IMG/VR virus record: IMGVR_UViG_3300042305_001986
Span: 1-64,000 of that record
Strand: one strand, 5' to 3'
Length of the DNA: 64,000 nt
DNA from: a virus
Position 1 is the stretch's first letter. Each line of letters starts with the position of its first letter. The position numbers were made by a program, and so were the translations under genes. Under the pieces are notes generated by a model that saw only the letters and a program-made list of their open reading frames with translations, ran no database searches and was not told the DNA's origin. This document shows positions 1-64,000 of this stretch, in pieces.

Positions 1-2561
1 AGTTTACATTGTGTTTTTGTGAACACATACTTATCTTTTGGATCATCAATCAAAAGGTTGTCACGGACAATTTCATCAAACACCACCAAAAGAGGTTCAA
101 TTCGTTTGTTGATCGTATTGATTGCTCGGGGGACATTATATTCTCCCACCTTATCGGGGTTGTTTTCAATATCTTGTGGATCTAAACGATAACAGTTAAT
201 AGTCAACTCATCCTTTTTCTTTTGGACATCTCCGTGAGATTGACGGGTTCCGTTATTTACGTAATAAATTACATCACCAAGATCTACCTTCAGGTTTTCT
301 TTAATCGCAAGTTCCATATGTGCCATCCGTGACATCGGATTTCCTGCGGTGGTTTTCATTCCACACCTTTTGATATAATCTTCAATAGATAGTTTTACTT
401 TTGCTCTGTTTGCAATTTTTAACAAAGGAATTTGACGGTTATAAATCCGATCTATGTATTCGTAGTAATACGCAACGAAACCTTCACCATCACCTGCGAG
501 AAGCATTGTCAATCCCTTGTCAATAAATTCCTCAATATAGATCGGAAGTTTTTTTGATTTAATGGTATTTCCCACAAGTTTAATTTTTCCTTTTGCCGTT
601 ACAAGAGCATAGTTCTTTCTTGCCACATTGATACAAGAAGGCCAAACCCCGTCGGTATCCAAAGCCATCTCTCCCCTCATATAGATGTCATTATACTCGG
701 CTACGTGAGCTTCAGTACCCTTATATACCTTTCCCTTCTGAACTTTCCAATTCAATCCCTTTCCGATATATTCATAATCTTCTACATCGGATGGAGAAGA
801 GAAGTTAACACCATCAGTATCCATAACGAGTGGGTCAAATCCCTTGTCCATAAAGAACTTGATCATCTGACGCAAATATTGTCTTCCCGTACAAGTGATC
901 TGTTCGCCCATATACATATCACCCCAATGGAATACTTGAGGGGCGGACAACGCACCGAACATAGAGTTAATAAAGATCTTAATCGGAAGCTGTTTTCTGT
1001 TATATTGTGATGACAACTTAGGATTGGTGGAATAATGCTCTTCGGCAAGTTCTTTATATTGAATCCTTGCGTCACGGAAAAACTTAAGCATACCCTTCAT
1101 CGCATTGGTCACATCACATTCAGGAAAAACATCGTGAACAAGTTGAATGGAAGGATAAAGAGAAGAGAAGTCAAGTTTCAAAACATTTTCAGAATAACCC
1201 ACCTTAATTAGTCGTGACAATCCTCCCACGAAGTTGGTTTTTTCTTCTTTTGCGGGAATGGCAAGTTTATGTTTATAAGACCATGCGAGCATAAGCATCT
1301 TCCACAGGGTTGCCGTTCCCATCGTTGAAACCCTTTCATAGGTGGTGGGAAGCATGGATGCAAGAAGGAATGATGCTTGGTTATATTCTTCATCCACAAC
1401 CATCGTTTCCTCCAAGTCACCATCAAGGTATTTCTCCACAAGTTCCATACCCGTCACCTTTTGGTAAATACCGGGAAACCGAACATCCAAATCCTTAAAC
1501 TCTTCCTTATCTTTTCTCCAATTTCCGTTTTGGATATTTAACCAAAAGTTTTCATTATCCCGATAAAAAGGACCGATGTCTGTGTGATCAATATAAACAC
1601 GATTTTCCTTGTTTGCTCCGATATATTTGGTGATATACTTAAGACCCGCCGATTTAATATCGGAGTTGATGGCTTGGGCTCTCCTCACCGCATGGATAAT
1701 ATCAATCACATTATAACCCCAAATGGAGGTTTGAACATATTTCTCCACCTCGTTGGCGAGTTTCAACATATTTTCCCTTTGAGAAATCTTTCTCTCAGGA
1801 TTAAGGGATATACAGATTTGTTTGATATCCAATCCCAAGATTTTGCACCTTTCAAAGATCCAAAACCAGTCAAAGTTGAATCCGTTATATGATCCAATGA
1901 TGGAGGGTTTGAGTTCATTGATTACCTTGAAGAATTCAATAATACCATTCTTCTCGGTTTCATCGTCATGACATTCAATAACCCGATGATAACCTTTGTT
2001 GGTTTTCATACCGATCATAAAGATACGACCGTCCTTTGGTTCCAAAGAGGTCGTCTCCAAGTCAAATACAAAACGGGTGATCTCATTATATTCAGAAAAA
2101 CCTTTGAACAACCTTTTTTCCCTTTGAATAAGATATTGTTCAACAGGTGGAAGGATCATAATCTTATCCTTTCCCTTTTCACCATAAGGATCAATCCCCC
2201 CGTCACGGAAGAATTTAATCAAACTACGATAACCGTTGAGACACTTAACCATAAAGGTCAAACCCTTCTCCAATCGCTCGTTGTCGTGGGTTTCAAGTTT
2301 TTCAATAACGATTTTGTGTTCACTGATGGCCTTTTGTTGGAGTTCTTTGGATCCATTATAGAACTTCAGAGTTCTCAAATCTCCAACCCAAGCGAAGGGA
2401 ATAAATGTGTCCCTTTGGATTGTTTTACCTTTACCAGGAATTTCTTTGATTTTATATATACAATCGTTTACGAAATCAAATTCAACGGAAACGATATGTT
2501 CTTCAGGGTCACTTCCCTCAAGGAACGACTTAATAACGTCGGGTGATGGTGCTTCTTTCAT
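1..2561 (-). CDS. Family B DNA polymerase (partial, C-terminus outside window)
   Basis: This is the phage replicative polymerase. The reading frame is open from the ATG complement at 2559-2561 to the window edge (853 codons), so the stop is not seen. About residue 163 lies the 3'-5' exonuclease motif FDLETTSLEP, followed by SYNGFNFDWFW. Polymerase motif A (LDFSSLYPSI) is near residue 465, motif B (KIFINSMFGA) near 525 and motif C (MDTDGVNF) near 582. All carry the expected catalytic residues, so both proofreading and synthesis should work. The order and length suit a T4 gp43-like enzyme. It is the last gene of the minus-strand run in this window. Its leader forms a long inverted repeat that includes the ribosome-binding region, so translation may be controlled. 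Family assignment is secure; kinship to gp43 in particular is inference. Confidence 0.95.
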   Translation of the reverse strand, partial: MKEAPSPDVIKSFLEGSDPEEHIVSVEFDFVNDCIYKIKEIPGKGKTIQRDTFIPFAWVGDLRTLKFYNGSKELQQKAISEHKIVIEKLETHDNERLEKGLTFMVKCLNGYRSLIKFFRDGGIDPYGEKGKDKIMILPPVEQYLIQREKRLFKGFSEYNEITRFVFDLETTSLEPKDGRIFMIGMKTNKGYHRVIECHDDETEKNGIIEFFKVINELKPSIIGSYNGFNFDWFWIFERCKILGLDIKQICISLNPERKISQRENMLKLANEVEKYVQTSIWGYNVIDIIHAVRRAQAINSDIKSAGLKYITKYIGANKENRVYIDHTDIGPFYRDNENFWLNIQNGNWRKDKEEFKDLDVRFPGIYQKVTGMELVEKYLDGDLEETMVVDEEYNQASFLLASMLPTTYERVSTMGTATLWKMLMLAWSYKHKLAIPAKEEKTNFVGGLSRLIKVGYSENVLKLDFSSLYPSIQLVHDVFPECDVTNAMKGMLKFFRDARIQYKELAEEHYSTNPKLSSQYNRKQLPIKIFINSMFGALSAPQVFHWGDMYMGEQITCTGRQYLRQMIKFFMDKGFDPLVMDTDGVNFSSPSDVEDYEYIGKGLNWKVQKGKVYKGTEAHVAEYNDIYMRGEMALDTDGVWPSCINVARKNYALVTAKGKIKLVGNTIKSKKLPIYIEEFIDKGLTMLLAGDGEGFVAYYYEYIDRIYNRQIPLLKIANRAKVKLSIEDYIKRCGMKTTAGNPMSRMAHMELAIKENLKVDLGDVIYYVNNGTRQSHGDVQKKKDELTINCYRLDPQDIENNPDKVGEYNVPRAINTINKRIEPLLVVFDEIVRDNLLIDDPKDKYVFTKTQCK

Positions 2562-2562
2562 A

Positions 2563-2618
2563 GTTTTTCAAATGGTTTATTAGCTGTCGGGTCATCCGAC
2601 ATTTACCTTTTGAAAAAC
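2563..2618 (-). promoter_or_regulatory. Inverted repeat in the DNA polymerase leader
   Basis: Arms at 2563-2576 and 2605-2618 match over 14 bases with one mismatch. Inside them is a second perfect hairpin, TGTCGG (2585-2590) and CCGACA (2596-2601), with a five-base loop. On the minus-strand mRNA the 3' arm ends one base before the polymerase start codon, so a folded leader would cover the initiation region. It lacks a T-run and is not a good terminator. T4 DNA polymerase represses its own translation by binding a leader hairpin; that this structure does the same is inference. Confidence 0.5.
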
Positions 2619-2627
2619 ATAAAACAA

Positions 2628-3002
2628 TTAGATCGTTAAATCAATTGAGTCCTTGACATTAATATACAAAGGTTCACGGATTGGAGTTTTTAACACACCT
2701 TTTCCAGGTATTGAAATAAAAAATTCACCTTCATATCTTCCAACCCTGTTTGTATCCTGAGATCTGAATTTATAAAAAATATAATATTCGGTATTTGTTT
2801 CAGGTTCAGAAAATTCTTTTGCCGTTATAAATGCTCTTTGATTTACGACTTTCTTGGTTCCCGTAGCAACATCATTCATAGAAAAAAAGATGGTCGCCTT
2901 TTCAAGATCATCCATAAAGTCAGTAAACATCGTTACCCCATCCTTAGTAAGTTCTACTTTAAGGAGGGGTAACGTGCTTTTTTTACTGATATTAAATTCC
3001 AT
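2628..3002 (-). CDS. BppU-N-like virion domain, stand-alone copy
   Basis: A 124-residue protein. It aligns along its length with the first ~115 residues of the 705-residue Thr/Pro protein at 10021-12138: both open with a KKS-LP-LKVEL stretch, then DG, then ATIFFSM or STIFFSM, then a K-K-V turn and a Y-GEF/Y-GQF strand. The pattern (short beta strands, 'ATxxFSM') resembles the N-terminal domain of phage baseplate upper proteins (BppU_N type), which anchors fibres to the baseplate. There is no signal peptide. It lies downstream of the 608-residue Thr/Pro protein in the same direction with 9 bases between. Likely a structural connector; the BppU resemblance is by eye only. Confidence 0.6.
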   Translation of the reverse strand: MEFNISKKSTLPLLKVELTKDGVTMFTDFMDDLEKATIFFSMNDVATGTKKVVNQRAFITAKEFSEPETNTEYYIFYKFRSQDTNRVGRYEGEFFISIPGKGVLKTPIREPLYINVKDSIDLTI

Positions 3003-3011
3003 TTACTTTTA

Positions 3012-4838
3012 TTATTGACAATCTTGACAACTTTGTTGTGATGATAAATAAGTATATGATACATTACCTGGATTAGTAACTACCGCTTGTACGGTCCAAC
3101 ACTGTCCATTAGTGGTACGAACTACCTGACCTATATTCAACCCTGATGGTCCGATCATTGCCGAGGTAGTTAAATCACCACACAAACCAATTCTGTAATA
3201 AGTATCTAAAATTACATCATCACAACAAGTCCCTTCATATTCTATGTTCAAATTTTGACTTGGTAATAGTTGACTTGTTGGGACAATTGATCCCTCAATA
3301 ACACATCTAGCCAATGAAACCGATTCACCCTGTTGTAGAGTAACAGTGTTACCCGAGCTACCATCTTCACAACTTGTATAGGATATAGTAATAGAAGGTG
3401 GACATAATTGACCCGAAACACATGCGTAACTTATTTGTGATCCATAATAACATTCACATTGTGGTGATGGTGTAGGTTCAGGAGCACATTGTTCATACGC
3501 ATAACCACTTGCGAATGCTTGTTGACATGAGGTATAGATTCCGTTTGTACCTGTTGATTGACTTGGTGTATAACTAGCCGATCCTAATTGCGGTCCTTGA
3601 ATCTGATAAACAACTCCATCCAAAATAGCATAAGATCCATCAACCCACGAATTAAAACCACCCAGAAGATTAGCTTCTGTGTATATAGTAACACTCTCAG
3701 GATATCCAAATTCACAACACTGATTCAGTAACTTCCATTTGTAGACCGGTGTGTTTGTAGGTGTAACTGTAGGTGTTGGTGTTGGTGTTGATTGACAAGG
3801 ATACTCTTGAGTACACGCGTCACAATCACCAATACTTGCGGTAGAGTAACCGCTAAATGCAATGGTCTGTGGTTGATTTATCGATGCAACACCTAGTTGA
3901 TAACATTGTCCATCAACACCCACAACCATAGTTCCAACAGGATCACCCCCTAACATAGTCATATATTCAAATTGACCTGTAAAATTACAACAAGGTGTTA
4001 CTCTTCTAACAACAGCCCCATCTGTTGGTGTGTTGCTTGGTGAAGGAGTGACAGTTGCAGTAACAGTCTTAGTTGGTGTAACTGTTGGTGTTACTGTCTG
4101 TGTCGGAGTAGGTGTGACACATTGTGTAACAGTGGTACAATCAGTACATGAAGAGTATACTGTTGAAATAGTTGCAAGTGGTGTACCGGCAATTGATCCA
4201 TTCAATGCGGTTACAATATAACACTGAGCGGGATTCTGTTGGTTACCCGCCCAATAAAATGTTGATCCTATATTGATGGTATTAGTGTCAAAATCAAACA
4301 ATGTACTAATGGAGTGGTCAATACAACATCCTGAAATAGTAACCCAAAGAACTCTTTGTGTTGGAGTAACCGTAGGAGTTACGGTGTTTGTTGGTGTAAT
4401 AGTGGGTGTTTGAGTAGGTGATAAATTAGGTGTTGGTGTTATAGTTGAAGTAACTGTTTGTGTTGGTGTAATAGTATTTGTTATCGTAGGTGTTTGAGTA
4501 GAGGTTCTAGTAACTGTAGGTGTTACAGTTTTTGTTGGTGTAATAGTAGGAGTTACCGTATTCGTAGGTGTTATAGTTGGTGTAACCGTACTTGTCGGTG
4601 TTGGTGTTGGAGTAATAGTACTCACAGTTCCTTCACATACACATCCTGTGTCCCCTGAAATAACGTAACAATATTGGCCATCATAATTAATATATAATGA
4701 ACTATCAAATGTATACGGAAAATCATTGAATGTAATTCCAGTTACATAAACATATTCACTAAGACAATCAGATATATAAACATCATAATTTGTTACTCCG
4801 ATCGTTTCATTTTCTAAACCTACGACTATATTTGGCAT
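3012..4838 (-). CDS. Mosaic Thr/Pro-stalk, Cys-rich virion-like protein (608 aa)
   Basis: Residues 1-72 form an N-terminal domain (NYDVYISDC then YCYVISGDTGC) shared with the 524-residue neighbour. A Thr/Pro stalk of TVTPTITPT units covers 73-160. Then Cys-rich modules alternate with shorter Thr/Pro linkers (241-272, 350-364). Each Cys-rich module starts with CC and has a central G-CY element and a terminal C-x-x-C; copies begin near 170, 282, 373 and 543. Another module (about 455-540, CECYYG ... LCPP) is shared with the 524-residue protein. No signal peptide is seen, which fits a virion protein rather than a secreted one. Likely a tail or head fibre. The stalk is an obvious candidate for O-glycosylation by the nearby glycosyltransferases. 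No enzymatic motif was recognised. Confidence 0.7.
   Translation of the reverse strand: MPNIVVGLENETIGVTNYDVYISDCLSEYVYVTGITFNDFPYTFDSSLYINYDGQYCYVISGDTGCVCEGTVSTITPTPTPTSTVTPTITPTNTVTPTITPTKTVTPTVTRTSTQTPTITNTITPTQTVTSTITPTPNLSPTQTPTITPTNTVTPTVTPTQRVLWVTISGCCIDHSISTLFDFDTNTINIGSTFYWAGNQQNPAQCYIVTALNGSIAGTPLATISTVYSSCTDCTTVTQCVTPTPTQTVTPTVTPTKTVTATVTPSPSNTPTDGAVVRRVTPCCNFTGQFEYMTMLGGDPVGTMVVGVDGQCYQLGVASINQPQTIAFSGYSTASIGDCDACTQEYPCQSTPTPTPTVTPTNTPVYKWKLLNQCCEFGYPESVTIYTEANLLGGFNSWVDGSYAILDGVVYQIQGPQLGSASYTPSQSTGTNGIYTSCQQAFASGYAYEQCAPEPTPSPQCECYYGSQISYACVSGQLCPPSITISYTSCEDGSSGNTVTLQQGESVSLARCVIEGSIVPTSQLLPSQNLNIEYEGTCCDDVILDTYYRIGLCGDLTTSAMIGPSGLNIGQVVRTTNGQCWTVQAVVTNPGNVSYTYLSSQQSCQDCQ
4359..4622 (-). 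repeat. Thr/Pro-encoding tandem repeat
   Basis: Degenerate 12- to 18-base units of the ACACCNACN type encode the 88-residue Thr/Pro stalk of the 608-residue protein. Units differ mainly at third positions, so the repeat is kept at protein level. Confidence 0.8.
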
Positions 4839-4862
4839 TTTAGTATTTTTTTTAATTATTAA

Positions 4863-6437
4863 TTATCCCTGTAAATCTATGAATCCATACATCGGGAAGG
4901 TTGGGTAATTTGTAATGTTTGTTCCATTTACAGAATAAGCAACATAATACAAATCAAGATTTCCGTAATCACTATTTGGTGTAAATGTGATCGTTCCAAG
5001 ATCAATATTATTACTAGCTATTACCGAAGGATCTACAATCGGTAATGCACCGTCTCCATCTAAGAAACCTGGTCTACCTTCACAAATTGCAAATCTATAA
5101 CCTTCAGCACAAATGTGGAATCTATATGTTTGACCTCTAGTAAGTGTTACTGTTGGATTAATCGTGACATTGAAATTCGCAAAATTCCAATAACTACTTT
5201 GAACATTAGTAATACTATAATCTCTAGTTGTTGAAGCGGGTCCTGTACAACAGTTAATTAACAGAGCCTTCATGGGTGTTGAAGCAACTGGGTTAGTATT
5301 ACCCACAAAACCGGCAACAAATTGATATATACAATCATTCAATGAGAAATACATTGTGTTGAGAGACGGAGAAGGATACTGTTGAATTTGTCCCAACATA
5401 CCATAAGTCAATGGTACATAACTACCGGCACTGAAAACATAAATTTGTGAATCATCTCCAGCAACAGTTGGTCTAGGATCATTAGATCTAAAACAAATGT
5501 TAGTAGTGATATAGTTTGAATTTGATTTGAAGCTTTCAATATCTTCACAATTCAAAAAGTCACAAATATGAATTTCTTCATCATTCGGTTCACCATAAAC
5601 TGAAGAAAACGCGTTAGCGATAAATCCAACAAACTGATTATATTTACTTTCAGCACTAAAACAAGTGAACCCTAGTGGTGATACCGTTGGTGTTACCGTT
5701 CTTGTTGGTGTAACTGTAGGTGTTTTTGTTGGTGTAGAGGTCTTTGTAAGAGTTGGTGTTGGTGTAAGTGTATTGTTAGGTGTTTGTGTGACAGTGGGTG
5801 TTGTTGTATTCGTTGGTGTTTGAGTTGGTGTTACCGGTGCCCCACAACAAATCTCATCTCGAAGATCAATATTTAATATACCATCACCTGATGGTGTTGC
5901 TTGACTGATAAGGATACTATTCAAATAAACACAACCAAGAATTTCATAAGGTTCGTTTAGTCCCAAACTTACCTCCGTAGAAGTTTGATCACATAAAGTA
6001 TAATTTACTTTTATAGTGTCAGGACAAAATGATCCAAACTGTACATCAGGACAATTATATAATAGTTCAATATCTTCATAACACAAACACTGTCCACTTG
6101 GTGTTACTGTAGGTGTTGTTGTTTTTGTTGGTGTTGTTGTTTTTGTTGGTGTTATTGTTGGTGTTACAGTATTGGTAGGTGTTGGTGTTGGCGTTACAGT
6201 ACCAACAACATTTTCACAGATACATCCAGTATCTGCTGAAATTATGTATTCATAACATGTTACATTCGGTAAACCAATCTCGTCAGAACTAAGGTCTACG
6301 TAAATTGGAAAGTCGGATGAAGTGATATCGTTGGCAACCAAAATGTTACCACCACCTGTACAGTTACTAACATATACATCATATAAAGTAGCTCCTACGG
6401 CCGCTTCAGTTAAATTTATTTCAATTGTTGTTGGCAT
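4863..6437 (-). CDS. Mosaic Thr/Pro-stalk virion-like protein (524 aa)
   Basis: Residues 1-79 are the shared N-terminal domain (LYDVYVSNC then YEYIISADTGC). A Thr/Pro linker covers 80-114. The module at 116-199 (CLCYED ... FCPDTIKVNYTLC ... EICCG) matches residues ~455-545 of the 608-residue protein. A second Thr/Pro linker covers 202-254. The C-terminal ~270 residues are different: they end in a beta-sandwich-like domain with NPTVTLTRGQTYRFHI, a pattern seen in cupredoxin-like folds but without an evident copper site. It sits between two similar genes transcribed the same way (24 bases to the 608-residue gene, 12 to the 769-residue gene). Probably a fibre or decoration protein with exchangeable tips. 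The fold of the C-terminal domain is a guess. Confidence 0.7.
   Translation of the reverse strand: MPTTIEINLTEAAVGATLYDVYVSNCTGGGNILVANDITSSDFPIYVDLSSDEIGLPNVTCYEYIISADTGCICENVVGTVTPTPTPTNTVTPTITPTKTTTPTKTTTPTVTPSGQCLCYEDIELLYNCPDVQFGSFCPDTIKVNYTLCDQTSTEVSLGLNEPYEILGCVYLNSILISQATPSGDGILNIDLRDEICCGAPVTPTQTPTNTTTPTVTQTPNNTLTPTPTLTKTSTPTKTPTVTPTRTVTPTVSPLGFTCFSAESKYNQFVGFIANAFSSVYGEPNDEEIHICDFLNCEDIESFKSNSNYITTNICFRSNDPRPTVAGDDSQIYVFSAGSYVPLTYGMLGQIQQYPSPSLNTMYFSLNDCIYQFVAGFVGNTNPVASTPMKALLINCCTGPASTTRDYSITNVQSSYWNFANFNVTINPTVTLTRGQTYRFHICAEGYRFAICEGRPGFLDGDGALPIVDPSVIASNNIDLGTITFTPNSDYGNLDLYYVAYSVNGTNITNYPTFPMYGFIDLQG
5676..6200 (-). repeat. Two Thr/Pro-encoding repeat tracts
   Basis: Tracts at about 6096-6200 and 5676-5834 encode [11 protein letters not shown]-like and TPTQTPTNTTTPT-like linkers of the 524-residue protein. 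They are separated by the Cys-rich module shared with the next gene. Confidence 0.75.
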
Positions 6438-6449
6438 CTCTTTTATTTT

Positions 6450-8759
6450 TTATTCTAAAACATATGTTGTGTTTATGTTATTAAAGGTAGCTGGATCTCC
6501 ACTATATACCAAAACTGTTACTGGTTCGGGAATGAATCGTTCGACTTTAAACCAATCAGGATTATTTTCATCAATTAAACTTACTCTATGTGTGGCATAG
6601 TTTTTATAATACATTTGATTGGATGTTGTTCCTGTAGGTGTTAATGTTGTGTAAATATTAGGACAAGTAACAGAACTATATTCAGGGAAAAGTTGACTTG
6701 TGTTATTATAATTACGTGGGACCACTTCATTCAATTTCTTATGTGTCACCCAATAATGAGATACCAAATTAAAAATATTTGGGAGAAGAGTATAACCATC
6801 AGAAATAAACGGTATTGTTACCCTTGAACCGGTTGTTGAACTTGCGTTCAAGGTCAAAGTTAATCCATTGTTTATACTGTTTATTCTATTTTGAATACAT
6901 TGGTAAAAACAACTACTTGGTAAAATTCCGTTAGATAAATTATTATAGCTAATTTGTAAAGTATACCCATTTGTCTGTGTTAGACCGGTTGTAATTAAGG
7001 ACTGCTTTGGTAAAACATATTGTTTCAACGGTGTGTTATCACCACAAGGTACTGCGGGGTTACTTTCACTAAATCTTATTGAGAATGTATAGGTTTCATA
7101 ATAAGTCTGTAAAGAAGAATCAGTGAAATTTGGATTAAACGAATTCCGAGCACTTATATATGACTGATAATAGAAATCGAATAACTCGAAATTACTAAAA
7201 GTCATTAAAATTGTTGAACTTAAATTTCCCGAGTTATATGTTTTCGAAAAAGTTGTGGTACCCGTCATAGGATTTGCGCAACTGGTATTGGGAAGTTGTC
7301 CTAAAGGTGTTGAATTACATGAACCCGAAAAAGTTAAACTCGGAGGAAAAGTTTGTAAATTCCAACTATTGAATGGTGGTTGCCCAATAATAGAATTTGT
7401 ATTATTGATTGTTGGTCTAAAATTAAACGAATAACTCGATGATCCACCTGAAAATATAAAATTCAAAGGTTGGGGGCTTGTCCTCAACTCGGATGTATTA
7501 AAATAAGTTAATATATCATCATTCAATATTTCAGATAGAGAACATCCTGTCAAATTAAATGTAAGACCTTTTTTAGGTGAACATCCTGTATTATTTGTTG
7601 TTTGAGTAACGCTAGATAAAATAATTTTTGTTTGAGCTGATAAGTAACAAGACTCACAATCAAAATCTTCCAAACAAGTAAAGTTCAAATACCAATCAGT
7701 GTTAAAGTTTGATTGATTAGGTATAATTTCGAAAATTATGTGATCATTTGCATAATCAATATTAGTAAATCCTGTCATACAGATGACCTTTTTAAACGTG
7801 CGACTTTTAAAATTATCGTAATATAGAGTATTATCCAAGGGTACAGGATCTATCAATATAGGAAGTGTTGTAAAATTAGATGATGGTGAGTTATTTGTAC
7901 CCACTTTAAACCAATCCAATAAAAACGCGTTGTCATAATTCACACCAGAGTAAACAACTTTTATGTCATCGACAACGTCAACCCCGTTGAATGAGAATGC
8001 GATATAATTAGTACTTGGAGTAAGTTCCAACCAAACTTGTTGTACTTCGGGTATTGATTGAATATTACTTGCCGCTCCGGAAAATACCAAACAATGAGTA
8101 TATGCGGTCGCATATGGAGGACAATCTCCTGTTCCACCATCGTCACACGCATAAGCCTCAACCAACACCTCAATTGCTGGTAAACAATCTAACAAAGACA
8201 CTACCTGTACGCCATACAATTCATCGTCACTTGTAAATGTTATACCACTCAGAGAAATTGAATTAATTACAGGATAGTAAATTCCCGGTGGAACGAATAT
8301 ACCCGCAGCACCAAGTGCTGGTTGTTGATATTCGTAATCAAAAACAGGTGAACCAATTCCTGAAGTGAATTGAATTTCACCATTTTCATTATACCAATCA
8401 ATTGTGTAACCTGTTAAGTTGTTTTCACAAGATGCAGACAAAAGGCCAACATAAAGTCTACCTATACTTTGAGCGGAATATTGTGTAAACCCAAAAGAAC
8501 AATTTTCACACAAATCGCTACTTTGAACCGGAAGATAAGTACACACATCTTCATCAGTATTAATGATGTAAAGTTGTGTGGTTCCATCAGGGACACCCAC
8601 CAATGTAAATGGGCAACCATCTCCCGTCATATAAGAGATCAGTATTGGTTCCGTATTGATAGGATTGGCATATCCGTCTACGTTAGAATAAACATTAACT
8701 AAATCAGAAGTTGAAAAATCTCCTAAATCTGTTAAACAAAATTGTCCGATGAATGGCAT
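6450..8759 (-). CDS. Large Cys-containing virion-like protein without Thr/Pro stalk (769 aa)
   Basis: I do not recognise a family. It lies within the Thr/Pro family cluster and is transcribed with it. It shares the general style of its neighbours: an N-terminal beta-rich domain of ~100 residues with paired cysteines (DGCPFTL, DVCTYLP, LCENC), many Asn, Ser, Thr and Tyr residues, and no signal peptide. It lacks the Thr/Pro repeats of four of the other family members. The middle part carries more cysteine pairs (TCLEDFDCESC). Composition and position favour a structural fibre or adhesin component. The 3' end (LVYSGDPATFNNINTTYVLE) gives no hint of a chaperone or protease domain. Confidence 0.65.
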   Translation of the reverse strand: MPFIGQFCLTDLGDFSTSDLVNVYSNVDGYANPINTEPILISYMTGDGCPFTLVGVPDGTTQLYIINTDEDVCTYLPVQSSDLCENCSFGFTQYSAQSIGRLYVGLLSASCENNLTGYTIDWYNENGEIQFTSGIGSPVFDYEYQQPALGAAGIFVPPGIYYPVINSISLSGITFTSDDELYGVQVVSLLDCLPAIEVLVEAYACDDGGTGDCPPYATAYTHCLVFSGAASNIQSIPEVQQVWLELTPSTNYIAFSFNGVDVVDDIKVVYSGVNYDNAFLLDWFKVGTNNSPSSNFTTLPILIDPVPLDNTLYYDNFKSRTFKKVICMTGFTNIDYANDHIIFEIIPNQSNFNTDWYLNFTCLEDFDCESCYLSAQTKIILSSVTQTTNNTGCSPKKGLTFNLTGCSLSEILNDDILTYFNTSELRTSPQPLNFIFSGGSSSYSFNFRPTINNTNSIIGQPPFNSWNLQTFPPSLTFSGSCNSTPLGQLPNTSCANPMTGTTTFSKTYNSGNLSSTILMTFSNFELFDFYYQSYISARNSFNPNFTDSSLQTYYETYTFSIRFSESNPAVPCGDNTPLKQYVLPKQSLITTGLTQTNGYTLQISYNNLSNGILPSSCFYQCIQNRINSINNGLTLTLNASSTTGSRVTIPFISDGYTLLPNIFNLVSHYWVTHKKLNEVVPRNYNNTSQLFPEYSSVTCPNIYTTLTPTGTTSNQMYYKNYATHRVSLIDENNPDWFKVERFIPEPVTVLVYSGDPATFNNINTTYVLE

Positions 8760-8779
8760 ATCTTAATTATTTTTTTTTA

Positions 8780-26730: not shown

Positions 26731-27431
26731 CATTAGATAAACCACTTGACAAGATCCTGTTTTTTGATATTGAAACAGTATCTGAATTTGAAACTTTGGC
26801 CGAGTTAAAGAAACAAAAACCAAAGTTACATAAAGTTTTTTTGGATTATATTGATTTCTTCAAACGAAGGTACCCTGAAGATGGCGATATTTCACCCGAA
26901 GAAACCTACTTCAAACGTGCAGCCCTTGTTCCTGAATTTTCAAGAGTTGTTGCGGCCTCTTTTTGTTTTTACGATACTAAAAAAGAACTTCACAGAACAA
27001 CCTTTACTAACCACAACGAGGTTGAACTGTTGACTGAAATTAGAAATCTTTTTAATCGTATTGAAAGATTGGATTTTTACATGTGTGGTCATAATATCAA
27101 ACTTTTTGATATCCCAACACTTGGTAAAAGATTCGTAATAAACGATATGAAACCACCAAAAATATTTCCAATTTACAATACGAAGCCGTGGGAAGTAAAA
27201 GCAATAGATACTAAAGATTTGTGGAATTATAACAATCCTTATTCGATTGGTTCTTTGGATCTTTTGTGTGTAAGTATGGGAATTGAATCTCCTAAAGACA
27301 GTGAAGTAACGGGTGAAAACCTTAATGAATATTATTACAAAACCAAAAATCTTGAAACGATTGGAGAATATTGTGAAAAAGATACAGTGGCACTTGCTCA
27401 CATAATTAAAAAAATATTCGATTTAAAATGA
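26727..27431 (+). CDS. 3'-5' exonuclease of the PolB-exo2 type
   Basis: RNase H-fold exonuclease: ILFFDIETVSEF (exo I, DxE), YMCGHNIKLFDIPTLGKR (exo II, with H-N-x-x-x-F-D) and EYCEKDTVALAHII (exo III, Y-x-x-x-D). The short spacing and the SLDLLCVSMGI stretch match the predicted exonucleases related to the B-family polymerase proofreading domain (PF10108). At 234 residues it is a complete single domain. Likely acts in replication or repair. Four-base overlaps with both neighbours. Confidence 0.85.
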   Translation: MTLDKPLDKILFFDIETVSEFETLAELKKQKPKLHKVFLDYIDFFKRRYPEDGDISPEETYFKRAALVPEFSRVVAASFCFYDTKKELHRTTFTNHNEVELLTEIRNLFNRIERLDFYMCGHNIKLFDIPTLGKRFVINDMKPPKIFPIYNTKPWEVKAIDTKDLWNYNNPYSIGSLDLLCVSMGIESPKDSEVTGENLNEYYYKTKNLETIGEYCEKDTVALAHIIKKIFDLK

Positions 27432-27997
27432 TTAAAGAAATTAAAAATTTTACAAACACAATGTCGGCACTCAAAGAGTTGATGGAAATGTCTGCCGATC
27501 AGTCAAAAATGCAAGAAACTATGTCCTTGTTGGAACAACAGATAAAGGATTACAAACCTAAAATCGCTTTGTCTTTTGTAAATAAATCAGAAAACCCTGA
27601 CCCTTTTTACAATTATGGAAGTGATTCAGGTTTTGATCTACTATCAAATGTTGAAGTAACCATATCTGCCAAATCGTGGTCTATTGTTCCAACAGGACTA
27701 TATTTTGATATTCCTTATGGATATGAAATTCAAGTAAGGTCCAAAAGTGGTCTTGCCCTTAATAAAGGTATTTCCGTCTTAAATTCTCCAGGAACCGTCG
27801 ATTCTGGTTACAATGGTGAAATAAAGGTTATATTAATGAATAACAGTACAATGGACATTACAATACACAAAGGAATGAAAGTTGCTCAAGCAGTAATGGC
27901 ACCTGTATTGAATGGTGATTCAGTTAATCTAACTAAGATTAACGAAATAAACGACAAAGATAGAAATGCTAATGGATTCGGGTCAACAGGAGTATAA
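27428..27997 (+). CDS. dut: dUTPase (deoxyuridine triphosphatase)
   Basis: Trimeric dUTPase motifs appear in order: SDSGFDLLS (I), RSKSGLAL (II), LNSPGTVDSGYNGEIKV (III), KVAQAVMAPV (IV) and DRNANGFGSTGV (V). It hydrolyses dUTP to dUMP and keeps uracil out of phage DNA. The catalytic Asp in motif III and the C-terminal flexible arm are present. An extra N-terminal ~45 residues (MSALKELMEMSADQ) look helical and are not part of the usual enzyme. Overlaps PhoH at its 3' end. Confidence 0.95.
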   Translation: MIKEIKNFTNTMSALKELMEMSADQSKMQETMSLLEQQIKDYKPKIALSFVNKSENPDPFYNYGSDSGFDLLSNVEVTISAKSWSIVPTGLYFDIPYGYEIQVRSKSGLALNKGISVLNSPGTVDSGYNGEIKVILMNNSTMDITIHKGMKVAQAVMAPVLNGDSVNLTKINEINDKDRNANGFGSTGV

Positions 27998-28724
27998 AAA
28001 AACAAGAACACAAAGAAAAAAAGAAGATACTAAACCAAGAGAGGTTTATGTAAACAAGAAAGAATTAATAAATTCTATAGTCACTAAAAGACCGAGAAAA
28101 AAGTTTTTGACTGATTCACAAAAAGATTATTATGATATTCTTTGTAACAATCAGATCACGATTTGTTCAGGTCCGGCTGGAGTTGGGAAATCTTTTGTTG
28201 CTATGAGAGCGGCTATTGATTTACTTTGTGACCCTGAAAATGGTTATGAGAAAATTATAATAGTAAGACCAGCTGTTGAAGCGGAAGAAAAATTGGGATC
28301 ACTACCTGGTAATGTAGAGGAAAAACTCGATCCATACATCTTTCCGAGTTATTACTTAATGAATAAGATCATTGGTAAAGAAGCTAGAGAAAAATTGAAA
28401 GAAGTAGAGGTAATTGAGGTCTTTGCCTTGGCGTACATGAGGGGTATGAATATTGACAACTCAATTTTGATTTTTGAGGAGGGTCAAAACGCAACACCAA
28501 AACAAATGAAACTTCTTTTAACTCGTATTGGATTTAATAGTAAGTTCTTCATTTCAGGGGATTTGGAACAAACAGATAGATATAAAGATAAAACTCATTC
28601 AGGTTTATACGACGCATTGGTAAAATTTAAGGACGTGGAAGACATAGGAGTGTTTAGTTTTGACAATAAAGATATTATTCGTAATCCTCTCATCAATAAA
28701 ATTTTGGACAAGTACGAACAATGA
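27966..28724 (+). CDS. phoH: PhoH-like ATPase
   Basis: Walker A is GPAGVGKS (residues 69-76), followed by IIIVRPAVEAEEKLGSLPG, the family signature, and SKFFISGDLEQTD. Walker B appears as ILIFEEGQNATP rather than the usual DEAQN: the first acidic residue is Glu and Ala is Gly. PhoH proteins are frequent in marine phages; their exact role (RNA or phosphate-starvation linked) is unsettled. The first ~45 residues are basic. The start overlaps the dUTPase stop by 32 bases; a second ATG lies two codons later. Confidence 0.92.
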   Translation: MLMDSGQQEYKKTRTQRKKEDTKPREVYVNKKELINSIVTKRPRKKFLTDSQKDYYDILCNNQITICSGPAGVGKSFVAMRAAIDLLCDPENGYEKIIIVRPAVEAEEKLGSLPGNVEEKLDPYIFPSYYLMNKIIGKEAREKLKEVEVIEVFALAYMRGMNIDNSILIFEEGQNATPKQMKLLLTRIGFNSKFFISGDLEQTDRYKDKTHSGLYDALVKFKDVEDIGVFSFDNKDIIRNPLINKILDKYEQ

Positions 28725-29329
28725 GAATTGCTTTTGAGGTGAATGGTGTTCTTCGGGACACCATTAAAAAATTGGAGTCCACATATGAGAAATATTTGAT
28801 TGATGAATTGGAAGTTGGTGAGGAAGAAGAACAATTTCAATATGAAATAGTAAGACCTATTGATACGGAAATCATTAAAGATCATTTCAGGTTTCAATCC
28901 GATGATGAACTCTATGAATTCATCTATATCGAAAATCCTATGACCATCTTCGGTCATGCACCCTCAACTGAAATGAATACATTTCAAGTTCTGAATCAAA
29001 TATATAAAGACCTAAGAGATGACAATCAAATAATTATTGTTTCAGATGAAATTGGAAGATCAAAGCCTTCCACTTTATTTTTCCTTTCAAAATTTGGATG
29101 TGAAATAGAGGAGATATTATTTTATAATGATAAAACTATCGATCGTATTTTGAAGGATGTTGATGTGTTGGTAACTTGTAATACTTCACTAATAAAGGAC
29201 TATAAAAACTGGATTCCGAATGTAGTTTTATTTAGTAACGAACAAAACTCATCTTATGATTACGATAAAAGGATTTACTCTTTAGAGGAATTTATAAATT
29301 TTTATAAAAATAATATAATTAATGTTTAA
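28721..29329 (+). CDS. HAD-like protein with degenerate catalytic motif (202 aa)
   Basis: Opens MRIAFEVNGVLRDT, which corresponds to HAD motif I (usually FDIDGVLRDT), but both catalytic Asp positions are replaced (Glu and Asn). IIIVSDEIGRSKPSTLFFL matches motif II with the following Lys region, and DVLVTCNTSLI sits where motif III would be. An insertion of ~60 acidic residues (EVGEEEEQFQYE) follows motif I. It is therefore probably a non-catalytic HAD relative, perhaps binding or structural. Overlaps PhoH by four bases. Confidence 0.6.
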   Translation: MRIAFEVNGVLRDTIKKLESTYEKYLIDELEVGEEEEQFQYEIVRPIDTEIIKDHFRFQSDDELYEFIYIENPMTIFGHAPSTEMNTFQVLNQIYKDLRDDNQIIIVSDEIGRSKPSTLFFLSKFGCEIEEILFYNDKTIDRILKDVDVLVTCNTSLIKDYKNWIPNVVLFSNEQNSSYDYDKRIYSLEEFINFYKNNIINV

Positions 29330-29630
29330 AATTTTTGGAGATGAATGGTATTTAGATTTAAATCATCTGGATGCTAAACTTCGTATTGACACAAAACCAA
29401 CACAAGTCATTACAGAAGAAGACGGAGTTGATGTTGATGAAAAAATTTCAATAAATGTTGTAAGTTATGAAGTTTACAAATTTTTGATTGAAGTTTTGTT
29501 AACAGAAAAAGAAGATATTGATGAAAATATGGGAATGAGAGGAAGTGATGTCCCCCTAGATTTTAAATTAGCATTTAATACCTTAGTTAAAGATAATATA
29601 TTGAAAAAAACAGAAGACGATGACAGATAA
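29322..29630 (+). CDS. Protein of unknown function (102 aa)
   Basis: Small acidic protein; FGDEWYLDLNHLDAKL at the start, then a charged region ending KKTEDDDR. Overlaps both neighbours by about 10 bases, indicating coupled translation. Family not recognised. Confidence 0.6.
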   Translation: MFKIFGDEWYLDLNHLDAKLRIDTKPTQVITEEDGVDVDEKISINVVSYEVYKFLIEVLLTEKEDIDENMGMRGSDVPLDFKLAFNTLVKDNILKKTEDDDR

Positions 29631-30684
29631 TATAGTAAAAATAGAAAAAACTATTTTATCACTTAAGAATGGAACCAATAAGTTTTATTTTTTTGTGCAA
29701 GATACAAAAGGAAACCCCAAAGCATCAATAAAATACATTTATGATTTGGCAAATGCTTTGAAACAAAATGGAAAAAACGCAATCATTTTGTTTGAAGAAA
29801 AAGGATATACCTCACACAAAACATGGTTGGGTGAAGGATATGAGGATCTCGAAGAGAATTATGTAAATGGTCAGAATTTACAGGTTGGAGTTGAAGATTT
29901 TTTGATCATTCCAGAACTCCTTGGATATATCATCGAACAGGTTCAAAACCTACCTTGTGGAAAAATTATTTTAACACAAGCATATGATCATGTATTTGAA
30001 ACACTTAAACCAGGTCAAAGTTGGAATGGATTTGGTGTTTATAAATGCGTAACAACATCTGAAATTTTAGCCGAAAAGGTTAGAGATATTTTCAGGAGCG
30101 TTTCCGTTGATGTTTTACCTATCCCTCTTTCAAAATACGCAACCGAAAAGGATAAACCAGCAAAACCAATTATTGCAATTCATTCAAGAGAACAGAGGGA
30201 TTCATTGAATTTGATTAAAATTTTCTATCAGAAATATCCTCAATATCGTTGGTTTACATTCCGTGATATGAGATCCATGAACCAAGATGAATTTTATGAA
30301 CCTCTTAAAGACGCATGTGTTTCGGTTTGGATAGATGAGAAATCATCTTTCGGAACATTCCCATTGGAATCCATGGCGGCGGGAACACCTGTGATTGGAA
30401 GAATTCCATACATCGAACCTGAATGGATTAATGAAAAGAATGGTATTTGGACCACAAATAACTTTGAGTTGGTTGATATTTTGGCCGAGTATATTAAAAA
30501 TTGGTTAGAAGATAATGTATCCGAAACTTTAATTCAAGAGGGTTTGGATACCGTAAAGAAATATCAAAATAACCAAGAGTTTGTAACTCTTTCAAATCAA
30601 TTGTTTGAAGAATATGTTTCTAATCGAGTTGAATCATTGGAACAACAATTAGATAAACTTAAACCAGTAGAAGCTGAACTATGA
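29620..30684 (+). CDS. GT4-like glycosyltransferase (354 aa)
   Basis: GT-B type: N-terminal half with YIYDLANALKQNG and TWLGEGYEDL, C-terminal half with CVSVWIDEKSSFGTFPLESM followed by AAGTPVIGRIP. The latter is the donor-binding motif of GT4 enzymes (E-x-x-A-x-G-x-P-V). C-terminal ~25 residues look like a coiled coil (VESLEQQLDKLKPVEAEL). Four-base overlap with the next glycosyltransferase; the pair may act in sequence. Acceptor unknown. Confidence 0.8.
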   Translation: MTDNIVKIEKTILSLKNGTNKFYFFVQDTKGNPKASIKYIYDLANALKQNGKNAIILFEEKGYTSHKTWLGEGYEDLEENYVNGQNLQVGVEDFLIIPELLGYIIEQVQNLPCGKIILTQAYDHVFETLKPGQSWNGFGVYKCVTTSEILAEKVRDIFRSVSVDVLPIPLSKYATEKDKPAKPIIAIHSREQRDSLNLIKIFYQKYPQYRWFTFRDMRSMNQDEFYEPLKDACVSVWIDEKSSFGTFPLESMAAGTPVIGRIPYIEPEWINEKNGIWTTNNFELVDILAEYIKNWLEDNVSETLIQEGLDTVKKYQNNQEFVTLSNQLFEEYVSNRVESLEQQLDKLKPVEAEL

Positions 30685-31520
30685 TCACATCAAATACAAC
30701 AATAATTTTACCAATTAAATCATCAAAGTCTTTGGATTTTTCGGATTTTTTTTCTAAACTAATCGAATCAATTCAAAAACAAAAAGTATTACCAACAGAA
30801 TTAATCATTGTACCTACCGCCGAAGAATCACTTCAGCTATTCTTGACAGATTATGATTTTGGTGATTTACAAAATATAGTTAAAATTGATACTTACGAAG
30901 GAGAACCTTCGTTTCAATCCCAAGTAAACTATGGTGTATCAAAAGCAACCAACGAGTGGGTTTCTTTTTGTGAATTTGATGATGAATACTCAGCTATTTG
31001 GTTCAAAAATGTAGAAATCTATAAACAAGCGTATCCCGACTCTCAGGCGTTTTTACCTGTAGTTGTTGATGTTGATGATAAAAACCAATTTGCAGGTTTC
31101 ACCAACGAAGCAACCTTTGCTGCAAACTTCAACTTGGATTATGGTATAGTTACAAACGAGTTACTTGCTCGTTTTCAGAATTTCCAAAGTAGTGGAATGG
31201 TTATCAAGAAAGAAACATTCTTAGACTATGGAGGTTTTAAAGAGTCAATGAAGTTAACATTTGTGTATGAATTCTTAATGAGAATGACATATAATTCCGC
31301 AATTATAAGAACCATCCCTAAGATTGGTTACAAACATACGAATATGAGGTTAGGATCCATTTTTTGGAATTATAAGTTCGGTGAAAGTCCTTTAAGTCCT
31401 GATGAGGCTAAGTTTTGGTTAGAAGTAGCTAAAAAAGAATATTTCTTTATTCAGGATAGGGAAATAAAATACGAACCTGAATTAGTGGATGAATCCAACA
31501 TCAGCAGTAACGGAAACTGA
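30681..31520 (+). CDS. GT2-like glycosyltransferase (279 aa)
   Basis: Begins ITSNTTIILPIKSS and shows ELIIVPT, then VNYGVSKATNEWVSFCEFDDEYS, in which the FDDE stands in the DxD position of GT-A enzymes, and MVIKKETFLDYGGF, an acceptor-loop-like stretch (usually 'R-x-x-F-x-x-x-G-G-F'). Length suits a GT2 catalytic domain. The stop overlaps the sigma factor gene by 32 bases. Substrate unknown. Confidence 0.75.
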   Translation: MITSNTTIILPIKSSKSLDFSDFFSKLIESIQKQKVLPTELIIVPTAEESLQLFLTDYDFGDLQNIVKIDTYEGEPSFQSQVNYGVSKATNEWVSFCEFDDEYSAIWFKNVEIYKQAYPDSQAFLPVVVDVDDKNQFAGFTNEATFAANFNLDYGIVTNELLARFQNFQSSGMVIKKETFLDYGGFKESMKLTFVYEFLMRMTYNSAIIRTIPKIGYKHTNMRLGSIFWNYKFGESPLSPDEAKFWLEVAKKEYFFIQDREIKYEPELVDESNISSNGN

Positions 31521-32232
31521 AAAAGTTAAGAAGGGACGTAAACCCAAAGAAAAAAATTATTTCGCCGAGAGGGAGGAACATGCAGTTCGTATGTTCCTTC
31601 AGGCCGAAACGTGGGGTGAAAAAAACAAAATCTATGATGAGTTTCTCCACGCACCATTGGATAAGATGATTTCATCAATCATAAGAAGATACAAGTTATA
31701 TAGAAAAGATATGGATTTTAATGATATTCATAGTGATACACATTCTTTTTTATTAACCAAAGTAGATAAATTTCAACCTGAAAAAAACAAAAAAGCATAT
31801 TCATATTTCGGAACTATATGTAAAAACTATTTGATGGGTCAGATTATAAAAGACCAAAAAGATCAGAATAGAAGAATTTCATATGAGGATATTTCAAGTA
31901 ATTTAGAAAATAGACCAGACTTGGTGTATTATTTGGAATATGAGAACGTGGAAACGACTGAACTTATTGATATGTATGTTGAAAAACTTGAGGATTTTAT
32001 CGAAAAGTCAGATTTGAATACAAACGAAATAAAGTTGGGATATGCTCTTGTTGAATTATTAAAAAACTATGAGAGAGTTTTTTTGGGTAATGATAACAAC
32101 AAATTCAATAAAAATGTTATACTCCTTTCAATAAGAGAAATGACAAATATGTCAACCAAGGAAGTGAGGAGTTCAATCAAAAAATACCGTCATCTATACT
32201 ATGAATTTTTAAATAAATTAAATTCTGAATAA
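31489..32232 (+). CDS. gp55-like late sigma factor
   Basis: A small sigma-70-type protein. MDFNDIHSDTHSFLLTKVDKFQPEKNKKAYSYFGTICKNYLMGQII reads like sigma region 2 (the 'F-x-P-E-K-N-x-x-A-x-x-Y' core), split here by gaps. A weaker C-terminal helix block (REMTNMSTKEVRSSIKKYR) could be a region 4-like or DNA-binding helix pair. T4 gp55 (185 residues) directs host RNA polymerase to late promoters; this 247-residue protein likely does the same. The first 30 residues are Lys-rich and unstructured. Nine bases separate it from the next gene. Confidence 0.75.
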   Translation: MNPTSAVTETEKVKKGRKPKEKNYFAEREEHAVRMFLQAETWGEKNKIYDEFLHAPLDKMISSIIRRYKLYRKDMDFNDIHSDTHSFLLTKVDKFQPEKNKKAYSYFGTICKNYLMGQIIKDQKDQNRRISYEDISSNLENRPDLVYYLEYENVETTELIDMYVEKLEDFIEKSDLNTNEIKLGYALVELLKNYERVFLGNDNNKFNKNVILLSIREMTNMSTKEVRSSIKKYRHLYYEFLNKLNSE

Positions 32233-32240
32233 TTATAGAT

Positions 32241-32612
32241 ATGACAAAACCACGCAGAAAAGAAATCAAATTATCTAAAGATTCAATCTTGGGTTTGATG
32301 CAGGAAATTTACAACGAGTTGGTTGAACAAAGAAATACCGCAGTGAGACTTCAAAACAAGATGGCATCCATGATGAAGGATCCTGAAGATTTGACGGTAT
32401 TAGGTCCTATTATCAAAGAACAACAAAAAATAATAAATGATACCATTGAGAAAAAATTAAGTTTGTCAAAACTTCAATCTCAGATTTGGGAAAAATCTAA
32501 TAACCAAAGTGAAGAAAATTTCAGTTTGAGTGAAATTGATGATGATGTTCTTCAAAATTTGATCGGAAAAGACATTGACAAACTTGATGATGGTAAATAT
32601 CATCTTAAGTAA
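32241..32612 (+). CDS. Helical protein next to the sigma factor (123 aa)
   Basis: A mostly helical protein (ILGLMQEIYNELVEQR, KEQQKIINDTIEKKLSLS) with an acidic tail (EIDDDVLQNLIGKDIDKLDD). T4 late transcription uses a second small protein, gp33, of similar size. Position directly after the sigma gene makes such a role possible, but no sequence motif proves it. Ends one base before the next gene starts. Confidence 0.55.
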   Translation: MTKPRRKEIKLSKDSILGLMQEIYNELVEQRNTAVRLQNKMASMMKDPEDLTVLGPIIKEQQKIINDTIEKKLSLSKLQSQIWEKSNNQSEENFSLSEIDDDVLQNLIGKDIDKLDDGKYHLK

Positions 32613-34549
32613 TGGCTCTTGATTTAAATAGTGAATTTAGTGAGATCCAACAAAAGATCAAGAGTGGTCAGACCTACAAAAAGATATCCAAACAAATAAA
32701 GGATATTGAAAAAAAGGCTGGAGATGCTGAGACTGCGAGTAATAAATTTTTCTCAGAAACATTAAATTCAGCTAAAGATAAGGCAACACAAAAATTTAAC
32801 TCATCTCAAGTAAAAAATCAGTATGATCAATTATTAGATTTAGTAAGAAATCCTGAAACTGGTAATGAAACAATAGATATTTTACTAAAGGCAATGCTAA
32901 ACGCTTCTAGAGAAGTTAAAAATCAACTCCCTACCCTTCTCACAGATTCTACAATCAAAGCCTTAGGATGTGATCAAGAACAACAGTATGTTCCCAACGA
33001 AAAAATATACATCAAACTTGATTCGATTGATCTTTTAGATTATTTGAAGTATTCTCCCGACAATAATAAAACCAAAATATTATACGAAAAAGATCCACTT
33101 TCTGTTCAAAATAATCCATTCTCTATGAACAGAGAATTATATAATCGGACTTTAAGTAATCAAAGTTATTCTGAACAATATGGTCAGTTTTATAGAGGAA
33201 ATTCGGGACAAGATCTTTTTGATATCAAGTATGTTACTCAAGATCTAAATACCGGTAATTTTGGTGATTTTTACGAAATAACACTTCAACCAAAACTTAA
33301 TTCACCTACTACCGTTTCTGACTTTTTAGTGGATTACTATCAAAGTGTGACAATATTTGAATTTTCAGATATCTCTAAAAATATTATGAATTTACTTACG
33401 GGTAGTGTTGATATGTCTTTGGATGTAGGTCAAAAAAAGTTGGAGGATATCTCGGTTTCGTTAAAAATAATACAAAGAATTTTGGGACTTTGTTTTGATA
33501 ATACTCAAGAAATTGAGGTGGGTGGAACATCAAAAGTGTCTGTCTTAGAAGAAATTGATGACTCATTTTTTGAGTTATCTGAATTTGAACTACGAGATGT
33601 TGAAAATGAGGTAAATAATGTTATAAATCGAGTTTCAGAATTTGAGGGATGTGATAGTATCAAATTACCTGTAGACTACAATCAAATTATTAATAATGTC
33701 TCTAAAATATGGGAAAATCCGTCAAACAAAACGGACGATCAACTACAAGAGGAGCTTGTAGAATACATAAAGGAAACTTCACAAAATCCTGAATGGTCAC
33801 CAACTCTTCCAACAATTGATTTCAATACGGTTTTAAATTTAGAAGTATTAAAGCAACTTCCTAAAACAATAGTTATGTCTTTGATCAGTCCAAAAATCTT
33901 ATTACCGATCTTCATAATGTTTAAAGCTTTAAAACAAAACTTCGTTGATTTGGTTGAAGATTTCCAAAGTTTCTTGAAACATATGAGGAATATTATGGTA
34001 ACTCTGATTGCTGAAATTCAAGCCAAGTTCAAGGAAGTTTTGGTTGACATCATAAAAAAACAGATCTACAAGATCATAGTATCTTTAAACAAAGATATTA
34101 GTGAAAAAACAAAAAGTACTTATATACTGATAGTTACAAAATTACTTTCAATAGCATTTGTTTTGGTAAATTTAATTCGTGACTATAAAAGATGTCGAAG
34201 TATAGTGGATGAATTATTAACTTTATTGAGGTTATTGGGTCCCAAGTTAAAAATACCACTTCCCGCATTGGCATTTTCTTCCTTATTGGAAGGTTTTTCT
34301 ACAGTAAGAGCATTCAACAATCACGTTGAAACTTTAGATAAACTGGGTTTTCCCACTGGTGATTTACCTGACGGATCTCCCAATTTGGGATTAATTTCCA
34401 ATTTCTCTTTGATTTCGGCATATAAAAAGGAGTTAGATGAAAATTCTAAACTTCAGATTTCAACAGTGGATCTCGGAAGTCAACAACCCTTAATTCCTTT
34501 GGCAGGACCATTTTTGGGACCTGGCGTAATGTATGGTAAATTAACATGA
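32612..34549 (+). CDS. Large structural-type protein with hydrophobic helices (645 aa)
   Basis: Begins with a helical, Lys-rich segment (IQQKIKSGQTYKKISKQIK). Around residues 405-435 and 500-520 lie hydrophobic stretches (IVMSLISPKILLPIFIMF; YILIVTKLLSIAFVLVNLI), and between them a long helical block. The C-terminal part is Pro/Gly-rich and ends LAGPFLGPGVMYGKLT. Neighbours point to a baseplate or tail role. Membrane-like helices are unusual for a virion protein and could serve in membrane contact or as a tail-hub core. No family recognised. Confidence 0.6.
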   Translation: MALDLNSEFSEIQQKIKSGQTYKKISKQIKDIEKKAGDAETASNKFFSETLNSAKDKATQKFNSSQVKNQYDQLLDLVRNPETGNETIDILLKAMLNASREVKNQLPTLLTDSTIKALGCDQEQQYVPNEKIYIKLDSIDLLDYLKYSPDNNKTKILYEKDPLSVQNNPFSMNRELYNRTLSNQSYSEQYGQFYRGNSGQDLFDIKYVTQDLNTGNFGDFYEITLQPKLNSPTTVSDFLVDYYQSVTIFEFSDISKNIMNLLTGSVDMSLDVGQKKLEDISVSLKIIQRILGLCFDNTQEIEVGGTSKVSVLEEIDDSFFELSEFELRDVENEVNNVINRVSEFEGCDSIKLPVDYNQIINNVSKIWENPSNKTDDQLQEELVEYIKETSQNPEWSPTLPTIDFNTVLNLEVLKQLPKTIVMSLISPKILLPIFIMFKALKQNFVDLVEDFQSFLKHMRNIMVTLIAEIQAKFKEVLVDIIKKQIYKIIVSLNKDISEKTKSTYILIVTKLLSIAFVLVNLIRDYKRCRSIVDELLTLLRLLGPKLKIPLPALAFSSLLEGFSTVRAFNNHVETLDKLGFPTGDLPDGSPNLGLISNFSLISAYKKELDENSKLQISTVDLGSQQPLIPLAGPFLGPGVMYGKLT

Positions 34550-34758
34550 TTACAGAAAATGAACAAAAATTTATCAAACAGGTAATTTCTGATTTTGATA
34601 ATACACCAAACAAAAAAATCACAGAGGTTTTGGATATCCTCCGTAGAGATTTTGACGACTCAAAAAAAATCATCGAAAGAGTTTCAGAGCATATGAAAAT
34701 AACTGAAACTGTTTATAATGAACTTTTGGTAAAATATAAAAATAGAACAAATTCATAA
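34546..34758 (+). CDS. Small helical protein (70 aa)
   Basis: Contains KKITEVLDILRRDFDDSKKIIERVSEHMK, a helical stretch. Overlaps the preceding gene by four bases and is three bases from the gp5-like gene. Probably a small tail or chaperone-like protein; not recognised. Confidence 0.5.
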   Translation: MITENEQKFIKQVISDFDNTPNKKITEVLDILRRDFDDSKKIIERVSEHMKITETVYNELLVKYKNRTNS

Positions 34759-34761
34759 CGA

Positions 34762-36306
34762 ATGATTGATGCAAGTAGTTCGAGTACAAAGATAATTCAT
34801 CCTGGTGTATGTATATCGGTTGATGACCCTTTGGTCATTGGTAGAATTCGTGCCCATCCGTCCACACGATATATCAATGATATTGTCAAAGCAAGTTTTC
34901 CAAATGAAGTGTTCGATATACCAGGTGATATCCCATCTAAATATTTTTGGACAAAAAGAGATCCATTTGTTTTTAACTCACTTATTCCTTACTTTTTTAG
35001 ACAAGTCCCTCGTGTTGGTGAGTATGTTCATATCATTTATTCAAATCCAAGTTTTCAGGATGATAAGAACAAATTTTATGTTCAAGGTCCGATTTCATCA
35101 CCTACTCTTCAATACAAAGATGTTGCTGCAAATGCAGAACAATTGTTAACTTTGGGTGATAGAGTAAAATCTATGCCCAACCTTAAAAATTCTGACGGTT
35201 CATATAAAAACCCCAAAACCCAATCTATTTTCCCTGACCCTAATGACGTGGCAATTTTGGGAAGATACAACACGGACATAATATTAAAGGATGAAGATGT
35301 TATATTGAGGGCTGGAAAAGCAAAATCTATTGGTTTAAAGAATGCCAACGGATCAACATTTCCTTATGAGAACCCAAGAAGATCTTTTATTCAATTAAGT
35401 AACTTAGAAACTACGACTTCAGAAAAAACAATCAAGAAAGTTTTTAAAGCCGAGCAAACAGATGCTAATTTAACATACTTGGTTGAATGGGATATAATAA
35501 ATCTTAATAGTGGTGCTAATTTTACGGGTTCAATTTATTTTTATAGAATTGATGCTGGTCAAAATACAAAAACAAAAGATGTTTTACCTGACACCGTTAT
35601 TGAAGGAAAAACTTTAGCTTATAAAGAAGATTTTCAGGGTTTGTCTATGAGTGCAGCAACTGAATTTATCAATACCACAATGGCTAAGTTTAAAAATTCT
35701 ACCCTTACCATTTCCCCCTCTTTAGGGAATGTTTTTCCTTTTTATTATAGACCTAGTCAAAATGTTTTAAATACCACAACTCAAACCTCAGATCCCCTTT
35801 CTTTGGTCAATGCGTTGTCTTTTCAAAGTCAGATAGGTTTATCTTTGAGTTCAACAGAATCATCAGGTTTTGGGGGGTTCGGTTTAATCTTCTCGAAAGA
35901 TAAAAAAGGTAATCCAATTCAAATTAAACAGATTAATTTGGAGGACAGTAAAACCTCATCCGATAATTCTACAGTTCAAATATTTGGTGCAGATAAATTC
36001 TACTTTATATCACATCAATCTACAATACCCGGAAAAAAGAAAATCAATTTAGAAGGAACCAATTATGGAGTTTCGGGTGATTTTATAAATGAAAATGTTA
36101 TTGAAAACGTTTCATCTATGGTCAGAGGTGAGGAGTTATTAGAGTTATTGAATTATATCATTCAGTATTTGATAACTCACGTTCACTCATATCATGGATT
36201 ACCACCAGTACCAACCACAACAAACGGATCAACAACAACTGAATTGATGAAAAAGATGATGGACGCTTACCAAAAAGTTTTGAGTCAAAACTTTAAGTTG
36301 AATTGA
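34762..36306 (+). CDS. gp5-like baseplate hub (OB-fold) protein
   Basis: Residues 10-100 follow the OB-fold domain of T4 gp5/gpV-type spike proteins: GVCISVDDPLVIGRIRAHP, then FWTKRDPFVFNSLIPYFFRQVPRVGEYVHIIY. DIILKDEDVILRAGKA then leads into a beta-rich body. The protein lacks the lysozyme domain of T4 gp5. The C-terminal end (LITHVHSYHGLPPVP and a helix) is like the HxH-containing tip or trimer part of other phage spikes, which may bind iron. Likely the central baseplate spike used in membrane puncture. Confidence 0.75.
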   Translation: MIDASSSSTKIIHPGVCISVDDPLVIGRIRAHPSTRYINDIVKASFPNEVFDIPGDIPSKYFWTKRDPFVFNSLIPYFFRQVPRVGEYVHIIYSNPSFQDDKNKFYVQGPISSPTLQYKDVAANAEQLLTLGDRVKSMPNLKNSDGSYKNPKTQSIFPDPNDVAILGRYNTDIILKDEDVILRAGKAKSIGLKNANGSTFPYENPRRSFIQLSNLETTTSEKTIKKVFKAEQTDANLTYLVEWDIINLNSGANFTGSIYFYRIDAGQNTKTKDVLPDTVIEGKTLAYKEDFQGLSMSAATEFINTTMAKFKNSTLTISPSLGNVFPFYYRPSQNVLNTTTQTSDPLSLVNALSFQSQIGLSLSSTESSGFGGFGLIFSKDKKGNPIQIKQINLEDSKTSSDNSTVQIFGADKFYFISHQSTIPGKKKINLEGTNYGVSGDFINENVIENVSSMVRGEELLELLNYIIQYLITHVHSYHGLPPVPTTTNGSTTTELMKKMMDAYQKVLSQNFKLN

Positions 36307-36314
36307 TATTTATA
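36307..36314 (+). promoter_or_regulatory. TATTTATA motif before the 499-aa gene
   Basis: TATTTATAGATAAA begins here, 14 bases before the ATG at 36329; it is identical over 14 bases to the motif before 23042. Candidate late promoter. Confidence 0.4.
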
Positions 36315-36328
36315 GATAAAATATCAAT

Positions 36329-37828
36329 ATGTCTGACCATCGTTCGTATTTTAGTAGAAACAATACCATAGTTTTTAATTCTGAGGTAAACACGGGGAGA
36401 AACCCTGTTACAGAATTATTTTTTGGATCAAACTTTCCAGCCATAGGAACAAAATCTTTCTCAAGATTTATTTTTGATCTTGATTTAGAACCCCTCCAAC
36501 AGAAAATTACTGAAGGATATCTTAATTTATCCTGTAATACAAATATCACTCACGAATTAAGAATGACCAATTCCTCGGCCTTTGAGGATCTATTGAATGA
36601 AACGAATAGTGATGGTAGAAGAAGGTCAACTTCATTTGATTTGATTCTTTTTAGAATACCAAAATCGGGTGGTGCAACAGGAACAACACAGAGTTGGGAT
36701 GAAGGTGTTGGATATGATTTCAACGAAACCTCAGTAGATAATGTTGACAGTCAATATTATAGAAACATTATTGAAACTGATAAATCCTATTCATTGAGAC
36801 CATCAAATTACTTTGACAGACAACTTATTTACGATTGGAGCACAAACGGAATTTATATAAATGACAATAGTGGAACAAGTGGTAAGGTCAATTATTCTGC
36901 ACTCACCATTGTAGATACACAACATTTTGAGTTTGGTGATGAGGACATTTCATTTGACATGACGAGTGAAATTAACTCTATTTTAAACGGATCTTTAACC
37001 AATAATGTAGGGTGGGGTATTGCTTATGTACCACAAGTAGAAAACTTAACAGGTTTGAGTGAATCATATTTTGTAGGATTCTTCACAAGACACACTCAAA
37101 CATTTTATGAACCCTACCTTTACTCCACATGGAATGATGTAATCGATGATTCAAGAACCAATTTCACCGAAGGTACATCCAATGATCTTTATCTCTACAT
37201 ATCAAGGAACGGATCTCCAATAAATTTGGATTCAAGTCCTACGGTGGACATCTTGGATCCAAACGGAGATGAAATTGCGGGATTGACAGGTATTTCAACC
37301 TGTAGAGTTAGTAAAGGGATATATAAGGTTTCAGTACCTGCCATTACGGGGGGAAGTTTGAATTGTTTATATACCGATAGATGGAAAAATCTTGTGTTAA
37401 ATAGTGTTGCTTTATCCAATATTGATAATGAATTTGAACTCAAATCATATAGTGATAGTTTACAATATGACACCTCATTACCCGACACTCAAGAGTACGG
37501 ATTTACATTCTATGGAATTCAATACGCTGAGAAAATATTGAACACCGATCAAAGAAAAATATCGGTTATACCTAAAAAAGCATATACAAAGTCACATATT
37601 GTGGAAGATATTGATGTTCAATATAGAATATATGTAAAGGAGGGTCAAACAGAGGTTCAAGTTACAGATTGGACTGAACTTAATAGAACCCCACAAGAAT
37701 ACTTCTTCATATTAGATCTAAAAGACAAGATTCCAAATGAATATTTTATTGATTTACAACTAAATCAAAATAACAATGTTGTCACATACAAAAACGAAAT
37801 AAATTTCCAAGTCGTAAATAAAAAATGA
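36329..37828 (+). CDS. Beta-rich baseplate or tail protein (499 aa)
   Basis: Residues 1-250 look like a DNRLRE-type jelly roll (FIFDLDLEPLQQKITEGYL, FDMTSEINSIL), and ~280-380 an Ig-like domain (DLYLYISRNGSPIN, GIYKVSVPAITGG). The C-terminal part has further strands. No signal peptide. It follows the gp5-like gene and precedes a small Cys-rich protein by a four-base overlap. Likely a tail or baseplate wedge protein. Confidence 0.6.
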   Translation: MSDHRSYFSRNNTIVFNSEVNTGRNPVTELFFGSNFPAIGTKSFSRFIFDLDLEPLQQKITEGYLNLSCNTNITHELRMTNSSAFEDLLNETNSDGRRRSTSFDLILFRIPKSGGATGTTQSWDEGVGYDFNETSVDNVDSQYYRNIIETDKSYSLRPSNYFDRQLIYDWSTNGIYINDNSGTSGKVNYSALTIVDTQHFEFGDEDISFDMTSEINSILNGSLTNNVGWGIAYVPQVENLTGLSESYFVGFFTRHTQTFYEPYLYSTWNDVIDDSRTNFTEGTSNDLYLYISRNGSPINLDSSPTVDILDPNGDEIAGLTGISTCRVSKGIYKVSVPAITGGSLNCLYTDRWKNLVLNSVALSNIDNEFELKSYSDSLQYDTSLPDTQEYGFTFYGIQYAEKILNTDQRKISVIPKKAYTKSHIVEDIDVQYRIYVKEGQTEVQVTDWTELNRTPQEYFFILDLKDKIPNEYFIDLQLNQNNNVVTYKNEINFQVVNKK

Positions 37829-38079
37829 GTAAAATTATTTTAAATAATGAAGATATGAAAGAAATCTTGAGAAGATTCCTTATTGAAGCTTACATTACCG
37901 AGAAGAAGAAAAAATCAAATAAGTTATGTTCTCGTGGTATATCAGCAGCTAAAGCAAAATATGATGTATATCCAAGTGCATATGCTAATGGATATGCGGT
38001 TCAAGTGTGTAAAGGAAGGATGCCAGGTCTTGATGGTAAGAAAAGATGTTCAGGATCCTACTGTAAAGGTAAAAAATAA
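37825..38079 (+). CDS. Small Lys/Cys-rich phage protein (84 aa)
   Basis: KLCSRGISAAKAKYDVYPSA, then YANGYAVQVCKGRMPGL, resembles a motif common in marine phage proteins ('AKAKFDVYPSAYANAYA'). The C-terminus has more cysteines (KRCSGSYCKGKK). Basic, so it may bind DNA or membranes. The conserved AYANG part is family knowledge; function unknown. Last gene before the uptake cassette; the downstream 93 bases hold the cassette's promoter. Confidence 0.65.
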   Translation: MSKIILNNEDMKEILRRFLIEAYITEKKKKSNKLCSRGISAAKAKYDVYPSAYANGYAVQVCKGRMPGLDGKKRCSGSYCKGKK

Positions 38080-38096
38080 CCCCTTATTATTATTTA

Positions 38097-38113
38097 CTTA
38101 ACTTTCTCTTAAC
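38097..38113 (+). promoter_or_regulatory. Tandem CTTAAC repeats (Pho-box-like)
   Basis: CTTAAC occurs at 38097-38102 and again at 38108-38113, an 11-bp period. Such spacing is typical of response-regulator sites of the PhoB/PhoP family (B. subtilis TTAACA-like repeats, cyanobacterial CTTAACC). The second copy ends nine bases before the -35 element. Identity as a Pho box is inference. Confidence 0.4.
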
Positions 38114-38122
38114 AACCTTCTT

Positions 38123-38151
38123 TTGACCTATTGTAATTATAGACGTATAAT
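38123..38151 (+). promoter_or_regulatory. Sigma-70-like promoter for the uptake cassette
   Basis: TTGACC at 38123-38128 and TATAAT at 38146-38151 are separated by exactly 17 bases. It also contains a TTTG (38122-38125) and a TAATTTAC (from 38148), loosely like the Bacteroidota -33/-7 elements. It stands 21 bases before the first ATG of the cassette, so the two genes have their own promoter. Confidence 0.6.
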
Positions 38152-38172
38152 TTACAATAAATTTAAAAAAAG

Positions 38173-39765
38173 ATGATTATGAGAAAACAAATTTTGCTGA
38201 CCCTGTCACTATTTATGGGTCTTTTGACAACTAATGCTCAAGAATGGACTTGGGATTATGTAAACTACAGAGGTGCCTTCCCTGTAACTGACAACACAAC
38301 AGCAACTGATTGGACTTATGGATGGACAAATTGGGATCCACAAAACACAGAATACCCAACCCCGTCTATGATCCTTTCTTCAGATATTACGGTAAATACA
38401 ACCATCGGAGGTGTTGTTGAACTCCAAAACAAAGTATATGTCAAGAATGGTGCGGTTTTGACAATTCAACCAGGAACAATTATCAGAGGAGACGCATCCA
38501 CACAAGCAACTTTGATTGTAACAAAAGGTTCAAAAATTATTGCACAAGGGACACAAGACCAACCCATCGTTTTTACATCCAATCAACCTGTGGGTGAGAG
38601 AGCTGAGGGTGATTGGGGAGGATTAGTTATTTTGGGTAATGCGATCAACAATCAACCTGGCGGTATTGCAAATATTGAAGGTATTCCAGCCTCTTTGGAT
38701 ACTGAATACGGTGGAACTGATGATAATGACAACTCAGGTATATTAGAATATGTTAGAGTAGAATTTTGTGGTATCGCTCTTGAACCAAACAAAGAAATCA
38801 ACGGAATTACCTTTGGTTCTGTAGGTTCAGGAACTTATGTGAATAATCTTCAAGTATCTTATTCAGGTGATGATTCATTTGAATGGTTCGGTGGAACTGT
38901 AAATTGCAAACACCTCATCGCTTATAGTGGTATTGATGATGATTTTGATACCGACTTTGGTTACAGAGGAAAAGTTCAATTTGTTTTGTCCATCAGAAAC
39001 AAATATATGTATGATGCAGTCGGTGACTCCAACGCATTTGAATCAGACAACGATGGTCAAGGATCTGCTAATGAACCCCTAACCTCACCTGTTTTTTCTA
39101 ATGTAACTTTGGTTGGGCCGTTTGGTGATGATATCACCGATGACCTTCCAAACGGAGAAACTTTTGAGAAGGCTTTTAGATTAAGAAGAAACACTTCAAC
39201 TTCTGTATTCAACTCTTTGGTTACAGGTTGGGAAAAAGGTGTTTCTATTGAGGGCACTTCAACCCAAGTCAATGTAACAAACGGAGATTTGGTTTTTGCT
39301 AACAATATTTTGGCAGATCTTCCTGTTGGTTCAAATTGTGTTTCAGGAACGGAAGATTTTTACAATTCATTCTTTGGTGTAAACAACAACGACTCAACAA
39401 CAACAATTGAACAAATTGATTGGGTTAATTTGTTTGTTGATTTGGGTTTGACTCCTGATGCTAGACTTAGCGAAAGCAATTCACCAGCTTTGGGAGCGGA
39501 TTTCACACATCCACTTTTATCTAACCCTGTTGTGATCGGTGTTGAAGATGAACCCACATCCAACTTCACAATTTACCCCAACCCAACATCTGACTTTTTG
39601 AATGTTGTTTCACCAAATAGAACTCCTATCTTCGTGATGAATCAGGTGGGTCAAAGAGTTTATGAGGATTATGCACCAACCACAATCAATCTTTCAAACT
39701 TTGAAGATGGAATTTATTTCATTCAAACATCCAACGATGTTCAGAAGTTTGTAATACAAAAGTAA
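38173..39765 (+). CDS. Secreted parallel beta-helix protein with T9SS type A sorting domain
   Basis: Signal peptide: MIMRKQILLTLSLFMGLLTT followed by NAQ (cleavage near residue 23). The middle (VELQNKVYVKNGAVLTIQPG, GDWGGLVILGNAINN) has right-handed beta-helix character. The C-terminal ~75 residues, with FTIYPNPTSDFLNVV, NQVGQRVYED and GIYFIQTSNDVQKFVIQK, are a type A type-IX secretion sorting domain. Such proteins are secreted through the T9SS of Bacteroidota and often attached to the cell surface. The phage must use the host's T9SS. Two-gene operon: only one base lies between this gene and the receptor. Probably works with that receptor in nutrient capture; exact ligand unknown. Confidence 0.9.
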   Translation: MIMRKQILLTLSLFMGLLTTNAQEWTWDYVNYRGAFPVTDNTTATDWTYGWTNWDPQNTEYPTPSMILSSDITVNTTIGGVVELQNKVYVKNGAVLTIQPGTIIRGDASTQATLIVTKGSKIIAQGTQDQPIVFTSNQPVGERAEGDWGGLVILGNAINNQPGGIANIEGIPASLDTEYGGTDDNDNSGILEYVRVEFCGIALEPNKEINGITFGSVGSGTYVNNLQVSYSGDDSFEWFGGTVNCKHLIAYSGIDDDFDTDFGYRGKVQFVLSIRNKYMYDAVGDSNAFESDNDGQGSANEPLTSPVFSNVTLVGPFGDDITDDLPNGETFEKAFRLRRNTSTSVFNSLVTGWEKGVSIEGTSTQVNVTNGDLVFANNILADLPVGSNCVSGTEDFYNSFFGVNNNDSTTTIEQIDWVNLFVDLGLTPDARLSESNSPALGADFTHPLLSNPVVIGVEDEPTSNFTIYPNPTSDFLNVVSPNRTPIFVMNQVGQRVYEDYAPTTINLSNFEDGIYFIQTSNDVQKFVIQK

Positions 39766-39766
39766 A

Positions 39767-42550
39767 ATGAAATACTTCAACTTATTTATATTTTTATTCT
39801 TACCTTTTTGTTTATTTTCACAATATAATTTATCTGGCACGGTCAACGACTCTCAATCACGGGAGTCGTTGATTGGTGCAACGGTATATATTGAGGAATT
39901 AGGTAAAGGAACGATGAGTGACCTTGATGGAAACTTCTCAATTCAAAATATTCCTTCAGGGGTTTATAATGTTAGATTCAGTTTTATCGGTTATGACACT
40001 TCGGTTCAAAGTATAAATATGGTTGGAAAAAGTGGGGTTGTTGATGTATCTCTCAACCCCGTCTTTTTGGAAATAGGTGAGGCTACAGTTGTTGCTCAAG
40101 CGAATCAACAATCAACAACACAGATGATTGCTTTACAAAAAAGATCAGCATCAGTTATTGATGGTGTTTCTTCGGAGGTTTTCAGTAAAACACCCGACGC
40201 TAAAGCATCCGATGTATTCAAAAGAGTGGGGGGTGTAACGATACAAGAAAATAAATTTGTGATTATCAGAGGTTTAAACGATAGATATAACTTCGCTTAT
40301 ATCAACGGAACTCCTCTTCCTTCAACCGAATCAGATAGAAGAGCATTTTCATTTGATTTGTTTCCTTCCAATATGATTGACAACTTGTATGTTAATAAAT
40401 CGTCTTCACCTGATCTCTCTGGTGAATTCTCAGGTGGTTTAATTAACATCAATACAACAGATCCGAAGGAAGTGACATATCAGAATTTTCAGATCGGAAC
40501 ATCATTCAATACGATGACCACCTTCCAAGACTTTGGAACTTACAGAGGGAGTCCGATGGATCCAATTGGGTTGGGATCGGAATTTAGATGTTTACCCGAC
40601 AATATTCCAAACACTTCTGAGTTTGTAAATTTATCCAAACAAGAAAGGTCCGAACTTGCATCGTTGATTCAAACCGATTGGTCAACATATTCAAGAAAAG
40701 CACCTGTATCTTCTACTTTTCAATATTCAGTAGGAAAAAATTATTCATTTGGAAGTAGAACCCTTCTTTTAAGTGGAGCTTATAATTATTCAAGTCAGTT
40801 CAATACTACCACTACAACAAGAAGAGATTTTGAAGAACAAAGTTTGGAAGTTGTTCAAAAGATGGAACTTAATGATTCAGTTTTTGTTCACAATATTGCA
40901 AACAGTGGTCTTCTTAATTTTTCTTTGTTATTAAATCCTAACAATACCATAAAATTAAAGAACTTTTACACCATAAATTCTGAAGATAGAGTCAATGTAA
41001 GACAAGGTGTAAGGGAAATGGATAATGACCCAAGACAATGGGAAAAATCCACAAATTTTTGGTACACACAAAATAACTTTTTATCACAACAGTTAATTGG
41101 AACTCACAACATCATAAATTCAAAGTTGAATTGGAATTTGAGTTACAACAATGTTAAAAGAGATATTCCAAACTTAAGAAGAATAGTTTATCGAAAATAT
41201 TCTTTGAATGAAGATGATTCAAATACACAATATACCGCAGTTATACAATCAAATGGAACTATTCCCACCGCTGCGGGAAATATGTTTTGGTCTTATTCAG
41301 ATGAAGATCTATATTCAGGAAAATTAGATTGGTCAAGAAATATAACACTCGGTTCATTTGAAAATGAAGTGAAGATAGGAGGGATATATCAACACAGAGA
41401 TAGAAATTTTATCTCCCGTAACTTAGGTTATTCACAATACAAACCACAAAACGGTTATTTTGATAGTTCATTACTTCTATTGGATCCAAGTCAGATTTTT
41501 TCACAAGAAAATATGGGACTATTGGATAATGGGATGGGTGGATTCAAATTAGATGAATCAACCAACGTGGATGATAGTTATAACGCAAACTCCACATTAG
41601 GGGTGGGATATACATCATTTGATACAAAATATAGATCATTCAGATTTATATATGGGTTAAGAGTTGAAAATTACAATCAAAACTTTTTCTACACAGAATT
41701 TGGTTCAAATAAACCAATTCATATCAATAGTAATATAACTGACTTCTTACCTTCATTTAATTTTGTTTATACAATAAATGACAAGACCCAACTCAGGTCG
41801 TCCCTATATTCAAGTGTTTCAAGACCTGAATTTAGAGAACTTGCACCCTTCACCTTCTACAACTTTATTCAAGATAATATTATAACAGGAAATCCATATT
41901 TGGAGAGAACCAAAATAAATAACCAAGAAGTAAGGTTTGAGTTTTATCCCGATCTAAATGATATTTTTTCTATTTCAATATTCAACAAAAACCTGACCAA
42001 TCCAATTGAATTGATTAATAGAACTGGTGTTTCAGGAGCACCAGAGATTTATTATTCAAATGTTCAAAGTGCGTTTATCAGAGGTATTGAATTTGAAGGT
42101 AAAATAAATCTGATTGACAATCTAAATCTTACATCCAATGTTTCATTGGTTCAATCTGAAGTTGATTTGAATGGATTTGAAGGATCTGAAAATGGAAGAC
42201 CACTACAAGGTCAATCACCTTATGTTTATAACTTCGGTTTGTTATATAACACACAAAATAATTGGAATATTTCCGCAAGTTACAATATGGTTGGTCCGAG
42301 AATCTTCATCGTCGGAAATATTCAAGAACCATCGGTTTGGGAAAATGGAAGAAATTTGATTGATCTTCAGGTTTCCAAAAAATTCGGAAATGTTGAAATG
42401 AAGTTTAATGTTAGAGATTTACTCTCACAAGATTTGGTAATGTTCCAAGATCTTAACGGTAATGAAAAATTGGATGAGGGGGACAACAGATGGCAAGAAA
42501 CAAGGATGGGGTCAAATGTCAACTTTAGTTTGAAATATAATTTCAACTGA
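39767..42550 (+). CDS. TonB-dependent outer-membrane receptor (full length)
   Basis: Signal peptide MKYFNLFIFLFLPFCLFSQ, then a carboxypeptidase-D-regulatory-like domain at about 20-105 (SGTVNDSQSRESLIGATVYI, DGNFSIQNIPSG), a plug domain (about 130-230: KASDVFKRVGGVTI, IIRGLNDRYNF) and a barrel ending VNFSLKYNFN with the C-terminal aromatic signature. At 927 residues it is complete. Such receptors import ligands with energy from TonB. No SusD partner is present; the partner is the secreted beta-helix protein. Extra copies in a host cell could import a scarce nutrient, or alter the surface. There is no frameshift, so the gene appears functional. Confidence 0.93.
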   Translation: MKYFNLFIFLFLPFCLFSQYNLSGTVNDSQSRESLIGATVYIEELGKGTMSDLDGNFSIQNIPSGVYNVRFSFIGYDTSVQSINMVGKSGVVDVSLNPVFLEIGEATVVAQANQQSTTQMIALQKRSASVIDGVSSEVFSKTPDAKASDVFKRVGGVTIQENKFVIIRGLNDRYNFAYINGTPLPSTESDRRAFSFDLFPSNMIDNLYVNKSSSPDLSGEFSGGLININTTDPKEVTYQNFQIGTSFNTMTTFQDFGTYRGSPMDPIGLGSEFRCLPDNIPNTSEFVNLSKQERSELASLIQTDWSTYSRKAPVSSTFQYSVGKNYSFGSRTLLLSGAYNYSSQFNTTTTTRRDFEEQSLEVVQKMELNDSVFVHNIANSGLLNFSLLLNPNNTIKLKNFYTINSEDRVNVRQGVREMDNDPRQWEKSTNFWYTQNNFLSQQLIGTHNIINSKLNWNLSYNNVKRDIPNLRRIVYRKYSLNEDDSNTQYTAVIQSNGTIPTAAGNMFWSYSDEDLYSGKLDWSRNITLGSFENEVKIGGIYQHRDRNFISRNLGYSQYKPQNGYFDSSLLLLDPSQIFSQENMGLLDNGMGGFKLDESTNVDDSYNANSTLGVGYTSFDTKYRSFRFIYGLRVENYNQNFFYTEFGSNKPIHINSNITDFLPSFNFVYTINDKTQLRSSLYSSVSRPEFRELAPFTFYNFIQDNIITGNPYLERTKINNQEVRFEFYPDLNDIFSISIFNKNLTNPIELINRTGVSGAPEIYYSNVQSAFIRGIEFEGKINLIDNLNLTSNVSLVQSEVDLNGFEGSENGRPLQGQSPYVYNFGLLYNTQNNWNISASYNMVGPRIFIVGNIQEPSVWENGRNLIDLQVSKKFGNVEMKFNVRDLLSQDLVMFQDLNGNEKLDEGDNRWQETRMGSNVNFSLKYNFN

Positions 42551-42573
42551 TGTAAATATTACAGATTTTTGTG

Positions 42574-42581
42574 TATTTATT
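42574..42581 (+). promoter_or_regulatory. TATTTATT motif before small gene
   Basis: GTGTATTTATTG lies 16 bases before the ATG at 42598. Same motif class as at 23020 and 36307. Confidence 0.3.
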
Positions 42582-42597
42582 GACAAATCCCATAACA

Positions 42598-42774
42598 ATG
42601 AATTATCGGACCTATGAACTAATTAAGGAAGGAAAAGTTATTAACCAAACAGAGGCTCAATCTGCGGATTCAGCATTAGATTATTTTAATTTATTTCACG
42701 AAGATCTAATGTCTTCATCACACTACCAAATCAAATTTCGTAAATCTTCACAATCAAATCATTTGAACCTTTGA
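42598..42774 (+). CDS. Small protein of unknown function (58 aa)
   Basis: MNYRTYELIKEGKVINQTEA and SADSALDYFNLFHEDLM; a small alpha/beta protein. I use the ATG at 42598 rather than an in-frame start nine codons upstream because a TATTTATT element overlaps the latter. Its 3' end overlaps the convergent cupin-like gene by 44 bases. No family recognised. Confidence 0.5.
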   Translation: MNYRTYELIKEGKVINQTEAQSADSALDYFNLFHEDLMSSSHYQIKFRKSSQSNHLNL

Positions 42775-43000
42775 TAATTCGGTGATAACTTTCTTTGGGG
42801 ATGTTCAATACATCCCCTTTTTTCATTTCTGTTGGTAGTTGATCTTCAAATTGAAAATACCACCCGTCAGACTCCAATATCTCCACGATACGGTCGTTTC
42901 TATCACGATGCCATACCAGTTCATCACTCTCAACATTTTCTTTGAAAACACGAGTGATTATACTGTCATTTACTTCTTCCTGATAAGGATTTACCACCAT
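42731..43000 (-). CDS. Cupin-like phage protein (89 aa)
   Basis: WHRDRNDRIVEILESDGWYF, MKKGDVLNIPKESYHRII and NDLIVKIYEI follow a cupin-type strand order with an H-x-D near the start and a KGD-x-x-x-IP-x-x-x-x-H motif. Similar small proteins occur in marine T4-like phages. The ATG at 43000 (MVVNPYQEE) is chosen because it overlaps the preceding gene's stop by ten bases (ATGGTGGTAA); a longer reading would overlap ~100 bases of that gene. Possible metal or sugar binding. Confidence 0.65.
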   Translation of the reverse strand: MVVNPYQEEVNDSIITRVFKENVESDELVWHRDRNDRIVEILESDGWYFQFEDQLPTEMKKGDVLNIPKESYHRIIKGSNDLIVKIYEI

Positions 43001-43893
43001 GTTCCACCACCACTTAATCCTAAAGACTTTGCATATCTTGGTAAACGACAAGCCCAATAAGATGCAGTTGTTTTGTCTTTGGTTGTATGACACTTGTGTC
43101 TTGCAGCAAATGATCTCTTAGCCGCAGGATCTTTTAATTTAACGGCCAAAGATCCACCACCTCCGGCTGCACCAAAGGAAACTTTTTTTACATTACCCGT
43201 CTTTGGATCTTTTACATAAACCTTGAACTTTTTTCCACCACTACCACCTCTCATAGGTTTATTTAATTGAACCTTTTTTCCCTGATATTCAGCTTCATAC
43301 AACATCGGGACATCCAAAGGAACCAATTCCCCTTCATAAAGTTCAAACAATCCGATATCAGTATTTTTGATTAACCATCTGTCCACTTGATTGGTGAAGT
43401 TTTCATAACCTAAACTTCTTGCCTCTCTAAATAAAGAGAAATATTTGTCAGATCCCATCCTAAAAACATTTTCGTGAATTGAAATATTATTATCTATATG
43501 ATATTTCATTTCTTCACTCAAAACAATCTTATTTTCGTTGAGAGTTTTCCACTCAAAAATTGGCTTTTTATCCATAACTGATTCTTTTTTGTATCCTTTT
43601 ATTTGAATTCTTGTTGGTTTTTGTCCCTTCCCTGATTGAGGATCTTTCTTTTCTTTTGCTCTTTTTCTTGCACAAGCGGATTTCTTTTCTTCTTCACTCA
43701 TTTTGGAAGCCACAGATCTAGCCCTACATACAGGATAACCTTTTGTTTCACCCTCATCTCTTCCACAGGGGGGATGACCACCACCTTCCTTTTTTTTACA
43801 TATATTTACCCACGGACCTTGTGGTTGTTTTGATCCTTTAGATTTTTTCTTTTTACCAAACCAAACCGCTAAATCTTCTTTTAACTGAGACAT
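42991..43893 (-). CDS. Basic phage protein with Cys-rich N-terminus and GGGTWW C-terminus (300 aa)
   Basis: N-terminal ~100 residues are very basic with spaced cysteines (WVNICKKKEGGGHPPCGRDE, GYPVCRARSV, SACARKRAK). The middle (KPIFEWKTLNE ... IGLFELYEGE) is ordinary. The end, FAARHKCHTTKDKTTASYWA then CRLPRYAKSLGLSGGGTWW, is a motif recognisable in other phage proteins. Probable packaged or DNA-associated protein; function unproven. A TATTTATC motif precedes its ATG by ten bases. Confidence 0.6.
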   Translation of the reverse strand: MSQLKEDLAVWFGKKKKSKGSKQPQGPWVNICKKKEGGGHPPCGRDEGETKGYPVCRARSVASKMSEEEKKSACARKRAKEKKDPQSGKGQKPTRIQIKGYKKESVMDKKPIFEWKTLNENKIVLSEEMKYHIDNNISIHENVFRMGSDKYFSLFREARSLGYENFTNQVDRWLIKNTDIGLFELYEGELVPLDVPMLYEAEYQGKKVQLNKPMRGGSGGKKFKVYVKDPKTGNVKKVSFGAAGGGGSLAVKLKDPAAKRSFAARHKCHTTKDKTTASYWACRLPRYAKSLGLSGGGTWW

Positions 43894-43903
43894 CTTTTTT
43901 ATT

Positions 43904-43911
43904 GATAAATA
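43904..43911 (-). promoter_or_regulatory. TATTTATC motif before the 300-aa gene
   Basis: On the minus strand TATTTATC lies ten bases before the ATG at 43893. Same class as other candidate late-promoter elements. Confidence 0.3.
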
Positions 43912-43936
43912 TAACGAAAAATTGTATTTTTTACCT

Positions 43937-44161
43937 ATGGAAAATCAAGAAGAACAAAAACCACTCGGTATTTTATTCAATACTCTGAATTATTACACAA
44001 TTGATGATTTGAATAAGTTTATAGATAATCTTACTGTTGAACAATCCATGTTCTGTTTGATGTGGTGCTGTGAATACGCACAGGGGAAGGGTATTCTGAG
44101 TTTGGAAGAGGCTGAAATTATAAGTAAATCTATAAGAAAAATCAGAAATTCTGAGGAATAA
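43937..44161 (+). CDS. Small protein of unknown function (74 aa)
   Basis: MENQEEQKPLGILFNTLNYY and SMFCLMWCCEYAQGKGILSL: mostly helical with three nearby cysteines. I take the ATG at 43937 because the alternative upstream start (TTG) is weak. It ends directly before a strong hairpin terminator shared with the capsid gene on the other strand. Family not recognised. Confidence 0.5.
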   Translation: MENQEEQKPLGILFNTLNYYTIDDLNKFIDNLTVEQSMFCLMWCCEYAQGKGILSLEEAEIISKSIRKIRNSEE

Positions 44162-44187
44162 AAAAAGGGAACCGAAGTTCCCTTTTT
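44162..44187. terminator. Bidirectional terminator
   Basis: AAAAAGGGAAC (44162-44172), loop CGAA, GTTCCCTTTTT (44177-44187). Perfect 11-bp stem with T-run on both strands, between convergent genes ending at 44161 and 44206. Confidence 0.9.
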
Positions 44188-44205
44188 CTTTGTGTTATGA
44201 ATTAA

Positions 44206-46059
44206 TTATCTCAATTCTCTAAGGTCAAATGTTCTAACACCATCAACTGTGATTCTACCATAGAATCTGTTGTTCACCATCTTCTTAGCGTATCTAGTCA
44301 TGATACCCTTGATTGGGGTGAAGTTGAATGGGTTATACATAGTTGGTGTCAACTGAAGTGGTACGTATGGTGCGTAAACGTAACCTGTGTCAAGTAATGA
44401 CGTTCCCTTGTGACCAATCAAGATTTGGTTTGGTGGGAAGTATGGGTCACGGTAAACCTGGTATCTACCAGACAATGTACCAACTCTTTCAATACCCATG
44501 TTGTATTGATCCTGTTCAGGAGCTGCGTTTGAAACGTGGAAGTATTCCAAGTCATCAAAAATAGCTGAAACTTCGGACGAAACAACGATCCAGTTAGCAC
44601 CACCTCTCAATGTTGATTTGTGGATTTGTGCAGAAAGTTGGTTGATCGCAGTGATCAATGTTTGGTTCCAATCCTTCTGTGTGTACTGTGTCAATGGGTT
44701 AGCGGTTGTACCTCTCTTCCAACCGTTGTAGTCCCATCTCAACTGCCACGCTGCACCTTTTCTCAAGTCTCTCAAGATTTCTCTATCGATTTCAGCTGCG
44801 ACTTGTTCTGACAACAACGCTGTCAATTCAGCCTCAGCGTCAATGTTGTGGAAAGCGGCAACGTCTTGAGCGAGTTCAGGTGACCATTGTGCTCTCAACT
44901 TTCTTTCGGTTACAGAAACGGTAACTGATTCAAGATCAAATGAAACTTCACCAATCTTATCTTCAAATTCCAATTCCTGATAAACTCTGAAAGTACATTC
45001 AAATTGAGATCCTGCGGTTGCAGTACCTGCAACGGTCAAAGTGAGACCCGAGTAACCATCCAATGATGCCGCTCCGATAGCACATGGTTGTTGTAGATCA
45101 ACTTCCAAGTAGATCAATCCTGTAGCGTCACAGAGGTTGTCGTACGCACCACCGTTTCCAGGGTAAGAACCACTGTAGAAGGTTGTTGATTGTTGTGATC
45201 CGTATTGAACAATACCCTTACCATACTTCTGAGTAACAACTCTGAAAAGAAGATCACCAGATCCCATACCTGAGAACGCACCTGTTGATTTTGCATTGAC
45301 TCTCAAGTCAGAAAGGAAAGATTCGTTGTCCATTTCTTGACCATCAGGTCCGATCAATTTACCAGCACCTGCTGAAGAGAAACCTGACATAACAATCAAA
45401 GCTTTTCTGTAAACAGGACCTCCGTCCGCACCTGTTGCAGCAACTTGTCCACCTGTCAAAGTGTAAGCCCCTGGTATTAATGTACCGTTAGACCAAACAA
45501 CAGTTGTTGCGTTTTTAGTGATCGCGGAGAACGCTCCTTTTGAATAATCAAAAAGACCAGGAGGATCTAAAGCTGCCTCATTACCTTCGTAGAATCTATC
45601 GTAAAGGTTTTTTTGGTTGTTATTGTAACCAGCACTTGATTCTGCTTGAGTTGGTCCGTCAACAGCACCGATAGGTCCGTAGTGAATACCACCTCCATCA
45701 GCATTAGTTCCACCAACCTCATAAGCCTGAATCTTAGGTACGAAGTAGAAAAGTTTACCGATTGGTAAGTTCATCGCCTGAACAGAAACGATATCATTAG
45801 CCAAAAGTTTTGAGAAAACTCTTCTGATGATAGGGAATACAACAGTTTCGAATGAACCTGAAGAATCTGTTGATGCCGCTTCGTTAATTAAGTGAGATGC
45901 TTGGTTCTCATAAAGTTGAGCCATGTTTTCTTTTAGGTGTCCGCCCAATCCTTCCAAGAAACCAAGTTTGTCCCATTTGTTTATAGTGTCTTCTTTGATA
46001 ACTTTAAGGTGCTTAAGACCAATGTTACCAACTAAACCACTTTCTAATAATGCTCCCAT
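44206..46059 (-). CDS. gp23-like major capsid protein
   Basis: 617 residues. The start (LKVIKEDTINKWDKLGFLEG ... MAQLYENQASHLINEA) and the stretch FETVVFPIIRRVFSKLLAND followed by IVSVQAM match the N-terminal arm and core of T4 gp23 (which has 'LENQ', 'FPVLISLVRR' and 'DICGVQPM'). The LYENQ region may be where the prohead protease cuts. Longer than T4 gp23 (521), probably by an insertion in the outer domain. HK97-like fold by family. Follows the scaffold gene at 20 bases on the minus strand and precedes the terminator. Confidence 0.88.
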   Translation of the reverse strand: MGALLESGLVGNIGLKHLKVIKEDTINKWDKLGFLEGLGGHLKENMAQLYENQASHLINEAASTDSSGSFETVVFPIIRRVFSKLLANDIVSVQAMNLPIGKLFYFVPKIQAYEVGGTNADGGGIHYGPIGAVDGPTQAESSAGYNNNQKNLYDRFYEGNEAALDPPGLFDYSKGAFSAITKNATTVVWSNGTLIPGAYTLTGGQVAATGADGGPVYRKALIVMSGFSSAGAGKLIGPDGQEMDNESFLSDLRVNAKSTGAFSGMGSGDLLFRVVTQKYGKGIVQYGSQQSTTFYSGSYPGNGGAYDNLCDATGLIYLEVDLQQPCAIGAASLDGYSGLTLTVAGTATAGSQFECTFRVYQELEFEDKIGEVSFDLESVTVSVTERKLRAQWSPELAQDVAAFHNIDAEAELTALLSEQVAAEIDREILRDLRKGAAWQLRWDYNGWKRGTTANPLTQYTQKDWNQTLITAINQLSAQIHKSTLRGGANWIVVSSEVSAIFDDLEYFHVSNAAPEQDQYNMGIERVGTLSGRYQVYRDPYFPPNQILIGHKGTSLLDTGYVYAPYVPLQLTPTMYNPFNFTPIKGIMTRYAKKMVNNRFYGRITVDGVRTFDLRELR

Positions 46060-46079
46060 GTTAAATTTTTTTGTTTAGT

Positions 46080-47327
46080 TTATTTGTTTATTTTACTCAT
46101 CAAATCTTTCATTCTCAAGAACTGAGCGTTCTCGTATGTTTTAGATTCAACTAAGTTTGTTGAACCTTTTTGTGGTGTTTTTTGAACTTTGTTTACCACA
46201 GATTCGGTTACAACATTTGTAGAGGAAACCAATTCATTCTTAATTGACTTATAGAGATTTTTTGATTCCTTTAATGTCTCTACGTTGTCAAATCTTTTAA
46301 GAATATTGATCTTCTCCTGTTTGGTTGTAGAATGTTCAGTGAACAATCTGGTAGCGTAAGCTAAATTCGAGTTGAAAATCGCAACCTCGTTCAATTTAGT
46401 TCTGAAAAGATCGAGAGCCTTTTTGTACTCTTCATTCTTTTCTTTGAGTTGACTTATTTGTTTCTTATAAGATTCTACCTCTAAATGACGAGGTGCTGCT
46501 TTTGGTTTTGGTAAACCTTTTCTTCCAAAAGCTCTTCCATTACCCAAGGTTCTAGCTGCTTCCTTGGCTTCTTCTTTGTGTGCCTCACCTTCGTGAGCCT
46601 CTTCGTATGTTTCTTCTAACTCAACTTCTTCCTCTTCTTCTTCGTCTTCTTCTTCGTCAAATTCAATTTCGTACATCACTTCTTCTTCATCCATGTCTTC
46701 CATTTCAGAAACTTCCATGTCCTCCATTTCAGAAACATCCATTTCTTCTTCAGATTCATCCATGTCTTCCATTTCGTCAAGGTCCATCATTTCTTCCAAT
46801 TCGTGATCTTCACCTTCCAATTGAATTTCATATTCTACATCTGCATTTTCATCTTTCAAGTGAATTTCGTCATCTTCCTTTTGGACGATAACTCCATCTT
46901 GGTCACCCATCAATTTGAAAACCTTTACGAGTTCTTCATCACTCATGTTTGTGATGTCGATTAAATCTTCGTCTTCCATTTCATCTTCAAAATCCATTTC
47001 GAGTTCTTCGTCATCCATAGATTCCAAATCCTCGTCTCCGAATTCTGCAGGAAGGTCAACGTCCATTTCCTCTTCATCATCAAGGTCGAGTTCAACTTCT
47101 TCTTCTCCCTCATCCCCCATCTCGGTGTCGAGTTCAAGATCAAGTTCATCTTCCTCTTCCTGTTCTTTAACCTCTTCAGTGTCACCACCTAAAGATTCTT
47201 TTACTAAAGACTTGATTTCTTCCTTCATAACTGAAGCAAGTATTCCTTTTGTGTTTTTTGCAATAGACTCTTCTAAGTTCTTCAACTGTAAGAGTGTATC
47301 GTCTAATAGAATTTCTTTTTTGTTCAT
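46080..47327 (-). CDS. gp22-like prohead scaffold protein
   Basis: Very acidic: residues ~45-250 are dominated by Glu/Asp (ELDLELDTEMGDEGEEEVEL, DEEEDEEEEEEVELEETYEE). N-terminal helix (LLQLKNLEESIAKNTKG) and C-terminal helical/Lys-rich part (YKKQISQLKEKNEEYKKALD). This acidic-middle, coiled-coil layout and the position between prohead protease and capsid genes are those of T4 gp22. Such proteins form the internal core and are digested by the protease. Function by position is well supported; sequence identity is low, as usual. Confidence 0.75.
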   Translation of the reverse strand: MNKKEILLDDTLLQLKNLEESIAKNTKGILASVMKEEIKSLVKESLGGDTEEVKEQEEEDELDLELDTEMGDEGEEEVELDLDDEEEMDVDLPAEFGDEDLESMDDEELEMDFEDEMEDEDLIDITNMSDEELVKVFKLMGDQDGVIVQKEDDEIHLKDENADVEYEIQLEGEDHELEEMMDLDEMEDMDESEEEMDVSEMEDMEVSEMEDMDEEEVMYEIEFDEEEDEEEEEEVELEETYEEAHEGEAHKEEAKEAARTLGNGRAFGRKGLPKPKAAPRHLEVESYKKQISQLKEKNEEYKKALDLFRTKLNEVAIFNSNLAYATRLFTEHSTTKQEKINILKRFDNVETLKESKNLYKSIKNELVSSTNVVTESVVNKVQKTPQKGSTNLVESKTYENAQFLRMKDLMSKINK

Positions 47328-47355
47328 TTTCTATTTAAGTAGATTTATTTTTCTT

Positions 47356-47363
47356 AATAAATA
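47356..47363 (-). promoter_or_regulatory. TATTTATT motif before the scaffold gene
   Basis: TATTTATT on the coding strand, 28 bases before the ATG at 47327. Candidate late promoter for the capsid genes. Confidence 0.3.
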
Positions 47364-47413
47364 TACCTATCTATAGAAAAATTTAATTTTTTTTGTATAT
47401 TGATAAAATTAAA

Positions 47414-47445
47414 TAAAAAAAGGGGTCATTTGACCCCTCTTTTAT
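47414..47445 (-). terminator. Rho-independent terminator
   Basis: AGGGGTCA (47421-47428) and TGACCCCT (47431-47438) form the stem, followed on the minus strand by a long T-run from the A-stretch at 47414-47420. It ends transcripts of the DUF4494-like gene at 47442. Confidence 0.85.
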
Positions 47446-47654
47446 TTTTCAATTACTTCGTTGATTTTACTTTCAATTACACTTGTGATTCTCCAATCTT
47501 CAGTGTACCTTTCAAAAATCTTTGTAACTTTTGCTTCAACATCGGTTACACTAAAACCCCTCACCAATTTCTCTTCTCTTGTTTTTTTGGTTTTACCAGT
47601 TTGAATATCTACTGTTTCAAATTGGATTTTTGCAATGAAATATTTTTCGTCCAT
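47442..47654 (-). CDS. DUF4494-like small protein (70 aa)
   Basis: MDEKYFIAKIQFETVDIQTG and EEKLVRGFSVTDVEAKVTKI read like DUF4494, a short conserved Bacteroidota protein (start W/Y-F-x-x-K-x-x-Y-E and 'A-x-S-F-T-E-A-E'). The role of DUF4494 is unknown. It is 10 bases downstream of the prohead protease gene and ends in a terminator. Supports a Bacteroidota host. Confidence 0.55.
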   Translation of the reverse strand: MDEKYFIAKIQFETVDIQTGKTKKTREEKLVRGFSVTDVEAKVTKIFERYTEDWRITSVIESKINEVIEK

Positions 47655-47664
47655 AATTAATTAT

Positions 47665-48393
47665 TTATCTTCCTAAAAAATCGGAAAGTTTGTTCATTAA
47701 ATCAAGAGACTTACCCAATCCTTTTTCAGATTCTGGTTTTCTTAAATTTCTTTCTTCTTCTATGTTTTCCTCAAAGTTGAATTTATCTTCAGGTTTGTCA
47801 AAAAGATATGCTCCTGGTGTGGATGGTGAACTAACTAAATCAAAACAGATTAACTCAAAGTCGTCTTGTACTTCATTTTGTTCTCCCTTCTTTTTTAAAG
47901 TCCCCACCCCTCTTGAAGATATACCCATCGTACATCCTTGTCTCATAAGGTTTGCTGCGATGTCACCAGGTGTAGAAACAATACCTGTTTCGTGAAACGC
48001 TGGTGAGGTTAGAAGTCTTAATTTACCCATCAAGGTATTTCCGTCCCACCATACATCATCAATAATGTGTGAAACTCTTTCCAAATCTACAATAGATGAT
48101 TCGGGGTGATTCAATTCTGAAAGGGAAGTTCCCTTTTGAATCATTCTCTTATAATTTTCTGCTTCTCTTTTTAATATTTTTTCGGGATATAATCTTCCGT
48201 TTCTATTTGGAGTATCAAACTTTTGAAGAACAGCATAGAATATAAATGGTCTGGAATGATCTCTCATTGACTTGGATTCCATGATAACCTTTTCGTTTTC
48301 AGGATGATTTGGTGAGATATATCCCGCGTCATGCTCTACCAAAATACCTTTACCGGTTTCGTGAGCCTCAAGTACTCTTAGTTGTTCTTTCAT
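47665..48393 (-). CDS. gp21-like prohead protease
   Basis: Motifs of the T4 gp21 family: TPNRNGRLYP (62-70), SELNHPESS with the catalytic His96, ERVSHII and DDVWW, STPGDIA, and GISSRGVGTL with the catalytic Ser159 or Ser160, then CFDLVSSPSTPGAY. The enzyme cuts scaffold and capsid arms during head maturation. Size (242) close to T4 gp21 (212). The last ~50 residues are acidic and may be self-cleaved. A TATTTATC element precedes it. Confidence 0.88.
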   Translation of the reverse strand: MKEQLRVLEAHETGKGILVEHDAGYISPNHPENEKVIMESKSMRDHSRPFIFYAVLQKFDTPNRNGRLYPEKILKREAENYKRMIQKGTSLSELNHPESSIVDLERVSHIIDDVWWDGNTLMGKLRLLTSPAFHETGIVSTPGDIAANLMRQGCTMGISSRGVGTLKKKGEQNEVQDDFELICFDLVSSPSTPGAYLFDKPEDKFNFEENIEEERNLRKPESEKGLGKSLDLMNKLSDFLGR

Positions 48394-49213
48394 TTTTTTT
48401 ACTAGATAAATATGTTGTAATATAATTATTAATGTCTTTTGAGACTTTTCTTATCGAGTTTTCGTCAACTAATGAACCGAATTCAACCTCAATAGAGACA
48501 GTAAAACGTATTAAATAAAACATTCCGTTGTCCCAAGCAAGCTGTGTTGAATTGTCAACTTCACCATTTTCGATTAACTCTTTTGTGTCCTCAGCCAATT
48601 GAGAAATCATTTTGGTGACATTTAAAATATATCCATTTCCATCTTCACGAACACCCGATCCATCGGGGTATCCCAAATAATCACTGATTGTCTGAAATAT
48701 TTTGGAATTTATTTTATCTTTTATTGAAATTTTAATTGCTGTTTCTATGAATATACAAATTATAGATTTTTCATAATCCGAAAAATTCTTAATATTTTTT
48801 TTGTTTTCAGAAGATATTACATCATTCCAATAATCATAACAATCTATGTCCCAAAACCCTTGTGTTAACCATCTATCTTCTTTTGTCTCACGATCAAAGA
48901 ATATCTCAAAATCTCTTAACTTATCAATACGATAGAAATATTCATCACCATCCTTTGATAAACCCCTACTATGATCATCCAACACTTCGAATATAAGTTC
49001 ATTAAGTTCCTGATCACCGACAGATGTAACATATTTTAATGTTGATGCTGGATATTGGTGATATAGATCAAGTAAAATAGAGGTAGGAATTGAATCACCA
49101 CTCGATTTAATTTTTTTATAAAAAACTTCAATATTACCACCGAAAAAAGCCTCGATAAATTCTACGAGACTTTTATCGGTTTCTTGTGATAACTCAATAA
49201 ATTTTTCAATCAT
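48368..49213 (-). CDS. Protein of unknown function, head module (281 aa)
   Basis: Not recognised. Acidic and aromatic-rich, with helices and a patch (GFWDIDCYDYWNDVISSENK). Overlaps the protease gene by 26 bases on the same strand. No signal or membrane segments. Its place between the protease and portal genes suggests a head-assembly or neck role. Confidence 0.6.
   Translation of the reverse strand: MIEKFIELSQETDKSLVEFIEAFFGGNIEVFYKKIKSSGDSIPTSILLDLYHQYPASTLKYVTSVGDQELNELIFEVLDDHSRGLSKDGDEYFYRIDKLRDFEIFFDRETKEDRWLTQGFWDIDCYDYWNDVISSENKKNIKNFSDYEKSIICIFIETAIKISIKDKINSKIFQTISDYLGYPDGSGVREDGNGYILNVTKMISQLAEDTKELIENGEVDNSTQLAWDNGMFYLIRFTVSIEVEFGSLVDENSIRKVSKDINNYITTYLSSKKNERTTKST
48405..48412 (-). 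promoter_or_regulatory. TATTTATC motif before the protease gene
   Basis: TATTTATC on the coding strand, 11 bases before the ATG at 48393. Inside the 3' end of the preceding gene. Confidence 0.25.
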
Positions 49214-49228
49214 ATAAATAAATATAAT

Positions 49229-49681
49229 TTACACCAACAATTTTACGGGTGTTTCCATCTTTGAAAGATGAAATGAAAAATACCTGTTGGATTTAAAACT
49301 ATTTTTTGTAATATATTTACAGATTGTTGTTAATGATTTTTTTAATTGTTCTGATTTGAAATCAATATATTCATCCAAAAATAATGTGATTTCCAAATTC
49401 ATAAAACTCCTCTTCCCTTCCTGAATTCCTGAGGTTCTAAGATCCAAATCGACGATTGTTCTTCCGTTGAATATATTCAGATCTATTGAATCCAATAATT
49501 TGTGTTTAATGTCCCTTCTTAATGTATTGACCACCGATGACCACGATTCAAGATCCGTTATTGGCTCCACCCACGCCTGAATGACCAAATAAATTGATTT
49601 CATAGATTTAAAATCTACCGTTCCATAATTTATTTTGAAATCTTTAAATCCATTAATCTTAATTGATTTTCCCTTCTTCAT
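49229..49681 (-). CDS. Protein of unknown function (150 aa)
   Basis: Alternating strands and helices: SIYLVIQAWVEPITDLESWS, DLDLRTSGIQEGKRSFMNLE, YFSFHLSKMETPVKLLV. Length and strand order would suit a neck or tail-completion type protein (T4 gp13-15 region), but no signature is visible. It begins 110 bases from the divergent bS21 gene, so a divergent promoter lies between. Confidence 0.6.
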   Translation of the reverse strand: MKKGKSIKINGFKDFKINYGTVDFKSMKSIYLVIQAWVEPITDLESWSSVVNTLRRDIKHKLLDSIDLNIFNGRTIVDLDLRTSGIQEGKRSFMNLEITLFLDEYIDFKSEQLKKSLTTICKYITKNSFKSNRYFSFHLSKMETPVKLLV

Positions 49682-49767
49682 AAAATTCCTTCATATGTAA
49701 AAACGTTTATTTTTCGAAAAACATAATAAAAATAAGGGTTATTGTCAAAATTTCGTAAATTCGTTTG

Positions 49768-49775
49768 TATTTATC
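49768..49775 (+). promoter_or_regulatory. TATTTATC motif before bS21
   Basis: TGTATTTATCG lies 16 bases before the bS21 start at 49792. The 110-base gap upstream also holds the palindrome TTTTTCGAAAAA. Confidence 0.35.
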
Positions 49776-49791
49776 GTTACAAATACAACTT

Positions 49792-49977
49792 ATGATAATA
49801 GTAGAGGTAAATAAAAAAAATATAGAGGCCGCTCTGAAAACTTATAAATATAAAGTTTATAAGACCCAAGTTCACAAAAAACTGTGGGAAAATAAAGAAT
49901 ATATTAAAGATTCAGTGAAAAACAGAGAAAAGATGAATAAGGCCATCTATGTAAACGACAAGTTTAAGAAAGATTAA
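49792..49977 (+). CDS. rpsU: Ribosomal protein bS21 homologue
   Basis: 61 residues: MIIVEVNKKNIEAALKTYKY, KVYKTQVHKKLWENKEYIK, then a basic tail. This follows Bacteroidota bS21 (start M-I/L-I-x-x-x-x-x-x-x-I-x-x-A-L-K-x-Y-K, then K-T-x-V, then Y/F-I-K). bS21 sits on the small subunit near the 3' end of 16S rRNA and affects initiation. Phage bS21 proteins are thought to replace or supplement the host's. I chose the ATG at 49792; an in-frame TTG nine codons earlier overlaps the motif. No Shine-Dalgarno sequence precedes it. It is the only plus-strand gene inside the head module. Confidence 0.85.
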   Translation: MIIVEVNKKNIEAALKTYKYKVYKTQVHKKLWENKEYIKDSVKNREKMNKAIYVNDKFKKD

Positions 49978-50645
49978 ACTATCTCGTTCAAGAATTTCCT
50001 GAGTTCAAACAATGAACGGTGGGATTTATCATAGGACCCCAACTTTGATTTCAACTGATCCAATTTATCTTCTTCTATAGTATTTTTCTCAAATACAGAA
50101 ACAATTTCAGATTTAGTTTCCTCAATTAAGTTTGTCAAATCACCTTCAGTTAATTCCTTCATTTCTTTGAGTAATGAAAGTTCTTCCTCTGAAAGACTTT
50201 CTAAGATTGGTTTGATTTTGGAATTTGCAATATCCACTTGCATAGATAAAGGAAGATAAATGGTTTCGTTTACCTCATCTTTTTTTTGAAGATTTTCCAA
50301 CAAAGAAAGTTTTGTCTGAACCTTTTTTTCTATGTTTGTTGAAAAGATCAAATTATCAATAGATTCGTAGTTATTGAATCCCTCAGACAAATACTTTTGA
50401 ATATCTTTTCTTTTATATAATTCTTTTAATCTATCAATAGATTCATTAAGGAACATTTCACTGAATTCCTTGTCATATCCTTTTTTGAATGACAATTCAT
50501 AATAGATATTTGTCGCCTCTTTCAAGTTCTTATTTTTTAAGACGTGATTCTTAAATTTGGTAAATGAACTTTTGAAGGTTCCTTTTTTATAACCTTCCAC
50601 CAATTCATTTTCGAGTTGGGTGATATAACTTCCTAATGTTTTCAT
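49974..50645 (-). CDS. Helical protein next to portal gene (223 aa)
   Basis: All-helical, Lys/Glu-rich (LGSYITQLENELVEGYKKG, EELSLLKEMKELTEGDLTNL). Ends convergently with bS21 (four-base overlap). It directly follows the portal gene on the minus strand (12 bases). Likely a head or packaging accessory protein; not recognised. Confidence 0.6.
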   Translation of the reverse strand: MKTLGSYITQLENELVEGYKKGTFKSSFTKFKNHVLKNKNLKEATNIYYELSFKKGYDKEFSEMFLNESIDRLKELYKRKDIQKYLSEGFNNYESIDNLIFSTNIEKKVQTKLSLLENLQKKDEVNETIYLPLSMQVDIANSKIKPILESLSEEELSLLKEMKELTEGDLTNLIEETKSEIVSVFEKNTIEEDKLDQLKSKLGSYDKSHRSLFELRKFLNEIV

Positions 50646-50657
50646 ACTAAATAAATA

Positions 50658-52535
50658 TTATGATTTTAGTAACTCGTTCAATTTTTGATCAATCTCCTCT
50701 AAAGATTTTTTAGCTTTGTTAATGTTTAGTTCAACAACACCGTTTAACATACTATCTTCAAGGATTAAATTCTCATCTCTTTCCTTGGATTCGGGAGTTA
50801 CTTCTGCGGTGGGAGTTTCTGTTTCAGCACCACCTGTTTCAGCACCACCTGTTTCAGATGCGGGTTCGGGTGTTGTGGTTCCGCCACCTAAATCACCAAA
50901 ACCACTTAAATCAGGACTTGTTGTTTCTCCACCACCGGGTGTTGTTGCCTCACCAGCACCCGCTTCACCTTCCTCCTTTGGTTTTCCATTACCGTATAAC
51001 TTGTCAATATTGTCAAATATACCTGTTTTAGTAATTACATTCGGAGTTTCCTCAAGTTCCTTAGCTACAGCTTTTTCAATTCTTTGTTGTTGAATATCCA
51101 ACTTAATTTCTTCATCACTGAATCCAAGAATGTGTTTCTTAGCCCAAGAAGCAGATACCGCTTGAATACCATTTCCAGGATCAGTAACCGCGTCTCTGTA
51201 AAGTGCAATTTTAGATTGAAGTTGTTCAATCTTCAACATATCCTGTTGTGTTGATGGGTTTGTTAGACCCAAAGTGAAGTTATTAAGTTCGTCCTCAAAT
51301 CCCAAGATATATAGATGAATAATCGCGATTTTATTCAATTCTTGAATCATCGCTTGTTGAATTCTATTAATGGTTCTTGAGAATCTAATATCCAAAAGAG
51401 AAAGATTCTTACCATCACCAACCACTTCTTCAAAACCAAGGAATGCTTTTGGTATTCTCAAAGCAGTTAACAATTTCTTTTGAATATATTCAATATCCGC
51501 AATTTCACTCAGATTTTGAGCACCCGGTAAAGTATCAATTGGATTTGGTGCGTTTGGATCACGAACAGGAATAAAATAATCTTGGTCTACAGCCATCTGA
51601 TTATATCTCATATCAACATTACCATTCTTGGGATCCACAATTTGGTCTCTCTTGAATTTGTTGGCAACTCTCTGTACATACGCTTCCACATCTTTGTCAT
51701 CCATATTTCCAACAAAAACTTTAAAAACCCTTCTTTCAGGTGCTCTTGATGTTCTATAGATCAACATCGCATCTTCAGACAAAAGAAGTTGTTTCCAAAC
51801 CCTTCTTGCTTTTTCTAACATAGAAGTTCCATAAGGTAATTTTGAGTCGTCACCCAAAAGTCTAAAGTGAGCAACCTCCCACGTATTGAATTCTATATTT
51901 TTATTTTTCCATGTGAAAGTCAAGTGAGTGTTTTCAACACCGGTATTCATTGCAACGGTATTAACAACCATACCCCTCTCAAATCTTTCGATTTCAATAT
52001 TTGGTAGTTGTTGTGCTCCGACAACACCTTGTTCAGGATCAATCTTTAAGTAGAGAAAATTATCACCATACTTACAAGTGTTTCTTGTCCACATAGGTAA
52101 GTTGGTGTTGATGTCCAACTTGTTATTGAACAAGTCGGCCAAAATACTTTTGATTCTATTAGATTCTGAATATATTTGAAGAATAAATCCATTTTCGTTC
52201 GGAGTGGTTGATTCCTCGGCATAAATGTCCAACGCTGCGGATATTTCGGGTGTAAACTCCATAGATTCATAGTCATAATATGAAGCCAACCTTGTTGGTT
52301 CATAATATACGGCTTGTGTGTAAAGATTGTTTTCAACCTTTGACCATTGGTTTGCCAAATACAAACTCTGTTGAGCTTGAAGTTTTTCCTTCTCGTATTC
52401 CCCTTTGGATTTGGTTCTTAAAATTTCTTTTTTATCAAACCTATATTGAGGAACTTGTTGATCCAATGTGGAATCTGGTCCAAAGACCCTTGAAAGTCGT
52501 TGCCAAATTGTATATTGTTGATTAGTTTGTGCCAT
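50658..52535 (-). CDS. gp20-like portal protein
   Basis: Residues ~75-105 (YYEPTRLASYYDYESMEFTP, EISAALDIYAEE) match T4 gp20 ('R-x-x-x-Y-R-x-M-x-x-x-x-E-I-x-x-A-x-x-I'). GMVVNTVAMNTGVENTH and PYGTSMLEKARRVWKQLLL, followed by SEDAMLIYRTSRAPERRVFK, follow the gp20 order. The ~90-residue Gly/Thr/Glu-rich region before the end (GGGETTSPDLSGFGDLGGG) is extra compared with T4. Forms the dodecameric channel at the packaging vertex. An AATAAATA (TATTTATT on the coding strand) lies 24 bases upstream. Confidence 0.88.
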   Translation of the reverse strand: MAQTNQQYTIWQRLSRVFGPDSTLDQQVPQYRFDKKEILRTKSKGEYEKEKLQAQQSLYLANQWSKVENNLYTQAVYYEPTRLASYYDYESMEFTPEISAALDIYAEESTTPNENGFILQIYSESNRIKSILADLFNNKLDINTNLPMWTRNTCKYGDNFLYLKIDPEQGVVGAQQLPNIEIERFERGMVVNTVAMNTGVENTHLTFTWKNKNIEFNTWEVAHFRLLGDDSKLPYGTSMLEKARRVWKQLLLSEDAMLIYRTSRAPERRVFKVFVGNMDDKDVEAYVQRVANKFKRDQIVDPKNGNVDMRYNQMAVDQDYFIPVRDPNAPNPIDTLPGAQNLSEIADIEYIQKKLLTALRIPKAFLGFEEVVGDGKNLSLLDIRFSRTINRIQQAMIQELNKIAIIHLYILGFEDELNNFTLGLTNPSTQQDMLKIEQLQSKIALYRDAVTDPGNGIQAVSASWAKKHILGFSDEEIKLDIQQQRIEKAVAKELEETPNVITKTGIFDNIDKLYGNGKPKEEGEAGAGEATTPGGGETTSPDLSGFGDLGGGTTTPEPASETGGAETGGAETETPTAEVTPESKERDENLILEDSMLNGVVELNINKAKKSLEEIDQKLNELLKS

Positions 52536-52559
52536 AGTAATTAAAATAGTAGTTTTTTC

Positions 52560-52567
52560 AATAAATA
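52560..52567 (-). promoter_or_regulatory. TATTTATT motif before the portal gene
   Basis: TGTATTTATTG on the coding strand, 24 bases before the portal ATG at 52535. Confidence 0.3.
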
Positions 52568-52575
52568 CAATATTA

Positions 52576-54345
52576 TTATCTTCTCATTCCTCCGAAGAGC
52601 CATAAATATTTCTCTACGTCTTTCTGATTGTAACTTCGATTGGAATCGTTATTTGTTTGACCATAATACGATGGAACACTCGGATTCATAAAGTCAGTTT
52701 TATATTTTACACTTTCATTTACCGTCCAAGAATCAATCATTGCTTTTGCTTGTTCGGTAACCTTTGTGAGTTTGGAAAAACTACTTTCACCAACATATAA
52801 AGCCATAGCAACAGACATAATCAAGTCGTCATGTTGTCCTTTGATATGGTCGGGTCTTCCGTTTATGTAAACAAACGTCAGTAATTCATTATATAATCTT
52901 GATGATCTTATCTTAAACCCGTGTCTAATATATTCTTCAAAAGTTGCAATAATCTGAACCCTTTTGTTGTTAAAATTAATTCCCGGTATTTTCTCTTGTG
53001 CTTTTGGATCATATTTCCATATATCAGTTGATACTTGACCATCAATATAAAGGTTTTTATACCCCAACTCTTGCATCTTCCTTGCAGTTGATACACCCAT
53101 ACCACCCGTAATGTCAATAACCACAAATGCGTTGTATCTTTGTGCCCATTTTAAGGCAATTTCAGCGGCAATATCAGGTGGAACTTTGTCCAAAAATTCA
53201 ACAACCTGTTCTCTTGTATCAAAATCAACTATATTAAAGGTTGTAAAGTCCTCTGAATCACCTCTTGACACATCCACACCCATAATATATTTGTGATCCA
53301 ATATTGGATCCTCCCAAACCCATAACGCCCCTCCCATCATCTTGTCTTTGGGTTCTTTAATATCATTTTTCTTGATTTTTTCCATAGTTCCAGAGTCAAT
53401 GACATTGTCACCCGAACCAAGAAAGTTACACTCCAATTCTTGAGACACCTTTCTTCTATCGTATTTCAACTTCTTAACCATAGTTTCAAACCAAGAAGAA
53501 CAAGGTTTATAACCTTCATTGATTTTTTGAATAACAAATTCAAGATCCAAATCCCAACCCGCACCATCCAACCTAATTACGTGTTCCTCTTCAGAATATT
53601 CTTCTTTATTTAACAAATAATGAACTATATCTTTGGTTTTTACTAAATAAAGGTCTTTGGTATATCTTGGATCTCTATACCAATACATTTCAGATATTTT
53701 GAAATCATTCATACCCCGTAAAGCTTGATCGTAAATTGAATAATAAATTTGATCAAATCCGTTGGGGGTTGAAATAACTATAACTTTACCACCCGTTGAG
53801 AGTGAGGCCATACAAGCCGCCCAGAAATCATCATCAGCTTCAATATATGCCGCCTCGTCGAATACAAGAATAGTTGGGGTATAACCTCTCAATGCGTCTT
53901 TTGATGTTGCAACCGCTTTTACTTCACAACCATTTGTCAATCTGAAGTGACGTTGGGAGTTTTTTTCCGATGAAAAACTAACGCCAAACCAATCGGGCCA
54001 TTGCTCTTGGAACGATCTGATCTTATCTGCCATACCGACGGCAGTATCAAGTTTGTTTGCGATGATCAATATCTTTTCAGGTTTTCCCTTCGGAGCCGTG
54101 ATCAACTTTTTGGAAATCCAAGCTGCGGTGACAGTGGAAACTCCCGCCTGTCTATATTTTAATGCAATATTTTCCTCAAATTTTTCGAAATCCTCAATCA
54201 ATTTCACTTGGTCAGGAAACAACTTCAGGGGTACGAACCCCTGAACTGTTTGATCATAAGTTTTCAAATATGTTTTTAAGGCATATTCAGGACTTTTGAC
54301 ACATTTGGCATATTCTAATAATACCTGTTCTCTTGTTAAACCCAT
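52576..54345 (-). CDS. gp17-like terminase large subunit
   Basis: ATPase: Walker A-like KYRQAGVST (residues 63-71), Walker B ILVFDEAAYIE (159-169) and the coupling motif VISTPNG. Nuclease (RNase H fold): GVDVSRGDSEDF, then VVIDITGGMG and QHDDLIMSVAMAL, holding the metal-binding acids. At 589 residues it is close to T4 gp17 (610). It pumps and cuts concatemeric DNA. No small terminase was recognised next to it. Upstream gene spaced three bases. Confidence 0.93.
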   Translation of the reverse strand: MGLTREQVLLEYAKCVKSPEYALKTYLKTYDQTVQGFVPLKLFPDQVKLIEDFEKFEENIALKYRQAGVSTVTAAWISKKLITAPKGKPEKILIIANKLDTAVGMADKIRSFQEQWPDWFGVSFSSEKNSQRHFRLTNGCEVKAVATSKDALRGYTPTILVFDEAAYIEADDDFWAACMASLSTGGKVIVISTPNGFDQIYYSIYDQALRGMNDFKISEMYWYRDPRYTKDLYLVKTKDIVHYLLNKEEYSEEEHVIRLDGAGWDLDLEFVIQKINEGYKPCSSWFETMVKKLKYDRRKVSQELECNFLGSGDNVIDSGTMEKIKKNDIKEPKDKMMGGALWVWEDPILDHKYIMGVDVSRGDSEDFTTFNIVDFDTREQVVEFLDKVPPDIAAEIALKWAQRYNAFVVIDITGGMGVSTARKMQELGYKNLYIDGQVSTDIWKYDPKAQEKIPGINFNNKRVQIIATFEEYIRHGFKIRSSRLYNELLTFVYINGRPDHIKGQHDDLIMSVAMALYVGESSFSKLTKVTEQAKAMIDSWTVNESVKYKTDFMNPSVPSYYGQTNNDSNRSYNQKDVEKYLWLFGGMRR

Positions 54346-54348
54346 CCA

Positions 54349-55638
54349 TTAATTTAAACTTATTCCGAGATTAGAGAGGAAATTATCCAAGTCTTCATCA
54401 TCATCTTCTGAACCCATAGCATCTTCATATTCTTGATCTTTAAGTTCCTGAATTATCTCTTTTACCATTTTGTCTACAATTTGCTTACCTTTTGGTGTTT
54501 CTGCGAGAATTTCTTTCATAGTCTTGAAAAACTCGTCAGTACTCAGAGAGGCAATTCTCGATTTGAGATAGAACTGAATGATTTTCTTGTCTTCGTCAAA
54601 TAGTTCATCAGGATATGCATTTACCAATTTTTCATAAATGATCGGTCCGACTCTCATATCCCAAATTTCATCTGGTAAAGTGTCTGCAACCCCCATAACC
54701 ATTTCTGCCGATCTTGGATCGTCAGGTAAACCCTGAGTCATAACCAAATCGTTCACACCTTTAAGTAATTCATGAATTAAAAGTGGAAACCATGTGGCCT
54801 GTGCTTTTACGGTTGGAGGATCTGTAGTTTCGTCAACTTCCTCTTTACCCATCATTCCTTCACCACTACCTGCCATATTCAACATTTGTTGGTTAGGCAT
54901 AATCCAATATAGATAGTCAGCATATGACATTATAACACCATATAATCTTACCAAATCAGGATTCAATCTATCTAATTCTGGAACTACAAGTTGATACATG
55001 TAGTGACCTTTTTTTGCACCACCCTGAATCAACGCATTTAAAATTCTTCTTTTTGCGGTTTCCGCGTTAAAATTCTCCATAGAATTCATAAATGACATAA
55101 AGTCATCTTGAAAATCTTCTTCTTCGTCCTCTTCACCTCCGAATTGTTTTTCAATTTCATCCTCATCGTACTCTTCTGGTTTAGAACTCATACCTTGTTT
55201 TGAAATTTCACCGGGACTAACTAAGTCCGCTTCAAAATTTACTTGATCTGTAATACCGGTCTCCTTCTTTACTAAATCAATTGCTAAATTTTCCAAATAT
55301 TCTTTGTGACTAGATTGAATCTGTAGAATTCTATTCGATGCACCCATAACCAAAGTCTGTAACTGCATCATACCATTCATTCCCGATAAATTTCTTACAC
55401 CTGTAAGACGTTTCAAGTTTTCGATAACATCCTTAAATCTTTTACTCGCAATAATTTGTTCGAAAGAATCAGGTATTCCATCGTTATTTTTATCGGGAAG
55501 TGCGGGATTTTTACTATAAGGTGTTTCCCCCCTGTTAAAAAGATCTTCCAAAGAAGGATCCATTCTTTCAGGACCATCATATCTTATCGGAGCCTCTAAT
55601 AAAGCCTTTCTTACTGTATTTTTTAAATCCTGTCTCAT
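54349..55638 (-). CDS. Structural-type protein with Ca-binding-like loop (429 aa)
   Basis: Near residue 50 it has PDKNNDGIPDSFEQII, a D-x-N-x-D-G-x-P-D loop typical of EF-hand/dockerin-like calcium sites. The middle is acidic with runs of Glu/Asp; the C-terminal half is helical and ends DDDEDLDNFLSNLGISLN. Its stop is three bases before the terminase gene and its start overlaps the preceding gene by one base. Likely a head or packaging accessory protein. No family recognised. Confidence 0.6.
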   Translation of the reverse strand: MRQDLKNTVRKALLEAPIRYDGPERMDPSLEDLFNRGETPYSKNPALPDKNNDGIPDSFEQIIASKRFKDVIENLKRLTGVRNLSGMNGMMQLQTLVMGASNRILQIQSSHKEYLENLAIDLVKKETGITDQVNFEADLVSPGEISKQGMSSKPEEYDEDEIEKQFGGEEDEEEDFQDDFMSFMNSMENFNAETAKRRILNALIQGGAKKGHYMYQLVVPELDRLNPDLVRLYGVIMSYADYLYWIMPNQQMLNMAGSGEGMMGKEEVDETTDPPTVKAQATWFPLLIHELLKGVNDLVMTQGLPDDPRSAEMVMGVADTLPDEIWDMRVGPIIYEKLVNAYPDELFDEDKKIIQFYLKSRIASLSTDEFFKTMKEILAETPKGKQIVDKMVKEIIQELKDQEYEDAMGSEDDDEDLDNFLSNLGISLN

Positions 55639-56627
55639 TATTTCTCCGCCTTTGGTTTTGGTTTATGCTTTGGTTGAAATGGAGTTTTTCTTTCAGGTTT
55701 GGATGGTGCGACATCTGGTTTAACAGGCGCCGGTTTTGTAAATGGTTCAGATTCAAAAATTTCTGAATAACTCATCCAATCAGGTAATTCTTTTCCTGCC
55801 TTTGGTTTTGGTTTGTGTTTTGGTTGGAAAGGTGTTTTTCTTTCAGGTCTCGACGGAACAACACCAGGTTCCTTTACAGGTGCGGGTTTTGTTAAAGGTG
55901 CTTCATTAACTAATTTAACTAAGTCACCTTTGGTAATACTCGCAGGAATATGTTTTTTAACAATTTTCATTACACTTTCCTCCAAAGATTTGAGATTATC
56001 TTCTTTCACTTTTTCGGGTAGTTTTTTGAAGTTAGTGTGTTGAGCAAATTCGTCAGCCATATTACACCATTTATTTCTTTCTTTTTTACTTAATGATTCA
56101 TCGTTACATTTGGCAAAAAAGTATTTTTGTTGTGATTTGCTTTGAAATTTTTCTTCAATTTCACCCTTTTCACCATTTGATTTTTTTGATTTAATGATGT
56201 CTAACATAAGATCAATTTCTTCATCAGATAACTCATTCATCATTGATCTATTATTGTCCGAATCATCATCCATACCATCAGGTGCCATGTCGTCAGCATC
56301 ATGTGGTCCTTGTTGACCTGTATAATCTTGTCTTGTGAGAGCAGTCAAATCATCCTGATTTTCTTTCATTTCACCCTCACCCGAAACAACAGTCAAAGAT
56401 CCATCTTGACCTGGAACAACTTCACCATTATTCACAGCCAATCCTGTTCCTTTATTTTTCATAGCTTCAACTTCCCCTTTTGTATAAGTTGTTTTTTTCA
56501 CAACAGAAGTTTGAGCTTCATTCAATATTTTTTTTGCCAAAATATTTCTTTGGTTTTCACTTAAAGAACGAATTGTTTTGATTGAAAAACCTTCATCAAG
56601 TAAGACTTTGATATTTTTTTTGTTCAT
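55638..56627 (-). CDS. Protein with two C-terminal Pro/Lys repeats and a SKSQQ motif (329 aa)
   Basis: The last ~100 residues repeat a ~33-residue unit (TKPAPVK ... PERKTPFQPKHKPKPKA) twice. Before it, EEKFQSKSQQKYFFAKCNDE then SLSKKERNKWCNMADEFAQH resembles a motif of phage-encoded 'SKSQQRLF'-like proteins. The first half is acidic and lists GQQGPHDADDMAPDGMDDDS. Possibly a head-internal or linker protein. Four-base overlap with the upstream gene. Confidence 0.6.
   Translation of the reverse strand: MNKKNIKVLLDEGFSIKTIRSLSENQRNILAKKILNEAQTSVVKKTTYTKGEVEAMKNKGTGLAVNNGEVVPGQDGSLTVVSGEGEMKENQDDLTALTRQDYTGQQGPHDADDMAPDGMDDDSDNNRSMMNELSDEEIDLMLDIIKSKKSNGEKGEIEEKFQSKSQQKYFFAKCNDESLSKKERNKWCNMADEFAQHTNFKKLPEKVKEDNLKSLEESVMKIVKKHIPASITKGDLVKLVNEAPLTKPAPVKEPGVVPSRPERKTPFQPKHKPKPKAGKELPDWMSYSEIFESEPFTKPAPVKPDVAPSKPERKTPFQPKHKPKPKAEK
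55648..55898 (-). repeat. Two direct copies of a ~98-bp Pro/Lys-encoding unit
   Basis: Copies at about 55648-55745 and 55798-55898, spaced 150 bases start to start. They encode PERKTPFQPKHKPKPKA-containing units with third-position differences, so the duplication is not recent. Confidence 0.75.
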
Positions 56628-57019
56628 GGTGTTTGTAATATTTTTTCCTCTGAAAGAACTATATCTCTTTCGTAAAATTTATCCTTTATTATAGAAATAT
56701 CATCTCCAAATCTAAAGACCAATCTTTGGTTTCCTTCATATCCCGAATCTTCAGATTCCCAAGCCAAAGAAATGACACCATCAACGGCATCGTACATATT
56801 GAAGTAATCAGAATTACGAACAAGTTCCAACTTGATGTCGGAACTGCTCAGTTTTAAAACACAATGAATGAACTCCAATAGGGGAGGAAATGGTCTCCCT
56901 GAGGCGGGACTTACATCCCAATCTTCACCGTAGACCTCTTCGTTTTTTGAGAAAATAAATTCGTATGTGTTATTTCCTTTATAGTCAGGTCCAAGTTCAT
57001 TCACATAAACGAGTTTCAT
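56624..57019 (-). CDS. Protein of unknown function (131 aa)
   Basis: LVYVNELGPDYKGNNTYEFI, then VYGEDWDVSPASGRPFPPLL and VISLAWESEDSGYEGNQRLV: a compact alpha/beta protein. The pattern 'G-x-D-W-D-x-x-P-A-x-G-x-x-x-P-P' also occurs in marine phage proteins of unknown role. Four-base overlap on both sides. Confidence 0.65.
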   Translation of the reverse strand: MKLVYVNELGPDYKGNNTYEFIFSKNEEVYGEDWDVSPASGRPFPPLLEFIHCVLKLSSSDIKLELVRNSDYFNMYDAVDGVISLAWESEDSGYEGNQRLVFRFGDDISIIKDKFYERDIVLSEEKILQTP

Positions 57020-58260
57020 TCCAAAAATCCTTTTTGATTAATTTTGAATTCTTCACCATTAATCTTGACAACGATATTTTTCTTGTTTGTTCTTCCGATT
57101 AACTCAACCTCTTTGAATTCCTTGATGATTTTTTTGGAAGCAACTTCTTGTTCATATGTTGTAGCCATTTTGTTGACTGACTCAATCATAAGTTGTTTCT
57201 TTTTTTCGTTTTTGATTTTGGTTTCCTGAATAACGGATTCACTCAAGTATTTGTTAATAGTTTTTTCAACCTTCGATTCTGCAAATATTGAATCCATAAT
57301 CTTATCTAAGTCACTTTTTGGTTTCTCCATCATATAATCACCGCCCTCACCTAGCTCCTCTGTTTTTTCAGGAGATTCTGGTGTTTCTTCAGTACCCATT
57401 TCCATATCTAATTCCATATCCATTCCACCCCCATCTTCATCCGCGGTAACGTCAACAGATGTATCCTCCAAACCATAATCAATTTCACCCTCCAATCTTT
57501 CAATAACTTCATCTTTATCTTCTTCTTTGAATTTTTCTAAATCCATCGCCGAAAGAATCGAATTAATAACATATTTCATATTCGAAGAGTCCAACCCTTG
57601 GGTAGAATCCAATTCTCTTAATTTTTGAGAGAGTTTGCCTGTAATTTTTTGAATTGTTTTGAAGTCGGTTCCTTCTTCACCTGATGGTGTTTCCATTCCC
57701 ATGTCAGGAGTTTTCTCTGTACCGGCGTCCATACCTAAATCGAAATCTAATTCGGATCCTGTGTCAGATCCTGCATCCATAGATGGTTCTGCCGGCATCT
57801 CCAAGTCAGTTTGAGCTTCTAATCCTGCGTCCATGCCAAGATCTGCAGATGGTTCATCATATGTTGGTTCAGGTGCGGATTTGGGTGTTTTTAAAACAAA
57901 TTTCTTTTGTTCACCAAAAAGATTTGTTTCTTCATTCACACCTTGAGTATAGTTAACCTCACGAGCCAACAAATTCAATCTCTTAAGTGCTTGAGAATAC
58001 GAATTATAATATCGTCTATTCTTCATAGGCTCAATGTATTCCTCAACACCTTCGTTGATAGATTTTTTTATAATATATCCAAGCTTTTCTTTGGCTATGA
58101 CATACTTTACACCATCACTTAATGTTTTGGAATATTCCACGCTAGATACTTCGTTAACTACCTGCTTTGGAACTTCTTTATATCTTGCGATCTCCAAGAT
58201 TCTTCTGATTTTTTCATCCCCTTGAAGTCTTTCGCTTCCTAATGGTCTCAAATCTGACAT
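57016..58260 (-). CDS. Acidic structural-type protein (414 aa)
   Basis: The middle is a low-complexity acidic/Met-rich segment (DLGMDAGLEAQTDLEMPAEP, MDMELDMEMGTEETPESPEK). Flanks are helical. It ends with a small beta-rich motif (KKNIVVKINGEEFKINQKGFLE). Such acidic proteins in T4-like phages can be core or scaffolding components. Begins just after the small protein gene at 58286. Family not recognised. Confidence 0.6.
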   Translation of the reverse strand: MSDLRPLGSERLQGDEKIRRILEIARYKEVPKQVVNEVSSVEYSKTLSDGVKYVIAKEKLGYIIKKSINEGVEEYIEPMKNRRYYNSYSQALKRLNLLAREVNYTQGVNEETNLFGEQKKFVLKTPKSAPEPTYDEPSADLGMDAGLEAQTDLEMPAEPSMDAGSDTGSELDFDLGMDAGTEKTPDMGMETPSGEEGTDFKTIQKITGKLSQKLRELDSTQGLDSSNMKYVINSILSAMDLEKFKEEDKDEVIERLEGEIDYGLEDTSVDVTADEDGGGMDMELDMEMGTEETPESPEKTEELGEGGDYMMEKPKSDLDKIMDSIFAESKVEKTINKYLSESVIQETKIKNEKKKQLMIESVNKMATTYEQEVASKKIIKEFKEVELIGRTNKKNIVVKINGEEFKINQKGFLE

Positions 58261-58285
58261 TTGTATTTTTTGTTAATTTTTAATT

Positions 58286-58471
58286 TTATGAATTTAACCC
58301 TCGAAAACCTCCAAGAGTAACGGCGTTACATTGATATGCAATTTCTGTTGTATTATCTCCCTCTGTCCATAATGGAGTAGGAATTGAGTAGAAAGGAGCT
58401 GCGTCATTTCTTGCCACACTTATTCTGTTTACGTTAGCGTAGTTTGATTGAGTACAAGCGGTTATTGCCAT
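58286..58471 (-). CDS. Small protein of unknown function (61 aa)
   Basis: MAITACTQSNYANVNRISVA, then TTEIAYQCNAVTLGGFRGLN: two Cys and Asn-rich. A TATTTATTTATA element lies upstream of its start. Reality supported by position and start context; might be a small virion protein. Not recognised. Confidence 0.5.
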   Translation of the reverse strand: MAITACTQSNYANVNRISVARNDAAPFYSIPTPLWTEGDNTTEIAYQCNAVTLGGFRGLNS

Positions 58472-58509
58472 TATAGTTTTTTATAAATAAATATAGAGAT
58501 AAATACAAA

Positions 58510-59268
58510 TTATCTTTTTTTCCTACTATGTGATTCTAAAGAAAGTGTTTTGTCTATAATTTTATTTTTAGCATCAAATAGTTTTTGAATATATCCAGCC
58601 CTCCTCATATATTTAAAAACGAGGTTTTCATATGATTTTTCCCCACCTTTGAGTAATCCTGCGGATCTATATTTTTTCAATTTATCTTTAAAATTATCCA
58701 ATATTTCTATAGCTTTTTTGGGTTCCTCGTCATTTAAATTCAAAAATACGTCATCAAATTGTGAAATAACATTCTTAATTTTTCTCTTTAAAATATCTTT
58801 GTCAATCTGTGTTTCTTCTTTTTTGGGTATTTCAACCCAATCATTATGTAAGATACTGTATACACCAGAAGAATGATGAGGCTCCAATATATCTTGGATA
58901 TAAACTTCCACATCATGTCCATAAATTGTAATATCATGAGTGCTGTTAAATAATGTTTTTTTGAGATTAAAATATTCTTTATATAATTCTTCGTTTCCTT
59001 CCAATTGTTTAAAATCTAAAATAAAATGTAAATCAACATCTGATAAATCAGACCAGTTGAAATTTGCTAAGGATCCTGTCATTGTGATATCAGACAAAAA
59101 TATATCAAGATCTAAATATTCAAAAAACTCTTCACTAATTTTCATGAGTTGTTTTTTGATATTTTCTTTCAAAGTTGAATTATCAGGTGTTTGAGGATTG
59201 TCCCAAAACTTGGGATTCAACTCATCCTTATATAACAAGGTGTCAACAACCTGATTAATTGAATTCAT
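58510..59268 (-). CDS. Nucleotidyltransferase-fold protein (252 aa)
   Basis: ITMTGSLANFNWSDLSDVDL followed by HFIL is the G-S-x(n)-D-x-D motif of the polymerase-beta/nucleotidyltransferase superfamily. DVEVYIQDI supplies a plausible third acidic site. Similar proteins occur in T4-like phages, function unknown. Might modify RNA or protein by nucleotide transfer. C-terminal half helical and basic. Four-base overlap with the KTSC gene. Confidence 0.7.
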   Translation of the reverse strand: MNSINQVVDTLLYKDELNPKFWDNPQTPDNSTLKENIKKQLMKISEEFFEYLDLDIFLSDITMTGSLANFNWSDLSDVDLHFILDFKQLEGNEELYKEYFNLKKTLFNSTHDITIYGHDVEVYIQDILEPHHSSGVYSILHNDWVEIPKKEETQIDKDILKRKIKNVISQFDDVFLNLNDEEPKKAIEILDNFKDKLKKYRSAGLLKGGEKSYENLVFKYMRRAGYIQKLFDAKNKIIDKTLSLESHSRKKR

Positions 59269-59507
59269 TTTTTAGTATATTTGAAAGTTTTGGCGATTTC
59301 TTTATTAAAAAACGATCCTTGTGATTCTGCCATTCTAAATTTTGTATAAATTTGATGTGGAACCTCTTCATAAGAATACACCAATCCATTTTTAAATGTC
59401 ACCTCAAGGTTTTGAGTTTTGGTGTCATAAATTGTTTGATTGATGTTTGAGGATTCAATCTCATTTAAAATCCTTGTTCCTTCTATTTTTTCAGATATTA
59501 TTGCCAT
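59265..59507 (-). CDS. KTSC domain protein (80 aa)
   Basis: The order NINQTIYDTKTQNLEVTFKN, GLVYSYEEVPHQIYTKFRMA, ESQGSFFNKEIAKTFKYTKK fits the KTSC domain ('S-x-x-I-x-x-x-x-Y-D', 'F-x-N-G-x-x-Y-x-Y-x-x-V-P', 'A-x-S-x-G-x-F-F-N'). Small KTSC proteins are common in phages and bacteria; they are thought to bind nucleic acid, unproven. Overlaps its neighbours slightly. Confidence 0.8.
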   Translation of the reverse strand: MAIISEKIEGTRILNEIESSNINQTIYDTKTQNLEVTFKNGLVYSYEEVPHQIYTKFRMAESQGSFFNKEIAKTFKYTKK

Positions 59508-59793
59508 TTTTGAAAGGTATTTCTTCTTCTATTATATTGAATTTTGAATAAATATGCTCAAAAAATTTGTTATCGGAAATATCAAACCCATTATTTTGGA
59601 TAATATTTTTAAAATTTAAAATTTCGTCCTGAATTTTGTTCAGTTGATTTCTTAATACTTCAGTATTATCTGACTCGGATGTCAGATCCACACCTTTCTC
59701 ACAAAGGTCATTAAACAAAGTCCTGAAGTTTCTATATTCGGAAAGAAGGACCGAGTCGTCCGTTGTAGAAGATAAATAATCGTTAATATTCAT
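59491..59793 (-). CDS. Protein of unknown function (100 aa)
   Basis: Helical with a coiled-coil-like segment (VLRNQLNKIQDEILNFKN). Overlaps the KTSC gene by 17 bases. A TATTTATA sits three bases upstream of the ATG, too close to serve as promoter for it. Confidence 0.5.
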   Translation of the reverse strand: MNINDYLSSTTDDSVLLSEYRNFRTLFNDLCEKGVDLTSESDNTEVLRNQLNKIQDEILNFKNIIQNNGFDISDNKFFEHIYSKFNIIEEEIPFKNGNNI

Positions 59794-59817
59794 GATTATA
59801 AATATATCAAGAATTAA

Positions 59818-59842
59818 AAACCCCTCCGTGAGGGAGGGGTTT
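59818..59842 (-). terminator. Rho-independent terminator
   Basis: AAACCCCTCC and GGAGGGGTTT pair around a GTGAG loop, with a T-run on the minus strand after it. Ends the transcript of the UVR gene (stop at 59848). Confidence 0.85.
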
Positions 59843-59847
59843 CAATT

Positions 59848-60285
59848 TTACGATTTCAACTTTTTTATTTCATCCCTATATTTTATCGCCGATTCGAAAT
59901 CTTGTTTGGTTACAGAATTATTCAATTTTGTTTCTAACTCTTTGATTTTTTCTTTGTTGGATTCAATAGATTTTATTTTATCCCTCAACTTAGCCGCGGT
60001 TTCATAATCTTGTTTTTCAACAGCACTTTCAAGTTGTTTTTTGAGATCCCATCTTTCACCTGAAGGTTTACTGTTATCATCAGATGTTTTATATATTGTA
60101 GTCACCTGAAATGATCCGTCTTCTGATACAAATGATTCTTTGGTCCAAGATCCATTTTCATCATCTCCCGATTCCACGTTCCTTTTACCTCTGATCATAT
60201 AAGGTGAAGTAAATGAACCGAAATCTTCAAACAAAGAATCAAATTCAGAAAACAAATTGTTAAAGTTAATTTTTTTACGTAACAT
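59848..60285 (-). CDS. Double UVR-domain protein, McsA-like without zinc fingers
   Basis: Two UVR repeats: residues ~80-107 (LKKQLESAVEKQDYETAAKL, then RDKI) and ~112-143 (IKELETKLNNSVTKQDFESA, then IKYRDEI). The 'D-Y/F-E-x-A-x-x-x-R-D' core is the family signature. UVR domains link UvrB/UvrC and, in McsA and ClpC/ClpE, bind Clp ATPases. No CxxC zinc fingers are present, unlike McsA. The first ~70 residues have a short FEDFGSF part and are otherwise unstructured. It is divergent from a ClpC gene that itself has a UVR domain, so an adaptor role is plausible. Confidence 0.75.
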   Translation of the reverse strand: MLRKKINFNNLFSEFDSLFEDFGSFTSPYMIRGKRNVESGDDENGSWTKESFVSEDGSFQVTTIYKTSDDNSKPSGERWDLKKQLESAVEKQDYETAAKLRDKIKSIESNKEKIKELETKLNNSVTKQDFESAIKYRDEIKKLKS

Positions 60286-60353
60286 TTTATTATTTTTTTA
60301 TTAGTTTATTTCTGAAAATCACTACTTATCAAATTTGTGCCAAACTTCACAAA

Positions 60354-60401
60354 CTGACAAAATGTCATACAAATAAAAAAAACCTGACAAAATTACAAAT
60401 A
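60354..60401. promoter_or_regulatory. Paired direct repeats between UVR gene and clpC
   Basis: CTGACAAAAT occurs at 60354-60363 and 60384-60393, exactly 30 bases apart (about three helix turns). Each is followed by ACAAATA (60369-60375 and 60395-60401). The first copy overlaps the palindrome TGACA-AAA-TGTCA (60355-60367). It sits in the 158-base divergent gap and looks like an operator. The rest of the gap is AT-rich. A TTG (60402-60404) then TATATTCT (60423-60430) spaced 18 bases could be a Bacteroidota-type promoter for clpC. Confidence 0.55.
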
Positions 60402-60443
60402 TTGATTTTTTCATGAAAAACATATATTCTTAAAATAAAAAAA

Positions 60444-62462
60444 ATGATTGAAGATATCGACCCAAGCGAATCCAAAAAGGAAAGAAAACCAAAACAAAAT
60501 CCAAACTCAAAAACCCCTGTATTAGATAATTTCTCAAGAGATTTATCCAAACTTGCGGAAGTTGGAGCCTTGGATCCTGTTGTAGGAAGAGATGAAGAAA
60601 TTTTACGGATTGCACAAATTCTTTCAAGAAGAAAGAAAAACAATCCAATTATAATTGGTGAGCCCGGTTGTGGTAAAACCGCCATAGTTGAGGGTCTTGC
60701 TCAAAAGATTTTTGAAGGGGATTGTCCAAGAAACTTATGTGACAAAAGAATCGTTTCTTTGGATATGACATCCATAGTTGCAGGAACAAAATACAGAGGA
60801 CAATTTGAAGAGAGATTAAAGGTGATCTTGGAGGAACTTCAGGAAACCAAAGAAGTTATCGTATTCATCGACGAGATACATAACATCGTGGGCGCGGGAA
60901 ATAGTTCGGGATCTTTGGATGCTTCCAATATCTTTAAACCTGCTTTAGCTCGTGGTGAAATTCAATGTATAGGAGCTACGACATTAGATGAATATAGACA
61001 AAATATTGAAAAAGACGGAGCGTTAGAAAGGAGATTCCAAAAGGTTGTTGTTGAACCACCATCAGTGAAAGAAACGATTCAGATTCTCATGAATATCAAA
61101 GACAAATATGAGGATTTCCATAAAGTAATATATCACGATGACGCAATAACCGCCTGTGTTCGTTTGGCGGACAGATATATTACAAATAGAGAATTTCCTG
61201 ATAAGGCAATTGATATTTTGGATGAACTTGGTGCTAGAAGTCAGGTAACAACAAAACTTCCCGAGTCCATTGAAAAATTAAAAGAAGAAGCTGCGGATAT
61301 CAAAAAACTAAAACTTGAAGTGGTTAAGGCTCAAAGATATGAAGAAGCCGCAAATTTGAGGGATAGAGAGAAAAAAGTCTTGAAAGAACTTGAAGACCAA
61401 AAGAACAAGTTTGAAAAAGAACAAAACACAATAAGAAAAGAGATATCTGAAGATATGGTATATGATGTCGTTGCATCAATCACCAAGATACCAGTATCAA
61501 AATTATCGGCTGATGATGTTGACGCTCTGATAAACTTGGAAAATAATCTCAACGAAAAGGTGATTGGTCAACATGATGCGGTTGAAAAGATTTCAAAAGC
61601 AATCAGAAGAAACCGTCTTGGAATCAAAGACCCAAACAGACCGATTGGTTCATTCATTTTCTTGGGGTCTACAGGGGTTGGAAAAACATATCTAGCAAAA
61701 CAACTTGCAAAACAAGTTTTTGGTGATGCAAATTCTTTGATCAGGGTTGATATGAGTGAATTCCAAGAAAAACATTCTCTCAGTAGATTGATTGGATCAC
61801 CACCGGGTTATGTCGGATACAATGAAGGTGGACAACTAACAGAACAAGTTAAAAATAAACCATATTCTGTTATTTTGTTTGATGAAGTTGAAAAGGCTAA
61901 CAAAGACATATTCTCTTTGATGTTACAAATCTTGGATGACGGATACATCACCGACTCCACAGGACGGCACATCAACTTCAAGAATACTTTGATCATTATG
62001 ACTTCCAACTTGGGTGTTAAAAAATTGATGGAATTTGGAACAGGTGTTGGTTTCAATACAGCATCAAGAGCTGCAAACACAGAGGAAATAAAAAGGGATA
62101 TTCTAAAAAAAGAAGTCAAAAATTACTTTTCACCTGAGTTTTTGAATCGTGTCGATGAGATCGTTCTCTTTAATTCTCTAAATGAAAACGACATTCACAA
62201 AATTATTGAGATCGAGTTTGTTCAACTCAAAGATAGATTAGATGAACTTGGTTATTACATCAACTTCGATGATAGTATATACAAACATATCTCAAAAATT
62301 GGATATGATGAGGAATTCGGAGCACGACCCCTAAAAAGAGCAATACAAGAACAGATTGAAGATTTTATATCCGAAAATGTGTTAAGGAAAAATATAGTTC
62401 TTGATAAAAAATACGAACTATATATGAAAGAGGACAAAGTGACCTTAAGAAAAAAGAGATAA
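60444..62462 (+). CDS. clpC: ClpC-like AAA+ unfoldase without the N-terminal domain
   Basis: Two AAA+ modules: D1 with Walker A GEPGCGKT (72-79) and Walker [11 protein letters not shown] (138-147); D2 with GSTGVGKT (408-415) and [11 protein letters not shown] (476-486). A UVR-type middle insert ([16 protein letters not shown], about 295-310) marks ClpC rather than ClpA. VGF at 535-537 in [10 protein letters not shown] is the ClpP-docking loop, so it should hand substrates to host ClpP. The usual ~150-residue N domain, which receives adaptors, is missing: D1 starts at ~residue 25. It should unfold proteins for the host protease, with adaptor specificity changed. Confidence 0.93.
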
Positions 62463-62490
62463 AAAAAAGTGGGAGAAATCCCACTTTTTT
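62463..62490. terminator. Bidirectional terminator between clpC and peptidase
   Basis: AAAAAAGTGGGA, GAAA loop, TCCCACTTTTTT: perfect 12-bp stem with a GNRA loop and T-runs on both strands. Shared by the convergent genes ending at 62462 and 62493. Confidence 0.93.
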
Positions 62491-62492
62491 CT

Positions 62493-63278
62493 TTAGATCC
62501 TTTCACATCCTAACTTATCGTAGATTTCAATACCTGTATTAACAGCATTCTCGACTTCCTCAACAATGATATATTCATTAGGTGTATGATACCTGTGATA
62601 ACCACAAGATAGATTAATCATGTTGATGTGAGGGAATAATTCCTTAAGGGCCTTCACATCAGTATAAGGATGTTTTTGTAACTTGAATTCAGGATTGAAT
62701 GTTTCACTTAAGACGGGTTCCATACGAGTAAAGAATTCAGAGTTACGGTCAAACAATTGGACACCTGAACAATATTCACTCACCATATAGTTCGAAGGAG
62801 CGTCAAACTGAACCACATATCCGACATCGGAGAAAAAGTAATTATCCGCTTCAGAGGATCCGATACATCCGACTTCTTCGGACACAAAAAAGGCAATCTT
62901 GACGTTATCCAAAGATTCGAGTAACTTCAAACACACATAAATACCACACTTGTCATCACCACCAATACCGACATGTTGATCATTAAACATGGAGTACCCC
63001 TGCAAAGCAAGTTTCATCTCTCCATTATCATTTGGTAACATCTTTTCTACAACTCGGATAGGGGTCATAGAATGTACAGTATCGAGGTGGGATACAAAAC
63101 AAGGATAATATTCTGCAATACCTTTGGTTACATAGATATTTGATAAATCATCCGTGTAAAATTCATATCCTCTGCTATACAAAAAATCCGTGATGAAACT
63201 CACCATCAGATCTTCTTGATAAGTTTTAGATGGGACACTGAGTAGTGTTTTGAAAAAATCTAAATCTTGTTGTTTCAT
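62493..63278 (-). CDS. M20/peptidase T-like small metallopeptidase
   Basis: Zinc-ligand order of M20 peptidases: His64 and Asp66 in SHLDTVH, Asp108 in GIGGDDKCG, Glu134 and Glu135 in VSEEVGCIGS, Asp159 in QFDAPS, and a late His in CGYHRYHTPNEYI. Length (261) is shorter than PepT (~410): the lid/dimerisation domain between the EE and final His is almost absent. It would cut short peptides, as made by Clp proteases. No signal peptide. Convergent with clpC. Confidence 0.8.
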   Translation of the reverse strand: MKQQDLDFFKTLLSVPSKTYQEDLMVSFITDFLYSRGYEFYTDDLSNIYVTKGIAEYYPCFVSHLDTVHSMTPIRVVEKMLPNDNGEMKLALQGYSMFNDQHVGIGGDDKCGIYVCLKLLESLDNVKIAFFVSEEVGCIGSSEADNYFFSDVGYVVQFDAPSNYMVSEYCSGVQLFDRNSEFFTRMEPVLSETFNPEFKLQKHPYTDVKALKELFPHINMINLSCGYHRYHTPNEYIIVEEVENAVNTGIEIYDKLGCERI

Positions 63279-63339
63279 TATACAAATATATCAAAAAAAA
63301 TCTATTTATTAACAAACTTGTAGAATATTTTTTTGAAAA

Positions 63340-63372
63340 TTTGATTTTATCTAAAAAGAATATGTATATTTG
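63340..63372 (+). promoter_or_regulatory. Bacteroidota-type promoter for tmRNA
   Basis: TATATTTG at 63365-63372 matches the TAnnTTTG -7 element of Bacteroidota; TTTG at 63340-63343 is a candidate -33 element (21 bases between). The mature RNA starts 20 bases after the -7 element, so a short 5' leader would be removed. Supports a host RNA polymerase with the Bacteroidota primary sigma factor. Confidence 0.6.
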
Positions 63373-63391
63373 TAGTGTTCTTTGATATTAT

Positions 63392-63781
63392 GGGGGCGAT
63401 TTTGGATTTGACCGGTATGGTCAGGCACAGAGTGCACGTAGTGAGATGAGATCTATCACTTTAATCTACGGTTTCAAAAACAACTGGCGAAACTTTCGCA
63501 AAACTTCAGTCTATTGGTTTGATCCAAACTGAAGAGGTTTACGCAGCCTAAGGCTCCGAAAACCTACGGGTCGGTCAGGACATATACCTATGAACAGAAG
63601 TCCACTGAAGGTTGGTTACCTTAATAACCAAAGGTTGTAGTACATCTTAAAGTATTACCACCGTGGCTGAACGGTGTGAGAATTCAGATATTTCGGATTA
63701 TTGTGAATTAATAATGACCTAAACGTGTAGTACTCTCTGTTTGAGATACTAGGGACGGCGGTTCGAGTCCGCCCGCCTTCA
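63392..63781 (+). ncRNA. ssrA: tmRNA
   Basis: The 5' end GGGGGCGATTTTGGATTTGA is the tmRNA tRNA-like start; its first seven bases pair with CGCCTTC at the 3' end. The T arm is GGCGG-TTCGAGT-CCGCC. CCA is not encoded. The tag reading frame most likely starts at GGC (63486) and ends at TAA (63549-63551), which lies in the AGCC-TAA-GGCT hairpin as in other tmRNAs. It encodes 21 residues starting GETFAKLQ and ending EEVYAA, longer and different from the short ALAA-ending tags usual in Bacteroidota. CTTCAGT (63504-63510) and ACTGAAG (63528-63534) form a hairpin inside the tag frame. It rescues stalled ribosomes and tags products for proteolysis. Confidence 0.95.
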
Positions 63782-63804
63782 CTAAATAAACTTAATTTTC
63801 AAAA

Positions 63805-64000
63805 ATGAAAAAAATTCTTTACATTCTCCTGTCAGTAACATTCTTAACTTCTTGCGTCGGAATTAAAAACACCGTAAATCGAGCACGTGTTGAAAAAGGT
63901 GAATCTTTTATCAAGTACGGTGTTGATGGACACCCTGATGGGATTGAGGTTTTAAAAGGAAGTGAATGTTTAAAGACAGATGCAGAGATTCGTCGATTTA
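63805..64000 (+). CDS. Putative lipoprotein (partial, 3' end outside window)
   Basis: MKKILYILLSVTFLTSCVGI is a type II signal peptide with the lipobox LTSC, so the mature protein would start at Cys17. The visible part continues polar (KYGVDGHPDGIEVLKGSECL). It starts 24 bases after the mature tmRNA and may be read from the same transcript. A lipoprotein in a phage could act in superinfection exclusion or lysis; family unknown because the gene is cut. Confidence 0.7.
   Translation, partial: MKKILYILLSVTFLTSCVGIKNTVNRARVEKGESFIKYGVDGHPDGIEVLKGSECLKTDAEIRRF

What the first reader, a model, noticed from the sequence alone, without database searches (positions are those of the whole stretch)
38123..42550. 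Phage-carried outer-membrane uptake cassette
An intact T9SS-sorted beta-helix protein and a complete TonB-dependent receptor lie one base apart between T4-like structural genes, with an own promoter. Full-length genes with signals imply function: boosting nutrient import during infection, as cyanophages do with pstS, or changing the surface against competitors. I know of no described phage with this pair.
Basis: partly seen in the sequence, partly recalled or inferred. Interest (0 to 1): 0.85.

Follow-up and report, generated by a model that had tools for sequence, protein, structure and literature searches.

The report
Phage-carried phosphate-starvation uptake gene pair
A T4-like virus of Bacteroidota bacteria carries two intact host-derived genes for a surface phosphorus-scavenging system, placed behind a copy of the host's own low-phosphate switch, so it may keep an infected, phosphate-starved cell supplied, much as ocean cyanobacterial viruses do with a different gene.

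Summary
A 530-aa secreted protein with a T9SS tail (38173-39765) and a 927-aa TonB-dependent receptor (39767-42550) lie one base apart between phage genes. This is not a chimera: the same junctions recur in independent contigs at 80-100% identity, and 100 related T4-like loci have the same site without the pair. Both genes are under purifying selection (dN/dS 0.06-0.18 among close relatives).

The pair is homologous to the receptor + beta-helix pairs that F. johnsoniae induces under phosphate depletion (PMC8115612). In bacteria the pair adjoins PhoB in 37 of 80 loci (0 of 154 control genes). A motif learned only from bacterial promoters (three TTAAC-like repeats, 11-nt period), which also precedes phoB, phosphate-porin/pst and DUF47 genes, has its best match in the whole 118.5-kb phage record 86 nt before this gene pair.

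The beta-helix gene entered phages at least five times. The receptor is a single phage clade. Gene order is inverted relative to most hosts.

Most likely it is a host-PhoB-controlled phosphorus-scavenging cassette: a new outer-membrane variant of the cyanophage pstS strategy. Megaphage TonB receptors were noted before (PMC9723777) but read as carbohydrate uptake. Uptake and PhoB control are inferred, not shown.

The parts
38098..38113 (+). Pho-box-like direct repeat TTAAC-N6-TTAAC (11-nt period)
   Evidence: only exact copy in the 118,536-bp record, 75 nt before the beta-helix start; best match of a motif learned from 63 bacterial receptor promoters is 38087-38113, 17.7 bits, runner-up 13.1; repeats almost fully conserved in six relatives
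38080..38172 (+). promoter/leader of the pair; downstream of the repeats a conserved block TTGTAATTATA..CGTATAATTTACAATAAA
   Evidence: alignment of six relatives
38173..39765 (+). beta-helix surface protein (530 aa), signal peptide, T9SS sorting domain at 467-527; homologue of the FI/FII/FIII low-Pi exoproteins of Flavobacterium
39767..42550 (+). TonB-dependent receptor (927 aa): CarbopepD_reg_2, Plug, barrel; homologue of the PhoBR-linked TBDT (Fjoh_0545 type)
37825..38079 (+). 84-aa phage gene bordering the cassette on the left
   Evidence: phrog_27331; conserved next to the empty site in relatives
36329..37828 (+). 499-aa phage gene of unknown function, left flank of the insertion site
42991..43893 (-). 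300-aa phage gene of unknown function, right flank (convergent)
   Evidence: phrog_7595
44206..46059 (-). T4-like major capsid protein gp23
   Evidence: PF07068, 245 bits

Best explanation
The pair is an auxiliary metabolic cassette for phosphorus acquisition that T4-like phages took from Bacteroidota hosts and keep under the host's phosphate control. In a phosphate-limited cell, host PhoB~P binds the TTAAC-N6-TTAAC box at 38098-38113 and activates the two-gene operon. The beta-helix protein is secreted by Sec, then by the host T9SS, to the cell surface, where it binds or helps break down phosphorus compounds. The receptor takes the ligand across the outer membrane using the host's TonB. This would sustain phosphate supply for phage DNA synthesis and late assembly while host expression is shut down. 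Shown by sequence: intact selected genes, homology to a phosphate-starvation pair, PhoB linkage in bacteria, the bacterial motif in the phage promoter, an unoccupied site in relatives, repeated capture of the beta-helix gene. Inferred: PhoB binding, expression during infection, the ligand, gain in phage yield.
For: Homology to a measured system: PMC8115612 lists Fjoh_0543 PhoR, 0544 PhoB, 0545 TBDT (pf07715, pf13715, pf14905) and 0546 FII (pectin-lyase fold) as a Pi-depletion gene cluster (0545 log2FC 8.0, 0546 9.9). A 6,096,872-bp genome (size of F. johnsoniae UW101 by my own knowledge; the record is unnamed) shows that layout: OprP, PhoR, PhoB, TBDT, beta-helix. The window proteins match it at E=4e-45 and 4e-50, and the second Pi-induced type of pair at 2e-52 and 8e-67. 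Linkage: PhoB homologue within 3 genes in 37 of 80 bacterial loci against 0 of 154 control ORFs; 23 also have PhoR. Motif: 48 of 65 bacterial receptor upstreams score >=9/10 against 8% of 628 others; the same motif precedes phoB (27 bits), phosphate porin/pst (up to 30) and DUF47 genes (22). It ranks 1st upstream of the beta-helix gene in the window and in L002, L005, L064, L081, L082. Selection: dN/dS 0.06-0.10 in most comparisons. Trees: beta-helix label changes >=5; receptor one phage clade. Beta-helix-only phages (e.g. the 290-kb contigs of L048-L049 with gp23 and TerL) parallel pstS-only cyanophages.
Against: Sequence evidence only: no expression, PhoB binding, transport or infection data. 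PMC10976474 warns that Pho-box prediction in phage genomes is unreliable. The phage third repeat is degenerate, and several beta-helix-carrying phages have weak or no box. The ligand of the bacterial system is unknown. Identity to the F. johnsoniae pair is modest (36-39% and 23-27%). About half of the bacterial loci show no PhoB nearby, partly because contigs are short.
Confidence: 0.78

Rival explanations
1. The receptor imports carbohydrate (SusC-like), raising carbon supply during infection, as proposed for megaphages Mar_Mega_1 and LR745206.
For: PMC9723777 annotates the LR745206 receptor as SusC; the beta-helix fold is common among polysaccharide lyases.
Against: No SusD-family hit in the partner; SusC/RagA models score below cut-off; bacterial relatives sit with PhoB/PhoR, and Pi induction is published for homologues; the promoter has the phosphate motif.
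Confidence: 0.08
2. The pair remodels the infected cell surface, for example to exclude superinfecting phages that use the host receptor, or to capture ligands from competitors.
For: TonB receptors are common phage receptors (own knowledge); the receptor of L004 differs from the window's in one segment (about residues 480-620), as loop exchange might leave.
Against: A host phosphate-control motif is not expected for exclusion; many phages carry the beta-helix gene with no receptor nearby; overall purifying selection.
Confidence: 0.07
3. Neutral passenger DNA or an assembly chimera.
For: T4-like phages carry variable genes at such convergent junctions, as relatives do here.
Against: dN/dS 0.06-0.10 at dS about 0.2-1.6 in most comparisons; junctions conserved in independent contigs; five or more host-phage label changes.
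Confidence: 0.02

Closest known systems
Phosphate-starvation TBDT + FI/FII lipoprotein pairs of Flavobacterium johnsoniae (PUS III/IV; Fjoh_3857/3856, Fjoh_0545/0546; PMC8115612)
   Same: same receptor architecture, homologous beta-helix partner, adjacency, PhoB linkage in bacteria, same promoter motif
   Different: in a phage genome; order beta-helix then receptor; T9SS-sorted with an ordinary signal peptide instead of a lipoprotein; no PhoB/PhoR nearby
Cyanophage pstS/phoA under host PhoBR (PMC10976474 and work cited there)
   Same: T4-like phages, host-derived phosphate genes, host Pho-box control, sporadic repeated acquisition
   Different: outer-membrane and surface components instead of a periplasmic phosphate-binding protein; Bacteroidota instead of cyanobacteria; control here only predicted
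TonB-dependent receptor in megaphages Mar_Mega_1 and LR745206 (PMC9723777)
   Same: phage-encoded TonB-dependent receptor; LR745206 has the same pair in the same order
   Different: read there as SusC for carbohydrate; the passages read mention no beta-helix partner or phosphate link; the LR745206 pair is distant (27-37%) with no clear Pho box
ElpS of Caulobacter crescentus (PMC2996285)
   Same: phosphate-starvation surface protein associated with alkaline phosphatase activity; PMC8115612 reports 31-36% identity to FI-FIII
   Different: lipoprotein released through a T2SS; not compared directly with the phage protein here

Membership tests
PHO-regulon TBDT + beta-helix pair (PUS III/IV type) | receptor with CarbopepD_reg, Plug and barrel domains | tested here: met
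   same Pfam set as reported for Fjoh_0545
PHO-regulon TBDT + beta-helix pair (PUS III/IV type) | adjacent homologous pectin-lyase-fold exoprotein | tested here: met
   36-39% identity, E 4e-45 and 2e-52; fold modelled
PHO-regulon TBDT + beta-helix pair (PUS III/IV type) | Pho box upstream | tested here: met
PHO-regulon TBDT + beta-helix pair (PUS III/IV type) | induction by phosphate depletion | not testable with these tools
   needs expression data
Phage PHO auxiliary genes (cyanophage pstS type) | gene of host origin inside a true phage genome | tested here: met
Phage PHO auxiliary genes (cyanophage pstS type) | binding and activation by host PhoB | not testable with these tools
   motif only
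SusCD glycan importer | SusD-type partner lipoprotein | tested here: not met
   no SusD Pfam hit in the partner, which has an ordinary signal peptide and a T9SS tail
T9SS cargo | type A sorting C-terminal domain | tested here: met
   PF18962 and TIGR04183 above cut-off

The most novel reading that the evidence does not exclude
Several lineages of T4-like and jumbo phages of Bacteroidota have independently captured the host's surface phosphorus-scavenging protein, some with its outer-membrane receptor and a host Pho box, so the infected cell's outer membrane is re-equipped on demand by the host's own phosphate sensor. This would be a counterpart of cyanophage pstS in hosts that lack PstSCAB (PMC8115612 reports this lack for the plant-associated Bacteroidetes it studied).
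Probability: 0.7. Interest if true: 0.88.

Novelty: new variant of a known kind. Interest (0 to 1): 0.8.

Why it matters
Phage phosphate genes are known mainly from cyanophages. If this is right, phages of Bacteroidota (the closest bacterial relatives are largely aquatic MAGs) also reprogram phosphorus supply, with outer-membrane machinery instead of a periplasmic binding protein and still wired to the host's PhoB. It suggests a phosphate reading for TonB receptors seen in megaphages, gives a testable Bacteroidota Pho-box motif, and lends evolutionary weight to the uncharacterised FI/FII protein family.

Tried and rejected
Chimera: rejected. SusCD carbohydrate import: partner is not SusD and the context is PhoB. 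Known phage family: no PHROG for either protein. Annotated phage records: only distant hits; the 5.7-kb fecal record MT838075 has bacterial order (receptor then beta-helix) and may be bacterial DNA. Solved structures by sequence: none for the beta-helix domain or receptor. T4 portal search of 25 smaller records gave nothing, nor did controls, so it is uninformative; phage-like neighbours were found instead for L064 and L017. PstS of most close bacterial genomes lies below family cut-off and shows no box, so only true pst/porin/phoB loci inform the motif test. Literature searches found no report of this pair in phages; subscription papers are not held.

Full report
WHAT IS THERE. The window is bases 1-64000 of a 118,536-bp viral record. 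ORF 38173-39765 codes for a 530-aa protein with a signal peptide and a T9SS type A sorting domain; ORF 39767-42550 codes for a 927-aa TonB-dependent receptor with all expected domains. Neither matches any PHROG family. T4-like capsid, portal and terminase genes lie downstream on the other strand, and a PhoH-type gene upstream at 28107-28718.

REAL AND PHAGE-BORNE. Both genes occur, adjacent and in the same order, in independent viral contigs at 80-100% identity with the same neighbours. Scans with the two flanking genes found 100 related loci with the same flanks but no pair, and 9 with it. In L296-L311 the flanking genes are directly adjacent; in others different small genes fill the gap. The pair is thus an insertion at a variable convergent junction. 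dN/dS within the phage clade is 0.06-0.10 (0.18 for the receptor of L004).

BACTERIAL RELATIVES ARE PHOSPHATE GENES. Of 80 bacterial loci of the beta-helix protein, nearly all have a homologous receptor alongside, in the order receptor then beta-helix in 66 and reversed in 5. A PhoB homologue lies within three genes in 37 of 80 loci and in 0 of 154 control ORFs; 23 also have PhoR. PhoB and PhoR assignments rest on best-scoring family models (below equivalog cut-offs) and 54-90% identity to the PhoB of L252. L252, from an unnamed 6,096,872-bp Flavobacterium genome (length of F. johnsoniae UW101, own knowledge), has OprP-PhoR-PhoB-receptor-beta-helix, the layout of Fjoh_0542-0546 in PMC8115612, where receptor and lipoprotein are strongly induced by phosphate depletion. 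The family is in 197 of 200 Flavobacterium genomes sampled.

THE PROMOTER. Reading upstream sequences of phage copies showed TTAAC repeats with an 11-nt period. On bacterial receptor promoters, which played no part in that reading, 48 of 65 score at least 9/10 (13 exact) against 8.4% (0.3% exact) of 628 other genes. An unsupervised motif search on 63 bacterial promoters, given no phage sequence, returned TTAAC..T..GTTAAC.T.....TAA; its best site in the entire phage record is 38087-38113 (17.7 bits, next 13.1). The exact TTAAC-N6-TTAAC occurs once in the record (0.7 expected anywhere by chance, so well under 0.01 in this 250-nt stretch). The motif is also the top site before phoB, phosphate-porin/pst and DUF47 genes, which supports calling it a Bacteroidota Pho box. 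In other phages it ranks first in the locus for L064, L081 and L082 (the records of L081 and L086 are 295- and 233-kb contigs with gp23), and is weak or absent in several beta-helix-only lineages. Within the window clade the repeats are conserved while the spacer just upstream varies.

EVOLUTION. The beta-helix tree needs at least five host/phage label changes; the window falls in a 13-row phage clade (98*) next to Crocinitomicaceae/Cryomorphaceae-type MAGs. The receptor tree has one phage clade (99*) with matching topology, so the pair was probably captured once and then moved between unlike phages. Some phage receptors (L013-L026, L056) lack the N-terminal CarbopepD_reg domain. Huge phage LR745206 has a distant copy of the pair in the same order; its receptor was noted before as SusC (PMC9723777).

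MECHANISM AND LIMITS. Best reading: a host-PhoB-controlled phosphorus-scavenging cassette, the outer-membrane counterpart of cyanophage pstS. Many phages carry the beta-helix gene with no receptor nearby, which suggests it supplements a host receptor, as phage PstS supplements host PstCAB. The structural model is moderate (mean pLDDT 73) and fold matches for the helix are weak. Ligand, PhoB binding, expression timing and fitness effect are inferred. PMC10976474 shows predicted phage Pho boxes can fail in binding tests.

Noticed in passing
window 63392-63782: ARAGORN calls a tmRNA gene with the unusual tag GETFAKLQSIGLIQTEEVYAA inside the phage record.
   Followed up: no
L089-L090, record 103401-108952: More Bacteroidota-type secreted proteins in the same phage: one with 'GCTDPxAxNYNPxA' repeats and a 699-aa protein with a metalloprotease-like HEVGHYFGL motif.
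   Followed up: no
window 38128-38162: Near-palindromic block TTGTAATTATA..CGTATAATTTACAA between the Pho box and the start codon, conserved in six relatives; possible operator or leader hairpin.
   Followed up: no
L004 3040-5817: The receptor is almost identical to the window's except for a divergent segment around residues 480-620, suggesting exchange of that segment.
   Followed up: partly
window 42550-42991 and the same site in relatives: The junction between the 84-aa gene and the 300-aa gene is a variable insertion site in this phage group, filled by different small genes.
   Followed up: partly
L064 566-2260: A 564-aa protein with a purple acid phosphatase N-terminal domain (PF16656) lies about 8 kb from the pair in another viral contig.
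   Followed up: no
L123 (Glaciecola amylolytica CP034120): A Fluviicola-like receptor/beta-helix pair in a genome labelled as a gammaproteobacterium: transfer or mislabelled genome.
   Followed up: no
L066-L080 group: A separate T4-like phage clade carries the beta-helix gene with no receptor nearby and mostly no Pho box.
   Followed up: partly
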